DNA of 64,000 bases from Microbacterium sp. LWH7-1.2 (GTDB taxonomy: Bacteria; Actinomycetota; Actinomycetes; Actinomycetales; Microbacteriaceae), in assembly GCF_038397755.1 (NCBI RefSeq), contig NZ_CP151637.1:3038001-3102000 (forward strand). Reading direction: 5' to 3'. A program made the translations under genes and the position numbers. Numbering within the stretch: position 1 is the stretch's first letter; the number at the start of each line of letters is the position of its first letter. Shown here in pieces: positions 1 through 64,000 of this stretch. Under the pieces are notes generated by a model. The model ran no database searches. It was not told where the DNA came from and saw nothing but the letters and a program-made list of their open reading frames with translations.

Positions 1-1049
1 GCACTGTAGGCGTCGCCGGCCGCCAGGTACTGCTCCGGCGTGATCGTCCCGTCGGCGAGGAGGGTGTCGAGGCCCGCCAGCGTGCCGGGGGTGACGTCGT
101 CCACCGAGCCGTCGGCCGCCTTGTTGTACGTGGCCCCGTCGGCGCCGAAGATCGAGCCCCCCGGCCGGTCGATCCGGAACGTGTTGGGGTTCTGCACGAT
201 GCCCGCGAGCGTCGCCGCCTGGATCAGTGTGAGGTTCGCGGCCGTGGTGCTGAAGTAGTAGCGTGCCGCGGCTTCGATGCCGTAGGTCGTGCCGCCGAAG
301 TTCGCGATGTTCAGGTAGCCCAGCAGGATGTCGTTCTTCGAGTACTTCTGCTCGAGCTGGACGGCGTAGCGGATCTCCTGGAGTTTGCGCTCGTAGCCCT
401 CGACACCTTCTGCCTGGGTCGCGTCCCTCCAGCACTCCTGCAGCACCTGGTCGCGAGTCATCTTCACCACGGGGCCGTTCTCGTCGACCACCGTCTCACC
501 CGCCTCGTTCGTCTCGTACACCGTCTCGGCGTCGCGTTCGCAGCGCTGCACCAGCACGTTCTTCACGTACTGCTGGCTGATGGAGGAGCCGCCCTGGGTC
601 TGACCACCCTGGGCGTTCTTGATGAGTGCGCGCGTGGTGCCGAGGATGTCCACGCCGCCGTGCTGGTAGTACCGGGGATCCTCGGACGCCAGGATCGCGT
701 CATACATGACGAGCGACACCTGATCGAACTCGACGGGCTCGCGATTCTGGTCGTAGAAAGATGTCAGCTCGACGTCCTGCCCGCTGGCCGGGTCGCGGGC
801 ATAGATCGTCGTCGGGAGCATCAGGCGGTCGATCTCGAGGTAGCTCGGCATGCCGTCGAACAGCGACACGGCGGAACTCGCCGCGTGCCCGGAGATCGCG
901 ATGGCCGGGGCGAGGGGGGCGACGACCAGTACGCCCGCGATGACGCTGAGCGCGAGGAGTCCGACGAGACCGCCCAGCACCCCGGCGGCGGTGCGCCGGT
1001 AGGGCGGCAGGGACGGGTCCTCTGCCGGGACCTCTCGTGACCGCTTCAT
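1..1049 (-). CDS. Class A penicillin-binding protein, N-terminal part (runs off the window)
   Basis: Peptidoglycan polymerase/crosslinking enzyme acting outside the cytoplasmic membrane. About 349 codons are visible. A short basic cytoplasmic tail is followed by one membrane helix (about residues 22-50) and then a GT51 transglycosylase domain. The motif EDPRYYQHGGVD (from residue 123, with the expected catalytic Glu) and GGSSISQQYVKN (about 153-164) are diagnostic. The penicillin-binding transpeptidase domain would lie beyond the window edge. Start is ATG at 1049, preceded by GGGAAG about 5 nt upstream. No stop occurs before base 1, so the gene is simply cut by the window. Family assignment is firm; the paralogue cannot be named. 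Confidence 0.92.
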   Translation of the reverse strand, partial: MKRSREVPAEDPSLPPYRRTAAGVLGGLVGLLALSVIAGVLVVAPLAPAIAISGHAASSAVSLFDGMPSYLEIDRLMLPTTIYARDPASGQDVELTSFYDQNREPVEFDQVSLVMYDAILASEDPRYYQHGGVDILGTTRALIKNAQGGQTQGGSSISQQYVKNVLVQRCERDAETVYETNEAGETVVDENGPVVKMTRDQVLQECWRDATQAEGVEGYERKLQEIRYAVQLEQKYSKNDILLGYLNIANFGGTTYGIEAAARYYFSTTAANLTLIQAATLAGIVQNPNTFRIDRPGGSIFGADGATYNKAADGSVDDVTPGTLAGLDTLLADGTITPEQYLAAGDAYS

Positions 1050-1206
1050 GCTGCTTCCCATCTGCGGTGGGAGAAATCATGTCAGACCGCTCGCGATTGC
1101 GCGACGGGTTCCGATATGCCGAGCGGGCGCATAGTCTCGGGCACGAGGCATCCGCTCGAAGAGGAGTCCTGCGCGCAGGCGCGGAACCGGACACGAGGAG
1201 ACTCCC

Positions 1207-1773
1207 ATGCAGACCGTGACGGTCGACTTCATCATTTCGCTCGACGGCTACGGGGCCGCGGAGGGCTGGCCCGGATTCTGGGGGATGGAGGGACCGGAGT
1301 ACCTCGGCTGGCTCGCGGAGTCGCCCGAAAAGGACGACCCGCTGCTCATGGGTGCGACGACTTATCGCCTCATGTCGGAGCTCACCGCCGGGGGTGAGGA
1401 AGGCACCGACATGCTCGGTGGGATGCAGAAGTACGTCTTCTCATCGACCCTCGACGAGCCGCTGGCGTGGGAGAACTCGACGCTGGTCCGCGAGGACGCG
1501 GTCGAGTTCGTCCGGCGGCTGAAGCAGGAGTCCGACCGCCCGCTGCGCACGCTCGGCAGTGTCGCTCTCTGCCGGTCGCTCCTGCGCGCCGGGCTCGTCG
1601 ATCGGTACCGCGTCGGCGTGTTCCCGGTGATCACCGGCGCGACCGGACAGGACCGGATCTTCGACGGCTACCCCGACGTACGGCTGGAACTCGTCGAGGC
1701 CCGCACGTTCGACGGGCGCATCCAGCTGCTCGAGTACGTGCCGACCGTGCTGGACGGCCCGCCAGGCAGGTGA
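1207..1773 (+). CDS. RibD C-terminal/dihydrofolate reductase-like family protein
   Basis: A 188-residue protein of the RibD_C fold (YwjB-like). It opens with the typical TVDFIISLDGYGA strand-turn (residues 4-16), has LLMGATTYRLM in the nucleotide-binding region (about 47-57) and RTLGSVALCRSLLRAGLVD (about 117-135). These proteins are predicted NADPH-dependent reductases, and most members have no assigned substrate. Shine-Dalgarno GAGGAG lies 6 nt before the ATG. It stands alone and is followed by a bidirectional terminator-like palindrome at 1795-1820. Not riboflavin RibD itself, because the deaminase domain is absent. Confidence 0.8.
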   Translation: MQTVTVDFIISLDGYGAAEGWPGFWGMEGPEYLGWLAESPEKDDPLLMGATTYRLMSELTAGGEEGTDMLGGMQKYVFSSTLDEPLAWENSTLVREDAVEFVRRLKQESDRPLRTLGSVALCRSLLRAGLVDRYRVGVFPVITGATGQDRIFDGYPDVRLELVEARTFDGRIQLLEYVPTVLDGPPGR

Positions 1774-1794
1774 GCGGGCACACCTGAACGGTGA

Positions 1795-1820
1795 ACGGAT
1801 GCTGCGGCCGCAGCATCCGT
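1795..1820. terminator. Bidirectional terminator-like palindrome
   Basis: Perfect 26-bp palindrome with no unpaired loop: 11-bp arms around a central GGCC. It lies between convergent genes ending at 1773 (+) and 1825 (-). Each arm contains the recurrent 9-mer GGATGCTGC/GCAGCATCC. A T-run is not present on either side, so termination is inferred from position and stem strength. Confidence 0.6.
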
Positions 1821-1824
1821 CTCC

Positions 1825-2736
1825 TCACATCGTGCGCGCGTGCTCCACGAACGCGTCGAGCGTGGTGCGCAGCGCGGGGGAATCCTCCTGCGATCGGCGA
1901 TGGACGGCGAGCACGTCGCGCGTCGACGCCGGCGCAGCAGTGGGGATCGCGACGAGGTCCGGTCCGAGGTCACCTCGTCCGAGCCGCGGCACCAGCGCGA
2001 CCGCCCGGCCGGCGCGTGCGAACTCGAGGTGGTTCTGGAACTCCATCGACTCGTGCACGATGCGCGGCGCGTTCGGGACGCCGTCGAAGAGCCGGCGCAG
2101 CCACTGCCGGCAGATCGTCGCCTCGAAGGTCGCGACCCAGGTCTCGCCCGCGAGCTCTTCAGGATGCAGCTCGGTGCGGCCGGCGAGCGGATGGTCGCGG
2201 TGCAGGATGACGTCGGCGACGTCGGTGAACAACGCGGTCGAGACGAGGTGGTCGGGCATCGCGAGGGCGACCCCGCCCCAGCGGTGGACGACGCCGAGGT
2301 CGCGCTGACCCGACGCGACGAGCGCGATCGTCTCCCAGGGCTCGCTCTCGCGCAGCGGCAGCGAGAGATCGGGGTGCCGCTCGGCCAGCTCGCTCAGCAC
2401 CGGGATGACCAGCCCGCGCACCACGGTGGAGAACGCCGCGACCCTGATCTCGCCGACGACCCGGTCGTCGGCCCCGGCGGTGAGCTGGAGATCCGCGCGG
2501 AGGCGCTCGAGGTCGGCGAGGATCGGCGTGGACGCGACGACGAGGCGCGTGCCCGCCTCCGTGAGGATGACTCCCCGTCCCGCGCGTTCGAGGAGGGCGA
2601 TGCCGGTCTCGCGCTCGAGGCGCTTGACCTGCTGCGATACCGCGGACGGCGTGTAGCCGAGGCTCGTCGCCGCCGCGACCACGCTGCCCTGCGTGGCGAC
2701 CGCGCGAAGAGAGAGCACCGCCTCGAGGTCGATCAT
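1825..2736 (-). CDS. LysR family transcriptional regulator
   Basis: 303-residue LysR-type regulator. The N-terminal winged helix-turn-helix is clear: LRAVATQGSVVAAATSLGYTPSAVSQQVKRLE at about residues 10-41, followed by the conserved linker and a periplasmic-binding-like effector domain. It is divergent from the EamA transporter at 2810 and probably controls it. The start ATG at 2736 is preceded on its own strand by TAGCGT with 6 nt spacing (2743-2748), so the mRNA is likely leaderless. The effector is unknown. Confidence 0.93.
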   Translation of the reverse strand: MIDLEAVLSLRAVATQGSVVAAATSLGYTPSAVSQQVKRLERETGIALLERAGRGVILTEAGTRLVVASTPILADLERLRADLQLTAGADDRVVGEIRVAAFSTVVRGLVIPVLSELAERHPDLSLPLRESEPWETIALVASGQRDLGVVHRWGGVALAMPDHLVSTALFTDVADVILHRDHPLAGRTELHPEELAGETWVATFEATICRQWLRRLFDGVPNAPRIVHESMEFQNHLEFARAGRAVALVPRLGRGDLGPDLVAIPTAAPASTRDVLAVHRRSQEDSPALRTTLDAFVEHARTM

Positions 2737-2742
2737 GAAGCA

Positions 2743-2748
2743 ACGCTA
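2743..2748 (-). promoter_or_regulatory. -10 element TAGCGT of a leaderless LysR transcript
   Basis: TAGCGT on the reverse strand, 6 nt before the ATG at 2736. Its upstream side runs into the palindrome at 2765-2781, consistent with autoregulation. Confidence 0.5.
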
Positions 2749-2764
2749 CATCGTTTCGTGGAGA

Positions 2765-2781
2765 AAGCATCGCTGGTGCTT
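2765..2781. promoter_or_regulatory. Candidate LysR operator
   Basis: Inverted repeat AAGCA-N7-TGCTT in the 73-bp gap between the divergent LysR and EamA genes. The size and placement fit a LysR box, but the arms are short. A further GAAGCA at 2737 could form a second half-site. Confidence 0.4.
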
Positions 2782-2809
2782 CATTCCCCGCTCCGGTGAA
2801 GTGGGACTC

Positions 2810-3784
2810 ATGAATCGACGCGACATGGTGCTGGCAGCGGCCGTGGCATCGTTCTGGGGATTCAACTTCGTCGTGATCGACTGGGGGATGACGGGCGTGC
2901 CGCCGCTTCTCTTCGTCGCGATCCGCTTCCTCGTGGTGGCGCTCGCAGTCTTCGTCGTCCCGCGGCCCCGCACTTCCTGGCGCACGGTGGCCGGCGTCGG
3001 CCTCTTCATGAGCCTCGGGCAGTTCGGGCTGCTGTACACCTCGATGGCGCTGGGGCTTCAGCCGGGTCTCGCCGCCCTGGTGCTGCAGGCGCAGGCGGTG
3101 TTCACGATCCTCATCGCGGCCGCGGTGCTGCGTGAACGCCCGACCGCGCCGCAGATCGCCGGTGTCGCAATCGGCGTGGTCGGCCTCGCCATCGTGGCCT
3201 CCGGGCGAGGTGGCGATGCTCCCGCCCTCGCGGTGGCGCTGGCGCTCGCCGCGGCGTTCTCGTGGGGCATCGGCAACGTCATCTCGCGACGGGCCGGGTC
3301 CGTCAGCGGGCCAGGCCGCCTGGGCTCGCTGTCGCTGACGGTGTGGTCGGCACTCGTCGTGCCCATCCCGGCGCTGATGCTCTCCTTCGTCGTCGAAGGC
3401 CCGGCGGCGATCGCCGCGGGGATCGCCGCATTCGGCTGGCAGTCTGCGGTCTCGACGCTCTACACCGCGCTGCTGTGCACGATCATCGGCTACTCGATCT
3501 GGAACGGCCTCCTGGCGCGCAACCGGTCCGCGGCCGTGGTGCCGTGGGTGCTGCTCGCACCCGTCGTCGCGATGGCGTCGGCCGCGCTGCTGCTCGGTCA
3601 GATCCCCACGCCCGCGGAGATCCTCGGTGGCATGCTCCTCGTCGGAGGCGTGCTCGTCACGGGAATGCGCCGATTGTCGGTCCGCGGGCGCGCGATGACG
3701 GTCCCCACAGCCCCTCCAGGCGCTGGCGCGTCGCCCGGAGCCTCCGGGCGCGTGGGCCCAGCCGCCACCCGGCGGTCCGGTTAG
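2810..3784 (+). CDS. EamA/DMT superfamily transporter
   Basis: 324-residue polytopic membrane protein of the drug/metabolite transporter family, with about ten hydrophobic helices and two EamA repeats (for example FWGFNFVVIDWGMTG near the N-terminus and the second repeat beginning LAAAFSWGIGNVISRRAG). Members export amino acids or metabolites; the substrate cannot be read here. ATG at 2810 was chosen because the first helix begins directly after MNRRDMV; an in-frame extension to 2693 would overlap the LysR gene. The C-terminus is a Pro/Gly/Ala-rich tail. Its TAG stop overlaps the stop of the convergent DUF222 gene by 4 bp. Confidence 0.9.
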   Translation: MNRRDMVLAAAVASFWGFNFVVIDWGMTGVPPLLFVAIRFLVVALAVFVVPRPRTSWRTVAGVGLFMSLGQFGLLYTSMALGLQPGLAALVLQAQAVFTILIAAAVLRERPTAPQIAGVAIGVVGLAIVASGRGGDAPALAVALALAAAFSWGIGNVISRRAGSVSGPGRLGSLSLTVWSALVVPIPALMLSFVVEGPAAIAAGIAAFGWQSAVSTLYTALLCTIIGYSIWNGLLARNRSAAVVPWVLLAPVVAMASAALLLGQIPTPAEILGGMLLVGGVLVTGMRRLSVRGRAMTVPTAPPGAGASPGASGRVGPAATRRSG

Positions 3785-5199
3785 AAGGGTGCGGCGCCGG
3801 GGGACCCCGGTGGGTCGTCGGCGGCGAAGAGCCAGGGTTCGCGCATCATCCCCCGGAGCCGTTCGGCGGTGTCGTCGGAGGTGAATCTCACGACCGGTTC
3901 GGGCCGGTCCGTGTGCTTTCGCCCGGTCGGGCTGGTCCATACCAGCACGCCGGGCGAGACCTGCTCAACCGACCACGCGGTCACGCCCTTGAGGGTGTGA
4001 TGGCGCCGGCACAGGTGGGCGAGGTTGGCGTGGTGGGTGGGTCCGCCGTCGGCGGCGGGGATGGTGTGGTCGACGTCGCACCGCCACACCGGCCGGCGGC
4101 AGCCGGGAAACCGGCAGCGCTCGTCACGGGCGGCGAGGAACCGGTTCAGCGCCGGTCCGGGACGATACCGATCGACGGCGAGGACGCTGCCTGTGACCGG
4201 TGAGGTCATCACGCGTTCCCACCCCGTGGCACCGGCGGCGAGGACGCGGGCGGTGTCGGGGTCGATGGGACCGTACCCGGCGAGCAGTGCCGGCTCGGTG
4301 GACGCGCCGGTCATGGTGAGCACCGGGACGGTGACCTGCACAGTGGCGCGGATCGCGTGGAGTCCGGTGCCGGCGACACAATCCGTGGGGCCGGCCGTGA
4401 GCAAGGTGTCGGTGAAGATGTCGACGCGAATCTGATCCATCGTGCGCTCGTCGGCCTCGATCTCGACCTCGACGTCGATTTCGGCCGCCTCGTCGGGGCT
4501 TCCGTCGCCACCCTCACCGTCGCCACGTGCGGCGATGACCGAGCGCGCCTGCTGGGTGAGGCGGTCGACGATGCCGTGCGCCAGCGTCGCGGGCATGACC
4601 GCGGTGAGTGCAGCCATGTCGTCGGGCAGGTCGGCGACGCTGATGTTGCGACCCGCAGCGGCTTGCTGATGGCGTTCCTGGATCGCGCACTCGCGGAACC
4701 GTTCGGCGATGACTCTCAGCACCGACGCCAGCCGGCCGGGAGTGAGGGTGACGGCCCGTTCCAGCGCGAGACGGACGAACTCGGCCCGGGCGTCGTCGTC
4801 GGCGATCGGGCCGCCCGAGTCGTGGATCACCGCGAGGTGCTGCCGGGAGATCTCGCCGCGCTCGAGCGCCGCGACGCCGGCCGGGAACCGATCGCAGAGG
4901 TCGGAAGCCTCCGAAAGCAGCCGGTTCACGGTCCACTCCGAGACACGTGTCGACGTCGCCAGGTCGGCGACGAGTGCCCGGCGGTCGAGCTCCGCCCGCC
5001 TTGCCTGTTCCGGCGAAGAGATCGACGGCCGCGCGACGGTGGCGGCGTCCGCCAGCACCCGGATCTCGGCCGCCTCAGCGAGCGCCCGTTGTTTACGGCC
5101 GGCCACGAACGACTCGACCAGCCGCCCTACCCGTGCGAACGCCGCAGCGTCCTCGCCGGCGTCGTCAGCACCGGGATCTGGGGGCGGGATCGCAGACAT
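3781..5199 (-). CDS. DUF222 domain protein with C-terminal HNH nuclease domain
   Basis: 472 residues. The N-terminal two thirds match the actinobacterial 13E12-repeat/DUF222 family (ALERGEISRQHLAVIHDSG, then helical segments). The C-terminus carries an HNH endonuclease motif: CRFPGCRRPVWRCDVDHTIPAADGG followed by NLAHLCRRHHTLKG, with the zinc-binding cysteines and the catalytic His in CDVDH. These genes are multicopy in Microbacteriaceae and Mycobacteriaceae, and their biological role is unsettled. Start ATG 5199 is preferred over 5241; neither has a good ribosome binding site. The stop overlaps that of the EamA gene. Confidence 0.88.
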   Translation of the reverse strand: MSAIPPPDPGADDAGEDAAAFARVGRLVESFVAGRKQRALAEAAEIRVLADAATVARPSISSPEQARRAELDRRALVADLATSTRVSEWTVNRLLSEASDLCDRFPAGVAALERGEISRQHLAVIHDSGGPIADDDARAEFVRLALERAVTLTPGRLASVLRVIAERFRECAIQERHQQAAAGRNISVADLPDDMAALTAVMPATLAHGIVDRLTQQARSVIAARGDGEGGDGSPDEAAEIDVEVEIEADERTMDQIRVDIFTDTLLTAGPTDCVAGTGLHAIRATVQVTVPVLTMTGASTEPALLAGYGPIDPDTARVLAAGATGWERVMTSPVTGSVLAVDRYRPGPALNRFLAARDERCRFPGCRRPVWRCDVDHTIPAADGGPTHHANLAHLCRRHHTLKGVTAWSVEQVSPGVLVWTSPTGRKHTDRPEPVVRFTSDDTAERLRGMMREPWLFAADDPPGSPGAAPF

Positions 5200-5559
5200 G
5201 GGACTCGCAGTCAGAAGGAGTGGAGCGAGATTCCCGCGCATCGCACGCGATCTGCCTCAGCATCTGTCCGCGGCCGAAACCGCGCTCATCCCACGCCCCG
5301 AGGGGCCACCTCTTCATCGAATCTCTGATCGATACTCTACTCGATAACCGCCCAAGAAGGAAGCCGATCAATAGTATGAATCTACGCCGTGGTCGAATGT
5401 GCAGATGCGCCCCCGGTCGAGGGTTTTGCGCAACGACGTCACCTGAGCATGGCGCTTCCGAATCGATTCGATACACTGGGCGCCTGCCACTCGGCATCTC
5501 TCCGTCGCCTGCGGGCGCGGCATCCGTCCTCCCTCGTCTTCTCGTTCGAGAGCCGCCTC
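5200..5559. other. Intergenic region between divergent DUF222 and MATE genes
   Basis: 360 nt without a supportable gene. It is distinctly richer in A/T than its surroundings from about 5310 to 5390. It contains a 12-bp palindrome CGAATCGATTCG at 5459-5470, directly followed by a possible -10 TACACT at 5472-5477. I cannot assign a regulator. Confidence 0.5.
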
Positions 5560-7077
5560 ATGACCACCGCCCTGACGACGGGCCGCCCGTGGCGCGTCAT
5601 CGTCCTCTTCTCCGTCCCACTGCTCATCGGCAACGTGGTGCAGCAGCTGTACCACTTCGTCGACGCGGTCGTCGTGGGGCGCCGCCTCGGCGTCGACGCG
5701 CTCGCTGCGGTGGGTGCGACGGGCAGCATGCTTTTCCTGCTGCTCGGCTTCGCGTGGGGTCTCACGTCGGGCTTCGCGATCCCCACCGCGCAGGCGTTCG
5801 GTGCGCGCGACCACGCGGCGGTGCGGCGCTCGGTCGCTGCGGGCACGATCCTCACCGGCATCTGCACCCTGCTGCTGACCGTCGGCGCGCCGCTGCTGAC
5901 CGCGCCCCTGCTCGAGCTGCTGCGGACGCCCGCCGAGCTCATGGACGACGCCATCGTCTTCGCGCAGATCAGCTTCCTCGGTGCCGGCGCCATGATGTTC
6001 TTCAACTACCTGTCGGCGATCATCCGCGCCATCGGCGACTCGCGCACGCCCCTCGTGTTCCTGACGCTCGCCTGCGCGCTCAACGTCGTCCTCGTGATCG
6101 TCATGGTCGGCCCGCTCGCCTGGGGCGTGGGCGGTGCAGCGCTCGCGACGGTGGTCTCGCAGGCGATCTCGGTGCTGCTCTGCCTCGAGTTCGTACGGCG
6201 ACGGATGCCGGTGCTCCACGTCCGCCGCAGCGACTGGCGTGTCAGCCGGGCCGAGCTCGCGGACCACCTGCGCCTGGGTCTGCCGATGGGCTTCCAGGCC
6301 TCGATCATCGCGATCGGAACCCTCTCGGTCCAGGTGGCGCTGAACGAGCTCGGCGCGGACGCCGTCGCCGCGTACACCGCGGCATCCCGTGTCGACGGCC
6401 TCGCGGTCGCGCTGCTGCAGTCGCTGGGTCTCGCCGTCTCGATGTTCGTCGCCCAGAACCACGGCGGCGGCCGACCCGACCGCATCCGCCGCGGGGTGGT
6501 CCAGGCGACGTGGATGTCGGTGGGCGTGGCGATCGTGCTCGGCGCCCTGCTCATCGCGTTCGGCGCGATGACGGTCTCGCTGTTCATCGACGAGGGTTCG
6601 GCCGAGGTCGTCGGCCTCGCGGCGCAGATGCTCGCCATCAACGGTGCGACGTACTGGATCCTCGGCATCCTGTTCGTCCTCCGTGGCGCGCTGCAGGGGC
6701 TCGGCCACACCCTCATCCCCACGGTGACCGGTGTGATCGAGCTCGTCATGCGCGTCGGTGCGGCTGTCGTACTGGGCGGCGTCTTCGGCTTCATCGGCGT
6801 CGCGGCGAGCAACCCGCTCGCGTGGCTCGGCGCCGTGGTCGTGCTCGTGCCCGCATACATCCACGCCCACCGCCGGCTCGCGAAGGCCCCGGTCACGCCG
6901 ATGGTTGCGACCCCGACGACGCCCATCGCCGTCATCGGCCCCACCGACGGCTCGATGGTCGTCGACGCGATCGTCACGCAGCCCATCGTGCTGCCGACCG
7001 CCGCACAGGGGCCGCCCCGCCGCCCCCGGCGGCTGGGGTCGGTGGCGTCGCGCGACAGGCGCCGCACGCGCGGCTGA
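5560..7077 (+). CDS. MATE family efflux transporter
   Basis: 505-residue polytopic protein of the multidrug and toxic compound extrusion family (NorM/DinF fold, twelve helices in two halves). Typical features are PLLIGNVVQQLYHFVDAVVVGR (about 18-39), GFAWGLTSGFAIPTAQAFGA in helix 3, and MGFQASIIAIGTLSVQVALNELGADAVAAYTAA opening the second half. It probably exports cationic compounds using an ion gradient. The C-terminal 60 residues are a hydrophilic basic tail. ATG 5560 was chosen because the family-like sequence begins right after it. Confidence 0.93.
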   Translation: MTTALTTGRPWRVIVLFSVPLLIGNVVQQLYHFVDAVVVGRRLGVDALAAVGATGSMLFLLLGFAWGLTSGFAIPTAQAFGARDHAAVRRSVAAGTILTGICTLLLTVGAPLLTAPLLELLRTPAELMDDAIVFAQISFLGAGAMMFFNYLSAIIRAIGDSRTPLVFLTLACALNVVLVIVMVGPLAWGVGGAALATVVSQAISVLLCLEFVRRRMPVLHVRRSDWRVSRAELADHLRLGLPMGFQASIIAIGTLSVQVALNELGADAVAAYTAASRVDGLAVALLQSLGLAVSMFVAQNHGGGRPDRIRRGVVQATWMSVGVAIVLGALLIAFGAMTVSLFIDEGSAEVVGLAAQMLAINGATYWILGILFVLRGALQGLGHTLIPTVTGVIELVMRVGAAVVLGGVFGFIGVAASNPLAWLGAVVVLVPAYIHAHRRLAKAPVTPMVATPTTPIAVIGPTDGSMVVDAIVTQPIVLPTAAQGPPRRPRRLGSVASRDRRRTRG

Positions 7078-7088
7078 GTAGCACTGAG

Positions 7089-7094
7089 TAGAGT
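7089..7094 (+). promoter_or_regulatory. -10 element TAGAGT, leaderless start of gene at 7101
   Basis: TAGAGT lies 6 nt before the ATG at 7101, in the 23-nt gap after the MATE gene. No Shine-Dalgarno sequence is present. Confidence 0.5.
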
Positions 7095-7100
7095 GCGGCC

Positions 7101-7661
7101 ATGACGGGCGCCTACCCGCGGGACCTCGCCTTCATCGCGGCCGTCTTCGGCGTCGCGGCGCTGGTGTGGGCCACGTGGGGGCAGGAGCACCCGCCGCGCG
7201 GCTGGTGGTGGCGCGCGATTCTCGGCCTCGAGAGTCTCGCGGGGCTCGCGCTGGGCGTCGGCGGCGGCGTGCTCCTGGGGCGGCTGTGGACGGCGCCCAC
7301 CGCGATCGAACCCGGGACGACGGCGTTCGTCGTCTCCGTCGTCGTGTTCTGGGTCGAGCTCGCCTTCGCCATCGTGCTGGGGCTCCTCGCGATCCGGGCG
7401 GGATGGTCGGACTACGTCTCGCCGGCCCTCCTCCTGCTCGTCGGTCTCGACCTCGCCGTACTCACGCCCGCGCTCCAGCAGCCGTTCCTCTTCATTGCGG
7501 CGGTGCTCCTCGTCGGTGTGACGGCCTTCGCGCTGTTCGCTCCGACCGACGACGTGGCGCGCGGCTTCTGGTGCGGCATCCTCGGCGCGCCCGTGTTCGT
7601 GGCCACTGGAACGTGGGCCGCTCTCGCGGTCGTTCCCGCTGCCGTCGGAGCCACGCCATAG
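7101..7661 (+). CDS. Small integral membrane protein, function unknown
   Basis: 186 residues, almost entirely hydrophobic, with about five to six membrane helices (for example LAFIAAVFGVAALVWATW at 8-25 and AFVVSVVVFWVELAFAIVLGLLAIRAGW at about 75-102). It contains no catalytic motif I recognise. It follows the MATE gene by 23 nt but has its own leaderless promoter signature. The next gene starts only 10 nt downstream, suggesting partial co-transcription. Confidence 0.75.
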   Translation: MTGAYPRDLAFIAAVFGVAALVWATWGQEHPPRGWWWRAILGLESLAGLALGVGGGVLLGRLWTAPTAIEPGTTAFVVSVVVFWVELAFAIVLGLLAIRAGWSDYVSPALLLLVGLDLAVLTPALQQPFLFIAAVLLVGVTAFALFAPTDDVARGFWCGILGAPVFVATGTWAALAVVPAAVGATP

Positions 7662-7664
7662 GCT
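7659..7664 (+). promoter_or_regulatory. -10 element TAGGCT, leaderless start of gene at 7672
   Basis: TAGGCT overlaps the stop codon of the preceding gene and lies 7 nt before ATG 7672. This spacing supports that ATG over the upstream ATG at 7666. Confidence 0.5.
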
Positions 7665-7671
7665 CGTGGGC

Positions 7672-8919
7672 ATGTCCGTGACGACCCGCCGCATGCAGGA
7701 TCTGACGATCGACGACCACTTCCTCAGGGTCCCTCTCGTGTGGCGCGACGCGGCCGACGCCCGCACGATCGACATCCACGCGGCCGTCGTCACTCGCGAC
7801 GGCGGCGAGAGCCTGCCGTACCTGGTGTTCCTGCAGGGCGGGCCCGGTCACGAGGCGCCGCGCGCGTTCCACTCCCCGTCGGGGCCGTCGTGGCTCGACG
7901 CGGCGCTCGAGCACCACCGCGTGGTCCTGCTCGACCAGCGCGGCACCGGGCTCTCGACGCCCGTCGGCGACGACGACCTGGAGCGCGACGCGTCCGAGCT
8001 CGCCGAGTTCATCACCCATCTGCGCGCCGATGCGATCGTGCGCGACTGCGAGGCCGTCCGGCAGCACCTCGGCGCCGAGCGATGGAGCGTGCTGGGGCAG
8101 TCATTCGGCGGGTTCACCGCCCTGGCGTATCTCTCGACGGATGCTGCGTCCCTCGAGCACGTCTACATCACCGGCGGTCTGAGCGCTGTGGGCCGCACCC
8201 CCGACGACGTGTACGCCCTCACGTACGACAAGATGCGCGAGGAGTCGGAGAAGTACTACCGCCGGTTCCCCGCTCACCGCGACGCGATGCGGCGCGTGAT
8301 CGACCTCGCGGTCGACGGCGAGCTCGTGCTCCCTGGCGGTGAGGTCGCCTCGGTCTCACGCGTGCGCTCGGTGGGTTCGGCGCTCGGCACCAACGACGGC
8401 TGGCAGACGCTGTGGGGGCTGCTCGAACGCGACCCGCGCTCCAACGCCTTCCGCCACGACCTCGCCGCGGCGTTGCCCTTCAACGCCCGCAACCCGCTGT
8501 ACTTCGTCTTCCACGAGTCCAGCTACGCCGACGGCCACCCCACCCGGTGGTCCGCCGAGCGCACCGAGCCTGCCGACTTCCGCGAAGACCCGACCCTCTT
8601 CACCGGCGAGCACGTGCGCCGGGAGTGGCTCGACACCGTCCCCGGGTTCCAGCCCTGGCGTGACGTGACCCTCGCGCTCGCCGAGTTCGAGTGGCCGTCG
8701 CTCTACGACGCGGCCGCGATCGCCGCCTCCGGGGCGCGCGGCGCCGCCGCCGTCTACGTCAACGACGTCTACGTGCCGTTCGAGTTCTCGATGGAGACGG
8801 CACGACTCCTCCCGGGCGTCACGCCGTGGATCACGAGCGAGCACGAGCACAATGGACTCCGCGCCGGCGACGTGCTGTCGCGCCTCATCGACCTGGCGCA
8901 CGGTCGCCGGGTGCGCTGA
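7672..8919 (+). CDS. S33 family prolyl aminopeptidase-like alpha/beta hydrolase
   Basis: 415 residues. Alpha/beta hydrolase fold with an N-terminal VFLQGGPGHEAPR oxyanion loop (HGGPG-like, about 51-63), VVLLDQRGTGLSTP (about 83-96) and the nucleophile elbow GQSFGGF (Ser about residue 145). A late His in TSEHEHNGLRAGD is a good catalytic-histidine candidate. Proline iminopeptidases release N-terminal proline from peptides in the cytoplasm. It is longer than simple iminopeptidases and closer to the bacterial 420-residue subgroup. The start is set by the -10 hexamer 7 nt upstream. Confidence 0.88.
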   Translation: MSVTTRRMQDLTIDDHFLRVPLVWRDAADARTIDIHAAVVTRDGGESLPYLVFLQGGPGHEAPRAFHSPSGPSWLDAALEHHRVVLLDQRGTGLSTPVGDDDLERDASELAEFITHLRADAIVRDCEAVRQHLGAERWSVLGQSFGGFTALAYLSTDAASLEHVYITGGLSAVGRTPDDVYALTYDKMREESEKYYRRFPAHRDAMRRVIDLAVDGELVLPGGEVASVSRVRSVGSALGTNDGWQTLWGLLERDPRSNAFRHDLAAALPFNARNPLYFVFHESSYADGHPTRWSAERTEPADFREDPTLFTGEHVRREWLDTVPGFQPWRDVTLALAEFEWPSLYDAAAIAASGARGAAAVYVNDVYVPFEFSMETARLLPGVTPWITSEHEHNGLRAGDVLSRLIDLAHGRRVR

Positions 8920-8949
8920 CCGCGCGGCTGCCGCGATCCGCACGACGCC

Positions 8950-8983
8950 GGATGCTGCGGCACGAGCGCGTGCCGCAGCATCC
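8950..8983. terminator. Bidirectional terminator hairpin
   Basis: Perfect 15-bp stem with loop AGCG between convergent genes ending at 8919 (+) and 9013 (-). Both arms carry the recurrent 9-mer GGATGCTGC/GCAGCATCC. Confidence 0.7.
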
Positions 8984-9012
8984 CCCGCCCGGATCGACGG
9001 TGTCGTACCGAC

Positions 9013-11295
9013 TCAGCCGGCGAGCGTCACCGTGTCGATGGTCACCGCGGCGATGCCGGGGTGGTCGCTGAAGACGCCGTCCATGCCGGCGGCGACGAAC
9101 GCGCGGATCTCGCCGTCCAGGTCGCCGTACGCGGCGGGGTCGGCGCTCGAGCGGAAGTCCACCGGCAGGAACTGGTTCTCGGCGCGGAACGTCCAGCCGT
9201 GCACGGTCAGCCCGGCGGCGTGGGCGTCGGCGATGACCGCGGTGGGGGTGCCCAAGCGGCCGTCGACGGTGCGCGGGATCATGACGGACTTCTCGAGGCC
9301 CACGCCGTCGGCGTAGGTCGCGATCTCGGCGAGGCCCGCCGGCGTCACGAGGTCCTTGTAGGTCCGATTGTCAGCGGCGAGCGTGAAGTCGTACGGACGG
9401 CCCGACCCGTTCACGAGCTGCGCGAGCGTCACGTCGGTCATGCCGTCCAGGTCGCGCAGGTTCGCGGTCTCGAAGCTCTGCAGGATGACGGGAGCGTCGG
9501 CGCGGTCGAGGCCGTTCGCCTCGAGGGCTGCGACGAGCGGCTCCTCGAGCGACAGCCCGATGGAGTCGAAGTACGACGGATGCTTCGTCTCGGGGTACAC
9601 GCCGACGGGCCGGCCGTCGCAGCTCACCGAGTGGCGCGCGAGGTCCATGACCTCGTCGAGCGTCGGGATGACGTAGAGCCCGTCGAACGCGGTGTTCGCC
9701 GGACGTGTCTGCGGCAGGCGCTCCTTCGTGCGCAGCGTGCGGAGCTCGGCGAACGTGAAGTCCTCCGTGAACCAGCCCGTGATCGAGACGCCGTCGATGA
9801 GTTTCGTGGTCTTGCGCGCGGCGAACTCGGGGTGGGCCGCGACATCCGTGGTGCCGCCGATCTCGTTCTCGTGACGCGCGACGAGCACGCCGTCCTTCGT
9901 TGACACCACGTCGGGCTCGATGTAGTCGGCGCACTGCACGATCGCCGTCTCGTACGCGGCGAGCGTGTGCTGGGGGCGCGATCCGCTGGCTCCGCGGTGG
10001 CCGATGAGGCTCACCGTCGACGGCTCGATCTTCGTCTTGTCGAGGTCGATGATCGCGAACTCGGTGTCGTCGGGCGTGCCGGGGATGCGCGCGTCGTTGC
10101 CCGGGTAGTTGTTGTCGTTGCCGATCAGCAGGCTGCCGTCCTTCAGCTGCACGACCGTCTCGAACGACTGCACGGGGAGGGAGAAGATCTCGCCGGTGCC
10201 GTAGCCGTCACCCGCGCCGATGCCGCTCGGATTGGCGATGCGCAGAGCGTCGAGCACGAGGGTCTTCTCGAGGTACCCCTCGGCGTCGGTGCGGCGCAGG
10301 TCGACCTGGTAGACGCGCTTGGTGACGGACTGCTCGCCCTCGAAGTCGTCGCGCTCGACGAGGAGCAGCACGTCGTTTCGCACGGTGAACGCGTCGCCGA
10401 TGGCGTTGGGCTCCTGGTCGGTCTGGTAGCTCCACGTTCGACCGGTGTAGGCGCCGGCGCGCGTGTCGAACTCGAGGATCTCCCGGCGGCGCAGGTCGGA
10501 GTCGTCCGCGTAGGAGCCCTCGACGACCGGGTACAGGTACCGCCCGTTCACCGAGGCGGCGAGGGCCTCGAAGCCGCGGCTCGAGCGCACACGTGGGGTC
10601 TCGCTGGCCTGGAGGTACGGGTTCTGCGGCGACTTTGCGCCATCGAGCGCGAACGGCTTCTCGAGCAGCGTGCCCTCGGCGTCGAAGTGCAGCAGGAAGG
10701 GCCCGAACTCCTCGCCGACCCAGAACGTGCCGTCCTTGGCCTTCACGACCGACTCGATGTCGAAGTCGGCGCCGGTGAGCAGGCGCTCGGCGGTCCCCTC
10801 GTTCACGATCGGGAAGTCCAGCACGTCGTTGCGGTCGTTGTACGAGAGGAACCGCTCGATCTGGACCTCGCCCGCGCCGCCGTCGGCGGTCTGCCAGGCC
10901 GGGCGGACGAGGTAGCTGCGCAGCAGGAAATCGGCCGAGTTGCCCTTGGCGCCGAACCCGTTGTCGGGCTGCGCCCAGAACGTGCCGTCGCCGTTGTCGA
11001 TCGCGGCCGAGAACCCGGGGATGACCTGGCCGTCCCAGGGGCCGGTGCGGCCGTTGGCCGAGCTGGCGAGCGCACCCGACGACGGGCCCGGCTCGAGGTG
11101 GTCGGCCGACAGCGTGGCGCGGGCGACCAGCGTCGGCACGTGCGTCTGCACGTACGGCGACGGCGAGTTCGCGGACGCGGCGACGATCGGCTGGGCGGAC
11201 GCGGCGGTGGCAGGGAGGAGCGCGACGGCGGTGACCGTCGCGGCTGCCGCGGCGAGGAGGCGCGGCAGGACGCGTCGTGTGGGGATTCGACTCAT
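9013..11295 (-). CDS. Secreted two-domain phosphoesterase: phytase-like esterase domain plus glycerophosphodiester phosphodiesterase
   Basis: 760 residues. The N-terminus RRVLPRLLAAAAATVTAVALLPATAASAQP is a standard signal peptide. Residues about 40-420 resemble the esterase-like domain of the phytase superfamily (DGTFWAQPDNGFGAKGNS; FWVGEEFGPFLLHFD). From about residue 430 a GDPD domain begins with LIGHRGASG (His433), followed by YIEPDVVSTKDG and ARHENEIGGTTD, the expected metal and catalytic residues. The protein should release phosphate from extracellular organic phosphates such as glycerophosphodiesters. The start at 11295 begins the signal peptide; the longer in-frame extension lacks one. 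Confidence 0.9.
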   Translation of the reverse strand: MSRIPTRRVLPRLLAAAAATVTAVALLPATAASAQPIVAASANSPSPYVQTHVPTLVARATLSADHLEPGPSSGALASSANGRTGPWDGQVIPGFSAAIDNGDGTFWAQPDNGFGAKGNSADFLLRSYLVRPAWQTADGGAGEVQIERFLSYNDRNDVLDFPIVNEGTAERLLTGADFDIESVVKAKDGTFWVGEEFGPFLLHFDAEGTLLEKPFALDGAKSPQNPYLQASETPRVRSSRGFEALAASVNGRYLYPVVEGSYADDSDLRRREILEFDTRAGAYTGRTWSYQTDQEPNAIGDAFTVRNDVLLLVERDDFEGEQSVTKRVYQVDLRRTDAEGYLEKTLVLDALRIANPSGIGAGDGYGTGEIFSLPVQSFETVVQLKDGSLLIGNDNNYPGNDARIPGTPDDTEFAIIDLDKTKIEPSTVSLIGHRGASGSRPQHTLAAYETAIVQCADYIEPDVVSTKDGVLVARHENEIGGTTDVAAHPEFAARKTTKLIDGVSITGWFTEDFTFAELRTLRTKERLPQTRPANTAFDGLYVIPTLDEVMDLARHSVSCDGRPVGVYPETKHPSYFDSIGLSLEEPLVAALEANGLDRADAPVILQSFETANLRDLDGMTDVTLAQLVNGSGRPYDFTLAADNRTYKDLVTPAGLAEIATYADGVGLEKSVMIPRTVDGRLGTPTAVIADAHAAGLTVHGWTFRAENQFLPVDFRSSADPAAYGDLDGEIRAFVAAGMDGVFSDHPGIAAVTIDTVTLAG

Positions 11296-11462
11296 GGCAC
11301 CGACGCAACCGGTGCCGATCGGCCGCACGCTGTCGAGCGGGCGACCGACCCGCGACCGCGCGGTGAACGGGCGGCGAGCGGCTGGTGAGAACGGTCTCAT
11401 GACCGGTCGGGAAGGCGGATGCTGCCGCCCAACCCCCGAGATCAGAGCCGGTGCGGTGCCGG

Positions 11463-11939
11463 TCAGAGCGCAGCGAGGAGCGCCGCGAGCGGCGGTGGCA
11501 CCCGCTCGAGCGGGACCGCCTCCGCGAGCAGCCGGGCGTAGCGCGCCTTGTTGCCGCTGCGGCCGCCGAAGAAGCGTGCGAGCTGTGCCTCGACCGGGCG
11601 CTCGCGCTGGAACGGCTGCCCCTGCAGGCTCCGGAACGAGTCGAGCTCGCCCTGCTCGGCGATCACCGCCTCGACCCCCGCGACGCCCAGAGCGCGCACG
11701 AACTCGGCCTCGAGATCGGGATCGCACACGAACACCGTGTCGAGCATGCGCTCGAAGTCGCGCCGCTCCCCCACGTCGACGAGCCCGATGAGGCGTTCCC
11801 CGGCGAGTTCTTCGACCGCGCGGCGGGCGCCCTTCGAGCCGCCCACGACGCGGATCCGCGGCATCCGTGTCCCCATCCGGGCCGCAAGCGTCTCAAGAGC
11901 GATCCGGTCGCTCTCGCCCTCGACCAGCACGACCGTCAC
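11463..11939 (-). CDS. Stand-alone TOPRIM (OLD-like) domain protein
   Basis: 158 residues starting with GTG. VTVVLVEGESDRIALETLA at the N-terminus is the TOPRIM Glu-containing motif as in OLD-family nucleases. The following GLVDVGERRDFE segment stands where the DxD motif should be but is degenerate. There is no ATPase domain. The start codon overlaps the stop of the upstream LysR gene in a GTGA, so the two are translationally coupled. A role in nucleic-acid cleavage or signalling is inference only. Confidence 0.75.
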   Translation of the reverse strand: MTVVLVEGESDRIALETLAARMGTRMPRIRVVGGSKGARRAVEELAGERLIGLVDVGERRDFERMLDTVFVCDPDLEAEFVRALGVAGVEAVIAEQGELDSFRSLQGQPFQRERPVEAQLARFFGGRSGNKARYARLLAEAVPLERVPPPLAALLAAL

Positions 11940-12823
11940 GCGGCCTCGGCTTCGGCACGCTCCTCGTCGAGGATCTCGAGAAGACGGGGCGCGAGTGAGG
12001 CGTTGCCGGCCACAAGGGTCGACACGACCCATTCGGGAGCACCGGGAGGCACGGGGAGCGCGATCAGGCCCCTCGCCTGGGGTTTGTGCGCGACATGCTG
12101 CGGAACGATCGCGACGCCGAGCCCGCGCACGACGAGGTCGAGAAGGGTGTGGACGTCGTCGACGCTGAAGCGCACACGCCGCTCGGCGCTGTGCCGGTGG
12201 AACGCGTCGTCGTTGATGGTGCGCAGGGCCCACGCCGGCCGGAAGTCCACGAAGTCGGCGTCGCGAAGGTCCTTCCAGCGCGAGACCGGGCGCTCGGCCA
12301 GCGCATGGCCGGGCGGGACCAGCAGCACGAGCGGGATCCGCGCGAGCTCCGCAACGGCGGATGCCGGCGCGGGGTCGGCGCTTGCGACGAACGCGACGTC
12401 GAGCTCGCCGGCGGCGACGTGCTCGACCAGCTGGTGCGAACCCGCTTGCACGAACTGGATGTCGACGGCAGGGTGGCGGCGGTGGAACCGCTCGAGGAGC
12501 AGGTTCACGTCCACCGCACCGAGGCACTGCTCAGCCCCGACGCGCAGGGAGCCGGCCAGCTGGTGCGAGGCGCGGATGACGGCGTCCCGCCCGGCGGCCG
12601 CCTGAGCCAGGATCTCGCGGGCATGCGGTAGGAGCGCCAGGGCCGCGGACGTCGGCTCGACCGACCGGGTGGTCCTCTCGAACAGCTTCGCGTCGAGCTC
12701 CTGCTCGAGTCGGCGGATCGACGCCGACAGCCCGGACTGCGAGACGCGGCACCGTTCGGCGGCGCGGGTGAAGTGGCGCTCCTCGGCGAGCGTGACCAGG
12801 TACTCGAGCTGGCGCTGCTCCAT
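11936..12823 (-). CDS. LysR family transcriptional regulator
   Basis: 295-residue LysR regulator. The wHTH is at residues 1-60 (MEQRQLEYLVTLAEERHFTRAAERCRVSQSGLSASIRRLE), and the effector domain follows with VPPGHALAERPVSRWKDL. It is divergent from the aldo/keto reductase at 12937 across a 113-bp AT-richer gap and is the likely regulator of that gene. It overlaps the TOPRIM gene by 4 bp. ATG 12823 begins the conserved helix-turn-helix; an in-frame extension to 12937 would run across the whole promoter region. Confidence 0.93.
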   Translation of the reverse strand: MEQRQLEYLVTLAEERHFTRAAERCRVSQSGLSASIRRLEQELDAKLFERTTRSVEPTSAALALLPHAREILAQAAAGRDAVIRASHQLAGSLRVGAEQCLGAVDVNLLLERFHRRHPAVDIQFVQAGSHQLVEHVAAGELDVAFVASADPAPASAVAELARIPLVLLVPPGHALAERPVSRWKDLRDADFVDFRPAWALRTINDDAFHRHSAERRVRFSVDDVHTLLDLVVRGLGVAIVPQHVAHKPQARGLIALPVPPGAPEWVVSTLVAGNASLAPRLLEILDEERAEAEAA

Positions 12824-12936
12824 GCCGCATCCATTCGTTTGGGTTCTCAATCGTAGAATATACAGTTGTTGGACTTCTTTGTGGACGATGCCTAACGTGG
12901 ACCGGGCAGTAACGACCCGATCCGAGAGCGGACCCA

Positions 12937-13873
12937 ATGAAGACCATCGAACTCAGCGGCATCGAGCGCCCCGCACCCAACGTCGTGCTCGGCCTCATGC
13001 GCATCCAGGACCTCGAAGACGATGCGGTGCGCACGCTCGTCCGCACCGCGCGCGACGCCGGCATCGACTTCTTCGACCACGCCGACATCTACGGCCGCGA
13101 CCTCCACGGCTGCGAGGTGCGCTTCACCGAGGCGATGCGGCTCTCGTCTTCCGAGCGCGCCCAGGTCACGATCCAGACCAAGGCCGGCATCGTGAGGGAG
13201 GGTCCGTACTTCGACTTCTCGTACGAGCACATCATCGAGTCGGTCGAGGGGTCGCTGCGCGGGCCTCGACACCGACTACATCGATATCCTGCTGCTGCAC
13301 CGGCCCGATGCGCTGGTCGAGCCCGACGAGGTCGCGCGCGCGTTCGACGAGCTCGAGGCCGCAGGCAAGGTGCGGGCGTTCGGGGTGTCGAACCACACGC
13401 CGCGCCAGATCGACCTGCTCAAGAAGTCGGTGCGCCAGCCGATCGTCGCGAACCAGATCCAGCTGTCGATCACCCACTCCCCGACCGTCGCGCAGGGCGT
13501 CGCGGCGAACATGCAGGGCGAGGAGCAGTCCGTCACGCTCGACGGCGGCGGAATCATCGACTACTGCCGCCTCCACGACATCGCGGTGCAGGCATGGTCG
13601 CCCTTCCAGGCCGGCTTCTTCACCGGCGTGTTCCTCGACTCGCCGGACTACCCCGGGCTCAACGCGGCGATCGACCGCCTCGCGCGGAAGTACGACGTGC
13701 CGCCGATCACGATCGCGGTGGCATGGATCACCCGCCACCCCGCGCGCATGCAGGTGGTGCTCGGCACGACGAACCCCGAACGGGTGAGCGGCGCCGCCGA
13801 GGGTTCCGACATCCCGCTCACGCGCGCCGAGTGGTACGAGCTCTTCCGGGCCGCCGGCTACCGCGTGCCCTGA
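12937..13873 (+). pseudogene. Aldo/keto reductase with a +1 frameshift near 13263
   Basis: The first 109 codons read as an aldo/keto reductase (VVLGLMRIQDLEDDAVRTLVRTARDAGIDFFDHADIYG; QTKAGIV), then the frame is lost at the GGGCCTC around 13260-13265. The next frame immediately continues the family sequence (LDTDYIDILLLHRPDAL, KVRAFGVSNHTPRQIDLL) to a TGA at 13871-13873. Removing one C restores an intact protein of about 311 residues with the Asp-Tyr-Lys-His tetrad (DHADIYG, QTKAG, LLLHRP). This is either a recent disruption or a sequencing error in a C/G run. Family best matched is the YdhF-type oxidoreductases. Confidence 0.85.
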
Positions 13874-13940
13874 TCCGGCGGTCGGCGCCAGGGGTCGCCT
13901 TGACCCTCACACTGTGTCATCGTCGAGCGTGGTCTCCACC

Positions 13941-14744
13941 ATGTACACCATCGGAGAGTTCGCCGCACTCGGACGCGTGAGCGTGCGGATGCTGCGGCAC
14001 TACGACGCGATCGGGCTCCTGGCCCCCGCCCACGTCGACGAGCGCACGGGTTACCGGCGGTACGCGCCGCAGCAGCTGTCACCGCTGCTGCGGATCGTCC
14101 AGCTGCGGGATCTCGGCTGCGCGCTCGACGACGCGGCCGAGGTGCTGCAGGCGTCCGATGAGTCGGCGGCGCTGAAGCGGGTGCTCCAGCGCCGCCGGCG
14201 CGACCTCCTCGCGTCCGTCGCCGCGGAGACCGCCCGCCTCGCCCGACTCGACGAAGAGCTCCGCAGCATCGAAGGAGAACAACTGATGACCGACATCGAG
14301 TATCGGCGGATCGAGCCCATCACCGTCTACGCGGCCTCGGGCGTCGACCCGGGATGTGAGAACCCGCCCGCGGTGATCGACCGCGTCCTGCCCCCGCTGC
14401 ACGCGGCCCTCGAGAGCGCCGGTGTCGACTACCGCGAGCCGGGCGTGTTCTGGTACGAGCCCATCGAGGGCACCGATGACCAGCGCGTGTGGGTGTCGTG
14501 GATCGCGGGCGACGACCCCGTCGAGAGCGACGACTGGCAGCTCGTCGAGCTTCCGGCCGTCGAGCGCTGCGCCGTGACGACGTACCGTGGCGAGATGACG
14601 GGCATCCGCAGCGCGTGGCATGGCTTGATGCAGGCGGTGATCGCTGACGGCGCCGCTTTCGCGGGACCGTGCCGCGAGGTGTACGTCTACGCCGAGGGAC
14701 CCCAGTCCGATTGGGTGACCGAGCTGCAGCAGCCTGTCGCCTGA
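13941..14744 (+). CDS. MerR family regulator with C-terminal GyrI-like effector domain
   Basis: 267 residues. The N-terminal MerR helix-turn-helix is MYTIGEFAALGRVSVRMLRHYDAIGLLAP (1-29), followed by the wing and a coiled helix (about 75-110). From about residue 115 comes a GyrI/SOUL-like ligand-binding domain (IEYRRIEPITVYAASG; FWYEPIEGTDD), as in BltR/BmrR-type drug sensors. ATG 13941 was chosen at the start of the MerR consensus. A TTGACC at 13900 may be part of its own promoter. No target gene lies beside it on the same strand. Confidence 0.9.
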   Translation: MYTIGEFAALGRVSVRMLRHYDAIGLLAPAHVDERTGYRRYAPQQLSPLLRIVQLRDLGCALDDAAEVLQASDESAALKRVLQRRRRDLLASVAAETARLARLDEELRSIEGEQLMTDIEYRRIEPITVYAASGVDPGCENPPAVIDRVLPPLHAALESAGVDYREPGVFWYEPIEGTDDQRVWVSWIAGDDPVESDDWQLVELPAVERCAVTTYRGEMTGIRSAWHGLMQAVIADGAAFAGPCREVYVYAEGPQSDWVTELQQPVA

Positions 14745-14753
14745 CCCGTCGAC

Positions 14754-14787
14754 GCGAGGTGCGGGTGCCCCGACGCCCGCACCTCGC
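14754..14787. terminator. Bidirectional terminator hairpin
   Basis: Perfect 12-bp stem (GCGAGGTGCGGG and its complement) with a 10-nt loop, between convergent genes ending at 14744 (+) and 14805 (-). Confidence 0.65.
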
Positions 14788-14804
14788 GGATCACGCTTCC
14801 CCGG

Positions 14805-15491
14805 TCATCGCGCGGCGAGCACTTCGACGAGGCGCTGTGCCGTCGCCACGCTCGATTGCGGGTTCTGACCGCTCACGAGCGTGCCGTCGGCGACGACGGT
14901 GACCGACCACGGCTCACCCGATTCGACGATCGCGCCGAGATCGCGCAGCCTCGACTCGACGAAGTACGGAGACGCGTCGCGCAGGCCGCCCTGGTGCTCC
15001 TCCTCGTCGGTGAAGACCGCGAGCCGGCGCCCCGCGAACGCGAAGGAGCCGTCGGCGCGCACCGCGCTCAAGAGGCCCGCCGGACCGTGGCACAGCACGC
15101 CGACGACCGCGTCGCGGTCGACCGCGTCGACGAGCAGGCGGCCGAGGTCGGCGTCGGCGGCGAGGTCCACCATCGGGCCGTGCCCGCCGGGCAGGGCGAT
15201 CGCGTCGTACTCACCGTCCTTCACGTCGGCGAGGGCGCGGGGGTGCGCGATCAGTTCGTCGATCGACGCGAGGTACGCGCGCAGTTCGTCGGCGGAGTCC
15301 CCGCCGAGGCTGCCGGGGTCGACCGTGGGGCGCGCGCCGCCCGGCGTCGCGACGTCGACCGTGTGACCCGCGGCGACGAGCCCGCGATGGAGCTCGACGA
15401 GCTCCTCCGCCCAGAATCCGGTCGGGTGGGTCGTGCCGTCGGTGAGCGCGATGGCGTCCGCGCCGGTGACCGTCATGAGTACGTGTGCCAT
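14805..15491 (-). CDS. DJ-1/PfpI (Hsp31-like) class I glutamine amidotransferase-fold protein
   Basis: 228 residues. The fold markers are FWAEELVELHRGLVAAGHTVDVATPGG (about 26-52), DAIALPGGHGPMVDL (about 95-109) and the nucleophile elbow VLCHGPAGLL, with the conserved Cys near residue 134. Such proteins act as cytoplasmic glyoxalase III/deglycase or redox chaperones. A good Shine-Dalgarno (GGGAGAAG) precedes ATG 15491. Divergent from the LysR gene at 15610, which may regulate it. Confidence 0.87.
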   Translation of the reverse strand: MAHVLMTVTGADAIALTDGTTHPTGFWAEELVELHRGLVAAGHTVDVATPGGARPTVDPGSLGGDSADELRAYLASIDELIAHPRALADVKDGEYDAIALPGGHGPMVDLAADADLGRLLVDAVDRDAVVGVLCHGPAGLLSAVRADGSFAFAGRRLAVFTDEEEHQGGLRDASPYFVESRLRDLGAIVESGEPWSVTVVADGTLVSGQNPQSSVATAQRLVEVLAAR

Positions 15492-15565
15492 GTCTTCTCC
15501 CGTTCAGGTCGGCGACTCGTGCGAGCCGCTGACGGAGGGAACGAGGCATCCATCGACATCATTTC

Positions 15566-15587
15566 CTATACTGGAACCCAGTCATAG
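15566..15587. promoter_or_regulatory. Candidate LysR operator
   Basis: Imperfect palindrome with a core ACTGG-AAC-CCAGT and outer CTAT/ATAG arms, 23 bp before the LysR start at 15610 and upstream of the divergent DJ-1-family gene. Size and symmetry fit a LysR T-N11-A type site. Confidence 0.55.
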
Positions 15588-15609
15588 ATTTCTTGATGGA
15601 CGATGCTGC

Positions 15610-16512
15610 ATGCAAGAGCTCGATCTGCTGCGCACGCTGCTCGAGGTGCACCGCGCGGGGTCGATCACGGCGGCGGCCGCGCGGCTCGGAATGAGCCAGC
15701 CGTCCGTGAGCGAGCGGATCACCCGGCTCGAAGCGGAGCTCGGGACGCCGCTGTTCACGCGCTCGGCGCGCGGAGTCGTCCCGACGCCCGCGGGCGACGC
15801 ACTGGCCGCGCGGGTCGCCGCGCCCGTGGACCGGCTGCGGGAGGTCTGGGCCATGCCGGCGGCGACCAGCCCCGTCGAGACGGTGCGCATCGGCGGCGCC
15901 AGCGACGTCGTCGCGGCGCGGGTCATCCCCGCCCTTGCGCCGCTCACCAGCCAGGGCGTGCGCCTCGCGTTCACTCTGGGGCTCGCGCACGACCTGCTCG
16001 CGCGACTCGCCGACGGCGGGCTCGACGTCGTGGTGTCATCGGTGCGGACGCCGGTGCGCGGCATCCGCTATCGCGGGCTCATCGACGAGGAGTTCGTGCT
16101 CGTCGGGGCGCCGGCGCTCGCACGCACGATCGACCGCAAGCGTCTCGCCGCGGATCCCGCCGGCGCGCTGCAGCACTTGCCGCTCGTGGCCTACGACACG
16201 GACCTGTCGATCGTGCGCCGGTACTGGCGCAGCCAGTTCGGCCATCGACCCGCCAACCCCGTGGCGATCACCGTGCCCGACCTGCGAGGGGTGCTCGCGG
16301 CCGTCGTGGCGGGGGCGGGCGTCTCCGCGCTCCCGCGCTACCTGGCAGAACCCGCGATCGGCGCGGGCACCGTCGAGGTGCTGCACCGGTCGGAAGAGGC
16401 GCCGATCAACACTCTGAACCTCGCTATCCGAGCCGCTGAGCCCGCGACGACGGTGACCATCCGAGTGATCGACGCGCTCGTCGAGAGGGCGCGCGAGTGG
16501 GATGTGCTCTGA
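15610..16512 (+). CDS. LysR family transcriptional regulator
   Basis: 300 residues. The wHTH LLRTLLEVHRAGSITAAAARLGMSQPSVSERITRLEAELG is at about 6-45; the effector-binding domain follows (VRIGGASDVVAARVIPALAPL; GLDVVVSSVRTPVRGIRYRGLIDEEFVLVG). It is divergent from the DJ-1 family gene, with a 22-bp palindrome just upstream that suggests shared control. ATG 15610 is the first methionine of the domain; a longer in-frame reading would cross the palindrome. Confidence 0.92.
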   Translation: MQELDLLRTLLEVHRAGSITAAAARLGMSQPSVSERITRLEAELGTPLFTRSARGVVPTPAGDALAARVAAPVDRLREVWAMPAATSPVETVRIGGASDVVAARVIPALAPLTSQGVRLAFTLGLAHDLLARLADGGLDVVVSSVRTPVRGIRYRGLIDEEFVLVGAPALARTIDRKRLAADPAGALQHLPLVAYDTDLSIVRRYWRSQFGHRPANPVAITVPDLRGVLAAVVAGAGVSALPRYLAEPAIGAGTVEVLHRSEEAPINTLNLAIRAAEPATTVTIRVIDALVERAREWDVL

Positions 16513-16528
16513 GCGGGGCCCCCGCGCG

Positions 16529-16570
16529 CGACGATGCCCCGGGGTCCGCCGGGAGCCCGGGGCATCGTCG
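16529..16570. terminator. Bidirectional terminator hairpin
   Basis: Perfect stem of 15 bp (CGACGATGCCCCGGG and complement) with a short loop, between convergent genes ending at 16512 (+) and 16579 (-). Confidence 0.75.
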
Positions 16571-16578
16571 CCGGCAGA

Positions 16579-16758
16579 TCACCGGTCGTCAGTGAACGCG
16601 TCCTTGATGTCGTCGCCGACCTTCTTCATCTTGGCGCTGGCCTGATCGGCCACGCCCTCGGCCTGCAGCTTCTCGTTGTCGGTCGCGTCCCCGACGGTCT
16701 CCTTCACCTTGCCCTTCATGTCTTCTGCGTTGTGCTTGATGTCGTCATCCAGACCCAT
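16579..16758 (-). CDS. CsbD family stress protein
   Basis: 59 residues, highly charged and helical. Matches the CsbD family pattern: N-terminal GLDDDIKHNAEDMKGKVKETVGDATDNEKLQAEG, then a Lys/Asp-rich amphipathic helix. CsbD-like proteins are induced in general stress; the molecular role is unknown. Start ATG 16758 has Shine-Dalgarno AGAAGGGAA. It follows the membrane-protein gene at 16797-17588 by 38 nt and is probably in the same transcript. Confidence 0.85.
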   Translation of the reverse strand: MGLDDDIKHNAEDMKGKVKETVGDATDNEKLQAEGVADQASAKMKKVGDDIKDAFTDDR

Positions 16759-16796
16759 TTCGGTTCCCTTCTCTTGATGGCTTGTGTCGGCGAGGC

Positions 16797-17588
16797 TCAG
16801 TACTGGACGCGGTCGGCGCGGGCGACCCCATCGAGCCCGACACGGTCGACACGGCGGTGGTAGCTCATGCCCGCCATGCCGCCCAGGACCGCGGCGGCGA
16901 GCGTGATCACGGCGGCGCCGACGGCGGTGAGGATGCCGGTGAGCGTGGCGGTGTCGGCGGTCACCGGGATGCGCGGGAAGATGTCGACATTCGCGAGGAT
17001 GTCCCACTGGCTGCCGGCGATCAGCGTGATCACGGCGACGACGATCGCGATGAGGATCGCCCACAGCCACACGGCGAGGCCCTGCTTGGCGCCGCTGAAG
17101 CGCGCCATGCGTCCGGCGACGTAGCCGCCGGCGAAGTACGCGATGAACAGCACCACGGCGATGGCGATGGCGCCGATGATGGTGGCCGCGCCGATGTTGT
17201 CGCTCGCGGCCTCGGCGGCGTCGTCGACCGCCTGGGGCGAGGTGAGGCCCGTGGCAGCGCCGATCGCGGCGACCACGGCCGTCAGCGCGACGAGCGCGCC
17301 CAGCGCCGTGAGCCAGCCGAAGAAGGCACTGCCGAACTTGATCCCGCCGAAGCGCTCGCGCTCGCGTTCGGCGACGACATCGCGCAACGACGCGTCCCGG
17401 TGCTCGCCCACGCTGTCGATGTCGCGGGCACGGCGCGCCTCCTGCGCGTCCGGCACTCCGTCGCGGTCGGCGTCGACCCGGGGATCCGGGGTGAGTGGAC
17501 GGGTGCGGTCGACGTAGGGGTCCCGGGCGAGGTCCCCGTCGGTCCGCCGCGGATCCGTCGTGCGGTAGTCGCGGTCGTCGGTGCTCAT
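16797..17588 (-). CDS. Conserved membrane protein with hydrophilic N-terminus
   Basis: 263 residues. The first about 80 residues are charged and Arg/Asp-rich (RDYRTTDPRRTDGD; DADRDGVPDAQEARR). Four hydrophobic segments follow (GSAFFGWLTALGALVALTAVVAAIGAATG; ATIIGAIAIAVVLFIAYFAGGYVAG; GLAVWLWAILIAIVVAVITLIAGSQW; LTGILTAVGAAVITLAAAVLGGMAG). Function unknown; the pairing with CsbD suggests envelope stress. Start ATG 17588 has TACGTT 6 nt upstream on its strand, a leaderless signature. Confidence 0.8.
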   Translation of the reverse strand: MSTDDRDYRTTDPRRTDGDLARDPYVDRTRPLTPDPRVDADRDGVPDAQEARRARDIDSVGEHRDASLRDVVAERERERFGGIKFGSAFFGWLTALGALVALTAVVAAIGAATGLTSPQAVDDAAEAASDNIGAATIIGAIAIAVVLFIAYFAGGYVAGRMARFSGAKQGLAVWLWAILIAIVVAVITLIAGSQWDILANVDIFPRIPVTADTATLTGILTAVGAAVITLAAAVLGGMAGMSYHRRVDRVGLDGVARADRVQY

Positions 17589-17594
17589 GTCCCG

Positions 17595-17600
17595 AACGTA
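17595..17600 (-). promoter_or_regulatory. -10 element TACGTT, leaderless start of gene at 17588
   Basis: TACGTT on the reverse strand, spaced 6 nt from ATG 17588. Confidence 0.45.
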
Positions 17601-17748
17601 GGCGGCCGGCACCCGGTTGCTCAGCCGGTTGCCAATCGGTGCGCGGCGGCGTAACCTGTGCGGCCTTCCGCCCCGCCGGAAGGGAACGACGGCGGTCCGT
17701 CGTCCTCGCGTGCAACGCGGTATGAGGGTCCGGGAGCAGAATGGCGAT

Positions 17749-18561
17749 ATGGATGCCGTCGCCCCGATCCTGCGCACAGAGATGCCCCCGCCGAGCTACA
17801 TCATGTCGGCGGAGGGATACCAGCTCGCGACGTACGCGTGGGGCGAGCCCGACGCCGACGCCGTCCTGTGCGTGCACGGCTTCGCGTCGAGCTGCCGCGA
17901 CAACTGGGTCGAGACCGGGTGGGTGCGCATGCTCACGAACGCCGGGTACCGCGTGATCGGGGTCGATCAGCGCGGCCACGGCGCGAGCGACAAGCCCGAC
18001 GATCCCGTCGCGTACTCGATGGGCGCGTTCGTCGCCGATCTCATCGCGGTGCTCGACACCTACCTCGTCGACGACGTCCGCTACGTCGGCTACTCCCTCG
18101 GTGCCCGCGTCGGCTGGCAGCTCGCAGTCGACGCGCCCGAGCACGTCAGCCGCGCCGTGCTGGGCGGCATCCCCGACGGGCGCCCGCTCGGACGGCTGAG
18201 GATCGAGCAGGCCCGCGCGTATGCCGAGGAGGGCATACCCGTCGAGGACCGGGTGACCCAGAACTACGTGACGCTCGCCGAGCGCGTGCCGGACAACGAT
18301 CTGCGCGCGCTCATCGCGCTCGCCGAGGGCATGCGGTTCGGCGACGCCGACCCCGATCCCGAGCGGCCACCGCGGCAGCCGGTGCTGTTCGCGACCGGAT
18401 CGGAGGACGCGATCCTCGAGCGGTCGAGGACGCTCGCCGCGACGGCGCCGAATGGACGGTTCATCGAGATCCCGGGGAGGCACCACTTCAATGCGCCGGG
18501 CTCGCGGGCGTTCCGCGACGCAGCCGCGACGTTCCTCGGGCCGGGCGGGGGCGCGGCATGA
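17749..18561 (+). CDS. Alpha/beta hydrolase
   Basis: 270 residues. Shows VLCVHGFASSCRDNWVETGW (oxyanion region, about 40-59), VIGVDQRGHGASDKP, the nucleophile elbow GYSLGARVGWQ (about 121-131) and a C-terminal GRHHFNAPG carrying the catalytic His. The substrate cannot be read; close families include epoxide hydrolase-like and esterase members. A start at 17722 is also possible in frame. Its stop overlaps the next start in an ATGA, so it is coupled to the SelW-like gene. Confidence 0.87.
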   Translation: MDAVAPILRTEMPPPSYIMSAEGYQLATYAWGEPDADAVLCVHGFASSCRDNWVETGWVRMLTNAGYRVIGVDQRGHGASDKPDDPVAYSMGAFVADLIAVLDTYLVDDVRYVGYSLGARVGWQLAVDAPEHVSRAVLGGIPDGRPLGRLRIEQARAYAEEGIPVEDRVTQNYVTLAERVPDNDLRALIALAEGMRFGDADPDPERPPRQPVLFATGSEDAILERSRTLAATAPNGRFIEIPGRHHFNAPGSRAFRDAAATFLGPGGGAA

Positions 18562-18866
18562 CGCACACCATCCGCGTCGTCTACTGCACGCAGTGCGCCT
18601 GGATGCTCCGCGCGGCCTGGGTCGCGCAAGAGCTCCTCACGACCTTCCAGAACGAGCTCATGGGCGGCGGTGCGACGCTCGAACCGGGCACCGGCGGCAT
18701 CTTCGAGGTCTACGCCGACGAGGTTCTCGTGTGGTCGCGCAAGGCCGACGGCGGATTCCCCGACATCGTCGCCCTGAAACGCCGCGTGCGCGACCGCATC
18801 GCCCCGGGCCGCCCGCTCGGTCACGCCGACCGGGCCGCTGTGACGCCGGCCGCCCCCGACCACTGA
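18558..18866 (+). CDS. SelW/SelT/SelH (Rdx) family redox-fold protein
   Basis: 102 residues with a thioredoxin-like Rdx fold. It starts IRVVYCTQCAWMLRAAWVAQELL, with CxxC at about residues 10-13. The characteristic GGIFEVYADEVLVWSRKADGGFPDIVALKRRVRD completes the domain. In eukaryotic homologues one position is selenocysteine; here both are Cys. Likely a redox or protein-repair partner. Translationally coupled to the upstream hydrolase by a 4-bp overlap. Confidence 0.85.
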   Translation: MTHTIRVVYCTQCAWMLRAAWVAQELLTTFQNELMGGGATLEPGTGGIFEVYADEVLVWSRKADGGFPDIVALKRRVRDRIAPGRPLGHADRAAVTPAAPDH

Positions 18867-18878
18867 CCTCACGCACGA

Positions 18879-18925
18879 CGTCGGGGCGCAGCATCCGTGG
18901 CGATGACGGATGCTGCGCCCCGACG
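18879..18925. terminator. Bidirectional terminator with perfect 20-bp stem
   Basis: A 20-bp perfect stem with a 7-nt loop lies between convergent genes ending at 18866 (+) and 18946 (-). Both arms carry GGATGCTGC/GCAGCATCC. Confidence 0.8.
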
Positions 18926-18945
18926 TGCGCCGCCAGAGGCAGGGG

Positions 18946-19383
18946 TCAGGCCACCGCTGTCGCGACGAGTTCGCTGATCTTCTTCTCGACCGCGGGAGTC
19001 CATTCGAGCACCGCGAAGCCCGTCGCCCACATGTCGCCGTCGTCGAGGCGGGCGGGCTCGTCGAACTGTATGGTCGCGTAGCGGGTCTTGAACTTCGACG
19101 ACGGCTGCGTGAAGACCACGACCTTGCCGTTCGCGTTCGCGTACGCGGGGAACCCGTAGAAGGTCTTCGGCACGAGGTCGGGGGCGACCTCGCCGACCAC
19201 CTTGTGCAGGCCTTCGGCGATCTTCCTGTCGGTGCCGTCGAGCTTGCCGATCGCCTCGAGAACCTGCTTGGTCCCCGCTTCGCGGCTCTTGCCCGCCTTC
19301 GCCTGATCGCGCAGCTCCTTCGCGCGCTGCTTGACCGCGTCGCGCTCCTCCTGAGACAGACCGCCCGATGCCGTCTTCGCCAT
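18946..19383 (-). CDS. DUF1801/YdhG-like protein
   Basis: 145 residues. The N-terminal 55 residues are a Lys/Glu-rich helix (LSQEERDAVKQRAKELRDQAKAG). The remainder matches the DUF1801 (YdhG_like) fold: DLVPKTFYGFPAYANANGKVVVFTQPSSKFKTRYATIQFDEPARLDDGDMWATGFAVLEW. Molecular function unknown; cytoplasmic. Shine-Dalgarno GAGGAG precedes ATG 19383. Monocistronic. Confidence 0.8.
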   Translation of the reverse strand: MAKTASGGLSQEERDAVKQRAKELRDQAKAGKSREAGTKQVLEAIGKLDGTDRKIAEGLHKVVGEVAPDLVPKTFYGFPAYANANGKVVVFTQPSSKFKTRYATIQFDEPARLDDGDMWATGFAVLEWTPAVEKKISELVATAVA

Positions 19384-19494
19384 GATGCTCTCCTCACGCT
19401 CGTGGGCGCCTCCGCGTCCCGTGATCCTCACGCTACCCACGGGGTTCCGGCGCCGCTTCTCCATTCCTGCTGGATCGCGGCGGCGCGACACGAC

Positions 19495-19524
19495 GCAGGG
19501 GCGAGGCATCCGCCCCGCCCCTGC
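19495..19524 (-). terminator. Terminator hairpin after alcohol dehydrogenase
   Basis: 9-bp stem GCAGGGGCG/CGCCCCTGC, 25 bp downstream of the adh stop on the reverse strand. Confidence 0.5.
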
Positions 19525-19548
19525 GCTTGCGGCGTCACCGCAGCGGCG

Positions 19549-20619
19549 TCACTCGAACCGCATCACGATGCGGCCGTCGATCTTGCCGTGCTCCATGCGC
19601 TCGAAGATGTCGTTGACGTCGTCGATCGACTCGACGGCGACGGTCGGGTGGATCTGGCCTCGCGCGTAGAAGTCCAGGGCTTCGATCATGTCCTGGCGCG
19701 TGCCGACGATCGATCCGCGGATCGTGATCGCGCGGAGCACGATGTCGAAGATGTCGGCGGGGAAGTCCCCCGGCGGGAGGCCGTTGAAGACGATGGTCGC
19801 GCCGCGGCGGGCGACGCCCAGCGCCTGCCCGAAGGCCTTCGGGTGCACCGCGGTGACGAGCACGCCGTGCGCGCCGCCGGTGCGCTCCTGCACGACGGCC
19901 GCCGGGTCCTGCGTGAGCGCGTTCACCGTGAGCTCGGCGCCGTGCCGGCGGGCGAGCTCGAGCTTGGCGTCGTCGATGTCGACAGCGGCGACGCGCAGGC
20001 CCATCGCGCGGGCGTACTGCACCGCGATGTGGCCGAGGCCGCCGATTCCCGAGATCACGACCCACTCGCCGGGCCGGGCCTCGGTCATCTTGAGCCCCTT
20101 GTAGACCGTGACGCCCGCGCAGAGGATCGGGGCGACCTCGACGGGGTCTGCGCCCTCCGGGATGCGGGCGGCGAAGCGCTCGTCGACGAGCATGTACTCG
20201 CCGAAGCTGCCGTCGACCGAGTAGCCGCCGTTCTGCTGGTCGGGGCACAGCGTCTCCCAGCCGGTTCGGCAGAACTCGCAGACGCCGCAGGCGCTCCAGA
20301 GCCATGCGTTGCCGACGAGGTCGCCGACGGCGAGCGAGGTGACACCGTCGCCGAGCGCGACGACGCGACCGTAGCCCTCGTGCCCGGGGATGAGGTCGGA
20401 CTTCGGGGCGACAGGCCAGTCGCCGCGGGCCGCGTGGAGGTCGGTGTGGCACACGCCTGTGGTCAGCACCTTGACCAGCGCCTGGCCGGGACCGGGCGTG
20501 GGGATGGGCACGGCGCGTACTTCGAGGGGCCGGTCGGGCGCGGTCACGACGGCAGCGCGCATCGTTCCCGTGGGCGTCGCGGCGGCGTGTGCGGCGTGCG
20601 AGTCGGTCAGGATCGTCAT
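19549..20619 (-). CDS. Zinc-dependent alcohol dehydrogenase (AdhP type)
   Basis: 356 residues, medium-chain dehydrogenase family. Catalytic zinc ligands are in GVCHTDLHAARGDWP and GHEGYGRVVALG; structural zinc cysteines are in ACGVCEFCRTGWETLCPDQ. The NAD-binding segment is ISGIGGLGHIAVQYARAMG. It oxidises primary alcohols to aldehydes (or the reverse) in the cytoplasm and is close to propanol-preferring AdhP. Good Shine-Dalgarno (GGGAAG) before ATG 20619. Divergent from the PLP decarboxylase at 20789. Confidence 0.93.
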   Translation of the reverse strand: MTILTDSHAAHAAATPTGTMRAAVVTAPDRPLEVRAVPIPTPGPGQALVKVLTTGVCHTDLHAARGDWPVAPKSDLIPGHEGYGRVVALGDGVTSLAVGDLVGNAWLWSACGVCEFCRTGWETLCPDQQNGGYSVDGSFGEYMLVDERFAARIPEGADPVEVAPILCAGVTVYKGLKMTEARPGEWVVISGIGGLGHIAVQYARAMGLRVAAVDIDDAKLELARRHGAELTVNALTQDPAAVVQERTGGAHGVLVTAVHPKAFGQALGVARRGATIVFNGLPPGDFPADIFDIVLRAITIRGSIVGTRQDMIEALDFYARGQIHPTVAVESIDDVNDIFERMEHGKIDGRIVMRFE

Positions 20620-20788
20620 CGATATCACTTCCCTGGGGCGGGCGTTCGCCGCCCTCTGATCCGACGGTAGGCGCGCGGAGGTTGCACGATGTTGCGTTCC
20701 GTCGGCCGCCACGGCGGCGCCGGCGCTCCCTTGAACGCCGCCGCCCGCCCCCTTAGCGTGAGGTGTCACCCGATCGCCAGGAGCACCC

Positions 20789-22174
20789 ATGACCTCGCCC
20801 AGCGCCCCCGAGCAGATGCACGCCATCTCGGCCGACACCCGCCACACCGTCGAGGACGTGCTGGAGTACGCGCGGCGCCGGGCGCTGTACGAGGACGTGC
20901 CGCTCGACAAGCCGATGACCCCGCGCGACCTGGAGCGCCTGGCGTCCGGTTCGATCACGCCGGAGGGGATCGGCTCGCGGCGTGCGATCGCGCTCTTCGA
21001 GAACGTCCTCGCCCCGGCGTGCGTGTCGACCGACCACCCCGGGTACCTGTCGTTCATCCCCTCGGCCCCCAGCAAGGCCTCACTCGCCTTCGACGTGGTG
21101 GTCTCCGCATCCGCCATCTACGGAGGCTCGTGGGTCGAAGGCGCCGGCGCCGTGTACGCCGAGAACGAGGTGCTTCACTGGCTCGCGAAGGAGTTCGGCC
21201 TGCCTGCCGGTGCGGGGGGCGTCTTCGTGCAGGGCGGCACGATCGGCAACCTCTCGGCACTCGTGACGGCACGGGATGCTGCGCGCCGCCGCGCGGTGGA
21301 CGAGGGACGCCCGACCCCGCCCCGGTGGGTCGTCGTGTGCAGCGCCGAGGCGCACTCGTCGATCGCGTCCGCTGCCGCCGTCATGGACGTCGACGTCGCG
21401 GCGGCGGAGGTCGACGCGGCCGGGCGCCTGCACGGCGACGCGGTGGCGCGCGTGCTCGACGAGCACGGCGACGCGGTGTTCGCGGTGGTCGCGACGGGCG
21501 GCACGACCAACTTCGGCATCGTCGACGACATCGCGAGCGTCGGGGCCGTCGCGCGCGAACGCGGCATCTGGTTCCACGTCGACGGCGCGTACGGCCTCGC
21601 CGCCATGCTCGTCGAGCGCATGCGACCCGCGTTCGCGGGCGTCGAGCTCGCGGACTCCGTCATCGTCGACCCGCACAAGTGGCTGTTCGCCCCCTTCGAC
21701 GCGTGTGCGCTCATCTACCGCGAGCCCGCCCTCGCGCTGTCGGCCCACACCCAGAAGGCCGAGTATCTCGACACCCTCACCGGCAAGCCCGACTGGAACC
21801 CGTCCGACCTCGCCATCCAGCTCACCCGCCGGGCGCGCGGTCTGCCGATGTGGTTCTCGCTCGCCACCCACGGCACCGACCAGTACCGCGCCACGATCGA
21901 GTACGGCATCGACCTCGCGCGCCGGATCGCCGACGAGATCGAGTCGCGCGACGGACTGTCGCTCGTGCGCGACCCGCAGCTGTCGGTCGTGGTGTTCCGC
22001 CGCGAGGGGTGGACGCTCGCCGACTACGAGGAATGGTCGGATCGCCTGCTCGAGGAGCAGCATGCGTTCGTCGTGCCCAGCTCCCATGCCGGCGAGCCCG
22101 TGCTGCGCTTCGCGATCATCTCTCCGCTGACCACGTTCGAGCTGCTGACCGCGATCCTCGACACCCTGCAGTGA
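20789..22174 (+). CDS. Group II PLP-dependent amino acid decarboxylase
   Basis: 461 residues, aspartate-aminotransferase fold. Motifs: DHPGYLSFIPSAPSKASLAFD (substrate loop), GVFVQGGTIGNLSALVTARD (phosphate-binding), WFHVDGAYGL (the Asp contacting the pyridine) and IVDPHKWLF, containing the PLP lysine. Related enzymes decarboxylate aromatic amino acids, tyrosine, 2,4-diaminobutyrate or glutamate; the substrate cannot be fixed from sequence alone. Shine-Dalgarno AGGAGC precedes the ATG. Confidence 0.9.
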   Translation: MTSPSAPEQMHAISADTRHTVEDVLEYARRRALYEDVPLDKPMTPRDLERLASGSITPEGIGSRRAIALFENVLAPACVSTDHPGYLSFIPSAPSKASLAFDVVVSASAIYGGSWVEGAGAVYAENEVLHWLAKEFGLPAGAGGVFVQGGTIGNLSALVTARDAARRRAVDEGRPTPPRWVVVCSAEAHSSIASAAAVMDVDVAAAEVDAAGRLHGDAVARVLDEHGDAVFAVVATGGTTNFGIVDDIASVGAVARERGIWFHVDGAYGLAAMLVERMRPAFAGVELADSVIVDPHKWLFAPFDACALIYREPALALSAHTQKAEYLDTLTGKPDWNPSDLAIQLTRRARGLPMWFSLATHGTDQYRATIEYGIDLARRIADEIESRDGLSLVRDPQLSVVVFRREGWTLADYEEWSDRLLEEQHAFVVPSSHAGEPVLRFAIISPLTTFELLTAILDTLQ

Positions 22175-22195
22175 CCGGGCAGATGGTGCCCGGAA

Positions 22196-22227
22196 GCTCC
22201 CAGCCGGGACCGACGTAGACTGGGAGC
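22196..22227 (+). terminator. Hairpin after the decarboxylase gene
   Basis: 8-bp perfect stem GCTCCCAG/CTGGGAGC with a 16-nt loop. The loop contains a TAGACT at 22216-22221 that could be a -10 for the next transcript, so the site may be a promoter region rather than a terminator. Confidence 0.35.
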
Positions 22228-22270
22228 ATCCGTTCTCGTTCCTGAGAACCCGCCGCTCCGCAGGATCACC

Positions 22271-22999
22271 GTGACCTCAGCCGATTCCCGCACGTTCGCC
22301 GTGCGCCACGTGCAGCTCGCACGCGCCGCGTTCGCTGCGCTCGCTGCGCTCATGATCACGTTCTCGCCCGACCACTCCGCCATGGTCGGCAGCTCGGTGT
22401 TCAGCGGCTTCACGATCGCGACCGGGCTCGTGCTGCTGCTGGCGGTGTGGCTGGTCCACCCCAAGGGACTCCGCTGGCCGTCGGCCGCGCTCGGCGGCGT
22501 CGCCATCATCGCGGGCATGGCGAGCGGCCTGTACCCGCTCCGCACCGTCGCCGGCTACTTCGTCATCGTGATCGCGTGGGCCCTCGTGAGCGGCGCCATC
22601 GAGCTCATCGCCGGATGGCGCGGCCTCGTCGGCCGTCGCGAGCGGCGCGAGATCGCGCCCGGCGTCGCGGACGCGCGGCCCGCTGCACCGGTGGGTCCCC
22701 GTTCCGAGAGCCGCGACGCGGCCGTCGTCGGCGCCCTGACGATCCTCCTCGGCGTCGCACTGCTGTTCGTGCAGCCCGCGTACGCGCTGGACTACACGAT
22801 CGAAGAGGCCCACGCCACGTTCACCCTCACCGGCATCACGATCGGCGTCGGCCTGTTCGGCGGCTACGCCGCCATCGTCGCCGTCTACCTCGCCATCGCC
22901 GGCTTCTCTCCGCGCCCCGCCGACGCCGGAGAGTCCCCCGACATCACGGCGGAGGCGTCCGCGTCCGCCGATCCCACCCCGCAGAAGGACTCCGCGTGA
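22271..22999 (+). CDS. Integral membrane protein, function unknown
   Basis: 242 residues with about six hydrophobic segments (for example LVLLLAVWLVHP, TVAGYFVIVIAWALVSGAIELIAGW, AAVVGALTILLGVALLFVQPAYA). The overall pattern is like DUF308/HdeD-type membrane proteins, but I do not see a decisive motif. GTG start. The GTGA overlap with the next gene indicates a two-gene operon of membrane proteins. Confidence 0.7.
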   Translation: MTSADSRTFAVRHVQLARAAFAALAALMITFSPDHSAMVGSSVFSGFTIATGLVLLLAVWLVHPKGLRWPSAALGGVAIIAGMASGLYPLRTVAGYFVIVIAWALVSGAIELIAGWRGLVGRRERREIAPGVADARPAAPVGPRSESRDAAVVGALTILLGVALLFVQPAYALDYTIEEAHATFTLTGITIGVGLFGGYAAIVAVYLAIAGFSPRPADAGESPDITAEASASADPTPQKDSA

Positions 23000-23340
23000 G
23001 CCACGAAAGCCCCACCCGCCGCGACCTCATGAAGCCCCTGCAGCTGCTCGGGCTCGCCTTCGCGGCCGCCCTGTTCGCGGGCATCGTGACCCTCGTGTCG
23101 ATGGGCTTCTTCCAGCAGCGCGCCCCCGGTGAGGCCGAGCGCGCGGTCGTCACGGCACTCGTCATCGCCGGCGTCAGCTTCATCGCGGTGCTGCTCATCG
23201 TGTCGCTGCTCCTCCTCGCGGTCGACCCCGCGCAGGTGACGAAGCAGATCGACAAGCCGGTGCTCTTCGAGGACGGCGCCGACGCACCCGGGCAGGACCA
23301 CGGGCCGGATGCCGCAGCATCCGGCGACCCGAAGGCCTGA
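22996..23340 (+). CDS. Small two-helix membrane protein (amino acid transporter-like partner), unknown function
   Basis: 114 residues starting with GTG inside the upstream stop (GTGA). Two hydrophobic helices (LQLLGLAFAAALFAGIVTLVSMGFF and VVTALVIAGVSFIAVLLIVSLLLLAV) are followed by an acidic tail ending DPKA. No catalytic motif. Its coupling to the preceding membrane protein suggests a joint complex. Confidence 0.72.
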   Translation: MSHESPTRRDLMKPLQLLGLAFAAALFAGIVTLVSMGFFQQRAPGEAERAVVTALVIAGVSFIAVLLIVSLLLLAVDPAQVTKQIDKPVLFEDGADAPGQDHGPDAAASGDPKA

Positions 23341-23379
23341 CCCGCAGCACCCGCGCTGCTCGCGGGCGTGGGGACGAGG

Positions 23380-24777
23380 TCAGCCGAGCTCGTCGACCAG
23401 CTTCGAGGCGAGGCCGTCGTAGGTCGCCGGCGTGAGGGCGAGCAGACGCTCCTTGGCCTCGTCGCCGATGTCGAGCCCGCGCACGAACTCGGCGAGCTCG
23501 GGGGCGCCGACACGGCGGCCGCGCGTGAGGTCCTTGAGGAGCGCATACGGGTCGCTGATCCGCGAGCGCCCGGCGGCGATCTCGGCGCGCACGACGGTCT
23601 GGATGGCCTCGGCGAGCACCTCCCAGTTCGCGTCGAGGTCGGCCAGCAGCACGTCCTCGGCGAGCGAGATCTCCGTGAGCCCGCGCTGCAGGTTGTCGAG
23701 CGCGAGCAGCGAGTGCCCGAACGCCACGCCGATGTTGCGCTGCGTCGTCGAGTCGGTGAGGTCGCGCTGCAGGCGGCTCGTCACGAGGGTCTGCGACAGG
23801 GTCGCGAGCAGGCCGCCCGAGATCTCGAGGTTCGCCTCGGCGTTCTCGAAGCGGATCGGGTTGATCTTGTGCGGCATCGTCGACGAGCCGGTGGCGCCCG
23901 CCACCGGGATCTGGGTGAAGTAGCCGATCGAGATGTAGGTCCAGATGTCGGTCGCGAGGTTGTGCAGGATGCCGCCGGCGTGCCGCACGCGGTCATACAG
24001 CTCGACCTGCCAGTCGTGCGACTCGATCTGGGTCGTGAGGATGTTGAAGTCCAGACCCAGGCTCTCGATGAAGGCGCGAGAGACCTCGGGCCAGTCCACG
24101 TCGGGAGCAGCCGACAGGTGCGCCGACCACGTGCCGGTCGCGCCGGAGAATTTCGCGAGGTACTCGCCGCCCTCGATCTGGTCGGCGACGCGCGCCAGGC
24201 GCCACGCGAACACGCCGAGCTCCTTGCCCATGGTCGACGGCGTCGCCGGCTGGCCGTGCGTGCGCGAGAGCATCGCGGCGTCGCGGTGGTCCACGGCGAG
24301 CTCGGTGAGCGCGGCGATGACGGCGCGCAGCTTCGGCAGCCACACGCGCTGCACGGCCCGCTGCACCGTGAGGGCGTAGGAGGTGGAGTTGATGTCCTCG
24401 CTCGTGCACGCGAAGTGGGTCAGCTCTGCGATCGCGTCGAGATCGAGCGCCGAGAGGCGATCGCGCACCAGGTACTCGACGGCCTTCACGTCGTGGCGGG
24501 TGACCGACTCCTTCTCGGCGAGCCAGTCGATCTCGGCCTGCCCGAAGTCGAGGTAGAGCGCCCGCAGGCGCTCCTTGTCGGCCTCGGCAAGGGGCGAGGT
24601 GCCGAAGAGCGAGCGGTCGGTGAGGGCGATGAGCCACTCCACCTCGACCTCGACGCGGGCGCGGTTGAGGCCCGCCTCGGAGAGGTATTCGCCGAGCTCG
24701 CTCACGGCGGGGCGGTAGCGCCCGTCGAGGGGACTGAGCGGCTGCCAAGGGAGAGCAGCGGAGTGCAGAGAAGTCAT
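23380..24777 (-). CDS. purB: Adenylosuccinate lyase
   Basis: 465 residues. Cleaves SAICAR and adenylosuccinate in purine biosynthesis. The fumarase/aspartase superfamily signature GSSTMPHKINPIRFENAE is intact, as are FACTSEDINSTSYAL (substrate-binding) and SRTHGQPATPSTMGKE (catalytic His). Start ATG 24777 begins MTSLHSAALPWQPLSPLDGRYRP, the expected N-terminus of the E. coli-like PurB subgroup; a GGGAG lies 7-8 nt upstream. Cytoplasmic housekeeping enzyme. Confidence 0.97.
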   Translation of the reverse strand: MTSLHSAALPWQPLSPLDGRYRPAVSELGEYLSEAGLNRARVEVEVEWLIALTDRSLFGTSPLAEADKERLRALYLDFGQAEIDWLAEKESVTRHDVKAVEYLVRDRLSALDLDAIAELTHFACTSEDINSTSYALTVQRAVQRVWLPKLRAVIAALTELAVDHRDAAMLSRTHGQPATPSTMGKELGVFAWRLARVADQIEGGEYLAKFSGATGTWSAHLSAAPDVDWPEVSRAFIESLGLDFNILTTQIESHDWQVELYDRVRHAGGILHNLATDIWTYISIGYFTQIPVAGATGSSTMPHKINPIRFENAEANLEISGGLLATLSQTLVTSRLQRDLTDSTTQRNIGVAFGHSLLALDNLQRGLTEISLAEDVLLADLDANWEVLAEAIQTVVRAEIAAGRSRISDPYALLKDLTRGRRVGAPELAEFVRGLDIGDEAKERLLALTPATYDGLASKLVDELG

Positions 24778-24824
24778 GGGGGCTCCCGTCGGTATCGCCG
24801 AAGACGACCGTCGATCCGGTGTCT

Positions 24825-25328
24825 TCACACCGGGCGGATGGCGGGTTCGAGTTGCCGGAAGAGCGCCCGGCTCGCGCTCTCGATCATACCGAGCACCTCG
24901 TCGAACATTCCGGGCCCGGCATAGTACGGGTCGGGCACGTCCATCGTGCGGGCCGCCGGATCGAACGACAGCAGCAGTGCGATCTTGTCGGCGTCGCCCT
25001 CGGTGCGCGCCCAGCCGCGGAGGATCCGCTCGTGGCTGCGGTCGAGCGCGACGACCAGGTCGCTGCGCGCGAAGTCCGAGTGGGTGAACTGGCGCGCGCG
25101 GTGATGGCTCCCGTCGTAGCCGGCACGCTCGAGCGCCTCGATCGTGCGGAGGTCGGCCCGCTCGCCGACGTGCCAGTCGCCGGTGCCGGCGCTCGTCGAG
25201 GCGACACGGGAGCCGAGGCCCGAGGCATCCGCGAACTCCCGGAACACGACCTCCGCCATCGGTGACCGGCAGATGTTTCCGGTGCACACGAACACGACGC
25301 GGAAGGGCGTCGCGTCGGTCGCGGTCAT
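24825..25328 (-). CDS. Low molecular weight protein tyrosine phosphatase
   Basis: 167 residues. Catalytic P-loop VCTGNICRS (Cys15, Arg21) at the N-terminus and the downstream DVPDPYY, containing the general-acid Asp, are both present. In actinobacteria these act on tyrosine-phosphorylated proteins or in polysaccharide control. Start may be 25328 or the in-frame ATG at 25337; neither has a strong ribosome binding site. It lies 47 bp upstream of purB on the same strand, so co-transcription is possible. Confidence 0.92.
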   Translation of the reverse strand: MTATDATPFRVVFVCTGNICRSPMAEVVFREFADASGLGSRVASTSAGTGDWHVGERADLRTIEALERAGYDGSHHRARQFTHSDFARSDLVVALDRSHERILRGWARTEGDADKIALLLSFDPAARTMDVPDPYYAGPGMFDEVLGMIESASRALFRQLEPAIRPV

Positions 25329-25491
25329 GGGATCCATTCTGGACCGAGCAGACACGGAACGTTAACGAGTTCTCCCCCCAGGGTCTTCCGATGAGGGATG
25401 CCGCTCCCCTAGCTTGTGACGAAAGGGCGGCGACCAGGCTGCCCTTTCCCCATGCGCGGTCCACAGACCGCCGTCATCCTGTGGAGGTTTC

Positions 25492-28110
25492 GTGTCCCCA
25501 GCACCCCGTCCCATCGCCGCTGCGATAGCGGCCGCGGCGCTCGCCGCCGGAGGAGTCGTGGCATTCGCCGCGCCCGCGGCCGCAGCATCCGGTGATCTGT
25601 TCATCAGCGAGTACGTCGAAGGGTCTTCGAACAACAAAGCCATCGAGGTCTACAACCCGGGCACGACGGCGGTCGACCTCGCGGCCACCGGATACAAGCT
25701 GCAGCAGTACTCCAACGGCAGCCCCACCGTCAGCCTCACGATCAACCTCACGGGCACCGTCGCCCCCGGGGATGCGTTCGTGTTCTCGCACGCGCTCGCC
25801 AACGCGGCCATCCTGGCCCAGGCCGACCAGTCGGCGAACCTCGGCCTCTTCAACGGCAATGACGCCGTCGCCCTCGTCAAGGGCACCGAGATCGTCGACG
25901 TCATCGGTCAGATCGGTGTCGACCCCGGTTCCCAATGGGGCACGGGGCTCGCGTCGACGATGGACAACACGCTGCGCCGCAACGCGAACATCGTGCAGGG
26001 CGACACGAACGGCTCGGACGCGTTCGATCCTGCCGTCGAGTGGACCGGCTACGCCAACGACACCTTCGACGGCGTCGGCTGGCACCTGACGCCGCCCGAC
26101 CCCGATCCCGGGCCCGTGGCGGACTGCGCAGCGACGCCGGTGACGATCGGCTCCGTCCAGGGCTCCGGTGCGGCGTCGACGATCCAGGGACAGGACGTGC
26201 TGATCGAAGGCCTCGTCGTCGGCGACTTCCAGACCGGCGGGTTCGACGGGTATTACGTGCAGGACGCGGGTGACGGCGACGCCGGGACCTCCGACGGCAT
26301 CTTCGTGTACGCGCCGGGCGGCGCGCCGGTTGACGTCGGCGACAGCGTCAGCGTCGCGGGCGAGGTCGCGGAGTTCTTCGGCCTCACGCAGATCGTGGCC
26401 GCCGACGTCGAGGTCTGCGCCATCGACCAGGCGCTGCCCGCGGCGACGTCGCTCAGCCTGCCGGCGACGGTCGCGCAGCGCGAGGCGCTCGAGGGCATGT
26501 ACGTGACGCTTCCGCAGAACCTCGCGATCGGCGAGACGTTCGAGTACGGCCGCTTCGGCACGATCACGCTCACCAACGGTCGCCTCGACACGCCGACCGC
26601 GGTCGTGGAGCCGGGCGCCGCCGCCAACGCCCTCGCCGCCGCCAACCTCGAGAACAGCATCACGCTGGACGACGGCCGCGGCAGCCAGAACCCCGACCCG
26701 GCCATCCACCCGGACGGCGCGGTCTTCACGCTCGACCACTCGTTCCGCAGCGGCGACCTCGTCCAGAACGCCACCGGCATCCTGGACTACCGCTTCGACA
26801 CGTGGGGCGTTCAGCCGACCGAGGGCGCCGACTTCGCCGTCGCCAACGCGCGGACGGGCGTGCCCGATGTGGGCGGCGACCTGAAGATCTCGAGCTTCAA
26901 CGTGCTGAACTACTTCACCTCGATCGATCCGACGCCGACGAACTCGAACGACGACGACTACCACCGTGGCGCCGACACGGAGGAGGAGTTCCTGCGCCAG
27001 CAGACGAAGATCGTCGAGGCGCTCGCCGCGATCGACGCGGACGTGTTCGGCCTCCTCGAGATCGAGAACAACGGCACCGCCGTCCAGGCGCTGGCCGACG
27101 CGCTGAACGCGAAGGTGGGTGCGGGCACGTACGCGCCGGTGACCACCGGCGTGATCGGCACGGATGCGATCACCACGGCCGTCATCTACAAGCCGTCGAC
27201 TGTCACCCCCGTCGGGGCGCACCAGCTGATGACGAACGCCGTCGACCCGACGTGGTCGGACGCGCGGCACCGTCCCGCGGTCACCCAGCGGTTCGCGTCG
27301 ACCGAGACGGGCGAGGAGTTCGTGGTGTCGGTCAACCACCTGAAGTCGAAGGGCTCGGCGTGCTCCGAGAGCCCCGACCTCGGTGACGGCCAGGGCAACT
27401 GCAGCGCGTCGCGCACGGCGGCCGCGACGGCGCTCACGAAGTGGCTCAACGAGACGGTGGCTCCCGACGGTCGCGCGATCGTGATCGGCGACCTCAACTC
27501 GTACGACCACGAGGACTCGATCGACGCCTTCGTCGCGGGCGGCTTCACCGACCTGGAGAAGCAGTTCAACGGCGAGCACGCGTACTCGTACGTGTTCGAC
27601 GGTCAGCTGGGCTACCTCGACTATGCGCTTGCGCAGCCTGCGCTCACGGCCGACGTGTCGGGTGCGGAGGCGTGGCACATCAACGCCGACGAGCCGAGCC
27701 TGATCGATTACGACATGTCGTTCAAGCTGCCGGCGCAGGACGCGCTGTACGCGCCCGACGCCTACCGCTCGAGCGACCACGACCCGGTGATCGTCGGGCT
27801 GAACCTGACGCCGCCCGACACGACGGACCCCACCATCGAGGTGACGGCGGACCCGGAGCTGATCTGGCCGCCGGACAACAAGATGCGCACGGTGGAGTTC
27901 ACGATCGACGCGGCCGATGATCGCGGCGACGTGACCGTCGAGCTCACCGACGTGAGCGTCTCGGGAGCGAAGGCGTCGTGGACCCAGGTCGACGACGACA
28001 CGTTCACGGTCAAGGCCGCGAAGGGCGCCGTCTATCGCTTCACCTGGACGGCGACGGATGCTGCGGGCAACACCGCGACCGACACGGTCGAGGTGGTCGT
28101 GTGCAAGTAG
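25492..28110 (+). CDS. Secreted ExeM/NucH-type extracellular endonuclease
   Basis: 872 residues. Signal peptide (1-32, ending APAAAA), lamin-tail domain (about 33-150, GDLFISEYVEGSSNNKAIEVYNP), OB-fold region (about 200-310, VTIGSVQGSG), and an endonuclease/exonuclease/phosphatase domain from about 463 (LKISSFNVLNYF), with IENNG, VIGDLNSYDHEDS and the terminal SSDHDPVIVGL (Asp762, His763). The C-terminal 95 residues form an Ig-like module. It should degrade extracellular DNA for nutrient or phosphate supply. GTG start with GGAGG 6 nt upstream. No sortase signal is present. Confidence 0.93.
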   Translation: MSPAPRPIAAAIAAAALAAGGVVAFAAPAAAASGDLFISEYVEGSSNNKAIEVYNPGTTAVDLAATGYKLQQYSNGSPTVSLTINLTGTVAPGDAFVFSHALANAAILAQADQSANLGLFNGNDAVALVKGTEIVDVIGQIGVDPGSQWGTGLASTMDNTLRRNANIVQGDTNGSDAFDPAVEWTGYANDTFDGVGWHLTPPDPDPGPVADCAATPVTIGSVQGSGAASTIQGQDVLIEGLVVGDFQTGGFDGYYVQDAGDGDAGTSDGIFVYAPGGAPVDVGDSVSVAGEVAEFFGLTQIVAADVEVCAIDQALPAATSLSLPATVAQREALEGMYVTLPQNLAIGETFEYGRFGTITLTNGRLDTPTAVVEPGAAANALAAANLENSITLDDGRGSQNPDPAIHPDGAVFTLDHSFRSGDLVQNATGILDYRFDTWGVQPTEGADFAVANARTGVPDVGGDLKISSFNVLNYFTSIDPTPTNSNDDDYHRGADTEEEFLRQQTKIVEALAAIDADVFGLLEIENNGTAVQALADALNAKVGAGTYAPVTTGVIGTDAITTAVIYKPSTVTPVGAHQLMTNAVDPTWSDARHRPAVTQRFASTETGEEFVVSVNHLKSKGSACSESPDLGDGQGNCSASRTAAATALTKWLNETVAPDGRAIVIGDLNSYDHEDSIDAFVAGGFTDLEKQFNGEHAYSYVFDGQLGYLDYALAQPALTADVSGAEAWHINADEPSLIDYDMSFKLPAQDALYAPDAYRSSDHDPVIVGLNLTPPDTTDPTIEVTADPELIWPPDNKMRTVEFTIDAADDRGDVTVELTDVSVSGAKASWTQVDDDTFTVKAAKGAVYRFTWTATDAAGNTATDTVEVVVCK

Positions 28111-28130
28111 CACGCGATCGCTCCGCCCGA

Positions 28131-28161
28131 GGGGCGTCGTTCCGCCGAGGAACGGCGCCCC
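28131..28161 (+). terminator. Terminator hairpin after the nuclease gene
   Basis: 13-bp stem GGGGCGTCGTTCC with one G-U pair and a 5-nt loop, 20 bp past the stop. Confidence 0.65.
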
Positions 28162-28266
28162 TGCATCGTGTGCGGCTCTCCTCCACATCGGGTGAGCCCG
28201 TCCCGGCTGTGAACAGATCGCCGCCGGCGCACCGTGCGACTGCGGCCGCGCGGCGACGATCGACGG

Positions 28267-28569
28267 GTGACACTGCTTCAATCGACCGCCGAACCGGCAT
28301 CCCACCAGCTCGCCCAAGCGGCGCGCGACCTTGCGCGGCTCATCGACCGGATCACGGATGCCGCGCTCGTCGCCCGCGGACTCGCCGATGCCGTCGACTG
28401 GCAGGCGAAGGCCGCGACCGCGTTCCACGATCGGGCGACGCGCTGGGCGGGCGACGTCTCGGGGCTCGCGTGCCTCGCCGAGACGGCCCGGTACGACCTG
28501 GCCCTGGCACAGGACCGCGCCGCCTTCGCGGAGTCCTTCTCCGGCCTGTTCCCGGGGGCGGGGCGATGA
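28267..28569 (+). CDS. Small helical WXG100-like protein
   Basis: 100 residues, GTG start. All-helical: residues 12-38 form an amphipathic helix, followed by the turn DAVDWQAKAATAFHDRATRWAG and a second helix. The length, two-helix layout and the W near the turn resemble ESX/WXG100 superfamily proteins, but the exact WxG is replaced by WQA. Its stop overlaps the start of the lipase-like gene (ATGA), so the two are translationally coupled and probably work together. Confidence 0.6.
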   Translation: MTLLQSTAEPASHQLAQAARDLARLIDRITDAALVARGLADAVDWQAKAATAFHDRATRWAGDVSGLACLAETARYDLALAQDRAAFAESFSGLFPGAGR

Positions 28570-30083
28570 GCGACACGATGCCAGGCCCCGACCTCCACAA
28601 CCCCGACCTGGCGCCGGAGGTGGGTCGCCTCGGCCCGAACGAGGGCGCCGTCGGCCTGATCGCGGAGCATTGGCCGCGGGTCGACGACGGCCTGCAGATC
28701 CGCGGCGGGGGCGCGGTGGCCGTCGACACCGCGACGCTCTCGGCGGCGGCGGTCCGCTTCGACGCAGCTCGAGAGGACCTCACGCGGATCGCCGAGCGAC
28801 TCCGCACGCTCCGGGCTGAGCTCGCGACGCTCCCCGAGCACACCGCCGACGCCCGGGCTTCGGCATCGGTGCTCGCCGCGAAGCTCGACGGTGTGCAGGT
28901 CGAAGCGGACGAGATCGCCGCCGCGCTGCGGGAAGCCGGCTACGCGTACGAGATGGTCGAGATCGAGGCAGAGCACCGCGCCGCCGTGCTCGCGGGCGAC
29001 ACCGCCCGGGCGCGACGACTGGACGCCCGGATGACCGCGCTGGCCGACGCGCATCCCGACGCGTGGCGCATGGCGCTCGGAGCCCAGTTCGAGCGCGCCG
29101 TGTTGTGGCCGTCCGAACTCGTACGCCAGGCGACGCAATGGGGCGTGACGGTGGGTGGCGAGGTGAGCGACCCCGGTTCGATCGTGGTCGGCGCCGCCGC
29201 CGGGCTGCTCACCCTCGGCGGAGCGGCCGGCCTCGGGCTCGCGGGCACCGGGAGGCTCTCGCGCGACGCGCGGCTCTCCGGCACCGCAGGCCCGGTGACC
29301 GTGACGTCCGTCGCTCCGGCCTCGCCGCGCAGCGCTGCGCCACCGGTCACGCCCGCGCTCGGCGTGGGGTCGGCGTCGTCGACGCGGTCGCCCGCGTCGG
29401 TCGCGCCGCAGAGCCTGGCCGCCGTGACGGAACGGATGCCGGGGGCCGGTGACTCCCGGGTGCGCGTGGAGCGGTATTCGATGCCGGACGGGTCGCGGCA
29501 GTACGCCGTGTACATCGCGGGCATGCAGTCCTTCGACCTGGGCGGTCGCGAGCCGTGGGACAACGCCTCCAACGTGGAGCTGTACACGGGGAAGACCTCC
29601 GACTCGTACGCCGCGACAGAGGCCGCCCTCGCGCAGGCGGGTGTGGAGCCGGGCGACACCGTCCACATGTTCGGGTTCTCACAGGGCGCGATGATCGCCG
29701 GGCACCTCGCCCTGGAGGGCGGCTACGACACGCAGACACTGGTGTCGATCGGGTCGCCCGTCGACACCGATGTCGGATCGGAGACGCTCAGCGTGACGCT
29801 GCGGCATACCGATGACCCCGTCGCCGGACTCGCCGGCGGCGGTCACGGCGCCGCGGTCGGCGCGCCGGGGAGCTTCATCGCCGAACGCGTCTTCGATCCC
29901 GAGGTCGGCACGGACGAACCTCTGCTGCCGGCCCACCGGCTGAACGCCTACGCCGAGACGGCCGCGCTCGTCGATGCCTCGAGCGATCCGCGAGTCGGCG
30001 CCCTGCGCGACGTCTTCGCCGACCTCGCGCGCGCGGAATCGGTCCAGGTGACCGAGTACGCGGCCACGCGCGGTGCGGGCTGA
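28566..30083 (+). CDS. Lipase-like alpha/beta hydrolase with long helical N-terminal domain
   Basis: 505 residues. Residues 50-210 are predicted helical and hydrophilic (heptad-like LTRIAERLRTLRAELATLPEHTADARASASVLAAKLDG), followed by a short Gly/Ala hydrophobic stretch (about 200-228) and a Ser/Pro/Ala linker. The C-terminal half carries a lipase elbow HMFGFSQGAMIAGHLAL with the nucleophilic Ser. It overlaps the small WXG100-like gene by 4 bp. The architecture resembles actinobacterial proteins delivered by type VII-like systems, but no secretion genes are nearby. Substrate unknown. Confidence 0.72.
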   Translation: MSDTMPGPDLHNPDLAPEVGRLGPNEGAVGLIAEHWPRVDDGLQIRGGGAVAVDTATLSAAAVRFDAAREDLTRIAERLRTLRAELATLPEHTADARASASVLAAKLDGVQVEADEIAAALREAGYAYEMVEIEAEHRAAVLAGDTARARRLDARMTALADAHPDAWRMALGAQFERAVLWPSELVRQATQWGVTVGGEVSDPGSIVVGAAAGLLTLGGAAGLGLAGTGRLSRDARLSGTAGPVTVTSVAPASPRSAAPPVTPALGVGSASSTRSPASVAPQSLAAVTERMPGAGDSRVRVERYSMPDGSRQYAVYIAGMQSFDLGGREPWDNASNVELYTGKTSDSYAATEAALAQAGVEPGDTVHMFGFSQGAMIAGHLALEGGYDTQTLVSIGSPVDTDVGSETLSVTLRHTDDPVAGLAGGGHGAAVGAPGSFIAERVFDPEVGTDEPLLPAHRLNAYAETAALVDASSDPRVGALRDVFADLARAESVQVTEYAATRGAG

Positions 30084-30084
30084 G

Positions 30085-30474
30085 TCAGTCCTTGCGGGGG
30101 CGGATGATGATGCCGACGACCCAGTTGATGAGGGTGATGATGATCGCGGCGACCACGCCCCACCAGAAGTCCTCGACCCGCAGGCCCCAGTTCCAGAAGC
30201 TCGTGAACCAGGCGGTGAGCCACAGCAGGAACGCGTTGATGAGGAGGCCGATGAGCCCCAGCGTCAAGATGTAGAGCGGGAACGCCAGCACCTTGATGAC
30301 CGTGCCGATGATCGTGTTCACGAGCGCGAAGATCGCGGCGACGATCAGCAGGGTCAGGATCAGCTGGAGCGTCTCGCCCGGTGGGAAGGGGATGACCGAG
30401 ACCTGGAGAGCCGGGATCAGGGTGACGACCCAGATCGCGAAGGCGTTGATGACCACGCGGATGAGGAAGCCCAT
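30085..30474 (-). CDS. YvlD/phage-holin superfamily IV membrane protein
   Basis: 129 residues with four membrane helices, ending in the basic IIRPRKD. FLIRVVINAFAIWVVTLIPALQV at the N-terminus, then ALVNTIIGTVIKVLAFPLYILTLGLIGLLINAFLLWLTAWF is the standard pattern of the YvlD/DUF360 family. Despite the holin name, no phage genes are near. In other bacteria such proteins relate to envelope stress. Convergent with the lipase gene (1-nt gap). Confidence 0.85.
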   Translation of the reverse strand: MGFLIRVVINAFAIWVVTLIPALQVSVIPFPPGETLQLILTLLIVAAIFALVNTIIGTVIKVLAFPLYILTLGLIGLLINAFLLWLTAWFTSFWNWGLRVEDFWWGVVAAIIITLINWVVGIIIRPRKD

Positions 30475-30589
30475 AGTGGGGCCAGTCTTCCACGCCCCTG
30501 CCCGCGACCGATAGAAGCCGTACCCGTGCCCGCGCTACCGGGCCACGGACGCGGGCCACGGCAGGGAGGCGCATCCGATCCGCCGCTCG

Positions 30590-30595
30590 TAGACT
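30590..30595 (+). promoter_or_regulatory. -10 element TAGACT, leaderless start of gene at 30602
   Basis: TAGACT with 6-nt spacing to GTG 30602; no Shine-Dalgarno. Confidence 0.55.
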
Positions 30596-30601
30596 CGGGG
30601 C

Positions 30602-31690
30602 GTGACCGACGCCCCCGAGATCCCCGTTCGCGTGCGCCCCGAGGTCGCCGCTCTGCCTCCGTACAAGCAGGGCAGGCAGGCCGGTGCAGACGCGTTCAAG
30701 CTGTCGAGCAACGAGAATCCGTTCGACCCGCTGCCCGGGGTGCTCCAGCGCGTGCGGAACGCGTCGGCGCTGAACCGATATCCGGATGCGACGGCCGCAC
30801 GCCTGCGCGAGCGGCTGGCCGAGCGCTTCGGGGTCGGGGTCGACTCCGTCCACATCGGCGCGGGCAGCGTCTCGATCCTCGCGCAGCTCGTGCTCGCGAC
30901 ATCCGGTCCCGGTGACGAGGTCATCTACGCGTGGCGCTCGTTCGAGGCCTACCCGTGGCTCGCCGTGGTCGCGGGTGCCACCGCCGTACAGGTGCCCCTC
31001 GCCGACGGCGCCCGCCACGATCTCGATGCGATGGCCGCGGCGATCACCGACCGCACCCGCGCGATCATCGTGTGCAGCCCCAACAACCCGACCGGCCCGA
31101 TCGTCACGCAGGCCGAGTTCGACGCCTTCGTGGAGAAGGTGCCGTCCGATGTCCTCGTCATCCTCGACGAGGCGTACGCCGAGTTCGTCACCGACCCCGA
31201 ATCCGTCGACGGGCTGCGCGTGCTGGGCGGGTCGGGTCGCCCGAACGTCGTCGTGCTCCGCACGTTCTCCAAGGCCTACGGGCTCGCCGCGCTCCGCGTC
31301 GGGTACGCGATCGGGCACCCGCGCGTGCTCGACGCCGCCCGCAGCACCGCGATCCCGCTGTCGGTCACCGCCCACGGCGAGGAGGCTGCGCTCGCGAGTC
31401 TCGACGCCGAGGACGAGCTGCTCGAGCGCGTTCGGGTCATCGCGGACCGCCGCGATCGCCTCGCCGACGGGCTGCGCGAGGCCGGCTGGAACGTCCCCGC
31501 GGCGCAGGGGAACTTCGTGTGGCTGCCTGCCGGAGACCAGACGATGGCGTTCGCGGCGACGTTCGAGGAGGCGGGTCTGATCGTGCGGCCCTTCGCCGGC
31601 GACGGCATCCGCATCTCGGTCGGCGAGGAGGAATCCGTCGAGAAGGTGCTGCGGATCGCGGCGACGGTCGCGGCTCAGCGCGAGGGATGA
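30602..31690 (+). CDS. Histidinol-phosphate/aromatic aminotransferase family enzyme
   Basis: 362 residues, class II aminotransferase fold (PLP). Motifs: [20 protein letters not shown] (N-terminal substrate segment), [28 protein letters not shown] and [19 protein letters not shown] with the PLP lysine at 224. The HisC and aromatic aminotransferase (Pat) subgroups cannot be separated safely here. The absence of other his genes and the location before a 2-oxo acid dehydrogenase favour Pat-like aromatic or branched amino-acid transamination. GTG start supported by the leaderless -10. Confidence 0.85.
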
Positions 31691-31773
31691 GTGCCGATGC
31701 GATTGTCGATCGCGTGCGGTGGTTTCCGGCATCCCTTGTCGAACGCATGCAGAATCGCGCATGCACGGAGAGA

Positions 31774-31779
31774 TAGCGT
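31774..31779 (+). promoter_or_regulatory. -10 element TAGCGT, leaderless start of E1 alpha gene
   Basis: TAGCGT with 6-nt spacing to ATG 31786. Confidence 0.5.
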
Positions 31780-31785
31780 GAATCC

Positions 31786-32916
31786 ATGATCCCGGTCGAC
31801 GACTCCGCCCTGGTGCGGTTTCTGGATGCGGACGGAACGTTCGCGCCGAGCCCTGCCGCCGAACCGTATCGGGAGGCCGTCGAGAGGATCGGCGACGCCG
31901 ATCTCGAGACGTTCTACCGCGACATGGCGGTCATCCGCGCGTTCGACGTGCAGGCGACCAACCTGCAGCGCCAGGGACAGCTCGCCCTGTGGCCGCCGAG
32001 CTACGGCCAGGAGGCCGCGCAGGTCGGCTCCGCCCGCGCCGCACGCGCGCAGGACCACCTCTTCCCGTCGTATCGCGAGCACGTGGTCACGAAGATCCGC
32101 GGCGTCGACCCGATCGACATCATCCGCGTGATGCGCGGACTGACGCACGGCGGGTGGGATCCGACCGACCCGAAGAACGGCAACACGCACATCTACACGC
32201 TCGTCCTCGGCTCGCAGACGCTGCACGCCACGGGCTTGGGGATGGGGCTCGTCTTCGACGGGCGGTGCGGCACCGGCGACCTCGACCGCGACGAGGCGGT
32301 GATCGTCTATTACGGCGACGGCGCCTCCAGCCAGGGCGACGTGCACGAGGCGATGGTCTTCGCCAACAGCTACCGCACGCCCGAGGTCTTCTTCCTCCAG
32401 AACAACCAGTGGGCGATCTCCGTGCCCGTCGCCACGCAGTCGCGTTCGCCGCTGCACAAGCGCGGCGAGGGCTACGGCATGCCGAGCACCCTGATCGACG
32501 GCAACGATGTGCTCGCGAGCTGGGCCGTGACGCGCACGGCACTCGACGAGGCGCGCGCCGGCGGCGGACCGCAGGCGATCGAGGCGATGACCTACCGCCT
32601 CGGAGCCCACACCACGAGCGACGACCCCACCAAGTACCGCACCTCCGACGAGGAGGAGTCGTGGCGCCGCCGCGACCCGATCGCGCGCATGAAGGCGTTC
32701 CTGATCGGGAAGGGGGCGTCCGATGCGTTCTTCGCGGACGTGGAGGCCGAGTCGCAGGCGCTCGCCGACGACGTCCGCACCCGCACCAACGCCCTCGGCG
32801 GCCTCGAGCGCGACGACATGTTCGCTCACGTGTACTCGGAGCAGCACCCGCTCGTCGGCGAGCAGCGGCAGTGGCTCGCCGACTACGAGGCATCCTTCGA
32901 AGGAGGCGCATCGTGA
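31786..32916 (+). CDS. 2-oxo acid dehydrogenase E1 alpha subunit
   Basis: 376 residues. Thiamine-diphosphate enzyme subunit of a pyruvate or branched-chain 2-oxo acid dehydrogenase. The TPP motif begins with GDGASSQGDVHEAM (about 177-190) and ends with FLQNNQWAIS (about 203-212). FPSYREHVVTK and RLGAHTTSDDPTKYR are typical of the E1-alpha BCDH/PDH type. First gene of an operon with E1 beta (4-bp overlap) and E2. The substrate could be pyruvate or branched-chain oxo acids. Confidence 0.93.
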   Translation: MIPVDDSALVRFLDADGTFAPSPAAEPYREAVERIGDADLETFYRDMAVIRAFDVQATNLQRQGQLALWPPSYGQEAAQVGSARAARAQDHLFPSYREHVVTKIRGVDPIDIIRVMRGLTHGGWDPTDPKNGNTHIYTLVLGSQTLHATGLGMGLVFDGRCGTGDLDRDEAVIVYYGDGASSQGDVHEAMVFANSYRTPEVFFLQNNQWAISVPVATQSRSPLHKRGEGYGMPSTLIDGNDVLASWAVTRTALDEARAGGGPQAIEAMTYRLGAHTTSDDPTKYRTSDEEESWRRRDPIARMKAFLIGKGASDAFFADVEAESQALADDVRTRTNALGGLERDDMFAHVYSEQHPLVGEQRQWLADYEASFEGGAS

Positions 32917-33938
32917 CCACGACGACCACCGCTGCGGCAGCCACCGACGCGGCCGCGCCCGCCGCGCAGACCATGCCCTTCAGCCGGGCGATCAACGCCG
33001 GTCTGCGCGCCGCGCTCGCGGGCAGCGACCGGGTCCTCCTGATGGGCGAGGACATCGGCAAGCTCGGCGGCGTCTTCCGGGTGACCGAGGGCCTGCAGGC
33101 CGAGTTCGGTGAGCAGCGGGTGCTCGACACGCCGCTCGCCGAGTCCGGGCTCGTCGGCACCGCGATCGGACTCGCGATGGCGGGCTTCCGGCCGGTGGTG
33201 GAGATCCAGTTCGACGGGTTCGTCTTCCCGGCGTTCGACCAGATCACGACGCAGCTCGCGAAGCTCACGAACCGCCACGAGGGTGCGCTGCAGATGCCCG
33301 TCGTCATCCGCATCCCCTACGGCGGGCACATCGGCGCCGTCGAGCACCACCAGGAGAGCCCGGAGGCGTACTTCACGCACACGGCGGGCCTGCGGGTCGT
33401 GAGCCCGTCGACGCCGAACGACGGCTACTGGATGATCCAGGACGCCATCGCCTCGCCCGACCCGGTGATCTTCCTCGAGCCGAAGAGCAAGTACTGGCAG
33501 AAGGGCGAGGTCGACACGTCGGCGCGCGCGCTGCCCCTGCACGCGTCGCGCATCGTGCGCCGCGGCACCGACATCACCCTCGTCGGTCACGGCGCGATGG
33601 TGACGACGATGCTGCAGGCCGCCGCGCTCGCCGAGGCCGAGGGAACGAGCATCGAGGTCGTCGACCTCCGCTCGCTGTCGCCGGTGGACTACGGGCCGAT
33701 CCTCGACTCCGTCCGCCGCACCGGCCGCATGGTCTACGCGCAGGAGGCGCCGGGCTTCACGTCGCTCGGCTCAGAGGTCGCCGCGACCGTCATGGAGCGC
33801 GCCTTCTACGCGCTCGAGGCGCCCGTGCTGCGCGTGTCGGGCTTCGACGTGCCCTTCCCGCCCGCCAAGCTCGAGGGTGCCTACCTCCCTGACGCCGACC
33901 GCATCCTCGAGGCCGTCGACCGGTCCCTCGCCTACTGA
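32913..33938 (+). CDS. 2-oxo acid dehydrogenase E1 beta subunit
   Basis: 341 residues, GTG start overlapping the E1 alpha stop in GTGA with a strong AGGAGG upstream. Partner of E1 alpha in the heterotetramer. Key parts: VLLMGEDIGKLGGVFRVTEGL, DTPLAESGLVGTAIGLAMAGFRPVVEIQF, RIPYGGHIGAVEHHQESPEAYFTHTAGLRVV (active-site His region) and ITLVGHGAMVTTM. It completes E1 in a complex that decarboxylates the oxo acid and reductively acylates E2. Confidence 0.93.
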   Translation: MTTTTTAAAATDAAAPAAQTMPFSRAINAGLRAALAGSDRVLLMGEDIGKLGGVFRVTEGLQAEFGEQRVLDTPLAESGLVGTAIGLAMAGFRPVVEIQFDGFVFPAFDQITTQLAKLTNRHEGALQMPVVIRIPYGGHIGAVEHHQESPEAYFTHTAGLRVVSPSTPNDGYWMIQDAIASPDPVIFLEPKSKYWQKGEVDTSARALPLHASRIVRRGTDITLVGHGAMVTTMLQAAALAEAEGTSIEVVDLRSLSPVDYGPILDSVRRTGRMVYAQEAPGFTSLGSEVAATVMERAFYALEAPVLRVSGFDVPFPPAKLEGAYLPDADRILEAVDRSLAY

Positions 33939-33944
33939 GGTTCT

Positions 33945-34040
33945 CGGTCGTTGAGCGAGCGAGGAACGAGCGAGTCGAAACGCCCCAGGCGTGCGAGATC
34001 GTCGGGCGCATTTCGACTCGCAGGCTCGCTCAACGACCGG
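33945..34040. repeat. Inverted pair of REP-like elements between E1 beta and E2
   Basis: Left arm begins CGGTCGTTGAGCGAGCGAGG and ends GAGTCGAAACG (to about 33982); the right arm is its inverted partner (from TTTCGACTCGC to CTCAACGACCG, 34011-34040). About 25 nt separate them. The same element occurs at 40235-40618 and 48767-48798. It could fold in the mRNA and alter E1:E2 expression. Confidence 0.8.
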
Positions 34041-34059
34041 GTCCCCGAAAGGACATGAC

Positions 34060-35424
34060 ATGAGCACCCAGACGTTCGTCCTCCCCGATGTCGGCGAGGG
34101 CCTCACCGAGGCCGAGATCGTCCAGTGGCGCGTCGGCCCCGGCGACACCGTCGCCGTCAACGACGTGCTCGTCGAGATCGAGACCGCCAAGTCCCTCGTC
34201 GAGCTCCCGTCGCCGTTCGCCGGTACCGTCGGCGACCTGCTCGCCACCGAGGGCGAGACCGTGAACGTCGGCGCGGCGATCATCACGATCGCATCGGAGA
34301 CGGATGCTGCCGCCCCGGCGACCGTCGGGCAGTCCGAGCACGGCGAACCGGCCGAGTCGGCCGGCGAGGGCGCGGTGCTCGTCGGATACGGCACGGGCGG
34401 ACACGTCCAGTCGCGGCGGCGCAAGCCTGCGGTTGCGGCGGAGGAGCGGGTCGCAGCATCCGTCGGGGTCATCGCCAAGCCGCCGATCCGCAAGCTCGCG
34501 CGCGATCTCGGCGTGGAGCTGTCGGCCGTCGCGCCGAGCGGCCCCGCCGGCGAGGTGACCCGTGAGGACGTCGTGCGGCACGCGTCGCAGGCGAGTGTCT
34601 TCCGCAACATCGAGACCCCGGAGTGGGGTCGCGTGCGCGACGAGACGATCCCCGTCTCCGCCGCCGCGCCCGCGTCCGGCCCGGCCACCGTCGCACCGTC
34701 GACGCCGGCACCCGACGCCGCCGGCCGCGAGGAGACCATCGCGGTGCGGGGCGTGCGCAAGGCGACGTCGTCCGCGATGGTGCAGTCGGCCTACTCGGCC
34801 CCGCACGTGTCGGTGTGGACCGACGTGGACGCCAGCCGCACCATGGAGCTCGTCAAGCGACTCAAGACCTCGCCGGACTTCGCCGACATCAAGGTGTCGC
34901 CGCTGCTGATCATGGCGCGCGCGGTGATCTGGGCGGCCCGCCGCACCCCCATGGTGAACGCGGCCTGGGCCGATGTCGAGGGTGGCGCCGAGATCCGCGT
35001 CCGCAACTACGTGAACCTCGGCATCGCTGCGGCGACACCCCGCGGCCTGCTGGTTCCCAACATCAAGGACGCGCAGGACCTGTCGATGCGCGAGCTCGCC
35101 CGGGCGCTGGAGAAGCTCACGCTCACGGCGCGCGAGGGCAAGACGACCCCGGCCGACCAGCACGGCGGGACCATCACGATCACCAACATCGGCGTGTTCG
35201 GCATGGACGCGGGCACCCCGATCATCAACCCCGGGGAAGCCGGCATCGTGGCGCTCGGCACCATCCGCCAGAAGCCGTGGGTCGTCGACGGCGAGGTGCG
35301 TCCTCGCTGGGTGACGACCGTCGCCGGCTCGTTCGACCACCGCGTGGTCGACGGCGACGGCATGTCGCGGTTCATCGCCGATGTCGCGTCCATCCTCGAG
35401 GAGCCAGCACTCCTGCTGGACTGA
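34060..35424 (+). CDS. 2-oxo acid dehydrogenase dihydrolipoyl acyltransferase (E2)
   Basis: 454 residues. Lipoyl domain with [16 protein letters not shown] (lipoyl Lys44), a Ser/Ala/Pro linker, peripheral subunit-binding domain [32 protein letters not shown] (about 145-177), and a catalytic domain ending [16 protein letters not shown] (His427, Asp431). Transfers the acyl group to CoA in the oxo acid dehydrogenase complex. Only one lipoyl domain is present. Shine-Dalgarno AAAGGACATGAC. No E3 gene is adjacent, so lipoamide dehydrogenase is encoded elsewhere. Confidence 0.95.
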
Positions 35425-35442
35425 TCCGAGCCCCCTCGGATC
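35423..35442. terminator. Terminator hairpin between convergent genes
   Basis: 8-bp stem GATCCGAG/CTCGGATC with a 4-nt loop, overlapping the E2 stop and 9 bp before the reverse gene end at 35451. Confidence 0.5.
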
Positions 35443-35450
35443 GGATCCCG

Positions 35451-35645
35451 TCAGTAGTCCACGCGGGATTCGGTGACGATGTCCAGCTGGGTCTCGTCGG
35501 CCGCCCAATCCGCGAGTGCCGAGGCGAGCTGGCGACGCAGCCACGTCTCGGGCAGCGTCCGGCCCTCGGTCTCGAGCTGAGCCAATCTCTTCGCACGCTC
35601 ATCCGGCGTCCCGGCCAGGTCCGCCGGTTCGGTCTCGGTCATCAT
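35451..35645 (-). CDS. Small conserved hypothetical protein
   Basis: 64 residues, no membrane segment. TPDERAKRLAQLETEGRTLPETWLRRQLASALADWAADETQL is hydrophilic and helical. Convergent with the E2 gene. Start ATG 35645 (or 35642) has GAAGGGCGGG upstream. I cannot name a family. Confidence 0.6.
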   Translation of the reverse strand: MMTETEPADLAGTPDERAKRLAQLETEGRTLPETWLRRQLASALADWAADETQLDIVTESRVDY

Positions 35646-35751
35646 TCCCGCCCTTCGTGATTCACGGCTCGCGAGCATGCGGGCCCGCTTCCGAACATAG
35701 GACTTTCCGCGCGCGAGCCATACGACCACTGTCGAGAACCGTTCGGGCGAT

Positions 35752-35768
35752 TTGAGAACGATTCTCAA
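35752..35768. promoter_or_regulatory. Zur box upstream of the zinc uptake operon
   Basis: 17-bp palindrome TTGAGAA-CGA-TTCTCAA with perfect 7-bp arms, typical of Fur/Zur-family boxes. It sits just upstream of the -10 TAGAGT at 35775 of znuA, a position that would block the promoter when Zur is zinc-loaded. The genes that follow are zinc uptake genes with a Fur-family regulator, which supports the call. Confidence 0.8.
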
Positions 35769-35774
35769 TAGCGT

Positions 35775-35780
35775 TAGAGT
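35775..35780 (+). promoter_or_regulatory. -10 element TAGAGT of znuA
   Basis: TAGAGT with 7-nt spacing to ATG 35788, directly after the Zur box; leaderless. Confidence 0.55.
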
Positions 35781-35787
35781 CGGATGC

Positions 35788-36771
35788 ATGACCTCCCTGC
35801 GACGTTCCCTGCCTGCGCTCGGCCTGGCGGCAGCATCCGCCCTCGTCCTCGCCGGATGCGCGGGCACGGCCGCGGGTGATGACGCGGGCGACGGGAAGAT
35901 CGCGGTCGTCGCGTCGACCAACGTGTACGGCCAGATCGCCGAGGAGATCGGCGGCGACCTCGTCGACGTCACGTCGATCGTGTCGAACGAATCGCAGGAC
36001 CCGCACTCGTTCGAGCCGAGCGCGCGCGACCAGCTCGCCGTGTCGAAGGCCGACGTCGTCATCGAGAACGGCGGCGGTTACGACTCGTTCGTCGACGCGC
36101 TGATCGACTCCAGCGGCACCGAGGCGCCCGTCGTGACGGCGGTCGAGTACTCGCACGACTGGCCCGAGAACGCCGGCCACGACGAAGAGAGCGCGGGCGA
36201 CGCCGAAGACCACGCCCACGACCACGGCGACCACGACCACGTCGAGGGCTTCAACGAGCACGTCTGGTACGACCCGCACACCATCGCACACGTCGCGGAG
36301 GCCATCGCCCACGAGCTCGGCGAACTGCGCCCTGACGACGCCGAGACCTTCACCGCCAACGCCGAGGCGTTCGCCGCCGAGATCGCCGGCCTCGAGGCGT
36401 CGCTCGACGAGATCGGTGCGGCGCACGCCGGTGAGAAGGTCTTCGTCACCGAGCCGGTGCCGGTGTACCTCGTCGAGGCGGCCGGGCTCGAGAACGCGAC
36501 GCCCGCGAAGTTCAGCGAGGCTGTCGAGGAGGGGCAGGATGTCGCGCCCGCGACCCTGCTCGAATCCCTTGCGCTCGTGCAGGGCGGCGAGGTGAGCGTC
36601 GTGATCACGAACACTCAGACCGGCGGCGCCGAGACGCAGGAGATCGTCGACGAGGCGGACGGGCTCGGCATCCCGGTGATCGCGTTCTCGGAAACGCTGC
36701 CGGAGGGGCAGACTTACATCTCGTGGATGCAGGCGAACATCGAGGCGCTGAACGGAGCGCTCCAGGCGTGA
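35788..36771 (+). CDS. znuA: Zinc ABC transporter substrate-binding lipoprotein
   Basis: 327 residues. Lipoprotein signal with lipobox LVLAGC (Cys about residue 26). Cluster A-I metal-binding protein: VVASTNVYGQIAEEIGGDLVDVTSIVSNESQDPHSFEPS carries the first metal His. A His/Asp-rich loop (DHAHDHGDHDHVEG, about 145-158) precedes EHVWYDPHT. It captures zinc outside the membrane for ZnuBC. Start ATG 35788 follows a leaderless -10; earlier in-frame codons overlap the Zur box. First gene of the znuA-znuC-znuB-zur operon. Confidence 0.93.
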   Translation: MTSLRRSLPALGLAAASALVLAGCAGTAAGDDAGDGKIAVVASTNVYGQIAEEIGGDLVDVTSIVSNESQDPHSFEPSARDQLAVSKADVVIENGGGYDSFVDALIDSSGTEAPVVTAVEYSHDWPENAGHDEESAGDAEDHAHDHGDHDHVEGFNEHVWYDPHTIAHVAEAIAHELGELRPDDAETFTANAEAFAAEIAGLEASLDEIGAAHAGEKVFVTEPVPVYLVEAAGLENATPAKFSEAVEEGQDVAPATLLESLALVQGGEVSVVITNTQTGGAETQEIVDEADGLGIPVIAFSETLPEGQTYISWMQANIEALNGALQA

Positions 36772-37604
36772 CGCCGGCATCCCGCGGCGCGGGGCGCCCC
36801 GTCGTCCTCAGCATCAGGGATGCCGCTCTCCAGCGCGGCGACCGCGAGCTCTGGGCGGGTCTCGATCTCGACGTGCACTCCGGCGAGCTCGTGGCCGTGC
36901 TCGGCCCGAGCGGCTCGGGCAAGACGACACTGCTGCGTGCGATCCTCGGCCTCGAGCCGCTCTCGCGGGGCGCGATCACGGTTCAGGGCGAGCCCGTGGC
37001 CCACAAGGGGAGCCGCAGCATCGGCTACATCCCGCAGGCCCGGCCGCTGCCGCGCGACACGTCGCTGCGGGGCCGCGACCTGGTGACGCTCGGCGTCGAC
37101 GGGCACCGCTTCGGCGTGCCGATCCCGCGCCGCGGCGATCGCGCGCGGGTCGATGCGCTCATCGACGCCGTCGGCGCGCGCGACTTCGCGGATCGACCCG
37201 TCGGTCTCCTCTCGGGCGGCGAGCAGCAGCGCCTTCGCGCGGGCCAGGCGCTCGCGGACGACCCGCGGCTCCTGCTGTGCGACGAGCCGCTCACGAGCCT
37301 CGACCTCGCGAATCAGCAGGCGGTCATCGGCCTCATCGACCGGCATCGCCGGGAGAAGGATGCCGCGGTCCTGCTCGTCACACACGACATCAACCCGCTG
37401 CTGGGCAAGGTCGACCGCATCCTGTACATCGCCAATGGGCGGTTCACCCTCGGCACGCCGCAGGAGGTGCTCCGCTCCGACGTCCTCACGGCGCTGTACG
37501 GAGCGCACGTGTTCGTGCTGCGTGCGGGCGACCGGCTCGTGGTGGTCGGAGCGCCCGACGCCGAGGCATCCCACCACCATCACGACCACGGGGCTCACGA
37601 ATGA
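36768..37604 (+). CDS. znuC: Zinc ABC transporter ATP-binding protein
   Basis: 278 residues, GTG start overlapping the znuA stop by 4 bp. Walker A GPSGSGKTT (Lys52), signature LLSGGEQQRLRAGQAL, Walker B LLLCDEPLTSLD, and H-loop LLVTHDINPLL. Energises uptake through ZnuB. The C-terminus ends in a His-rich tail (SHHHHDHGAHE), consistent with zinc handling. Translationally coupled to znuA and znuB. Confidence 0.95.
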   Translation: MTPASRGAGRPVVLSIRDAALQRGDRELWAGLDLDVHSGELVAVLGPSGSGKTTLLRAILGLEPLSRGAITVQGEPVAHKGSRSIGYIPQARPLPRDTSLRGRDLVTLGVDGHRFGVPIPRRGDRARVDALIDAVGARDFADRPVGLLSGGEQQRLRAGQALADDPRLLLCDEPLTSLDLANQQAVIGLIDRHRREKDAAVLLVTHDINPLLGKVDRILYIANGRFTLGTPQEVLRSDVLTALYGAHVFVLRAGDRLVVVGAPDAEASHHHHDHGAHE

Positions 37605-38479
37605 ACGGGAACGACATCGCGGACGCGATGTTCGGCGGGCTGCCCTATTACGGCGAGATCCTCGCGCTGGTGTCGAACTCGGTGTGGGCGGGCGCGGTGC
37701 TCGGGCTCGTCGGCGGGCTCGTCGGCGTCTTCGTCATGCAGCGCGACATGGCATTCGCGGTGCACGGCATCAGCGAGCTGTCGTTCGCGGGTGCCGCGGC
37801 GGCGCTCCTCATCGGCTGGGACGTGGTCACCGGGTCCATCGTCGGCTCGCTCATCGCGGCCGCCATCATCGGCGTGCTGGGGGCGAAGGCGCGCGACCGC
37901 AACTCGATCATCGGCGTGCTGATGCCGTTCGGGCTGGGTCTCGGCATCCTGTTCCTCTCGCTCTACGACGGCCGCAGCGCCAACCGCTTCAGCCTCCTCA
38001 CCGGGCAGATCGTGTCGGTGCAGACCGGGCAGCTCGGGTGGCTGATCGGCATCGGCGCCGTCGTGCTGCTCGGTCTGCTGCTCATCTGGCGCCCGCTGCG
38101 GTTCGACTCGCTCGACCCGCAGTCCGCCGCGGCACGCGGCGTGCCGACGACCGCCGTGTCGCTCGGCTTCATGCTGCTACTCGGCCTCATCGTGGCCGTC
38201 GCCGTGCACATCATCGGCGCGCTGCTCGTGATGGCTCTCCTCGTCACGCCCGCCGCCGCGGCGATGCGCATCGCGTCGGGGCCCCTGTCAGTGCCGCTGC
38301 TGTCGGCGCTGTTCGGCTTCGCGTCGGCGGTCGGCGGCATCCTCCTCGCGATCATGGGAACCCTCCCGGTGAGCCCGTACATCACGACGATCTCGTTCCT
38401 GATCTACGTCGTGTGCCGCGCGGTCGGTGCCCGCCGCGGCCGCGTCACGCGCGTCGTCCTGCCGGAGTCGGCCCGATGA
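37601..38479 (+). CDS. znuB: Zinc ABC transporter permease
   Basis: 292 residues, ABC-3 family permease with about eight helices. AVHGISELSFAGAAAALLIGWD and HIIGALLVMALLVTPAAAAMRIA are family hallmarks. Forms the membrane channel for ZnuC. ATG overlaps the znuC stop by 4 bp. The gene ends 45 bp before zur. Confidence 0.94.
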   Translation: MNGNDIADAMFGGLPYYGEILALVSNSVWAGAVLGLVGGLVGVFVMQRDMAFAVHGISELSFAGAAAALLIGWDVVTGSIVGSLIAAAIIGVLGAKARDRNSIIGVLMPFGLGLGILFLSLYDGRSANRFSLLTGQIVSVQTGQLGWLIGIGAVVLLGLLLIWRPLRFDSLDPQSAAARGVPTTAVSLGFMLLLGLIVAVAVHIIGALLVMALLVTPAAAAMRIASGPLSVPLLSALFGFASAVGGILLAIMGTLPVSPYITTISFLIYVVCRAVGARRGRVTRVVLPESAR

Positions 38480-38511
38480 CCGGCGCCCGGGTGACGCACA
38501 GGACCCCTCGG

Positions 38512-38517
38512 TAGACT
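38512..38517 (+). promoter_or_regulatory. -10 element TAGACT, leaderless start of zur
   Basis: TAGACT with 7-nt spacing to ATG 38525, giving zur its own promoter in addition to read-through from znuB. No Zur box is seen here. Confidence 0.5.
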
Positions 38518-38524
38518 CGCCCCC

Positions 38525-38938
38525 ATGGCCCAGCGCAACACGTGGCAGCGCGAACGCGTGCGCGAAGCGCTGTCGGACGCCCGCGGATTCGTCAGCGCGC
38601 AGTCGCTGCACGCCACCCTGCGCGACGACAACACCGGCATCGGACTCGCCACCGTGTACCGCGCGCTCGCCGGGCTCGCCGCCCAGGGCGAGGCCGATTC
38701 CCTGCAGAGCCCCGAGGGCGAGGCGCTGTACCGCGCCTGCTCCAGCACCGGCCATCACCACCATCTGATCTGCCGCTCCTGCGGACTGACCGTCGAGATC
38801 GAGGCGACGGACGTCGAGCAGTGGGCCAAGCGCACCGCCGAGCGCCACGGATTCCGCGACGCCGAGCACGTCGTCGACATCTTCGGGCTCTGCGCGAACT
38901 GCGCCGCCGCCCGGGATGCCCAGCGTGACGCGAACTGA
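38525..38938 (+). CDS. zur: Fur family zinc uptake regulator
   Basis: 137 residues. Winged helix with QSLHATLRDDNTGIGLATVYRALAGLAAQGEAD (DNA recognition), then metal sites: TGHHHHLICRSCGLTVEIE (His-rich plus CxxC) and FGLCANCAAARD (second CxxC of the structural zinc). Zinc-bound repressor of zinc uptake genes. The palindrome at 35752 and the znu genes are the likely targets. Placement directly behind znuACB supports Zur rather than Fur or PerR. Confidence 0.9.
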   Translation: MAQRNTWQRERVREALSDARGFVSAQSLHATLRDDNTGIGLATVYRALAGLAAQGEADSLQSPEGEALYRACSSTGHHHHLICRSCGLTVEIEATDVEQWAKRTAERHGFRDAEHVVDIFGLCANCAAARDAQRDAN

Positions 38939-38981
38939 CCCCGGCACGCGGGCGCGCTCTTCGGAGCACCGCCACGGATCG

Positions 38982-39992
38982 ATGACGGATGCTGCGCCGC
39001 AGCCATCCGCGCAGGCGCGAACCCTGCTCTGGCTCGGTGTGGGTGTGGCCGTCGTCGGCGGCCTCTTCCTCATCGACTGGCTCGCGCCGAGCCTGTTCCC
39101 GGCATCCCTCCCCACCCGCGCGCAGGACGGGCTGACCCTCGCGATCAGCGTGCTCATCGAGTCGCTGCCCTTCGTGGCCCTCGGCGTGGTGCTGTCGATC
39201 GTCGTGCAGGTGTGGGTGCCCCCGGGCGTCATCGAGCGATGGATGCCGCGGCGCGGGTGGGCCCGACGCGCGGTGCTGTCCCTCCTCGGCATGATCGTGC
39301 CGGTGTGCGAATGCGGCAACGTGCCGTTCGCGCGCGGCCTCCTCATGCGCGGATTCTCGGTGCCCGAGACGCTGACGTTCCTCATCGCGGCGCCGATCGT
39401 GAACCCCATCGTCATCATCACGACGCACCAGGCGTTCGGCTTCAGTGACGGCATCCTCATCGCGCGCCTGCTCGGCGGGTACGCGATCGCGAACCTCATC
39501 GGATGGCTGTATTCGCGGCATCCGTCTCCCGACGCCCTGCTCACCGACCGCTTCCGCGACACGTGCGAGCTCGTGGTGCACGAGCCGGGCGGCAGGTGGC
39601 GGCGCACGCTCGCGCAGTTCGTGATCGAGCTGCGCGCGGTGATGCCGGCGCTCGTCATCGGCTCGGCGCTCGCCGGCGCGGTGCAGGTGCTCATCCCGCG
39701 CGAGGCGCTGCTCGCGATCGGCGCCAACCCGGCGCTGTCGATCGTCGCGATGATGGCCCTCGCGATGGTGGTGTCGATCTGCTCGAACGTCGACGCGTTC
39801 TTCGCGTTGTCGTTCGCCTCGACCTTCACGCCCGGGTCGATCGTCGCCTTCCTGCTGGTCGGACCGCTCGTCGACGTCAAGATGCTCGCGCTCATGCGCA
39901 CGACGTTCACATGGCGCACGCTCGGCGGCATCGTCGTGGTCGTCGTGCTGTCGGCCTTCGCGATCGGGACGGCGGTGAACCTCCTTGCGTAG
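38982..39992 (+). CDS. UPF0718/DUF318 family permease
   Basis: 336 residues, about eight to nine helices. The family signature MIVPVCECGNVPFARGLLMRGFSVPETLTFLIAAPIVNPIVIITT is intact, with a CECGN site. The second half repeats the pattern (SICSNVDAFFALSFASTFTPG). Members are permeases linked to metals or thiol compounds. It is followed by the TIGR03943-type partner, its usual companion. Start ATG 38982 is preferred; an in-frame ATG at 38916 overlaps zur. Probably part of the zinc regulon by position. Confidence 0.87.
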   Translation: MTDAAPQPSAQARTLLWLGVGVAVVGGLFLIDWLAPSLFPASLPTRAQDGLTLAISVLIESLPFVALGVVLSIVVQVWVPPGVIERWMPRRGWARRAVLSLLGMIVPVCECGNVPFARGLLMRGFSVPETLTFLIAAPIVNPIVIITTHQAFGFSDGILIARLLGGYAIANLIGWLYSRHPSPDALLTDRFRDTCELVVHEPGGRWRRTLAQFVIELRAVMPALVIGSALAGAVQVLIPREALLAIGANPALSIVAMMALAMVVSICSNVDAFFALSFASTFTPGSIVAFLLVGPLVDVKMLALMRTTFTWRTLGGIVVVVVLSAFAIGTAVNLLA

Positions 39993-41175
39993 GGCAGGTT
40001 TCGTCGGCACGCGGTGGCTCGGGGTCGGGCTCGCCGCGGCGCTCGCCGTCTTCACGCTCTCCCTCGCGGTGACCGGGCGGCTCGGGCTGTACATCAACCC
40101 CGACTCGACGTGGTTCGCGGTGTCGATGGCGGTGTTCCTGCTGATCGGCGCAGTGGCCTCGTTCGCGCTCCCGCTCGGGGCGGAGGCCGACCACGGCCAC
40201 GACCACGGGGACGAACGCGTCCCGCAGACCCGAGGCGTTTCGACTTCGGGCGCTGGCGCGCCCTTCGCTCAACGACCGGAACCCTTCACCCCGCTCATTG
40301 AGCGCGGTCGAGAGCAGGTTCCCACGCTCGTTGAGCGAGCGAGGTACGAGCGAGTCGAAACGCCTGAGCGCGTTCCCTCGTTCGTTGAGCGAGCGAGGTA
40401 CGAGCGAGTCGAAACGCCTGAGCAGGTTCCCTCGTTCGTTGAGCGAGCGAGGTACGAGCGAGTCGAAACGCCTGAGCAGGTTCCCTCGTTCGTTGAGCGA
40501 GCGAGGTACGAGCGAGTCGAAACGCCTGAGCGCGGTCGGGAGCACGACCACGAACGTGTCACGCAGGCCCAGCGCGTTTCGACTTCGGGCGCTGGCGCGC
40601 CCTTCGCTCAACGACCGGAGACTCTCACCCCGCTCGTCGAGCGCGATCACGACCACGACCACCACGCCCCGCACCCGCTCGCGGTCGCGGCCACGGTCGT
40701 CGGCGGGGTGGCGGCATCCGGGGTCGTCGTGCTGACCCTCGTGCTGCCCCCGGCCTCGCTGAGCGCGGAGCTCGCGATGTCGCGCGACGTGGGCGCGACG
40801 CCGTTGTTCGGCGGGGCCGACACGGTGCAGCTGGCCTCGACCGGCGACACCGCCTCCTTCGGCGTCGGCGAGTGGGCGACGGTGTTCGCGACGGCGACCA
40901 ATCCCGACGCGTTCGACGGCGAGACCGTCGAGCTCACGGGGTTCGTGACGCCGGGAGAGGGCGACGCCTTCGACCTCACGCGTCTGGTCATCACGCACTG
41001 CGTCATCGACGCGCAACCCGCGAGCCTGCCCGTCGTGAGCGACTCCGGCGCGCCCGACACCGGGCAGTGGGTCTCGATCACCGGCACCGTGCGCTCCTCG
41101 TCGGACGGGCAGCTCGTCGTCGACGCGGCCGCGGTCGAGGAGATCGCCGAGCCCGAGGACCCGTATGAGTACTGA
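39985..41175 (+). CDS. TIGR03943-type permease partner carrying an inserted REP array
   Basis: 396 residues, TTG start inside the upstream stop region (8-bp overlap). N-terminal two helices, then a His/Asp-rich loop (DHGHDHGDE), then the insertion at residues about 84-211, then DHDHDHHAPHP, a helix (about 230-255) and a beta-rich extracytoplasmic domain (ELTGFVTPGEGDAFDLTRLVITHCVIDAQP). The insertion contains four 18-residue repeats VERARYERVETPE-VPSF flanked by copies of VSTSGAGAPFAQRPE. All derive from the REP-like element. Without it the protein is about 268 residues, the usual family length. The frame is intact throughout. Confidence 0.85.
   Translation: MRRAGFVGTRWLGVGLAAALAVFTLSLAVTGRLGLYINPDSTWFAVSMAVFLLIGAVASFALPLGAEADHGHDHGDERVPQTRGVSTSGAGAPFAQRPEPFTPLIERGREQVPTLVERARYERVETPERVPSFVERARYERVETPEQVPSFVERARYERVETPEQVPSFVERARYERVETPERGREHDHERVTQAQRVSTSGAGAPFAQRPETLTPLVERDHDHDHHAPHPLAVAATVVGGVAASGVVVLTLVLPPASLSAELAMSRDVGATPLFGGADTVQLASTGDTASFGVGEWATVFATATNPDAFDGETVELTGFVTPGEGDAFDLTRLVITHCVIDAQPASLPVVSDSGAPDTGQWVSITGTVRSSSDGQLVVDAAAVEEIAEPEDPYEY
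40235..40279 (-). repeat. REP-like element, inverted copy 1 inside CDS
   Basis: 45-nt unit running GCGTTTCGAC...CAACGACCGG on the plus strand, that is, reverse orientation. Identical in length to 40574-40618. An internal GGGCGC/GCGCCC pair forms a small hairpin. Confidence 0.85.
40329..40526 (+). repeat. Four tandem 54-bp REP-like units inside CDS
   Basis: Starts at 40329, 40383, 40437 and 40491, period exactly 54 bp (18 codons). Each core is 36 nt from CGTTGAGCGA to CGAAACGCC, followed by an 18-nt linker. Unit sequence is nearly invariant, suggesting recent amplification. Confidence 0.9.
40574..40618 (-). repeat. REP-like element, inverted copy 2 inside CDS
   Basis: Matches the copy at 40235-40279 along its length, 339 bp (113 codons) downstream, and keeps the reading frame. 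Confidence 0.85.
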
Positions 41176-42586
41176 CCGGACCTCGCGTCGCTCGCGGTCC
41201 CGGCGTCGCCGGGGCCGCGCGTTCGTCGGGACCTTCGCGATCGTCGTCGGCCTGCTGGCCGTGTTCGGGCTCGCCGGAGCGGCCGCGAGCGTCGCGCAGG
41301 GGCCGCGGGTGACCCAGGCGTACGTGGATCCGGAGGCGGCGGCCGCGGCATCCGGGGCCCGTCTCATCGTGACCACCACGCAGTCGCTCGCCGGCGTCGA
41401 CCCGTCGCAGGTGACGATCACGCCCGCGACGCCGTTCGCCGTCGACACGTCGGGGCGCAGCGTCGGCGTGCGGTTCACCCTGCCGCTGTGGGACGACACG
41501 GAGTACACCGTGACCATCGACGATGTGGCCTCGCTCGGCGGCGGGCCGACCGCGACGATCACGCAGACCTTCCGCACGCCGGCGGCCGAGGTGTTCCTGA
41601 TGCAGCGCGGGACCAACGCCGGCGACCTCATCTACCGCACAGACCTCACCGGGCAGGATGCCGTGCCGGTGTTCCGGCACGCGCACATCGAGGACTTCCG
41701 GGCGACGGCCCAGCACCTCGTCGTCTCGGTGCGCACCGAAGACGACCGGGCCGGCCTCATCGTGACCGACCTCGACGGCGAGAACGCGCACGAGGTGCCG
41801 CTCCCGGGAGACGGATACGTGTCGAACTTGCAGACCGCCGACCGCGGTGAGCGCATCGGGTACACCTTCTCGGACGCCGAGCTCAGCGCCGACTCCGGCC
41901 GCGAGAGCCGGCTGTACACGGCGTCGCTGAGCGATCCCACCGCAGAACCGGTCGCGATCGAGGTCGAGGGCGCCGATCCTCGTGTCGCGGAGTGGCGGTT
42001 CGTGCCCGACACGGACAGCATCCTGCTCCTCTCGTTCGACGGCTCGCTGATGCTGACCGGATCGGAGAGCGCGAACGGTGCGCCGACCGCGCTCGGTGAC
42101 GCGATGACGATCGAGGGCATCGCGCGCGGCTCCAGCGAGGCCGTGGTCGACCGCCCCGACCGCGCGGCCGTCATCGACCTCACCGACGCGAGCGAAGAGC
42201 CGCTCGTCGCTTCCGACATCGACCTCGGGGGCACCACCTCGGTGACGCCGCTCCCCGACGGCTCCACCATCCGCACGGCGGCGGTGCTCGACGCCGACGG
42301 CGTGCCGACCGGGCGCACATCGGTCGCCCGCGTGGGCGCGGACGGCGCGGCGACCATGCTCACCGAGATCGCCGACACGGATGCCGTCATCCAGGTGTGC
42401 GTGTCGCCCAGCGCCCGATACCTCGCGGTGCTCGTGGCGCCTGACGCGGTGACGAACTCGTACGACACCTACCAGCACCCGCTGCCCGAGCGCCCCGAGA
42501 CGCGCATCCTCGAGGTGGCCGACGGCGATCCCGTCGTCGCCCTCAACGGCGCCTCGATCTCGTGGTGCCAGGTGCCCCCGCGTTGA
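41165..42586 (+). CDS. Membrane-anchored beta-propeller-like protein, function unknown
   Basis: 473 residues. One N-terminal helix (about 20-45) after a very basic tail, an Ig-like part (about 50-145) and then a WD40/TolB-like propeller repeat pattern with LVVSVRTEDDRAGLIVTDLDGENAHEV and DTDSILLLSFDGSLML. Overlaps the upstream gene by 11 bp, so it belongs to the permease/TIGR03943 operon. Extracytoplasmic location is inferred from the single helix. No enzymatic motif. Confidence 0.75.
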   Translation: MSTDRTSRRSRSRRRRGRAFVGTFAIVVGLLAVFGLAGAAASVAQGPRVTQAYVDPEAAAAASGARLIVTTTQSLAGVDPSQVTITPATPFAVDTSGRSVGVRFTLPLWDDTEYTVTIDDVASLGGGPTATITQTFRTPAAEVFLMQRGTNAGDLIYRTDLTGQDAVPVFRHAHIEDFRATAQHLVVSVRTEDDRAGLIVTDLDGENAHEVPLPGDGYVSNLQTADRGERIGYTFSDAELSADSGRESRLYTASLSDPTAEPVAIEVEGADPRVAEWRFVPDTDSILLLSFDGSLMLTGSESANGAPTALGDAMTIEGIARGSSEAVVDRPDRAAVIDLTDASEEPLVASDIDLGGTTSVTPLPDGSTIRTAAVLDADGVPTGRTSVARVGADGAATMLTEIADTDAVIQVCVSPSARYLAVLVAPDAVTNSYDTYQHPLPERPETRILEVADGDPVVALNGASISWCQVPPR

Positions 42587-42651
42587 TCAGGCGCAGATCA
42601 CCAGCGCTCGCCGAGGTGCCCCGACGCGGTTGTCGCGTCGGCGCGCGGACG

Positions 42652-42657
42652 TAGACT
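42652..42657 (+). promoter_or_regulatory. -10 element TAGACT, leaderless start of gene at 42665
   Basis: TAGACT with 7-nt spacing to ATG 42665. Confidence 0.55.
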
Positions 42658-42664
42658 CGGCCCC

Positions 42665-43342
42665 ATGGCGCGGGACCTCTGGCGTGCGGCGACCCGCGCA
42701 GACCTGCAGGGCCTTCCGGCCGACGTCGCGCCCCGCCTGCTCGGGGCACGCCTGACGACGGTGGTCGAAGGCGAGACGGTGGCGGTGCGCCTGACGGAGG
42801 TCGAGGCGTACCACGGTCGCGGCACCGGGCCGGTGCCTGATCCGGGCTCGCACGCGCGCATGGGCCAGACCGCCCGCAACGCGACGATGTGGGGCGAACC
42901 CGGGCACCTGTACGTGTACCTCAGCCACGGCATCCACTCCTGCGTCAACGTCGTGTGCGGCCCCGACGGGGTCGCCGGCGGTGTGCTGCTGCGGGCGGGT
43001 CAGGTGATGGAGGGGACGGATGCTGCGACCCGCCGCCGACCGGCAGCCCGAACACCGCGCGACCTGGCTCGCGGGCCAGGCCGGTTCGGCGATGCGGTGG
43101 GACTGCGGCATCCGATGCACGACGGCATCGACGCGATCACCGGTGCGCCGCTGAACGGCGCGGTGGCCAGGCTCGAGCTGCTCGCCGACCCGCTCGCCGA
43201 GGTCGCGTCGGGGCCGCGCGTCGGCGTCGCGGGCGTGGCCGGGACCGCCGTGTTCCCGTGGCGGTACTGGATCCCGGGCGAGGAGACGGTGTCGCCGTTC
43301 CGCTGGGGGCGCGGCGCGCGCGAGGTCAGCGAAGCGACGTGA
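42665..43342 (+). CDS. 3-methyladenine/alkyladenine DNA glycosylase (AAG/MPG type)
   Basis: 225 residues. Base-excision repair enzyme. TEVEAYHGRGTGPVPDPGSHARMGQTARNATMWGEPGHLYVYLSHGIHSCVNVVC is the diagnostic AAG segment, with the catalytic Glu in VEAYH and the YVYLSHG motif. LRAGQVMEG follows. Cytoplasmic. The C-terminus overlaps that of the giant membrane gene by 17 bp on the opposite strand. Confidence 0.92.
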   Translation: MARDLWRAATRADLQGLPADVAPRLLGARLTTVVEGETVAVRLTEVEAYHGRGTGPVPDPGSHARMGQTARNATMWGEPGHLYVYLSHGIHSCVNVVCGPDGVAGGVLLRAGQVMEGTDAATRRRPAARTPRDLARGPGRFGDAVGLRHPMHDGIDAITGAPLNGAVARLELLADPLAEVASGPRVGVAGVAGTAVFPWRYWIPGEETVSPFRWGRGAREVSEAT

Positions 43343-46300
43343 CCGCGACGACGGTCGTGCGCAGCGCCTTCATGTTCTTCTCGTAGCGGGCGGCCATGAA
43401 GATGAGCAGCGCGCCGCCGAGGCCGAGCCACAGCCACCACGGCACCGCGACGTAGGCGGTCGAGATCCAGGGCCACAGCTGGGCGACCCCGTGCACGATC
43501 AGCACCGCGGACCCCATCAGGAGCGGCGCTTGGAGTCGGTAGACCGCCCCCACGACGACCATCGCGAGCGCCACGACGCCCAGCGACACGATGCGCCACA
43601 GCTCGGACTCGCCCAGCCAGGCCTCGTCCGCGGCGCCCGGGATCGCCGACCCGCCGAAGTCGTGCAATAGCGACGGCACCGTCAGCAGCGCGAGCCATGG
43701 GCCGAGCGTGGGCCATGTGCGCGACCGCGGTGCACGGCGCAGAGTGCGCACGCCGTACGCGATCCCGCCGAGGGCCGGCGGCACCGCGACGAGTTCGATG
43801 GGCCGGACGTCACCGACGGTGAGCGCCATGATGGCGAAGCCGGCGCCCGCGAGGGCGGCCGTGACCGGCAGGGCCAGGCCGAGCCGCGTGCGCGCGGCGG
43901 TGCCGACCACGGTGGCGGCGGTGAGTGCCGACATCACCGCCGCGGTGCGCAGCTCGTCGCCCGTCTGCTGCACGAGCAGCAGCGCCAGCTCGGCGAGGGC
44001 GAACAGCGCCGAGGCGACCGCGAAGCCCGCCCCGGCGGTGAGCCCGACGGCGCGCGACGGCGTCGCGCGGAGCGCCGCGAGCGCGACCGCGCCCGCGATC
44101 CCCGCGCCGGCGACCGCCCAGAGGTCGGGCTCGAGGCCGCCGGCGGGCGCCACCTCGAGGAACCGGATGCCGCACGCGACGACCGCGATGACGAGCCCGC
44201 CCACGGCGAGCACGCCGCCCAGCCGCGTCCAGCGGCGCAGGCCCAGCACCGAGGCGCCGGCCACACCGAGCACCCCCCCGATGACGGCGGTCACGGTCGT
44301 GAGCACGAGGTCGGCTTCGGAATGCGTGAGCGACATCGCGACGACCAGGGCGGCGCCGGCGCCGGCGAGGACGGCCGCCCCGCGGGCGGCGGCCGGTGCC
44401 GAGCCGCGTGCCGTCAGCAGGACCGCCACCGCGACGGCACCCAGGCCCACGAGGATGGCCACCGCGGCGTCACCTTCGAAGCCGGGCAGGACGAGCCCAC
44501 GCAGCCCCATCACGACCGCGGCGAGGCCGAGCAGCAGCGACGTCGGTGTGCGCAGCGTCCAGACGTCGACGAACATCGGGGTGCGGGGAGCGGGAGCGGC
44601 GACCGGGGCCGGCGCCGGAATGAAGACGGGCTCCGCATCGGCGGGAACGTCCCGCCCGGGTTCCCGGAGGGCGGCCGCTCCGCCCGCTGCCGCGAGGGTG
44701 AGTGCCACGTACGCCCAGATCCGCGCGGGTTCCGCCGCGACGAGGAGGCTCGGCGCGCCGGCGAGCACCAGTCCCACGATCCACGCCGGCCCCTCTGCAC
44801 CGGGCCATGCGGCGCCGGCCCGCCGCCGGCGGAGCATGCCGAGGACGGCGCCGACCAGGCACATCGCGGCGACGGGGAGCGACACCGCCTCGACCTCGGT
44901 CGCCGCGCCCAGGAACCAGCCCGCGACTCCCACGACGAAGGCGGCCGTGAGCGAGATCCAGCGGGTGGTGCCGGTCAGCGGCAGGCGGTTGAATCCTGCC
45001 GCGGAGAGGTGCAGCGCGGCGAGCATGATGAGCGTCCCGGCGACGATGCGCGGCTCGTCGGCGACCGGCACGATCGCGACGACCGCGGCGACGAGGGCCG
45101 CCGGGGGCACGATGAGCGCGTACAGGCCCGACGAGAGGCGGCTCGGCCGGGCGAGCGTCATGCCCCAGCCTGACGCGTACGCGACCGCGACCAGCAGCAC
45201 GAGCCAGAGCACCTGCGACCCCTGCCCCTCGAAGGCGCGCTCCACGGCGACGAGTCCGATCGCGATCACCGCCACCGCGGCGCCGAGCGCAGCGGCGGGA
45301 CGGATGCTGCGCACCGGCGTGAACGACAGCGCCAGGCACACCGCCACCGCGACGAGCGCGATGACCACGCCGCGCACCGGGTCCCCGGTCCATCCCTCGA
45401 CGGCGGGCGCCCAGAGGCCGAGGGCGAGACCGCCGGCCAGCGCGACGCTCGCCTCGGCGCGGCGGCGCAGCCGCACCAGGAGCGCCGCGAAGGCCACGAG
45501 CACGACGGCCGACGGCACCACGTACGACTCCACGGCGTCGTGCGTGCCGGGGGTTCCGGCGTCCAGCCACGACCACCACGCGACGATCGCCGCGACGACC
45601 GCCGGCCACGCCAGCAGGCGGCGCGGGGCGTCGAGGAGCGGCATCCCGTCCCGCTTCATCGCGAAGCGATCGTCGGCCGGGTCGGCTGAAGTCGTCCCCA
45701 CCCAGCCACGGGAGACGGATGCTGCGGCGAAGCCGAGGGCGACGAGCACGAGTGCGGCCCACGCGAGGAGGGGAGTCACCGGCCACACCACGACGAGCAC
45801 GGTGAGGGCTGGGCCGAGATCGGCGGCCAGGCGGCGCAGCACTGCGGCGCGTGGTCGCGGCGGTGCGGACGCGATGTCGGTCGGCCCCTGCGAAGCCGGC
45901 GCCGGCGGGGCGTCGTCGCCGGCGCGATGACGCAGGGCGGTGGCCGCCGAGACGAGCGGCACGACGACCGCGGCGGCGGTGAGGGCGAGCGGCGCCCAGT
46001 CCGCGTCGCGCAGGCCGACGGCGCCGAGCACGTCGTAGGTCGTCGCGGCCGCGACCGGCGCTGTCAGGGCAGCGGCCAGGATCGGGGGCACTCCGGTGAC
46101 GCGGGTGACGCCGAACGCGACGATCGCGAGTCCCGCGAGCAGGAGTGCGCCGCGCGCGATGCCGAGGCCGGGCTCGCCGATCGCGGTCAGCAGCGGGTTC
46201 GCGGGCGCACCGCTGCCCGGCGTCGTCACGGCCGTGAACGCGCCGATGAGGCTGAACGCCACGAGCACCTCGGCGGAGGCGGCCAGCGCGGTGCGGCTCG

Positions 46301-48500
46301 CGCGCTCCACCGGCAGCGCGAGCGCAGCGATCAGGGCCGCCAGGCCCACCCACTGCAGCAGCGCCGCGATGACCGGTCCCCCCGCGCCCGTCAGGCCCGT
46401 GACGGCAGCGAGGGCGCTCGGAGCGAAGATCGTCGACACCGCGGCGACGGCGACGGGTGCGACGGCCGCGGCGACCGCCGCGACGTCGGTCGGCCGCAGC
46501 ACCATCCCCAGGGCGATCGGGTACGCCATCGCGGCGGCGATTCCGACGAGCCACAGCCACGGGGTGGCCGCGCCGCCGACGTACGCGGTGACGGCGGCGA
46601 TCCCGCCGGCGACCAGGTACCCGACCGGGACTCCTCGCGCCGCGATGCCGGTGTCGGGATCGGGCTCGGCGAGGGCCGGGCCGCCGCGGCGGCGATCGCT
46701 GCTCCGGACGATCGCGACGACCGCGACCGCGACGATGACCAGCGCGACGGCGATGCCGACGAGGACGGCGGGCACCGCGGTGCGGGCGCCCGCGACCAGC
46801 AGGAGGATCGTCGCCACGATCGGAACGAGCCGGCGCGGCAGCGGGCGGGCGAGCGTGGGCGCGGCGAACAGCAGTCCCGCGATGAGCGCCGCGGAGATCA
46901 GCGCGAGTAGCGGCGCCTCCGGCGCCGCGGCGGGGAGGGCGAAGGGGTTCGTCCGCCACACCGTCCAGGAGGCGCCGATCGCGGTGACGGCCGTCATTGC
47001 CCAGCCGAGCACCACGACGACGATCGACAGCCCGCCGACGGTGGCGGAGGCGATCGCCGCAGGCAGCGACGCGGGGACCCCGCGGCGGCTCCGTACGACG
47101 TCGACGACGACGGCGACGAGCACGGCCAACACCGGTGCGACGAGCACGCCGTACAGGGGCAGCTCGCTGCGGAGGGCGAGCTGCCAGCCCGCCAGACCCG
47201 CTGCCGCCGTCGCGACGACCGAGCCGACCCCCGAGATCACGCCCGCCGCCGGCAGGGGTGCGCCGTCGACCGGGCGGTGCGCGAGCCGCGCGTGGGCGAT
47301 GCCGAGCACGACGAGCCCCATGCTGGACCAGATCACGACAGGCAGCGCATCCCAGGTCATGAAGGCCGCGGTGAGCCCCGCCGCCACCAGCGCCCCCACG
47401 CCGCTCAGCGAGAGCACGAGGCGCTCGGCGACGGCGTCGGCGCCGCGGCGCGCGGACGAGAGGGGTGCGGGGAGCGCGTGCACCAGGCCGCCGGCCGCGG
47501 CCCCGAGCAGGCCGGCCGTCAGCGCCTCGGCGGGCGGCAGCGACGTCAGGCCGCCCACGAGGAATCCGAGGCCCGCGGGCAGCGCGAGCGAGGCGGCGAG
47601 GTCGGGTCCGCGCAGGTGCGAGATCCGTGCCCACACGCGGCAGAGCACCGCGACGACGAGGGCGGACACCCCCGCGTACAGCGAGGCATCGGTCGACCCG
47701 GTGCCGAGCAGGTCGTTCGCTCGCACGGCCCACGCGTCGAGTGCGAGCAGTCCCACGCCGAGCACGCCGATCGCCTCGGCCGTCGCCCCCAAGTCGCGGC
47801 GGCGCAGCCACGACGCCAGCACGATGGTGGCGAGCGTGATGCCGCCGATGATGAGCGCCCGCACGGCGATGCCGGCGACGAACCACGCCAGCAGCAGGAA
47901 GAACACGGCGGCGACGCCGACCAGCGAGACCCCGACGATCAGCAGCAGCACCGGGACGGTCAGCCGGCGGCGGGGAGCGGATGCCGTCACCGCCGCGGGT
48001 GCGGACGACCCAGGGCGCTGAGGCACCGAGGCGGCGGGTGCGGGCGGTGCGGGCGGGCGCGGGGGCACCACGATCTCGGGTGCCATCCTCGTGGGAGCCG
48101 CGGTGGCGGACCCCTGTACGGTGACGAGCCCGATCGCGTCGGGTGTCGTGAGAGACGTCACGTTCGCGGGCCCGGCGGCGACCGTGACCGCGCCGGTCTC
48201 TGCCGCGACGGGAACGGGCGATGCGGCCAAGGTCGCGGGCGCAGCATCCGTCGTCGCCATGGCGGCCGTCACGTGCGCGAGGCGGATCGTGTCCATCAGC
48301 TGCTGGCGGGACAGCTCGAGCGTGAGCATCTGGCGGCCGAGCTCCAGGACGCGGGGCGCGCGCGGGTCGGTCAGCGCGAAGCCGCACGCCCCGCAGACCT
48401 GCGCCGTGACGGCGGTGAAGCACGACGGGCACCGGTGCGCGTCGGCGAGATCGAAGGGAGACGCGGGCCACAGGGGGCCGTCGTCGTGCGATTGGCTCAT
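43326..48500 (-). CDS. Giant polytopic membrane protein, SCO7613-like, with N-terminal zinc ribbon
   Basis: 1724 residues. N-terminal zinc ribbon CPSCFTAVTAQVCGACGFAL (about 24-43), a helix, a Pro/Ala-rich linker (about 150-195), then dozens of hydrophobic helices to the end (for example RLTVPVLLLIVGVSLVGVAAVFFLLLAWFVAG). This is the layout of the actinobacterial SCO7613 C-terminal domain family; its role is unknown. ATG 48500 has GGAGAGGGGATGAC upstream. The sheer number of helices in one chain is striking. Stop overlaps the DNA glycosylase gene. Confidence 0.85.
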   Translation of the reverse strand: MSQSHDDGPLWPASPFDLADAHRCPSCFTAVTAQVCGACGFALTDPRAPRVLELGRQMLTLELSRQQLMDTIRLAHVTAAMATTDAAPATLAASPVPVAAETGAVTVAAGPANVTSLTTPDAIGLVTVQGSATAAPTRMAPEIVVPPRPPAPPAPAASVPQRPGSSAPAAVTASAPRRRLTVPVLLLIVGVSLVGVAAVFFLLLAWFVAGIAVRALIIGGITLATIVLASWLRRRDLGATAEAIGVLGVGLLALDAWAVRANDLLGTGSTDASLYAGVSALVVAVLCRVWARISHLRGPDLAASLALPAGLGFLVGGLTSLPPAEALTAGLLGAAAGGLVHALPAPLSSARRGADAVAERLVLSLSGVGALVAAGLTAAFMTWDALPVVIWSSMGLVVLGIAHARLAHRPVDGAPLPAAGVISGVGSVVATAAAGLAGWQLALRSELPLYGVLVAPVLAVLVAVVVDVVRSRRGVPASLPAAIASATVGGLSIVVVVLGWAMTAVTAIGASWTVWRTNPFALPAAAPEAPLLALISAALIAGLLFAAPTLARPLPRRLVPIVATILLLVAGARTAVPAVLVGIAVALVIVAVAVVAIVRSSDRRRGGPALAEPDPDTGIAARGVPVGYLVAGGIAAVTAYVGGAATPWLWLVGIAAAMAYPIALGMVLRPTDVAAVAAAVAPVAVAAVSTIFAPSALAAVTGLTGAGGPVIAALLQWVGLAALIAALALPVERASRTALAASAEVLVAFSLIGAFTAVTTPGSGAPANPLLTAIGEPGLGIARGALLLAGLAIVAFGVTRVTGVPPILAAALTAPVAAATTYDVLGAVGLRDADWAPLALTAAAVVVPLVSAATALRHRAGDDAPPAPASQGPTDIASAPPRPRAAVLRRLAADLGPALTVLVVVWPVTPLLAWAALVLVALGFAAASVSRGWVGTTSADPADDRFAMKRDGMPLLDAPRRLLAWPAVVAAIVAWWSWLDAGTPGTHDAVESYVVPSAVVLVAFAALLVRLRRRAEASVALAGGLALGLWAPAVEGWTGDPVRGVVIALVAVAVCLALSFTPVRSIRPAAALGAAVAVIAIGLVAVERAFEGQGSQVLWLVLLVAVAYASGWGMTLARPSRLSSGLYALIVPPAALVAAVVAIVPVADEPRIVAGTLIMLAALHLSAAGFNRLPLTGTTRWISLTAAFVVGVAGWFLGAATEVEAVSLPVAAMCLVGAVLGMLRRRRAGAAWPGAEGPAWIVGLVLAGAPSLLVAAEPARIWAYVALTLAAAGGAAALREPGRDVPADAEPVFIPAPAPVAAPAPRTPMFVDVWTLRTPTSLLLGLAAVVMGLRGLVLPGFEGDAAVAILVGLGAVAVAVLLTARGSAPAAARGAAVLAGAGAALVVAMSLTHSEADLVLTTVTAVIGGVLGVAGASVLGLRRWTRLGGVLAVGGLVIAVVACGIRFLEVAPAGGLEPDLWAVAGAGIAGAVALAALRATPSRAVGLTAGAGFAVASALFALAELALLLVQQTGDELRTAAVMSALTAATVVGTAARTRLGLALPVTAALAGAGFAIMALTVGDVRPIELVAVPPALGGIAYGVRTLRRAPRSRTWPTLGPWLALLTVPSLLHDFGGSAIPGAADEAWLGESELWRIVSLGVVALAMVVVGAVYRLQAPLLMGSAVLIVHGVAQLWPWISTAYVAVPWWLWLGLGGALLIFMAARYEKNMKALRTTVVAVTSLR

Positions 48501-48724
48501 GTCATCCCCTCTCCGGGATTGACGACATGGTCCAGGAGGATCCGCCGCGCGCGCGAGAATTTGTGGACAGGCACAGGCCTCTCGGCGCCCCAGGCGGCTC
48601 GCATTGGACCACTTGCTAGGAGAGATTCCTGCCCCGGAATATAGCGGTGCTCGCACGGATCGCCCCGCAACCTCGACGCGTGAGGCGGAACCGGGCCGCG
48701 TCAAGTCCGACACGCCGTCCGTGC

Positions 48725-48730
48725 TAGACT
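48725..48730 (+). promoter_or_regulatory. Putative -10 of the ribosomal protein operon
   Basis: TAGACT; would give a leader of about 155 nt containing the REP-like element. The -35 is weak. Confidence 0.35.
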
Positions 48731-48766
48731 GACTCTTTGTCTGCGCGCCTCCAGCACGCAGTACGT

Positions 48767-48798
48767 GTTTCGACTCGCTTCGCTCGTTCAACGACCGG
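48767..48798 (-). repeat. Single REP-like element in the rpmB leader
   Basis: Reverse-oriented copy (GTTTCGACTCGCTTCGCTCG then TTCAACGACCGG), same family as 33945-34040 and 40235-40618. Confidence 0.8.
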
Positions 48799-48891
48799 AA
48801 GATTCCGGGCGGTGGCGGCGCATGCATCGAGATGCAGACAAGGGATCTTGGGTGAGGCCGTCCGGCCCCACGGTACTAAGGAGACATCACT

Positions 48892-49127
48892 ATGGCAGCA
48901 GTGTGCCAGGTGACCGGAGCGGTTCCCGGCTTCGGTCACAACATCTCGCACTCGCACCGCCGGACGAAGCGGCGCTTCGACCCGAACGTGCAGAAGAAGA
49001 CCTACTTCGTTCCGTCGCTGGGTCGCAACATCAAGCTGAACGTTTCGGCCAAGGGCATCAAGGTCATCGACGCCCGCGGCATCGAGGCGGTCGTGCGTGA
49101 CCTCCAGGCGAAGGGTGTGAAGCTCTA

Positions 49128-49128
<1 letters not shown>
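48892..49128 (+). CDS. rpmB: 50S ribosomal protein L28
   Basis: 78 residues. [35 protein letters not shown] is the L28 signature. Only one cysteine, so this is the zinc-free (C-) form. Strong AAGGAGACATCACT ribosome site. TAATG overlap with rpmG gives translational coupling in rpmB-rpmG-rpsN. Confidence 0.97.
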
Positions 49129-49298
<170 letters not shown>

Positions 49299-49302
49299 TC
49301 CA

Positions 49303-49608
49303 TGGCTAAGAAGAGCAAGATCGCGCGCAACAAGCAGCGCCAGGAGGTCGTCGACCGCTACGCCGCCAAGCGCCTCGAACTGAAGAAGGCGCTCGTTTCG
49401 CCGACGTCGACCGACGAGGAGCGCGAAGCCGCTCGCGTGGGCCTGCAGAAGCTGCCCCGCAACGCGTCGCCGGTCCGCCTGCGTTCGCGCGACGTCATCG
49501 ACGGCCGCCCCCGCGGTGTCCTCACGAAGTTCGGCATCTCGCGTGTCCGCTTCCGTGACATGGCGCACCGTGGCGAGCTGCCCGGCGTGACCAAGTCGAG
49601 CTGGTAAG
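49303..49608 (+). CDS. rpsN: 30S ribosomal protein S14 (long, zinc-free type)
   Basis: 101 residues. [31 protein letters not shown] and [32 protein letters not shown] define the long S14 without the CxxC zinc knuckle. Preceded by GGAGCG. Last gene of the operon, followed by a strong terminator. Start ATG at 49303; a TTG-type alternative one codon upstream (49300) is not needed. Confidence 0.96.
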
Positions 49609-49620
49609 CACCCGCTTCAC

Positions 49621-49660
49621 AGAAGGCCCGGAGTTCCTCGGAACTCCGGGCCTTCTGCTT
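49621..49660 (+). terminator. Rho-independent terminator of rpmB-rpmG-rpsN
   Basis: Perfect 16-bp stem (49621-49636 with 49641-49656), tetraloop CTCG, followed by GCTTT. Confidence 0.85.
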
Positions 49661-49685
49661 TCATTCGACATCTGGACGCGCGGTG

Positions 49686-49697
49686 TGTATCGTTACA
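49686..49697. promoter_or_regulatory. Candidate LacI-type operator
   Basis: TGTATCGTTACA, a CG-centred 12-bp near-palindrome 35 bp before the arabinofuranosidase start. Likely bound by the LacI regulator encoded at 51295. Confidence 0.5.
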
Positions 49698-49731
49698 AAC
49701 CGTCTTATCCGATGTTTCGAAGGAGAACACC

Positions 49732-51258
49732 GTGCCCGACCTCCGCGCCCGCGCCGTCGTCGACCTGGACGTCCCCGGTCCGGTCATCAGCCGCCACCTC
49801 TACGGTCACTTCGCCGAGCATCTCGGGCGGTGCATCTACGGCGGCTTCTACGTGGGCGAGGACTCCGATGTCCCGAACGAGCGCGGCATCCGCCTCGACG
49901 TGGTCGAGGCACTCAAGCGCATCGGCATTCCGAACCTCCGCTGGCCGGGCGGCTGCTTCGCCGACGAGTACCACTGGCGTGACGGGATCGGGCCCAAGGA
50001 GTCCCGGCCCCGCATGGTGAACACCCATTGGGGCGACATCGTCGAGAACAACCACTTCGGCACGCACGAGTTCATGGACCTGTGCGAGATGCTCGGCGCA
50101 GACGCGTACGTGAGCGGCAACGTCGGCAGCGGCAGCGTGCAGGAGATGAGCGACTGGGTCGAGTACCTCACGCGCGACGGCGACAGCCCGATGGCGAGCC
50201 TGCGCCGGGCCAACGGACGCGACGAGCCGTGGAAGGTGCCGTTCTGGGGCATCGGCAACGAGGCGTGGGGCTGCGGCGGGAACTTCACCGCCCCCCAGTT
50301 CGCCGCCGAGGCGCGACGCTACGCCACCTTCTGCCGCGACCACGGCGGAAACAAGCTGTACCGGATCGCCGCCGGCGCGTCCGACGACGACGTGACCTGG
50401 ACGACGGCGCTCATGGAGGCGCTGAACTGCCTGGGGTGCCAGCACGACCCCAAGAACATCTTCCAGGCGATCTCGTTCCACTACTACACCGTCGCCGGCA
50501 CCTGGGAGCACAAGGGCAGCGCCACCTCGTTCTCCACCGAGGACTACTACGCGACGATGTCGAAGGCGCAGGACATCGAGCGGGTCATCAGCACGCACGC
50601 CCGGATCATGGACGCCTACGACCCGGGCAAGAAGGTCGGGCTCGTGCTCGACGAGTGGGGCACGTGGTGGGACGTCGAGGAGGGCACGAACCCGGGCTTC
50701 CTCTACCAGCAGAACACCGTGCGGGACGCGCTCGTGGCCGCCGTGCACTTCGACGCGTTCCACCGCAACGCCGACCGCCTCGCGATGGCCAACATCGCGC
50801 AGACGGTGAACGTGCTGCAGGCGATGCTGCTGACGGATGCGGAGACCGGCGCCCTCGTGCTCACGCCGACATACCACGTCTTCGAGATGAACCGCGGTCA
50901 CCACGACGCGACGTCGCTCGCTGTCCACGTTCTGGACGCCCCCGACTCCCGCGAGGCGGACGGTCGACCGCTGCAGGTGGTGTCGGCGTCGGCGAGCACC
51001 AAGGACTCGACGGCGCTGCTCTCGCTGAGCAACCTGGACGCCGAGGCATCCCTGACCATCGACGTCGACCTCCGCGGCCGAGCCGTGACGACCGCGGTCG
51101 CCCGCGTACTCGCCGGCGACTCGGCCGCCGCGCACAACACCGCGGAGAGGCCGGATGCCGTGGCCCCGGTGGCGCTGGACACCGAGCTGCGCGAGGGCAC
51201 GCTGCGCGTGACGCTGCCGGCGCATTCGTTCGCTACGGTCGCGCTGCAGTTGGCCTGA
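49732..51258 (+). CDS. GH51 alpha-L-arabinofuranosidase
   Basis: 508 residues, no signal peptide, so it acts in the cytoplasm on imported arabino-oligosaccharides. GH51 features: ISRHLYGHFAEHLGRCIYGG, RWPGGCFADEYHWRDGIGP, acid/base Glu177 in GIGNEAWG and nucleophile Glu308 in LDEWGTWWD. The C-terminal beta domain is present (LSNLDAEASLTIDVDLRG). GTG start with AAGGAG 7 nt upstream. Followed by its probable LacI regulator, with an operator-like palindrome upstream. Confidence 0.95.
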   Translation: MPDLRARAVVDLDVPGPVISRHLYGHFAEHLGRCIYGGFYVGEDSDVPNERGIRLDVVEALKRIGIPNLRWPGGCFADEYHWRDGIGPKESRPRMVNTHWGDIVENNHFGTHEFMDLCEMLGADAYVSGNVGSGSVQEMSDWVEYLTRDGDSPMASLRRANGRDEPWKVPFWGIGNEAWGCGGNFTAPQFAAEARRYATFCRDHGGNKLYRIAAGASDDDVTWTTALMEALNCLGCQHDPKNIFQAISFHYYTVAGTWEHKGSATSFSTEDYYATMSKAQDIERVISTHARIMDAYDPGKKVGLVLDEWGTWWDVEEGTNPGFLYQQNTVRDALVAAVHFDAFHRNADRLAMANIAQTVNVLQAMLLTDAETGALVLTPTYHVFEMNRGHHDATSLAVHVLDAPDSREADGRPLQVVSASASTKDSTALLSLSNLDAEASLTIDVDLRGRAVTTAVARVLAGDSAAAHNTAERPDAVAPVALDTELREGTLRVTLPAHSFATVALQLA

Positions 51259-51282
51259 CGGCCCACCCGGACAGCCGAGGGA

Positions 51283-51288
51283 TAGAGT
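51283..51288 (+). promoter_or_regulatory. -10 element TAGAGT, leaderless start of lacI-type gene
   Basis: TAGAGT with 6-nt spacing to ATG 51295. Confidence 0.55.
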
Positions 51289-51294
51289 TCGGCA

Positions 51295-52296
51295 ATGGCC
51301 ACCCTGCGCGACGTCGCCAAGGCTGCCGGCGTCTCGCCGATGACGGTGTCGAACGTGCTCAACAAGCACCCGCATGTGCGCGCGGAGACGCGTGAGCGGG
51401 TGCTCAAGGCGATCGACGACCTCGGCTACCGGGTCAACGTGGCCGCCCGCAACCTGCGGGCGGGGCGCACCAACACGATCGGGTTCGCCGTGCCCGAGGT
51501 CGAGTCGCCGTACTTCGGGCAGCTGGCTTCGCGCATCATCGCGAAGGCGCACGATGCGGGCTATCGCGTCGCGATCGAGCGGACCGGAGCGTCGCGCGAG
51601 AACGAGCTCTCGGCGATCGCGTCGTCGCGCACGCGGATGTACGACGGCCTGATCCTCTCAGCAGTCGGACTCGGACCTGCGGACCGCGAACTGCTCGACA
51701 CCGACATGCCCATGGTGATCCTCGGCGAGAGCCTGTTCGGCGCACCCGTCGACCACATCGCCCTGCCGAACGAGGAGGGCACCTACGCCGCGACGACGCA
51801 CCTGATCGAGAGGGGATGCCGCCGGATCGCCATCGTCCAGGGTGGCGACCCGGACAGGCTCAGCGTGACATCCCTGCGCCACGCGGGGTACCGGCGGGCG
51901 CTGGCCGATCACGGGATGGACCTCGATCCATCGCTCGTCGTCCAACGCGATCATCTGAGCCTGGAGGACGGGCGAACCGCCGCCCACCAGCTCGTCGACG
52001 CGGGCGCCGGACTGGACGCCGTGGTGTGCATCACCGACACCGTCGCGCTCGGCGTGCTGCGGGGACTCGCCGACCGCGGGCTCTCCGCGCCCGCCCAGGT
52101 GCGCGTCGTCGGGTTCGACGACATCCTCGAGGCCCGGTACAGCGTGCCCAGCCTCACGACGATCAACCCCGATCACGAGGAGGTCGCCCGGCTCGCCGTC
52201 GAGCTCCTGCTCGCACGGCTGGCGGATGCCCCGGACTGGCAGCCCCAGGACCACGTCACCGGGTTCCGCCTGGTCGCGCGCGAGTCGACCGGGTGA
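51295..52296 (+). CDS. LacI family transcriptional regulator
   Basis: 333 residues. Helix-turn-helix ATLRDVAKAAGVSPMTVSNVLNKHPHVRAETRERVLKAIDDLGYRVN (1-50) with hinge helix, then a periplasmic-binding-type sugar domain (TNTIGFAVPEVESPYFGQLASRIIAKAHDAGYR; VRVVGFDDILEARYSVPSLTTI). Follows the arabinofuranosidase, so arabinose or arabino-oligosaccharide sensing is inferred. Confidence 0.94.
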   Translation: MATLRDVAKAAGVSPMTVSNVLNKHPHVRAETRERVLKAIDDLGYRVNVAARNLRAGRTNTIGFAVPEVESPYFGQLASRIIAKAHDAGYRVAIERTGASRENELSAIASSRTRMYDGLILSAVGLGPADRELLDTDMPMVILGESLFGAPVDHIALPNEEGTYAATTHLIERGCRRIAIVQGGDPDRLSVTSLRHAGYRRALADHGMDLDPSLVVQRDHLSLEDGRTAAHQLVDAGAGLDAVVCITDTVALGVLRGLADRGLSAPAQVRVVGFDDILEARYSVPSLTTINPDHEEVARLAVELLLARLADAPDWQPQDHVTGFRLVARESTG

Positions 52297-52314
52297 GCCC
52301 GGCGTGAGATGGCG

Positions 52315-52334
52315 CGGGGCTCTTCGGAACCCCG
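52315..52334 (+). terminator. Terminator-like hairpin with TTCG tetraloop
   Basis: 8-bp stem with one mismatch closing a TTCG tetraloop, 18 bp after the LacI gene. Confidence 0.45.
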
Positions 52335-52390
52335 GGCCTTCCGCATGTCAACCGCGTGCCTCCCCCGCCCGCGAGCGGGAGGATGGGGAC

Positions 52391-53491
52391 ATGCCGCTGG
52401 ACCCGTTCTTCGAAGAGCGCCTGCGGGTGCATCGCAAGTACATGTTCGATCAGGCGATGGGCGCCGTAAGGACGCGCCTGACCGCCCTGTGGCCGTTCAG
52501 CCGCCGCGCCGGCCTTCCCGCCGCAGCACCGGCCGCCGCCGATGCGACGGCGAGACCCGCGAAGAAGAAGGCGGATCCGGCTCTCGGCCCCCACGCCCGT
52601 GCGCGGGCGCGGCACCGTCGCGCGGCGCTCGCGTGGGACCGCACAGAGCTGAGCACGGTCGGCACGCCCGGACCCGAGGTGCGCATCACCGAGCACCAGG
52701 TCGCCGTGCCGGGGCATCCGTCGGTGCGCGTGCGGGTCTACCACCCGTCCGTCGTGGGCGGTGCGCCGGTGCCCGCAGTGCTGGCGTTCTTCGGCGGGGC
52801 CTTCCGCATCGGGGGTATCGATTACCCGACGACGGATGCCGCCTACCGCCGACGCTGCGTCGACGCCCACGTCAGGATCGCCGCCGTCGACTACGCGCTC
52901 GCGCCCGAGCACCGCTACCCGGTGCAGATCGAGCAGGGGTATGCGGCGCTCGACTGGCTGTTCGACTCCGCCGGCGAGGTCGGCGCCGACCCCACGCGCA
53001 TCGGCGTGATGGGCATCTCGGCGGGTGGCGGCCTCGCGGCCGCGCTGACGCTCGTGAACCGTGACCGCGCGAACCACCGCCTCGCGCTGCAGGTGCTGGA
53101 GGTGCCCGTCGTAGATCTGACCGGCGCCCACATGGATCTCGGCGCGATGCGCGCACTGCACATCCCGCGGTTCCTCACGAGGCGAGAGCTCCGGTCGGTC
53201 GCGCGCACCTACCTCGCCCGGCCTCAGGATGCCCGCGAGCCGTACGCGTCACCGCTGCGCGCAGCCTCGCACGAGGGGCTGCCGCCCGCGGTGATCCTCA
53301 CCGCCGAGTACGACCCGCTGCGCGGCGACGGCGACGCGTACGGAGCGGCTCTGCGGCGGGCAGGCGTCGACGCGAGTGTCGTCCGCTACCAGGGCGTGAC
53401 GCACGACGCCCCGATCTTCACGGGTGCGCTGCCGGCTGCCCGCCGCTGGCACGACGACGTGGTGGCCGCCCTCCGTCGCCTCCACGCCTGA
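52391..53491 (+). CDS. Alpha/beta hydrolase-3 family esterase
   Basis: 366 residues. N-terminal 90 residues are basic (RPAKKKADP) and unlike the family. The core has VLAFFGGAFRIGGID where HGGG-F is usual, so the leading His of the oxyanion motif is replaced by Phe. Nucleophile elbow GVMGISAGGGLAAAL is intact, as are AEYDPLRGDG (Asp) and VTHDAPIF (His). Likely a carboxylesterase of the hormone-sensitive-lipase family. ATG 52391 has GGGAGGAT upstream. Confidence 0.85.
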   Translation: MPLDPFFEERLRVHRKYMFDQAMGAVRTRLTALWPFSRRAGLPAAAPAAADATARPAKKKADPALGPHARARARHRRAALAWDRTELSTVGTPGPEVRITEHQVAVPGHPSVRVRVYHPSVVGGAPVPAVLAFFGGAFRIGGIDYPTTDAAYRRRCVDAHVRIAAVDYALAPEHRYPVQIEQGYAALDWLFDSAGEVGADPTRIGVMGISAGGGLAAALTLVNRDRANHRLALQVLEVPVVDLTGAHMDLGAMRALHIPRFLTRRELRSVARTYLARPQDAREPYASPLRAASHEGLPPAVILTAEYDPLRGDGDAYGAALRRAGVDASVVRYQGVTHDAPIFTGALPAARRWHDDVVAALRRLHA

Positions 53492-53633
53492 CGGGGCCCC
53501 CGCCGATCCGGAATTCGGACTTTCTGCGGTTTTCCGGATGCTGCCGCCCCGGGGGACCCGGAAACGCACCGAATCTCCGTTTTCCGGATCGGTGGGTGGG
53601 CGTGGGGCGGCGGTCGTGAGTGGGCGCAGTGAA

Positions 53634-53661
53634 GGCCCGGGGTTCCGAAGAACCCCGGGCC
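53634..53661. terminator. Bidirectional terminator hairpin
   Basis: Perfect 12-bp stem GGCCCGGGGTTC with CGAA loop, in the 285-nt gap between convergent genes. The rest of this gap has two copies of a GTTTTCCGGAT word (53529 and 53578 region) and no gene. Confidence 0.7.
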
Positions 53662-53776
53662 CTCTGCGTCCCACCGCGGACACCGGCCGGGACACCACCC
53701 GGCCGCCGAACCACCAGTGCGACTGGGAGCTCGACGACCGGGTGCTGATGGAGCGGCGCGGGGGCGCAGCATCCGT

Positions 53777-54631
53777 CTACTGTGCCGCCTCCGTCTCGGA
53801 AGCCTCTGCCGTCTCGCGCACCTGGTGGGTGGTCGCCCACTGCAGGGCGTAGTCTGCGATCTCCTCCCAGCCGTCCTGGCTCACCAGGCGGTGGGTGCGG
53901 CCCGCGTACTCCTTGTACTCGACGATCGCGGGGCTGCCGGTGGACCGGTACTTCTTCACGACGGCCTTGCCGATCGCCGGCGGTACGACGTGGTCGATCT
54001 CCCCGGTGATGATCAGCAGCGGGGCGCGGTCGATGCGGCCGTAGTCGACGTGGGTGACGCCTCCCTTCTCGTTGAGCACCGACGAGACGCCCTCGAAGAA
54101 GACGCGGTTGTAGGAGTTGACCGCGTACTCCGCCCAGAGCTTGTCGGACTCCTCGCGCGGGAGGTCGTTGCCGAACGTGAAGTGGAAGTGGCGCTTGCTG
54201 AGCGGCTTGGCGCCGTTGATGCCGAACGGGTTCGACAGGATCGGGGTGCCGGTCCACAGGGTCGAGAGCGGCAGCGTGGTGACGCCGGCGGTCTGTCCGG
54301 GCGCGACGCCGACGTAGGCGACGCCGAGGCCGCGGTCGGCGAGCATCTGCGTGAGGACTCCCCCGAACGAGTGCCCGATGATGATCGGCTTCTCGGGGAG
54401 CTCGCGGATGATGCGCTCGTAGTTGTCGGCGATCTGCTTGAGGCCGATGCCCTTGAGCGCCTCGGGGTTGTTCCGGATGTCGTCGACCGTGCGGTCGTCG
54501 ATGCCGGGCCAGCCCGGGACGATCACCTGGTGGCCGGCGGCGCGGAAGCGCTCGGCCCAGGTGTCCCAGCTCTTCGGGGTCATCCAGAGGCCGTGGATCA
54601 GGACGATCGGGGTCTTGGTCGTGGTGTTCAT
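53777..54631 (-). CDS. Alpha/beta hydrolase (haloperoxidase-like)
   Basis: 284 residues. IVLIHGLWMTPKSWDTWAERFRAAGHQVIVPGWPG is the N-terminal oxyanion segment, GHSFGGVLTQMLADRG the nucleophile elbow and GRTHRLVSQDGWEEI contains the catalytic His. Shine-Dalgarno GAGGAG before ATG 54631. Divergent from the TetR gene, with a TetR-type palindrome between them, so it is probably the repressed gene. Substrate unknown. Confidence 0.87.
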   Translation of the reverse strand: MNTTTKTPIVLIHGLWMTPKSWDTWAERFRAAGHQVIVPGWPGIDDRTVDDIRNNPEALKGIGLKQIADNYERIIRELPEKPIIIGHSFGGVLTQMLADRGLGVAYVGVAPGQTAGVTTLPLSTLWTGTPILSNPFGINGAKPLSKRHFHFTFGNDLPREESDKLWAEYAVNSYNRVFFEGVSSVLNEKGGVTHVDYGRIDRAPLLIITGEIDHVVPPAIGKAVVKKYRSTGSPAIVEYKEYAGRTHRLVSQDGWEEIADYALQWATTHQVRETAEASETEAAQ

Positions 54632-54717
54632 CTCGTGCTCCTCGGTGGTGTTGCGGTGGGTTCGGTGGGTCTCAGGGCCCGGATTCCGGTGTGTCTCCGG
54701 CTGATGTGTCCCGATGG

Positions 54718-54737
54718 TAGACCGAACGTTCTATCTA
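54718..54737. promoter_or_regulatory. TetR operator between divergent genes
   Basis: 20-bp palindrome centred on GAACGTTC with outer TAGA/TCTA arms (16 of 20 positions symmetric), 16 bp before the TetR start and 87 bp before the hydrolase start. Confidence 0.75.
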
Positions 54738-54752
54738 TGCAAGACTATTCCC

Positions 54753-55346
54753 ATGAGCACCACCACCGCCGCACCGGATGCGGCATCCCGCCCGTCGTCC
54801 GCACGCCGGCGTCTGCTGCAGGCGGCGACGGACCTCTTCTACAACGAGGGCATCCACTCGGTGGGCGTCGACCGCATCATCGAGGAGGCCGGCGTGACGC
54901 GGGCCACGATGTACAAGCAGTTCGCGGGCAAGGAGGGCCTGGTGCTCGCCTACCTCGAGGGCGAGGACCAGGGGCTGCGGGCGCTGTTCACCCAGGCGTC
55001 GCACGCGTCGGACGACCCCGAGGTGCTCCTCGACCTCGTCGTCGCCGGCATCGAGCAAGACATCCGCGACCGCCACACGCGCGGCTGTCCGTTCATCAAC
55101 GCCGCCGCCGAGTATCCCGACGAGGGACCGGTGCGCGACCTCATCGCCGACCACCGCGAGTGGTTCCGCGAGACCCTGCGGCAGCTGGCCGCCGGTGCGG
55201 GGCTGCGCGATCCCGAGGGGGTCGCGGCATCCTTGGTCCTGCTGCGCGATGCGGCGCTGGTCGGCGGCTACCTCGACGGGCAGGATCGCGTCGGCCCGGC
55301 GTTCGCCCGGACCGCACGCGATCTCATCGCCGCGCACAAGCGCTGA
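54753..55346 (+). CDS. TetR family transcriptional regulator
   Basis: 197 residues. TetR HTH: RRRLLQAATDLFYNEGIHSVGVDRIIEEAGVTRATMYKQFAGKEGLVLAYLEG (about 18-70). The all-helical ligand domain carries a GCPFINAAAEYPDEG motif typical of one TetR subgroup. Divergent from the hydrolase at 54631 with a shared operator. ATG 54753; the longer reading crosses the operator. Confidence 0.93.
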   Translation: MSTTTAAPDAASRPSSARRRLLQAATDLFYNEGIHSVGVDRIIEEAGVTRATMYKQFAGKEGLVLAYLEGEDQGLRALFTQASHASDDPEVLLDLVVAGIEQDIRDRHTRGCPFINAAAEYPDEGPVRDLIADHREWFRETLRQLAAGAGLRDPEGVAASLVLLRDAALVGGYLDGQDRVGPAFARTARDLIAAHKR

Positions 55347-55557
55347 ACGCTGTCGGCGTAATCGGGGCTCAGGAGCCACTTCCGTCACTCTTTTCACACG
55401 ACACGCGGCCCTAATCTCCAGAAATCCGCAGAAATACGCGGATCTGTCGGCCATGTCAGGTACATTCGGGACCGGTCGATCCGACCAGCCGGGGGGCGAC
55501 GCCAACCGGTCCGAGCAATGACAAGACGGCACTCGTCGTCTTTGGAGGACATACCAA

Positions 55558-55845
55558 ATGGCCGACAAGACCATCACCAAGACCGAGCTCGTCGCGAGCA
55601 TCGCGAGCGCGACCGGCCAGAGCCAGTCCGCCGTCTCTGGCGTGCTCGACTCCCTCTTCTCCACCGTCTCCGACGCGGTCGCCGCCGGCAGCAAGGTCTC
55701 GATCCCGGGCTGGATCGCGTTCGAGCAGGTCGCCACCTCGGCTCGCACGGGCCGCAACCCGCAGACCGGCGAGGAGATCAAGATCCCCGCGGGCAAGCGC
55801 GTCAAGGTCACCGCGGGCTCGAAGCTGAAGGCCGCCGTCAAGTAA
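55558..55845 (+). CDS. hup: HU family DNA-binding protein
   Basis: 95 residues, short actinobacterial HU without the Lys-rich tail. TKTELVASIASATGQSQSAVSGVLDSLFSTVSDAVAAG and RTGRNPQTGEEIKIPAGKRVKVTAGSKLKAAV show the beta-arm and DNA-binding residues. Nucleoid architecture protein. Strong GGAGGACATACCAA ribosome site. Preceded by 211 nt of AT-richer leader and promoter sequence. Confidence 0.96.
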   Translation: MADKTITKTELVASIASATGQSQSAVSGVLDSLFSTVSDAVAAGSKVSIPGWIAFEQVATSARTGRNPQTGEEIKIPAGKRVKVTAGSKLKAAVK

Positions 55846-55861
55846 TCCGACGCACACCTCC

Positions 55862-55898
55862 AGAGAGGGGATGCCGCACCTCGCGGCATCCCCTCTCT
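55862..55898 (+). terminator. Terminator of hup
   Basis: Perfect 16-bp stem with 5-nt loop, 17 bp after the stop, followed by GCTGTT. Confidence 0.8.
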
Positions 55899-55935
55899 GC
55901 TGTTCAGGGCGGGGATCGGCACGGGCACCGCAACG

Positions 55936-55941
55936 TAGGCT
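55936..55941 (+). promoter_or_regulatory. -10 element TAGGCT, leaderless start of gene at 55948
   Basis: TAGGCT with 6-nt spacing to GTG 55948. Confidence 0.5.
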
Positions 55942-55947
55942 TGAGGG

Positions 55948-57927
55948 GTGAACCCCCGCGCTCTGCGGGCCGTCGGGCCCGTGATCCTCGTCGCGGCCGC
56001 GCTCGCGGTCATGGTATGGGCGCTGGCGTTCGGCGGCGGGGCCGCGCCGCTCGCGATCGCGGACCCCGGACCCCTCGTCCGCTGGGGGCTTCCGACCGCG
56101 AAGCTCGTCGTCAACCTCTCCGCCGCCGGCATGGTGGGCGTGCTGGTGACGGCACTGTTCACGTTGCGGGCGGGGGACCGCGCGTTCGACGTCGCCCTGG
56201 ACACGGCGTCGATCTCCGCCGCCGTGTTCACGATGGCCGCGGCCGCCACCGGGTTCCTCACGTTCGTCGACGCGTTCAACCCCGTTTTCAGCATCGGGCC
56301 GGAGTTCGGCGCCCAGCTCGGCCGCTTCATCGTCGAGACCGAGGTCGGCCGCACGTGGCTCATCACCACGGTCGCCGGCGCCGCGCTCACCGTGCTCACC
56401 TTCGCGGTGCGCTCGTGGACCGCGACCTTCTTCGTGGCGCTCCTGGCCGCGGCATCCCTCGTCCCGATGGGGACCCAGGGCCACTCCGGCGAGGAGGCGT
56501 TCCACCACGAGGCGATGACCGCGCTCATCCTGCACATCATCGCTGCGGCGGTGTGGCTGGGCGGCCTGCTGCTCCTGGTGCTCGTGCGGCCGCTGCAGTC
56601 CCGTGACGACAGCGTCGCGACCGTCGCCCGTTACTCGAGCATCGCGCTCGCCGCCTTCGTCGTGGTGGCGGTGTCGGGCACCGTGCGCGCGGCGATCGGC
56701 CTGCAGGACTGGTCGGCGCTCGTCTCGCCGTACGGCGTGATCCTCGGCATGAAGGTGCTGGCGCTCGTCGGGCTCGGCCTCCTCGGCGCCTGGTACCGCA
56801 GCCGCCTGATCGGGAAGATGAAGATCGCGGATGCTGCCACCCGCGCCTTCTGGACGCTCATCGTCTTCGAACTCGTGCTGATGGGCGTCGCGAGCGGTGC
56901 CGCGGCTGCCCTCGCGCGCACGCCTCCGCCGGTCGCGCCGCTGATCCCCGCGACGCCGACGCCGGCCGAGCGCCTGACCGGCGCGCCCCTCCCGGCCGAG
57001 CTCACGGTCGACCGGTGGCTCACCGCGTGGAACATCGACCTGCTGTGGGCCGTCGTCGCCGGCTTCGCGATCTTCTTCTACCTCGTGGGCGTGTGGCGTC
57101 TGCGCCGCCGCGGCGACGCGTGGCCGGTGTACCGCACGATCATGTGGGTCGTCGGCTGGCTGCTGCTCGTGTGGGTCACGGGCGGGGTCATCAACGTCTA
57201 TCAGGACTACCTCTTCAGCATGCACATGGTCGGGCACATGCTGCTGACCATGGCGATCCCGCTGCTGCTCGTGCCGGGCGCGCCCATCACGCTCGCGGCG
57301 CGCGCCATCCACAAGCGCGACGACGGCACTCGCGGCGGCAGGGAGTGGCTGCTCTGGGCCGTGCACTCGCCGGTGGCGCGCGTCCTCACGAACCCGTTCG
57401 TCGCGGCAGGCCTCTTCATCGGCTCGCTGTGGGTCTTCTACTACACCGACCTCTTCCGCTGGTCGCTGTACGACCACCTCGGGCACGAGTGGATGATCGC
57501 GCACTTCCTCATCACGGGGTACCTCTTCGTGATGAGCCTCATCGGGATCGACCCCGTGCCCTACCGCCTGCCGTACGCGGGGCGCCTGCTGCTCCTCATC
57601 GGCGTGATGGCGATGCACGCGTTCTTCGGCATCGCGATCATGATGCAGGAAGGCCTCATGATCGCCGAATGGTTCGGCTCGATGGGCCGCACGTGGGGCG
57701 CGACGCCGCTCGAGGACCAGTACACGGGCGGCGGCATCGCCTGGTCGATCGGCGAGATCCCCACGCTCATCCTCGCGATCACGGTCGCCATCCAGTGGAG
57801 CCGCAGCGACGACCGCGAGACCAGGCGCCGCGACCGCCACGCCGACCGGACGGGCGACGCCGAGCTCGAGGAGTACAACGCCCGCCTGGCCGCCCTGGCC
57901 GAGCGCGACGCACGTATCGGCGGCTGA
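55948..57927 (+). CDS. Fused CopD copper-resistance domain and CtaG cytochrome c oxidase assembly protein
   Basis: 659 residues, about fourteen helices. The N-terminal half is CopD-like (LHIIAAAVWLGGLLLLVLVRPLQ; VVVAVSGTVRAAIGLQDW). The C-terminal half from about residue 350 is Caa3/CtaG-like (SMHMVGHMLLTMAIPLLLVPGAPITLAARA; HEWMIAHFLITGYLFVMSLIGIDP), with conserved membrane His and Met. Likely role: copper delivery to cytochrome oxidase. GTG start. Convergent with the SulP gene (1-nt gap). Confidence 0.9.
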   Translation: MNPRALRAVGPVILVAAALAVMVWALAFGGGAAPLAIADPGPLVRWGLPTAKLVVNLSAAGMVGVLVTALFTLRAGDRAFDVALDTASISAAVFTMAAAATGFLTFVDAFNPVFSIGPEFGAQLGRFIVETEVGRTWLITTVAGAALTVLTFAVRSWTATFFVALLAAASLVPMGTQGHSGEEAFHHEAMTALILHIIAAAVWLGGLLLLVLVRPLQSRDDSVATVARYSSIALAAFVVVAVSGTVRAAIGLQDWSALVSPYGVILGMKVLALVGLGLLGAWYRSRLIGKMKIADAATRAFWTLIVFELVLMGVASGAAAALARTPPPVAPLIPATPTPAERLTGAPLPAELTVDRWLTAWNIDLLWAVVAGFAIFFYLVGVWRLRRRGDAWPVYRTIMWVVGWLLLVWVTGGVINVYQDYLFSMHMVGHMLLTMAIPLLLVPGAPITLAARAIHKRDDGTRGGREWLLWAVHSPVARVLTNPFVAAGLFIGSLWVFYYTDLFRWSLYDHLGHEWMIAHFLITGYLFVMSLIGIDPVPYRLPYAGRLLLLIGVMAMHAFFGIAIMMQEGLMIAEWFGSMGRTWGATPLEDQYTGGGIAWSIGEIPTLILAITVAIQWSRSDDRETRRRDRHADRTGDAELEEYNARLAALAERDARIGG

Positions 57928-57928
57928 G

Positions 57929-59698
57929 CTACCCTTTCGCGTTTCCGGAGGGCTCGTCGCCCTCGTCGCGGCGCGGCGATTCGGGCGCAGCATCCCATTT
58001 CGTCCCGGCGATGTCGCCGCGCAGCGTGCCCGTGACCTCGTCGACGGCGGCGCCGACGGTCGGGGCGAAGCGATCGGGCGTGAACCGCTCGGTGAGGCCG
58101 TAGCGGCCGAGGGCGTCGACGACCGGCGACTTCATCTCGGCGATGATGAGACGGATGCCGCGTGCCCGCAGGTACTCGTCTAGCTCGACGAGCTCGTCGG
58201 CGGCGGTGGTGTCGATGTCGGTGATCGGCTCGGCCGCGAGGATGAGGGTGGTCACGTCGGGGCCGGCGGCGCGGACGCGCGAGCGCACCCAGTCGTCGAA
58301 GATCGCTCCGTTCGCGAAGAACAGCGGCGCGTCGAACCGCACGATCACGACGCCGGGAACCCTCTTCCCTTCGGGGTTGCGCGACAGGTCGTGGTAGCCG
58401 CGCAGACCCTCGACCCGCCCGAGCTCGGCCCGGTACGGCCGCCACGAGCGGTTGACGAACGCGATGAACGACAGCCCGATCGTGATGACGATGCCCTCGA
58501 GCACCCCGAACACCAGGACGCCGAGGAACGCGGCCGCGGAGAGAATCGCGTCGACGACGTTGATGCGCACCAGTCGCACCACGCCGCGCGCGTCGATGAG
58601 GCTGATCGCTGCGCTGATGACGACGGCGGCGAGTGTGGCCGACGGGAGGAACCGGGTGAGGTCGGGCACCACGAGGATGAACACGATGAGCAGGACGGCG
58701 CCGATGACGCCGGTCAGCTGCGTGCGCGCACCCGCCTGTTCGGCGACCGGAGTGCGCGACGACGACCCCGAGACGGGGAACCCGCCCAGCGCGCCGCCTG
58801 CCATGTTGGCCACGCCCAGCGCCGCCATCTCCTGGCTGCCGCTGACGCTGTCGCCGCGGCGGGCGGCGAAAGTGCGTGACAGCACCGCGGTGTCGGTGAA
58901 CGCGATGAGGGCGATGCCGGCGGCAGGGAGCGCGAGGGCCGCGACATCCGTCCACTCAAGTCCCGCGAGTGCGGGCGCCGGGAGCCCCTGCGGAAGGGCT
59001 CCGACGACGGGGATCGCGGACGCAAGACCCAGGATCGCGACGAGCACCATCGACAGCACCACCACGACGAGGGTGCCGGGCACGCGCGAGCGCAGCGCGC
59101 GGAGCGCGAAGATCACGACGAGGGATCCGACGCCGAACGCCGTCGCCACGGGGTCGATTCCTCCCGCAGCGATCGCCTCGACGATCCCGACGGCGCCCTG
59201 CCACACCGTCGGTGCGTCCACTGAGAACCCCAGCAGCTTCGGCAGCTGCGACAGGATGACGATGATCGCGATCGCGTTCAGGTAGCCGACGCGGATGGGC
59301 TTCGACAGGAGGTCGGTCACGAAGCCCAGGCGCACGAGCCCGCCGATCAGCAGCAGCACGCCGACCATGATCGCCAGCAGCCCCGCGAGCGCGACGGCCT
59401 GGGTCTCATCGCCGAGCGCGAGGGGCAGGATCGCCGCCGCGATGATGGGCGCGAGTGACGAGTCCGGCCCGAGCACCAGTACCCGCGACGGCCCGAAGAC
59501 GGCGTAGGCGAGCAGCGGCACGATCGTGGCGTACAGTCCCGTCACCGGAGGCAGGCCGGCGACCTCCGCGTACCCCATGCCTGCAGGGATCAGCAGCGCG
59601 GTCACGACGACGCCCGCCCGTACGTCGGGCCACAGCCACGCGCGCTTGTACTCGCGTGCGACCTCGACGACCGGAACCCAGTGCGCGATGCCTTTCAT
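57929..59698 (-). CDS. SulP family anion transporter with STAS domain
   Basis: 589 residues. AGVVVTALLIPAGMGYAEVAGLPPVTGLYATIVPLLAYAVFGPSRVLVLGPDSSLAPI is the SulP N-terminal signature. The 10-14 helix core is followed by a cytoplasmic STAS domain (about 440-560, VVIVRFDAPLFFANGAIFDDWVRSRV; DIDTTAADELVELDEYLRARG). Transports sulfate, bicarbonate or other anions. ATG 59698 was chosen for its GAGG 7 nt upstream; an in-frame ATG at 59722 is possible. Confidence 0.93.
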   Translation of the reverse strand: MKGIAHWVPVVEVAREYKRAWLWPDVRAGVVVTALLIPAGMGYAEVAGLPPVTGLYATIVPLLAYAVFGPSRVLVLGPDSSLAPIIAAAILPLALGDETQAVALAGLLAIMVGVLLLIGGLVRLGFVTDLLSKPIRVGYLNAIAIIVILSQLPKLLGFSVDAPTVWQGAVGIVEAIAAGGIDPVATAFGVGSLVVIFALRALRSRVPGTLVVVVLSMVLVAILGLASAIPVVGALPQGLPAPALAGLEWTDVAALALPAAGIALIAFTDTAVLSRTFAARRGDSVSGSQEMAALGVANMAGGALGGFPVSGSSSRTPVAEQAGARTQLTGVIGAVLLIVFILVVPDLTRFLPSATLAAVVISAAISLIDARGVVRLVRINVVDAILSAAAFLGVLVFGVLEGIVITIGLSFIAFVNRSWRPYRAELGRVEGLRGYHDLSRNPEGKRVPGVVIVRFDAPLFFANGAIFDDWVRSRVRAAGPDVTTLILAAEPITDIDTTAADELVELDEYLRARGIRLIIAEMKSPVVDALGRYGLTERFTPDRFAPTVGAAVDEVTGTLRGDIAGTKWDAAPESPRRDEGDEPSGNAKG

Positions 59699-59767
59699 CG
59701 ACCTCATCATCGACCCCGGCACCCATCCTGGCGGAAAGCGCCGGTGGACTGCGCGAAGGGGCTGGTG

Positions 59768-60907
59768 CTACCTCGTGTCGGGTCCGGTCACCACGATGGT
59801 CGCGGTGCCGTCGGGGCGCACGGTGATCGTGCCCTTGACGATGAAGGGGACGTCCTCGCTGACGGCGCGCACGCGGCCGTCGAAGAGCGAGCGGATGCCG
59901 ACCTCGATATGGGCGACGGCCTCGGCCGCGAGGATCGACCAGCCGGCGCCGTCCGGCTCGACCGCGACGGTCGGCTGCTGGGTGATGGACCACTTGGGCA
60001 GCGAGGTGATGCGGTCCTCGACGAAGTAGCCGAACGGGCACGCGGTCGGCTGCAGCACCTCCTGCGTCGCGCAGGAGGTGAGGAACTCCTCCACCTTCTC
60101 CTGGACGACGCTGAGGAACTTCTCGGTGGGCTGGGCGACGACGTTCACGGGGATGGCGCGGAACGGGCTGTCGGAGAGGACGGCGACGCCCGGCGTGCTC
60201 GAGATCGCGGTGTCGACCGACACGGAGTACAGCCCGGGCGAGAAGACGAGGAGCGAGACGGGGGCGGCCGGGTCGGCACCCGCCCCGTCCGGTGACACTT
60301 GACGCTTGTCGATCTCGAAGCCGTTCACATCGAAGACCATCGAGCCCGTGACGCCGAGGTTCATGACAGCGAGCGGGCTCTTCGCGAATCGCCACGTCGG
60401 CGCGAGGCCGATGGAGCCGTCCCGCTCGACCGAGAACGTCGTGCGGCCGTCGTGGCCGCGCGCCGTGTACTCGATGGTGACGTGCGTCACGTCGCCGTCC
60501 TGTTCCTCGGAGACGACTTGCGCATCGCGGATCGGGGCGAGGGCCGAGCTGCGCAGCAGCGCCTCGGACGCCGTCGGCGGCAGACCGGCCGCTTCGAGCT
60601 CGGCGGAGGTCACGGCGACACCGGGCACCGCGAGCGCGTCGGCCGCGCGCCCCTCGGCGAGCAGCTGCACGTAGCCTTCGACGAACGCCTTGGGGCTGTA
60701 GTACTCCCGCTGGATGACCCCCCACGCCGCGAATGCGGCGCAGAGGAGGAGTACGCCGACGATGCCGAGCAGCGTGAGATCGAGCGCGAGGCGGCGGCGC
60801 GTCCGTCCCTTCGCCGGGGGCTGGATGACGTCCCGTCCGGGGGTCGCCGGAGTGGCCGGAGGCGCACTCGCGCGACCGGACGACGTGTCCATCACCCCCT
60901 GGTCCAC
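59768..60907 (-). CDS. Single-pass membrane protein, conserved hypothetical
   Basis: 379 residues, GTG start. Pro-rich basic N-terminus, one membrane helix (about 40-65, LDLTLLGIVGVLLLCAAFAAWGVIQ), then an extracytoplasmic beta-rich region with two Cys (TSCATQEVLQPTACPFG) that may form a disulfide. No enzymatic motif. The -10 TAGACT at 60914 with 6-nt spacing supports GTG 60907. Confidence 0.75.
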   Translation of the reverse strand: MDQGVMDTSSGRASAPPATPATPGRDVIQPPAKGRTRRRLALDLTLLGIVGVLLLCAAFAAWGVIQREYYSPKAFVEGYVQLLAEGRAADALAVPGVAVTSAELEAAGLPPTASEALLRSSALAPIRDAQVVSEEQDGDVTHVTIEYTARGHDGRTTFSVERDGSIGLAPTWRFAKSPLAVMNLGVTGSMVFDVNGFEIDKRQVSPDGAGADPAAPVSLLVFSPGLYSVSVDTAISSTPGVAVLSDSPFRAIPVNVVAQPTEKFLSVVQEKVEEFLTSCATQEVLQPTACPFGYFVEDRITSLPKWSITQQPTVAVEPDGAGWSILAAEAVAHIEVGIRSLFDGRVRAVSEDVPFIVKGTITVRPDGTATIVVTGPDTR

Positions 60908-60913
60908 ACGCCC

Positions 60914-60919
60914 AGTCTA
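60914..60919 (-). promoter_or_regulatory. -10 element TAGACT, leaderless start of gene at 60907
   Basis: TAGACT on the reverse strand with 6-nt spacing to GTG 60907. Confidence 0.55.
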
Positions 60920-60999
60920 GGAAATCGTGGCCGGGAGGCCCCTGTGGATGGCCAAGTTTGGACGGGGAGTCCACTCGCCGTTCATCCCTCCGGGAGGAG

Positions 61000-61833
61000 T
61001 CAGGGCATGATCGCGTCGCGCACCGCACTCGCGCCGGCGAGCTGCCCCGAGGCGATGGCGGCGGCCAGCGACACCATCGGGCCGGGCACCGCCGCCAGGT
61101 GCGCCATGTCGCCGCCCGCGTACACGCCCGGCACGGTCGTACGTCCCATCGCGTCGATCTCCACGCCGCCGCTCGGAAGGACGCCGCAGCCGAGCTGTCC
61201 GGCGAACGGTGCGCGCTGCGCGGCGGTGGCCGCGGTGAACACGCCGGCGACGTGCTCTGCCGAGCCGTCGCGCAGCGAGAGCTCCAGTCCGCCGTCGACC
61301 TCGGATACGAGCGCGACGTCGGCGGGACGGGCGATGAAGGCGGACGCGACGACGGGGCGCAGCATCCGTTCGATCATTCCGGCGTGCTCGCCGTCGATGA
61401 GGATGCCGACGCGCCGGCCGGCGAACTCGTGCCCGTGGCAGAACGGGCACTGCGCGACGAGGCGGCCCCACTGCTCGGCGAGCCCGGGGACCGACGGCAG
61501 CTCGTCGCGCATGCCGGTGGCGAGGACGAGGCGCGCGGCGCGCTCAGTGCCGTCGGGGGTGGTCACCGCGAAGTCGCCGAGCGATCCCGACACGGCGGTG
61601 ACGGCCGCCGGGCGGACCTCGACGGTGTCGTACGCGGCGAGCTCGTCGCGCGCGATGCGGCGCAGCTCAGCAGGGCTGCGACCGTCGTTGGTGAGAAGGT
61701 TGTGGGCGTGCTCGACTGTCGCGTTGCGGTACTCGCCGGAGTCGAGCAGGAGCACGGTGCGGTGCATGCGGCCGATGGTGAGCGCCGCCTGGAGGCCGGC
61801 CGGGCCGCCGCCGATCACGATGACGTCGTACAT
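61000..61833 (-). CDS. Thioredoxin reductase-like NAD(P)/FAD oxidoreductase
   Basis: 277 residues. FAD GxGxxG motif VIVIGGGPAGLQAALTIGR at the N-terminus, redox pair in QCPFCHGHEF (CxxC, about 121-124), and C-terminal VPGVYAGGDMAHLA for the FAD ring. Lacks a typical second Rossmann GGGDSA motif (RVGILIDGEHAGMIERM instead), so the electron donor is uncertain. Start ATG 61833 with GAGAGG upstream. Divergent from the MerR gene, with a palindrome between them. Confidence 0.9.
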   Translation of the reverse strand: MYDVIVIGGGPAGLQAALTIGRMHRTVLLLDSGEYRNATVEHAHNLLTNDGRSPAELRRIARDELAAYDTVEVRPAAVTAVSGSLGDFAVTTPDGTERAARLVLATGMRDELPSVPGLAEQWGRLVAQCPFCHGHEFAGRRVGILIDGEHAGMIERMLRPVVASAFIARPADVALVSEVDGGLELSLRDGSAEHVAGVFTAATAAQRAPFAGQLGCGVLPSGGVEIDAMGRTTVPGVYAGGDMAHLAAVPGPMVSLAAAIASGQLAGASAVRDAIMP

Positions 61834-61871
61834 GGGGATCCTCTCGTCGGGTTGCATCTGCGTCGATCCTG

Positions 61872-61895
61872 TGACTTCATGTCGACATGAAGTCA
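61872..61895. promoter_or_regulatory. Perfect 24-bp palindrome overlapping the MerR start codon
   Basis: TGACTTCATGTC followed by its exact reverse complement. It covers the ATG (61887) of the MerR gene and lies 38 bp upstream of the divergent oxidoreductase. Most likely the MerR operator. Confidence 0.75.
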
Positions 61896-62372
61896 AGTCT
61901 GGCGATCGGAGACGCCGCCGCGCGGTTCTCGCTGCCCACGAACGTGCTGCGGCACTGGGAGGAGGTGGGACTGCTGCGGCCCGCGCGGGACGGGGGCGGT
62001 CGCCGGCGGTACGGGGACGACGACCTCGTGCGCATCGGCGTGATCGTGCGCAGCAAGAACGCCGGGATGAGCCTCGAACAGATCGGCGTACTGCTGGACG
62101 AGCAGGCGCCCGAGCGGCACCGCGTCCTCGAGGAGCACCTCGCCGACCTCGAGCGTCGCATGACCGACATGGAGCGCTCGCGACGCATGACCGAGCACGC
62201 CCTGCGCTGCCGCTCCCACGACATCACGACATGTCCGCGGTTCCGGGCGATCATGGACGAGGTCGTGGCGGGCACGGGACGATGGCGCGAAGCGGACGAG
62301 CCGCCTGTGGAGAGCGGTGGGGTGTCCACCGATCGGGCCGTGGAAGGCCGGGAGGCAGCATCCGCTCGTTAG
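61887..62372 (+). CDS. MerR family transcriptional regulator
   Basis: 161 residues. HTH LAIGDAAARFSLPTNVLRHWEEVGLLRPARDGGGRRRYGDDDLVRI (5-50), dimerisation helix, then a C-terminal ALRCRSHDITTCPRF with Cys108 and Cys116, which may sense metal or redox state. Divergent from the thioredoxin-reductase-like gene, its probable target. The ATG lies inside the operator palindrome; no ribosome site precedes it, so it is likely leaderless or starts slightly later. Its stop lies in the -10 of the next gene. Confidence 0.92.
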   Translation: MKSSLAIGDAAARFSLPTNVLRHWEEVGLLRPARDGGGRRRYGDDDLVRIGVIVRSKNAGMSLEQIGVLLDEQAPERHRVLEEHLADLERRMTDMERSRRMTEHALRCRSHDITTCPRFRAIMDEVVAGTGRWREADEPPVESGGVSTDRAVEGREAASAR

Positions 62373-62375
62373 CAT
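62370..62375 (+). promoter_or_regulatory. -10 element TAGCAT, leaderless start of helicase gene
   Basis: TAGCAT overlaps the MerR stop codon and is 6 nt before GTG 62382. Confidence 0.45.
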
Positions 62376-62381
62376 GATTCG

Positions 62382-63746
62382 GTGAACACTCCGCCGCTGT
62401 CTGCCGAGCAGGAGGCGCTGTTCCGGCTCATCGAAGACACCCGCGAGCACGTGTTCGTGACCGGACGCGCAGGCACCGGCAAGTCGACGCTGCTGCAGCA
62501 CCTCGCGTGGAATACGAACAAGCAGATCGCGGTGTGCGCACCGACGGGTGTGGCGGCGCTCAACGTCGAGGGCCAGACGATCCACTCGCTCTTCAAGCTG
62601 CCCCTCGGCATCATCGGCTCGCACGACGAGGACCAGTCGGACGCGACCCGCAAGCTCCTCAACGCCATCGACACGCTCGTGATCGACGAGATCTCGATGG
62701 TCAACGCCGACCTCATGGACGCGATCGACCGTTCCCTGCGCAAAGCGCGCGGCCGGCGCGGCGAGCCGTTCGGCGGCACGCAGATCGTCATGTTCGGGGA
62801 TCCGTACCAGCTGGCGCCCGTGCCGCCGCGCGGCGACGAACTGCGTTACGTGCGAGACCACTACCGGTCGTTCTGGTTCTTCGACGCCATGGTGTGGGTG
62901 GGCGAGACCGCGACCGACGGCGTCCTGGATGTCGGGTCGTATGGGGCGGACCTCAACATCCGCGAGCTGGTCGACATCCACCGGCAGTCCGACCCCGCGT
63001 TCAAGGCGATGCTCAACGCGGTGCGGTACGGCCGGGTGACGGCCGACATCGCCGAGGTGCTCAACAGCACCGGCGCCCGCACTCCCCCGGATCCCCTCGA
63101 TGGCGAGCATCCGATCATCACGCTCGCGACCCGCAACGACATCGTCAACAACATCAACCGGCGCCACCTGGCCGAGCTGGTCGGTCGCGAGCAGACGGCG
63201 ACGGCCGAGGTCAACGGCGACTTCGGACGAGGGGATGCCGCCTACCCGGCCGATCTCGAGCTCAAGCTGAAGGTCGGGGCCCAGGTGATGTTCCTGCGCA
63301 ACGACACCGCCGCGTTCGGCGAGCCGCCGCGGTGGGTCAACGGCACGATCGGCACCGTCACCCGCATCGCCGGCGAGACCGTGCGCGTCGACGTGGAGGG
63401 CGAGGAGTTCGACGTCGAGCCGTCGGTGTGGGAGAAGTACCGCTACTCGTACAACCCCGGCTCGAAGGAGCTCACCCGCGACATCGTCGCCGAGTTCACG
63501 CAGTTCCCACTGCGGCTGGCGTGGGCGGTCACGATCCACAAGTCGCAGGGCAAGACCTACGACCGCGCGGTCATCGATCTCGGCTCCGGGGCCTTCGCGC
63601 CGGGTCAGACCTACGTCGCCCTGTCGCGGCTGACCTCGCTCGACGGCCTGTACCTCTCACGACCGCTCCGGCCCCGCGACATCCAGGTCGACCCCGACGT
63701 ACAGCGCTTCATGCGCTCCGCGGTGCGCCGGACACCTGTGGCCTGA
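62382..63746 (+). CDS. Pif1/RecD2-like superfamily 1 DNA helicase
   Basis: 454 residues, GTG start. Walker A VTGRAGTGKSTLL (Lys34), Walker B TLVIDEISMVNADLMDAID, motif III MFGDPYQLAPVPP, and C-terminal AWAVTIHKSQGKTYDRAVIDLG with QTYVALSRLTSLDGLYLSRPL. ATP-dependent DNA unwinding; a housekeeping or replication-repair role is inferred. It is close in length to Pif1-like helicases, without nuclease domain. Confidence 0.92.
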   Translation: MNTPPLSAEQEALFRLIEDTREHVFVTGRAGTGKSTLLQHLAWNTNKQIAVCAPTGVAALNVEGQTIHSLFKLPLGIIGSHDEDQSDATRKLLNAIDTLVIDEISMVNADLMDAIDRSLRKARGRRGEPFGGTQIVMFGDPYQLAPVPPRGDELRYVRDHYRSFWFFDAMVWVGETATDGVLDVGSYGADLNIRELVDIHRQSDPAFKAMLNAVRYGRVTADIAEVLNSTGARTPPDPLDGEHPIITLATRNDIVNNINRRHLAELVGREQTATAEVNGDFGRGDAAYPADLELKLKVGAQVMFLRNDTAAFGEPPRWVNGTIGTVTRIAGETVRVDVEGEEFDVEPSVWEKYRYSYNPGSKELTRDIVAEFTQFPLRLAWAVTIHKSQGKTYDRAVIDLGSGAFAPGQTYVALSRLTSLDGLYLSRPLRPRDIQVDPDVQRFMRSAVRRTPVA

Positions 63747-63835
63747 GCCGACCGCGGTGCCGCAGCATCCGTCCTGCTGCTCAATCGGTGGGGGTCGTCC
63801 CTGATGGGGGATGCCGAAACACGGGTCGGTAACGG

Positions 63836-63873
63836 CGACACGCCGGTGATGGATGCTGCGCCCCGGTGTGTCG
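63836..63873. terminator. Terminator-like hairpin
   Basis: 11-bp stem (CGACACGCCGG, one G-U) with a 16-nt loop containing GGATGCTGC, between convergent genes. Confidence 0.5.
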
Positions 63874-63945
63874 CGCGACCAGCCCGTCTTTCGGCACGAA
63901 CTGCGCGAGCACGGACTGACGCTGTGGCGCGGGTCTCCGGCGAGG

Positions 63946-64000
63946 CTCAGGCGACGTGGGGGGCCCGGGCGGCCTTGGCGGCGGCGAGGTCCTCGAACAG
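63946..64000 (-). CDS. C-terminal end of an unidentified gene
   Basis: The open reverse frame from the window edge ends in TGA at 63946 and encodes LFEDLAAAKAARAPHVA. Too short for family assignment; support comes from its convergent position after the hairpin and the Ala-rich, GC-type codon use. Confidence 0.4.

Follow-up and report, generated by a model that had tools for sequence, protein, structure and literature searches.

Different families of small repeats occupy one hypervariable loop of a TIGR03943-type membrane protein in Microbacterium

Results

The window analyzed here, a 64,000-nucleotide stretch of the Microbacterium sp. LWH7-1.2 genome, contains a gene (39985..41175, + strand) whose reading frame is intact from a TTG start at 39985 to a stop codon ending at 41175 and encodes a protein of 396 aa. 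The protein matches the curated TIGR03943 model with 116.8 bits (cut-off 88.8) and the DUF1980 domain models PF21537 and PF09323 with 42.4 and 34.9 bits, respectively (cut-off 25.9 each), which places it in the TIGR03943/DUF1980 family of the B. subtilis YcgQ type. Its start overlaps the end of a gene (38916..39992, + strand) that encodes an ArsP_1-type permease (PF03773, 190 bits), the typical partner of TIGR03943/DUF1980 genes. Genes for a FUR-family regulator and an ABC ATPase lie nearby, and because of these neighbors a role in metal handling is predicted for the TIGR03943 protein. The pairs ycgR/ycgQ and scfA/scfB are named in the available text of PMC5584981, which describes ycgR and ycgQ as uncharacterized. 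The downstream gene (41165-42586, + strand, 473 aa) has no NCBIfam match and only a weak Pfam match to Big_5, and directly upstream of the ABC ATPase gene there are His/Asp-rich tandem codon repeats (36166-36245) containing no listed element.

An AlphaFold2 model of the 396-aa protein, weak overall (mean pLDDT 62, pTM 0.39), has membrane helices at residues 4-29, 39-61, and 231-253 and a C-terminal β domain whose best match among solved structures is 8aas_C (E 3.5e-4), presumably an OB-type chain. Given the helix count, the loop between the second and third helices (TM2-TM3) is probably cytoplasmic; the insert that it holds has no predicted structure in the model and is predicted to be disordered. 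Against L061 (Microbacterium sp. Leaf288), the nearest relative without the insert, dN/dS of the window gene is ~0.12 upstream of the loop and 0.06 downstream (60 codons compared), and the flanks also give low values against the relatives L063, L064, and L067. The flanks of the loop are therefore under purifying selection. The long protein is probably made and working.

Six copies of a short element, here called family A (GTTTCGACT...GCTCAACGA), lie in the TM2-TM3 loop. The pattern GTTTCGACTN{6,30}GCTCAACGA, composed after inspection of the sequence, matches seven times in the window, six times in the gene and once at 33948-33981, and not once in 100 dinucleotide shuffles; the six repeat copies inside an open frame, which the original prediction had reported, are thus confirmed. 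Two identical 39-bp forms on the + strand (40237..40275, read as VSTSGAGAPFAQR, and 40576..40614), 339 bp apart, bracket a 54-bp tandem array (40312..40531, + strand; 4.1 copies, 96% matches, units such as EQVPSFVERARYERVETP). Each of the four array units contains a 34-bp form on the - strand (40328..40361, 40382..40415, 40436..40469, and 40490..40523); units 3 and 4 are exactly identical, and the remaining units differ by 2-4 bases. The 39-bp copies are each part of a 128-nt stretch on the + strand (40189..40316 and 40528..40655, ~80% alike), the first consisting of His-rich codons plus the element. Two family A copies, one of them the strict match at 33948-33981 and found together by pattern and degenerate matches, lie between genes at 33945..34040, bearing out the claim that the element is also intergenic in the window. 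A further degenerate copy (48767-48798) is found at the upstream end of a - strand ORF (43326-48827), the true start of which may lie further in.

A chance or miscalled frame is excluded by the absence of pattern matches in the 100 shuffles and by the family domains on either side of the insert, and a miscalled frame is also opposed by the mostly synonymous changes in the flanks. A 574-codon antisense frame (39907-41631) that runs through the array was rejected, the family matches sitting on the + strand instead. Spacings between elements of the same type in the gene (54, 54, 54, and 339) are all multiples of 3, as the prediction had said, but this is not special to the gene and is weak as proof of selection, since 19 of 49 spacings elsewhere in the host genome stretches (coding cases excluded) are likewise multiples of 3, approximately the chance level. 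The spacer of the 54-bp unit is absent elsewhere in ~281 kb of the host genome, where the element core is present, and the array therefore most likely grew in place. At the site of the window's four units, the relative protein P0001 has one 13-letter repeat unit followed by VSTSGARAPFAQRP, which suggests that the copy number of the array is possibly variable.

The host genome, a single contig of 4.446 Mb, contains 131 family A copies (60 forward and 71 reverse), many of them clustered, and no copies of the reversed pattern used as a control. Positions for 100 of the 131 copies were among the matches listed. The element resembles REP/BIME sequences in its high copy number, occurrence in both orientations, and mostly extragenic location. 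However, single units are not imperfect palindromes of the REP kind: six sequences folded as DNA gave z values of -1.66 to +0.77, so that they are not strong hairpins, and the 39-bp form has a central stem of 6 bp. The Y1 transposase (Y1_Tnp, PF01797; RAYT) was not found in 10 genomes, in a search whose control matched in 5 of 14 known genomes, and no RAYT link was found for family A. No target-site duplication or mobilizer was identified for family A elements. With units that fold no better than shuffles and no Y1 transposase in the 10 genomes, the element departs from REP sequences in two defining respects, and its likeness to REP/BIME is one of distribution; the predicted label "REP-like" holds for dispersion and mixed orientation but not for fold.

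Family A clusters numbering 45 (117 elements in 26 stretches) were examined, of which 4 lie inside genes supported by domain models, a biased rate because three of the 26 stretches (L164-L166) had been picked for translations resembling the loop. The four carriers are the TIGR03943 gene, an Lhr-type helicase, CydD, and a GH95 enzyme. The helicase (L156:246-5210, + strand) has a 27-bp copy at residues 1043-1051, between two winged-helix domains. In the CydD-type ABC exporter (L165:2266-4149; G000 C1 4172765-4174648, - strand; 511.4 bits vs. a cut-off of 435), the linker that joins the membrane and ATPase parts contains the repeats in frame, and the alignment with relatives breaks at ~353-420. 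The GH95 enzyme (L166:837-3650; G000 C1 3560836-3563649, - strand) has repeats of a 13-letter peptide in its N-terminal part, and its relatives align over ~69-201 and then from 254-260 on, the break falling at the family A repeats. Further candidate frames (L149, L162, L150, and L152) were left out of the count: protein family scans of the first three found no family, and in L152 the copies sit close to the C terminus of a frame that has Wzz and ParA-type domains. The claim that an extragenic repeat has been turned into protein is thus supported by the dispersion of the element, by the 4 of 45 clusters in genes, and by the existence of insert-free orthologs.

The reading frames of the captured copies are skewed. 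Copies on the + strand read VS../VAS.. in the window, L068, L071, L085, L129, and CydD, and copies on the - strand read VER.. in the window, L067, L071, L129, CydD, and GH95, but those of L085 and Lhr read S.SE... Selection on the peptide, the phase of insertion, or common descent may account for this, and the skew to VS../VER.., recurring in CydD and GH95, could count against plain tolerance. The captured peptide might be useful, tuning the length or charge of a metal-binding cytoplasmic loop, with frames and families selected at the protein level; the favored, charged VERAR.ERVET frames, shared with CydD and GH95, and the maintenance of His-rich ends around the inserts are what this would lead one to expect. 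We regard it as very unlikely all the same, since inserts are entirely different or absent in near relatives, the insert has no predicted structure, and the differences among array units 1-4 are, in translation, all amino-acid-changing.

The gene is present in all 35 Microbacterium genomes searched, and none of 23 genomes from outside the genus gave a match at E 0.001. One record among the Microbacterium rows, L100, is titled Planococcus sp. APC 4015 and is probably mislabeled or contaminated. The 120 closest proteins listed have a hypervariable loop between ...LPLGAEADHGHDHG and the third membrane helix, and at up to 372 aa all of these proteins are shorter than the window protein. Under one loop definition, the loop has 185 residues in the window and 43 in L061, so that the ~128 added residues first estimated become 142. 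Elements of seven sequence families are carried in the loop by 16 of 78 related genes, and none are found elsewhere in the gene. That all homologs might share the same insertion, which was to have told against the prediction, is not what is seen: neighboring rows in the tree of the gene carry other families or none, and close relatives thus have differently filled and empty loops. The presence of several repeat families in this loop across the genus, like the in-frame copies in other proteins of the host genome, goes beyond what had been predicted. A group of rows with a 35-residue loop (L108-L138, M. testaceum group) has similar HGHAP...ARREAFAHADH... sequences and no listed element; two genomes of this group were counted and have zero family A copies.

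In 1,594,384 bp around the gene (81 loci), 75 elements were detected, 25 of them in loops amounting to 8,139 bp. For family A, 14 of 41 elements are inside loops (six genomes), and only this figure is near a fair enrichment because the queries for families B to G were derived from loops, as was part of the family A query set. Outside the loop there are 42 clusters, 4 of them flagged as possibly coding, and for family A 20 clusters, 1 so flagged, the flag being a codon-score rule and not proof. Four genes were dropped before further work on the loop (L031, the window's own copy; L090 and L091, without an end anchor; and L094, in which no frame was found), leaving 107, and for BLAST and frame counts 14 of these with loops shorter than 6 residues were also dropped, leaving 93. 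In a BLAST comparison of loops with masked flanks, 38 of the 93 loops matched, compared with 2 C-terminal pieces and 5 shuffles (93 of each); we did not take this as the main count, since His/Asp codon repeats make up many of the matches.

His-rich stretches are retained at the ends of filled loops, a pattern expected if the His/Asp codon repeats of the loop (CACGAC) were a preferred DNA target or recombination site. We consider this improbable: in CydD, GH95, and Lhr the copies lie outside His-rich stretches, and among the 42 non-loop clusters one of the 4 flagged as possibly coding (L100 3126-3204, a doubtful match) has a His-rich reading. A regulatory mRNA hairpin needed in the operon and supplied by different repeats was likewise considered. 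In a folding test of 51 loops (loops shorter than 60 nt and repeats dropped), filled loops are on average more stably folded than shuffles (mean z -2.44, median -1.7, 5/16 below -2), but loops without a listed element have a mean z of -0.05 (n = 35, 3/35 below -2), showing no excess RNA structure, and the loop lacks a listed element in 80 of the 96 rows of the protein tree described below. A functional RNA hairpin is thus unsupported, and we give it hardly any credence.

The loop DNA of relatives sorts into unrelated groups, A to G. Family A is the window element, family B is an 84-bp imperfect palindrome, and families C and D have inverted arms. Copies outside the gene were found for five families (A, B, D, F, and G), which account for 12 of the 16 filled genes; because 40 candidates per genome were scored, the outside-gene counts are lower bounds, and within these same searches no copies of families C and E were found outside the loop. 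Family B is found outside the gene in several genomes, among them each of the three that have B in the loop, family G in G019 and G062, family D in one further copy, and family F as 21 short matches outside loops. Family E may not be a single family, because neither the L068 nor the L099 genome matched the E piece of L080. A family B palindrome of G058 (M. ureisolvens HU12; element 2506-2586) is part of the open frame for a helicase-like protein (L175:688-3531, + strand), outside its model-matched part.

A protein tree was built without the loop (96 rows after removal of 11 identical ones, 247 columns) by a quick method that left 37 of 93 inner branches open. On this tree, the family labels together require 14 changes (A 6, B 3, C 2, E 2), and filled vs. 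not filled requires 8. In one starred clade, 13 of 18 rows are filled (A 6, B 3, C 2, E 1, G 1), and the window gene and its nearest rows L063, L064, and L061 (support 94, not starred) hold A, B, G, and nothing. More than one independent capture is the likely history, but the number of captures is uncertain, given the relatedness of the rows and the many open forks of this quickly built tree.

We also weighed a single ancestral family A insertion that was kept, homogenized to each genome's form by gene conversion, and lost or replaced in some lines. Consistent with this, the window protein, L068, and P0003 share DER(V/A)...GV.S.GA.AP.AQRPG right after HDHG in the same frame, and the + copy frames agree in all five family A loops that have one. 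On the other side, 3 of the 6 changes needed by family A are forced by starred branches, the - copy of L085 is in a different frame (SSSERGSSETRR), the subtype in the L129 loop is frequent among the copies listed for that genome, and near relatives have B and G in place of A. A single ancestral insertion is therefore, in our judgment, a possible but rather unlikely history.

Family A load was counted as ACT- plus TCT-type copies in 21 genomes, 17 from the 18-row clade (its member L080 was left out) and four from outside it. Those that carry family A in the loop rank exactly first to sixth among the 21: L071 (279), L085 (251), L067 (178), the window genome (132), L129 (112), and L068 (108). The other genomes have at most 93 copies (L069 93, L061 66, L066 61, then 45, 29, 25, 7, 4, 3, 1, and five zeros). 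The chance of this order is 1.8e-5 if the rows were unrelated, but they are related, and draft assemblies may undercount repeats. The presence of family A in the loop thus tracks its genomic copy number. Sequence variants agree: loop copies in the window genome are of the ACT type, with a genome-wide ACT:TCT ratio of 131:1, and loop copies in the other five family A genomes read TCT, like most copies in those genomes. The exception is two L129 loop copies that read CCT, the subtype ...CTCCTTCGTCGCTCCGCTCAACGA listed often for the L129 genome.

Discussion

We think it probable, with appreciable doubt, that the TM2-TM3 loop is a disordered, length-tolerant, His-rich linker that has repeatedly caught small dispersed repeats. 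Repeat families abundant in the genome of a lineage would insert at many places, and most intragenic copies would be lost by breaking proteins, but those landing in the TM2-TM3 loop in an open frame would be tolerated. Such copies could then expand in tandem in place, as the four 54-bp units of the window suggest, and could later be lost or displaced by other families. Here we infer both the mode of repeat movement and tolerance rather than benefit. A bolder reading is that the loop serves across the genus as a catch-site, a record of the repeat families active now or formerly in each lineage, and that its refilling by insertion, tandem growth, and loss is exploited to remodel a metal-related membrane protein more quickly than point mutation would allow; this we hold to be decidedly doubtful.

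The closest known system appears to be the Rickettsia palindromic elements (RPE), a comparison made from descriptions and not implying sequence kinship. According to the available parts of PMC2229807 and PMC10969869, RPE are small repeats found between genes and in frame inside conserved proteins, and they likewise comprise several families, ten in one Rickettsia species (PMC10969869); an RPE-bearing Gmk has been shown to be translated and active (PMC2229807). A dispersed repeat in frame in conserved genes and absent from orthologs is what is found here in the TIGR03943 gene, CydD, and GH95. However, RPE as described there are ~105-150 bp, palindromic, and present in many unrelated genes, whereas the family A unit measures 27-39 bp without being a strong palindrome, and here one orthologous loop holds several families in step with genomic load, a shared site not described for RPE in those texts. 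REP/BIME sequences with RAYT transposases, as far as the available text of PMC2817692 describes them, are similar in exceeding 100 copies per genome and in forming clusters in both orientations, but no Y1 transposase was found in 10 genomes and the family A units fold no better than shuffles. The enterobacterial MITEs ERIC/RU-1, YPAL/RU-2, and RU-3 also have repeat frames fused in frame to host genes, but they are longer (103-168 bp) and occur in other bacteria, and the accessible portions of PMC2229807 and PMC2759123 describe no recurrent site common to the families.

In-frame capture of small repeats has been described chiefly in Rickettsia and enterobacteria, going by what is available of the reviews PMC2229807 and PMC10969869. 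Among the literature matches listed (titles and abstract beginnings), no paper dealt with the family A element or with this loop in Microbacterium. In-frame capture is thus known from Rickettsia, and the single site, the several families, and the relation to load are new as far as our searches tell.

The TIGR03943 loop is an unusually clear case of normally noncoding repeats becoming protein sequence. A practical caution is that loops of the TIGR03943 protein in Microbacterium genomes can be repeat-derived. With one loop, different families in different species, and a relation to genomic load, the system offers natural replicates for following the fate of repeats that become protein, and the loop may read out which small repeats were active in Actinobacteria in which no REP transposase is found.
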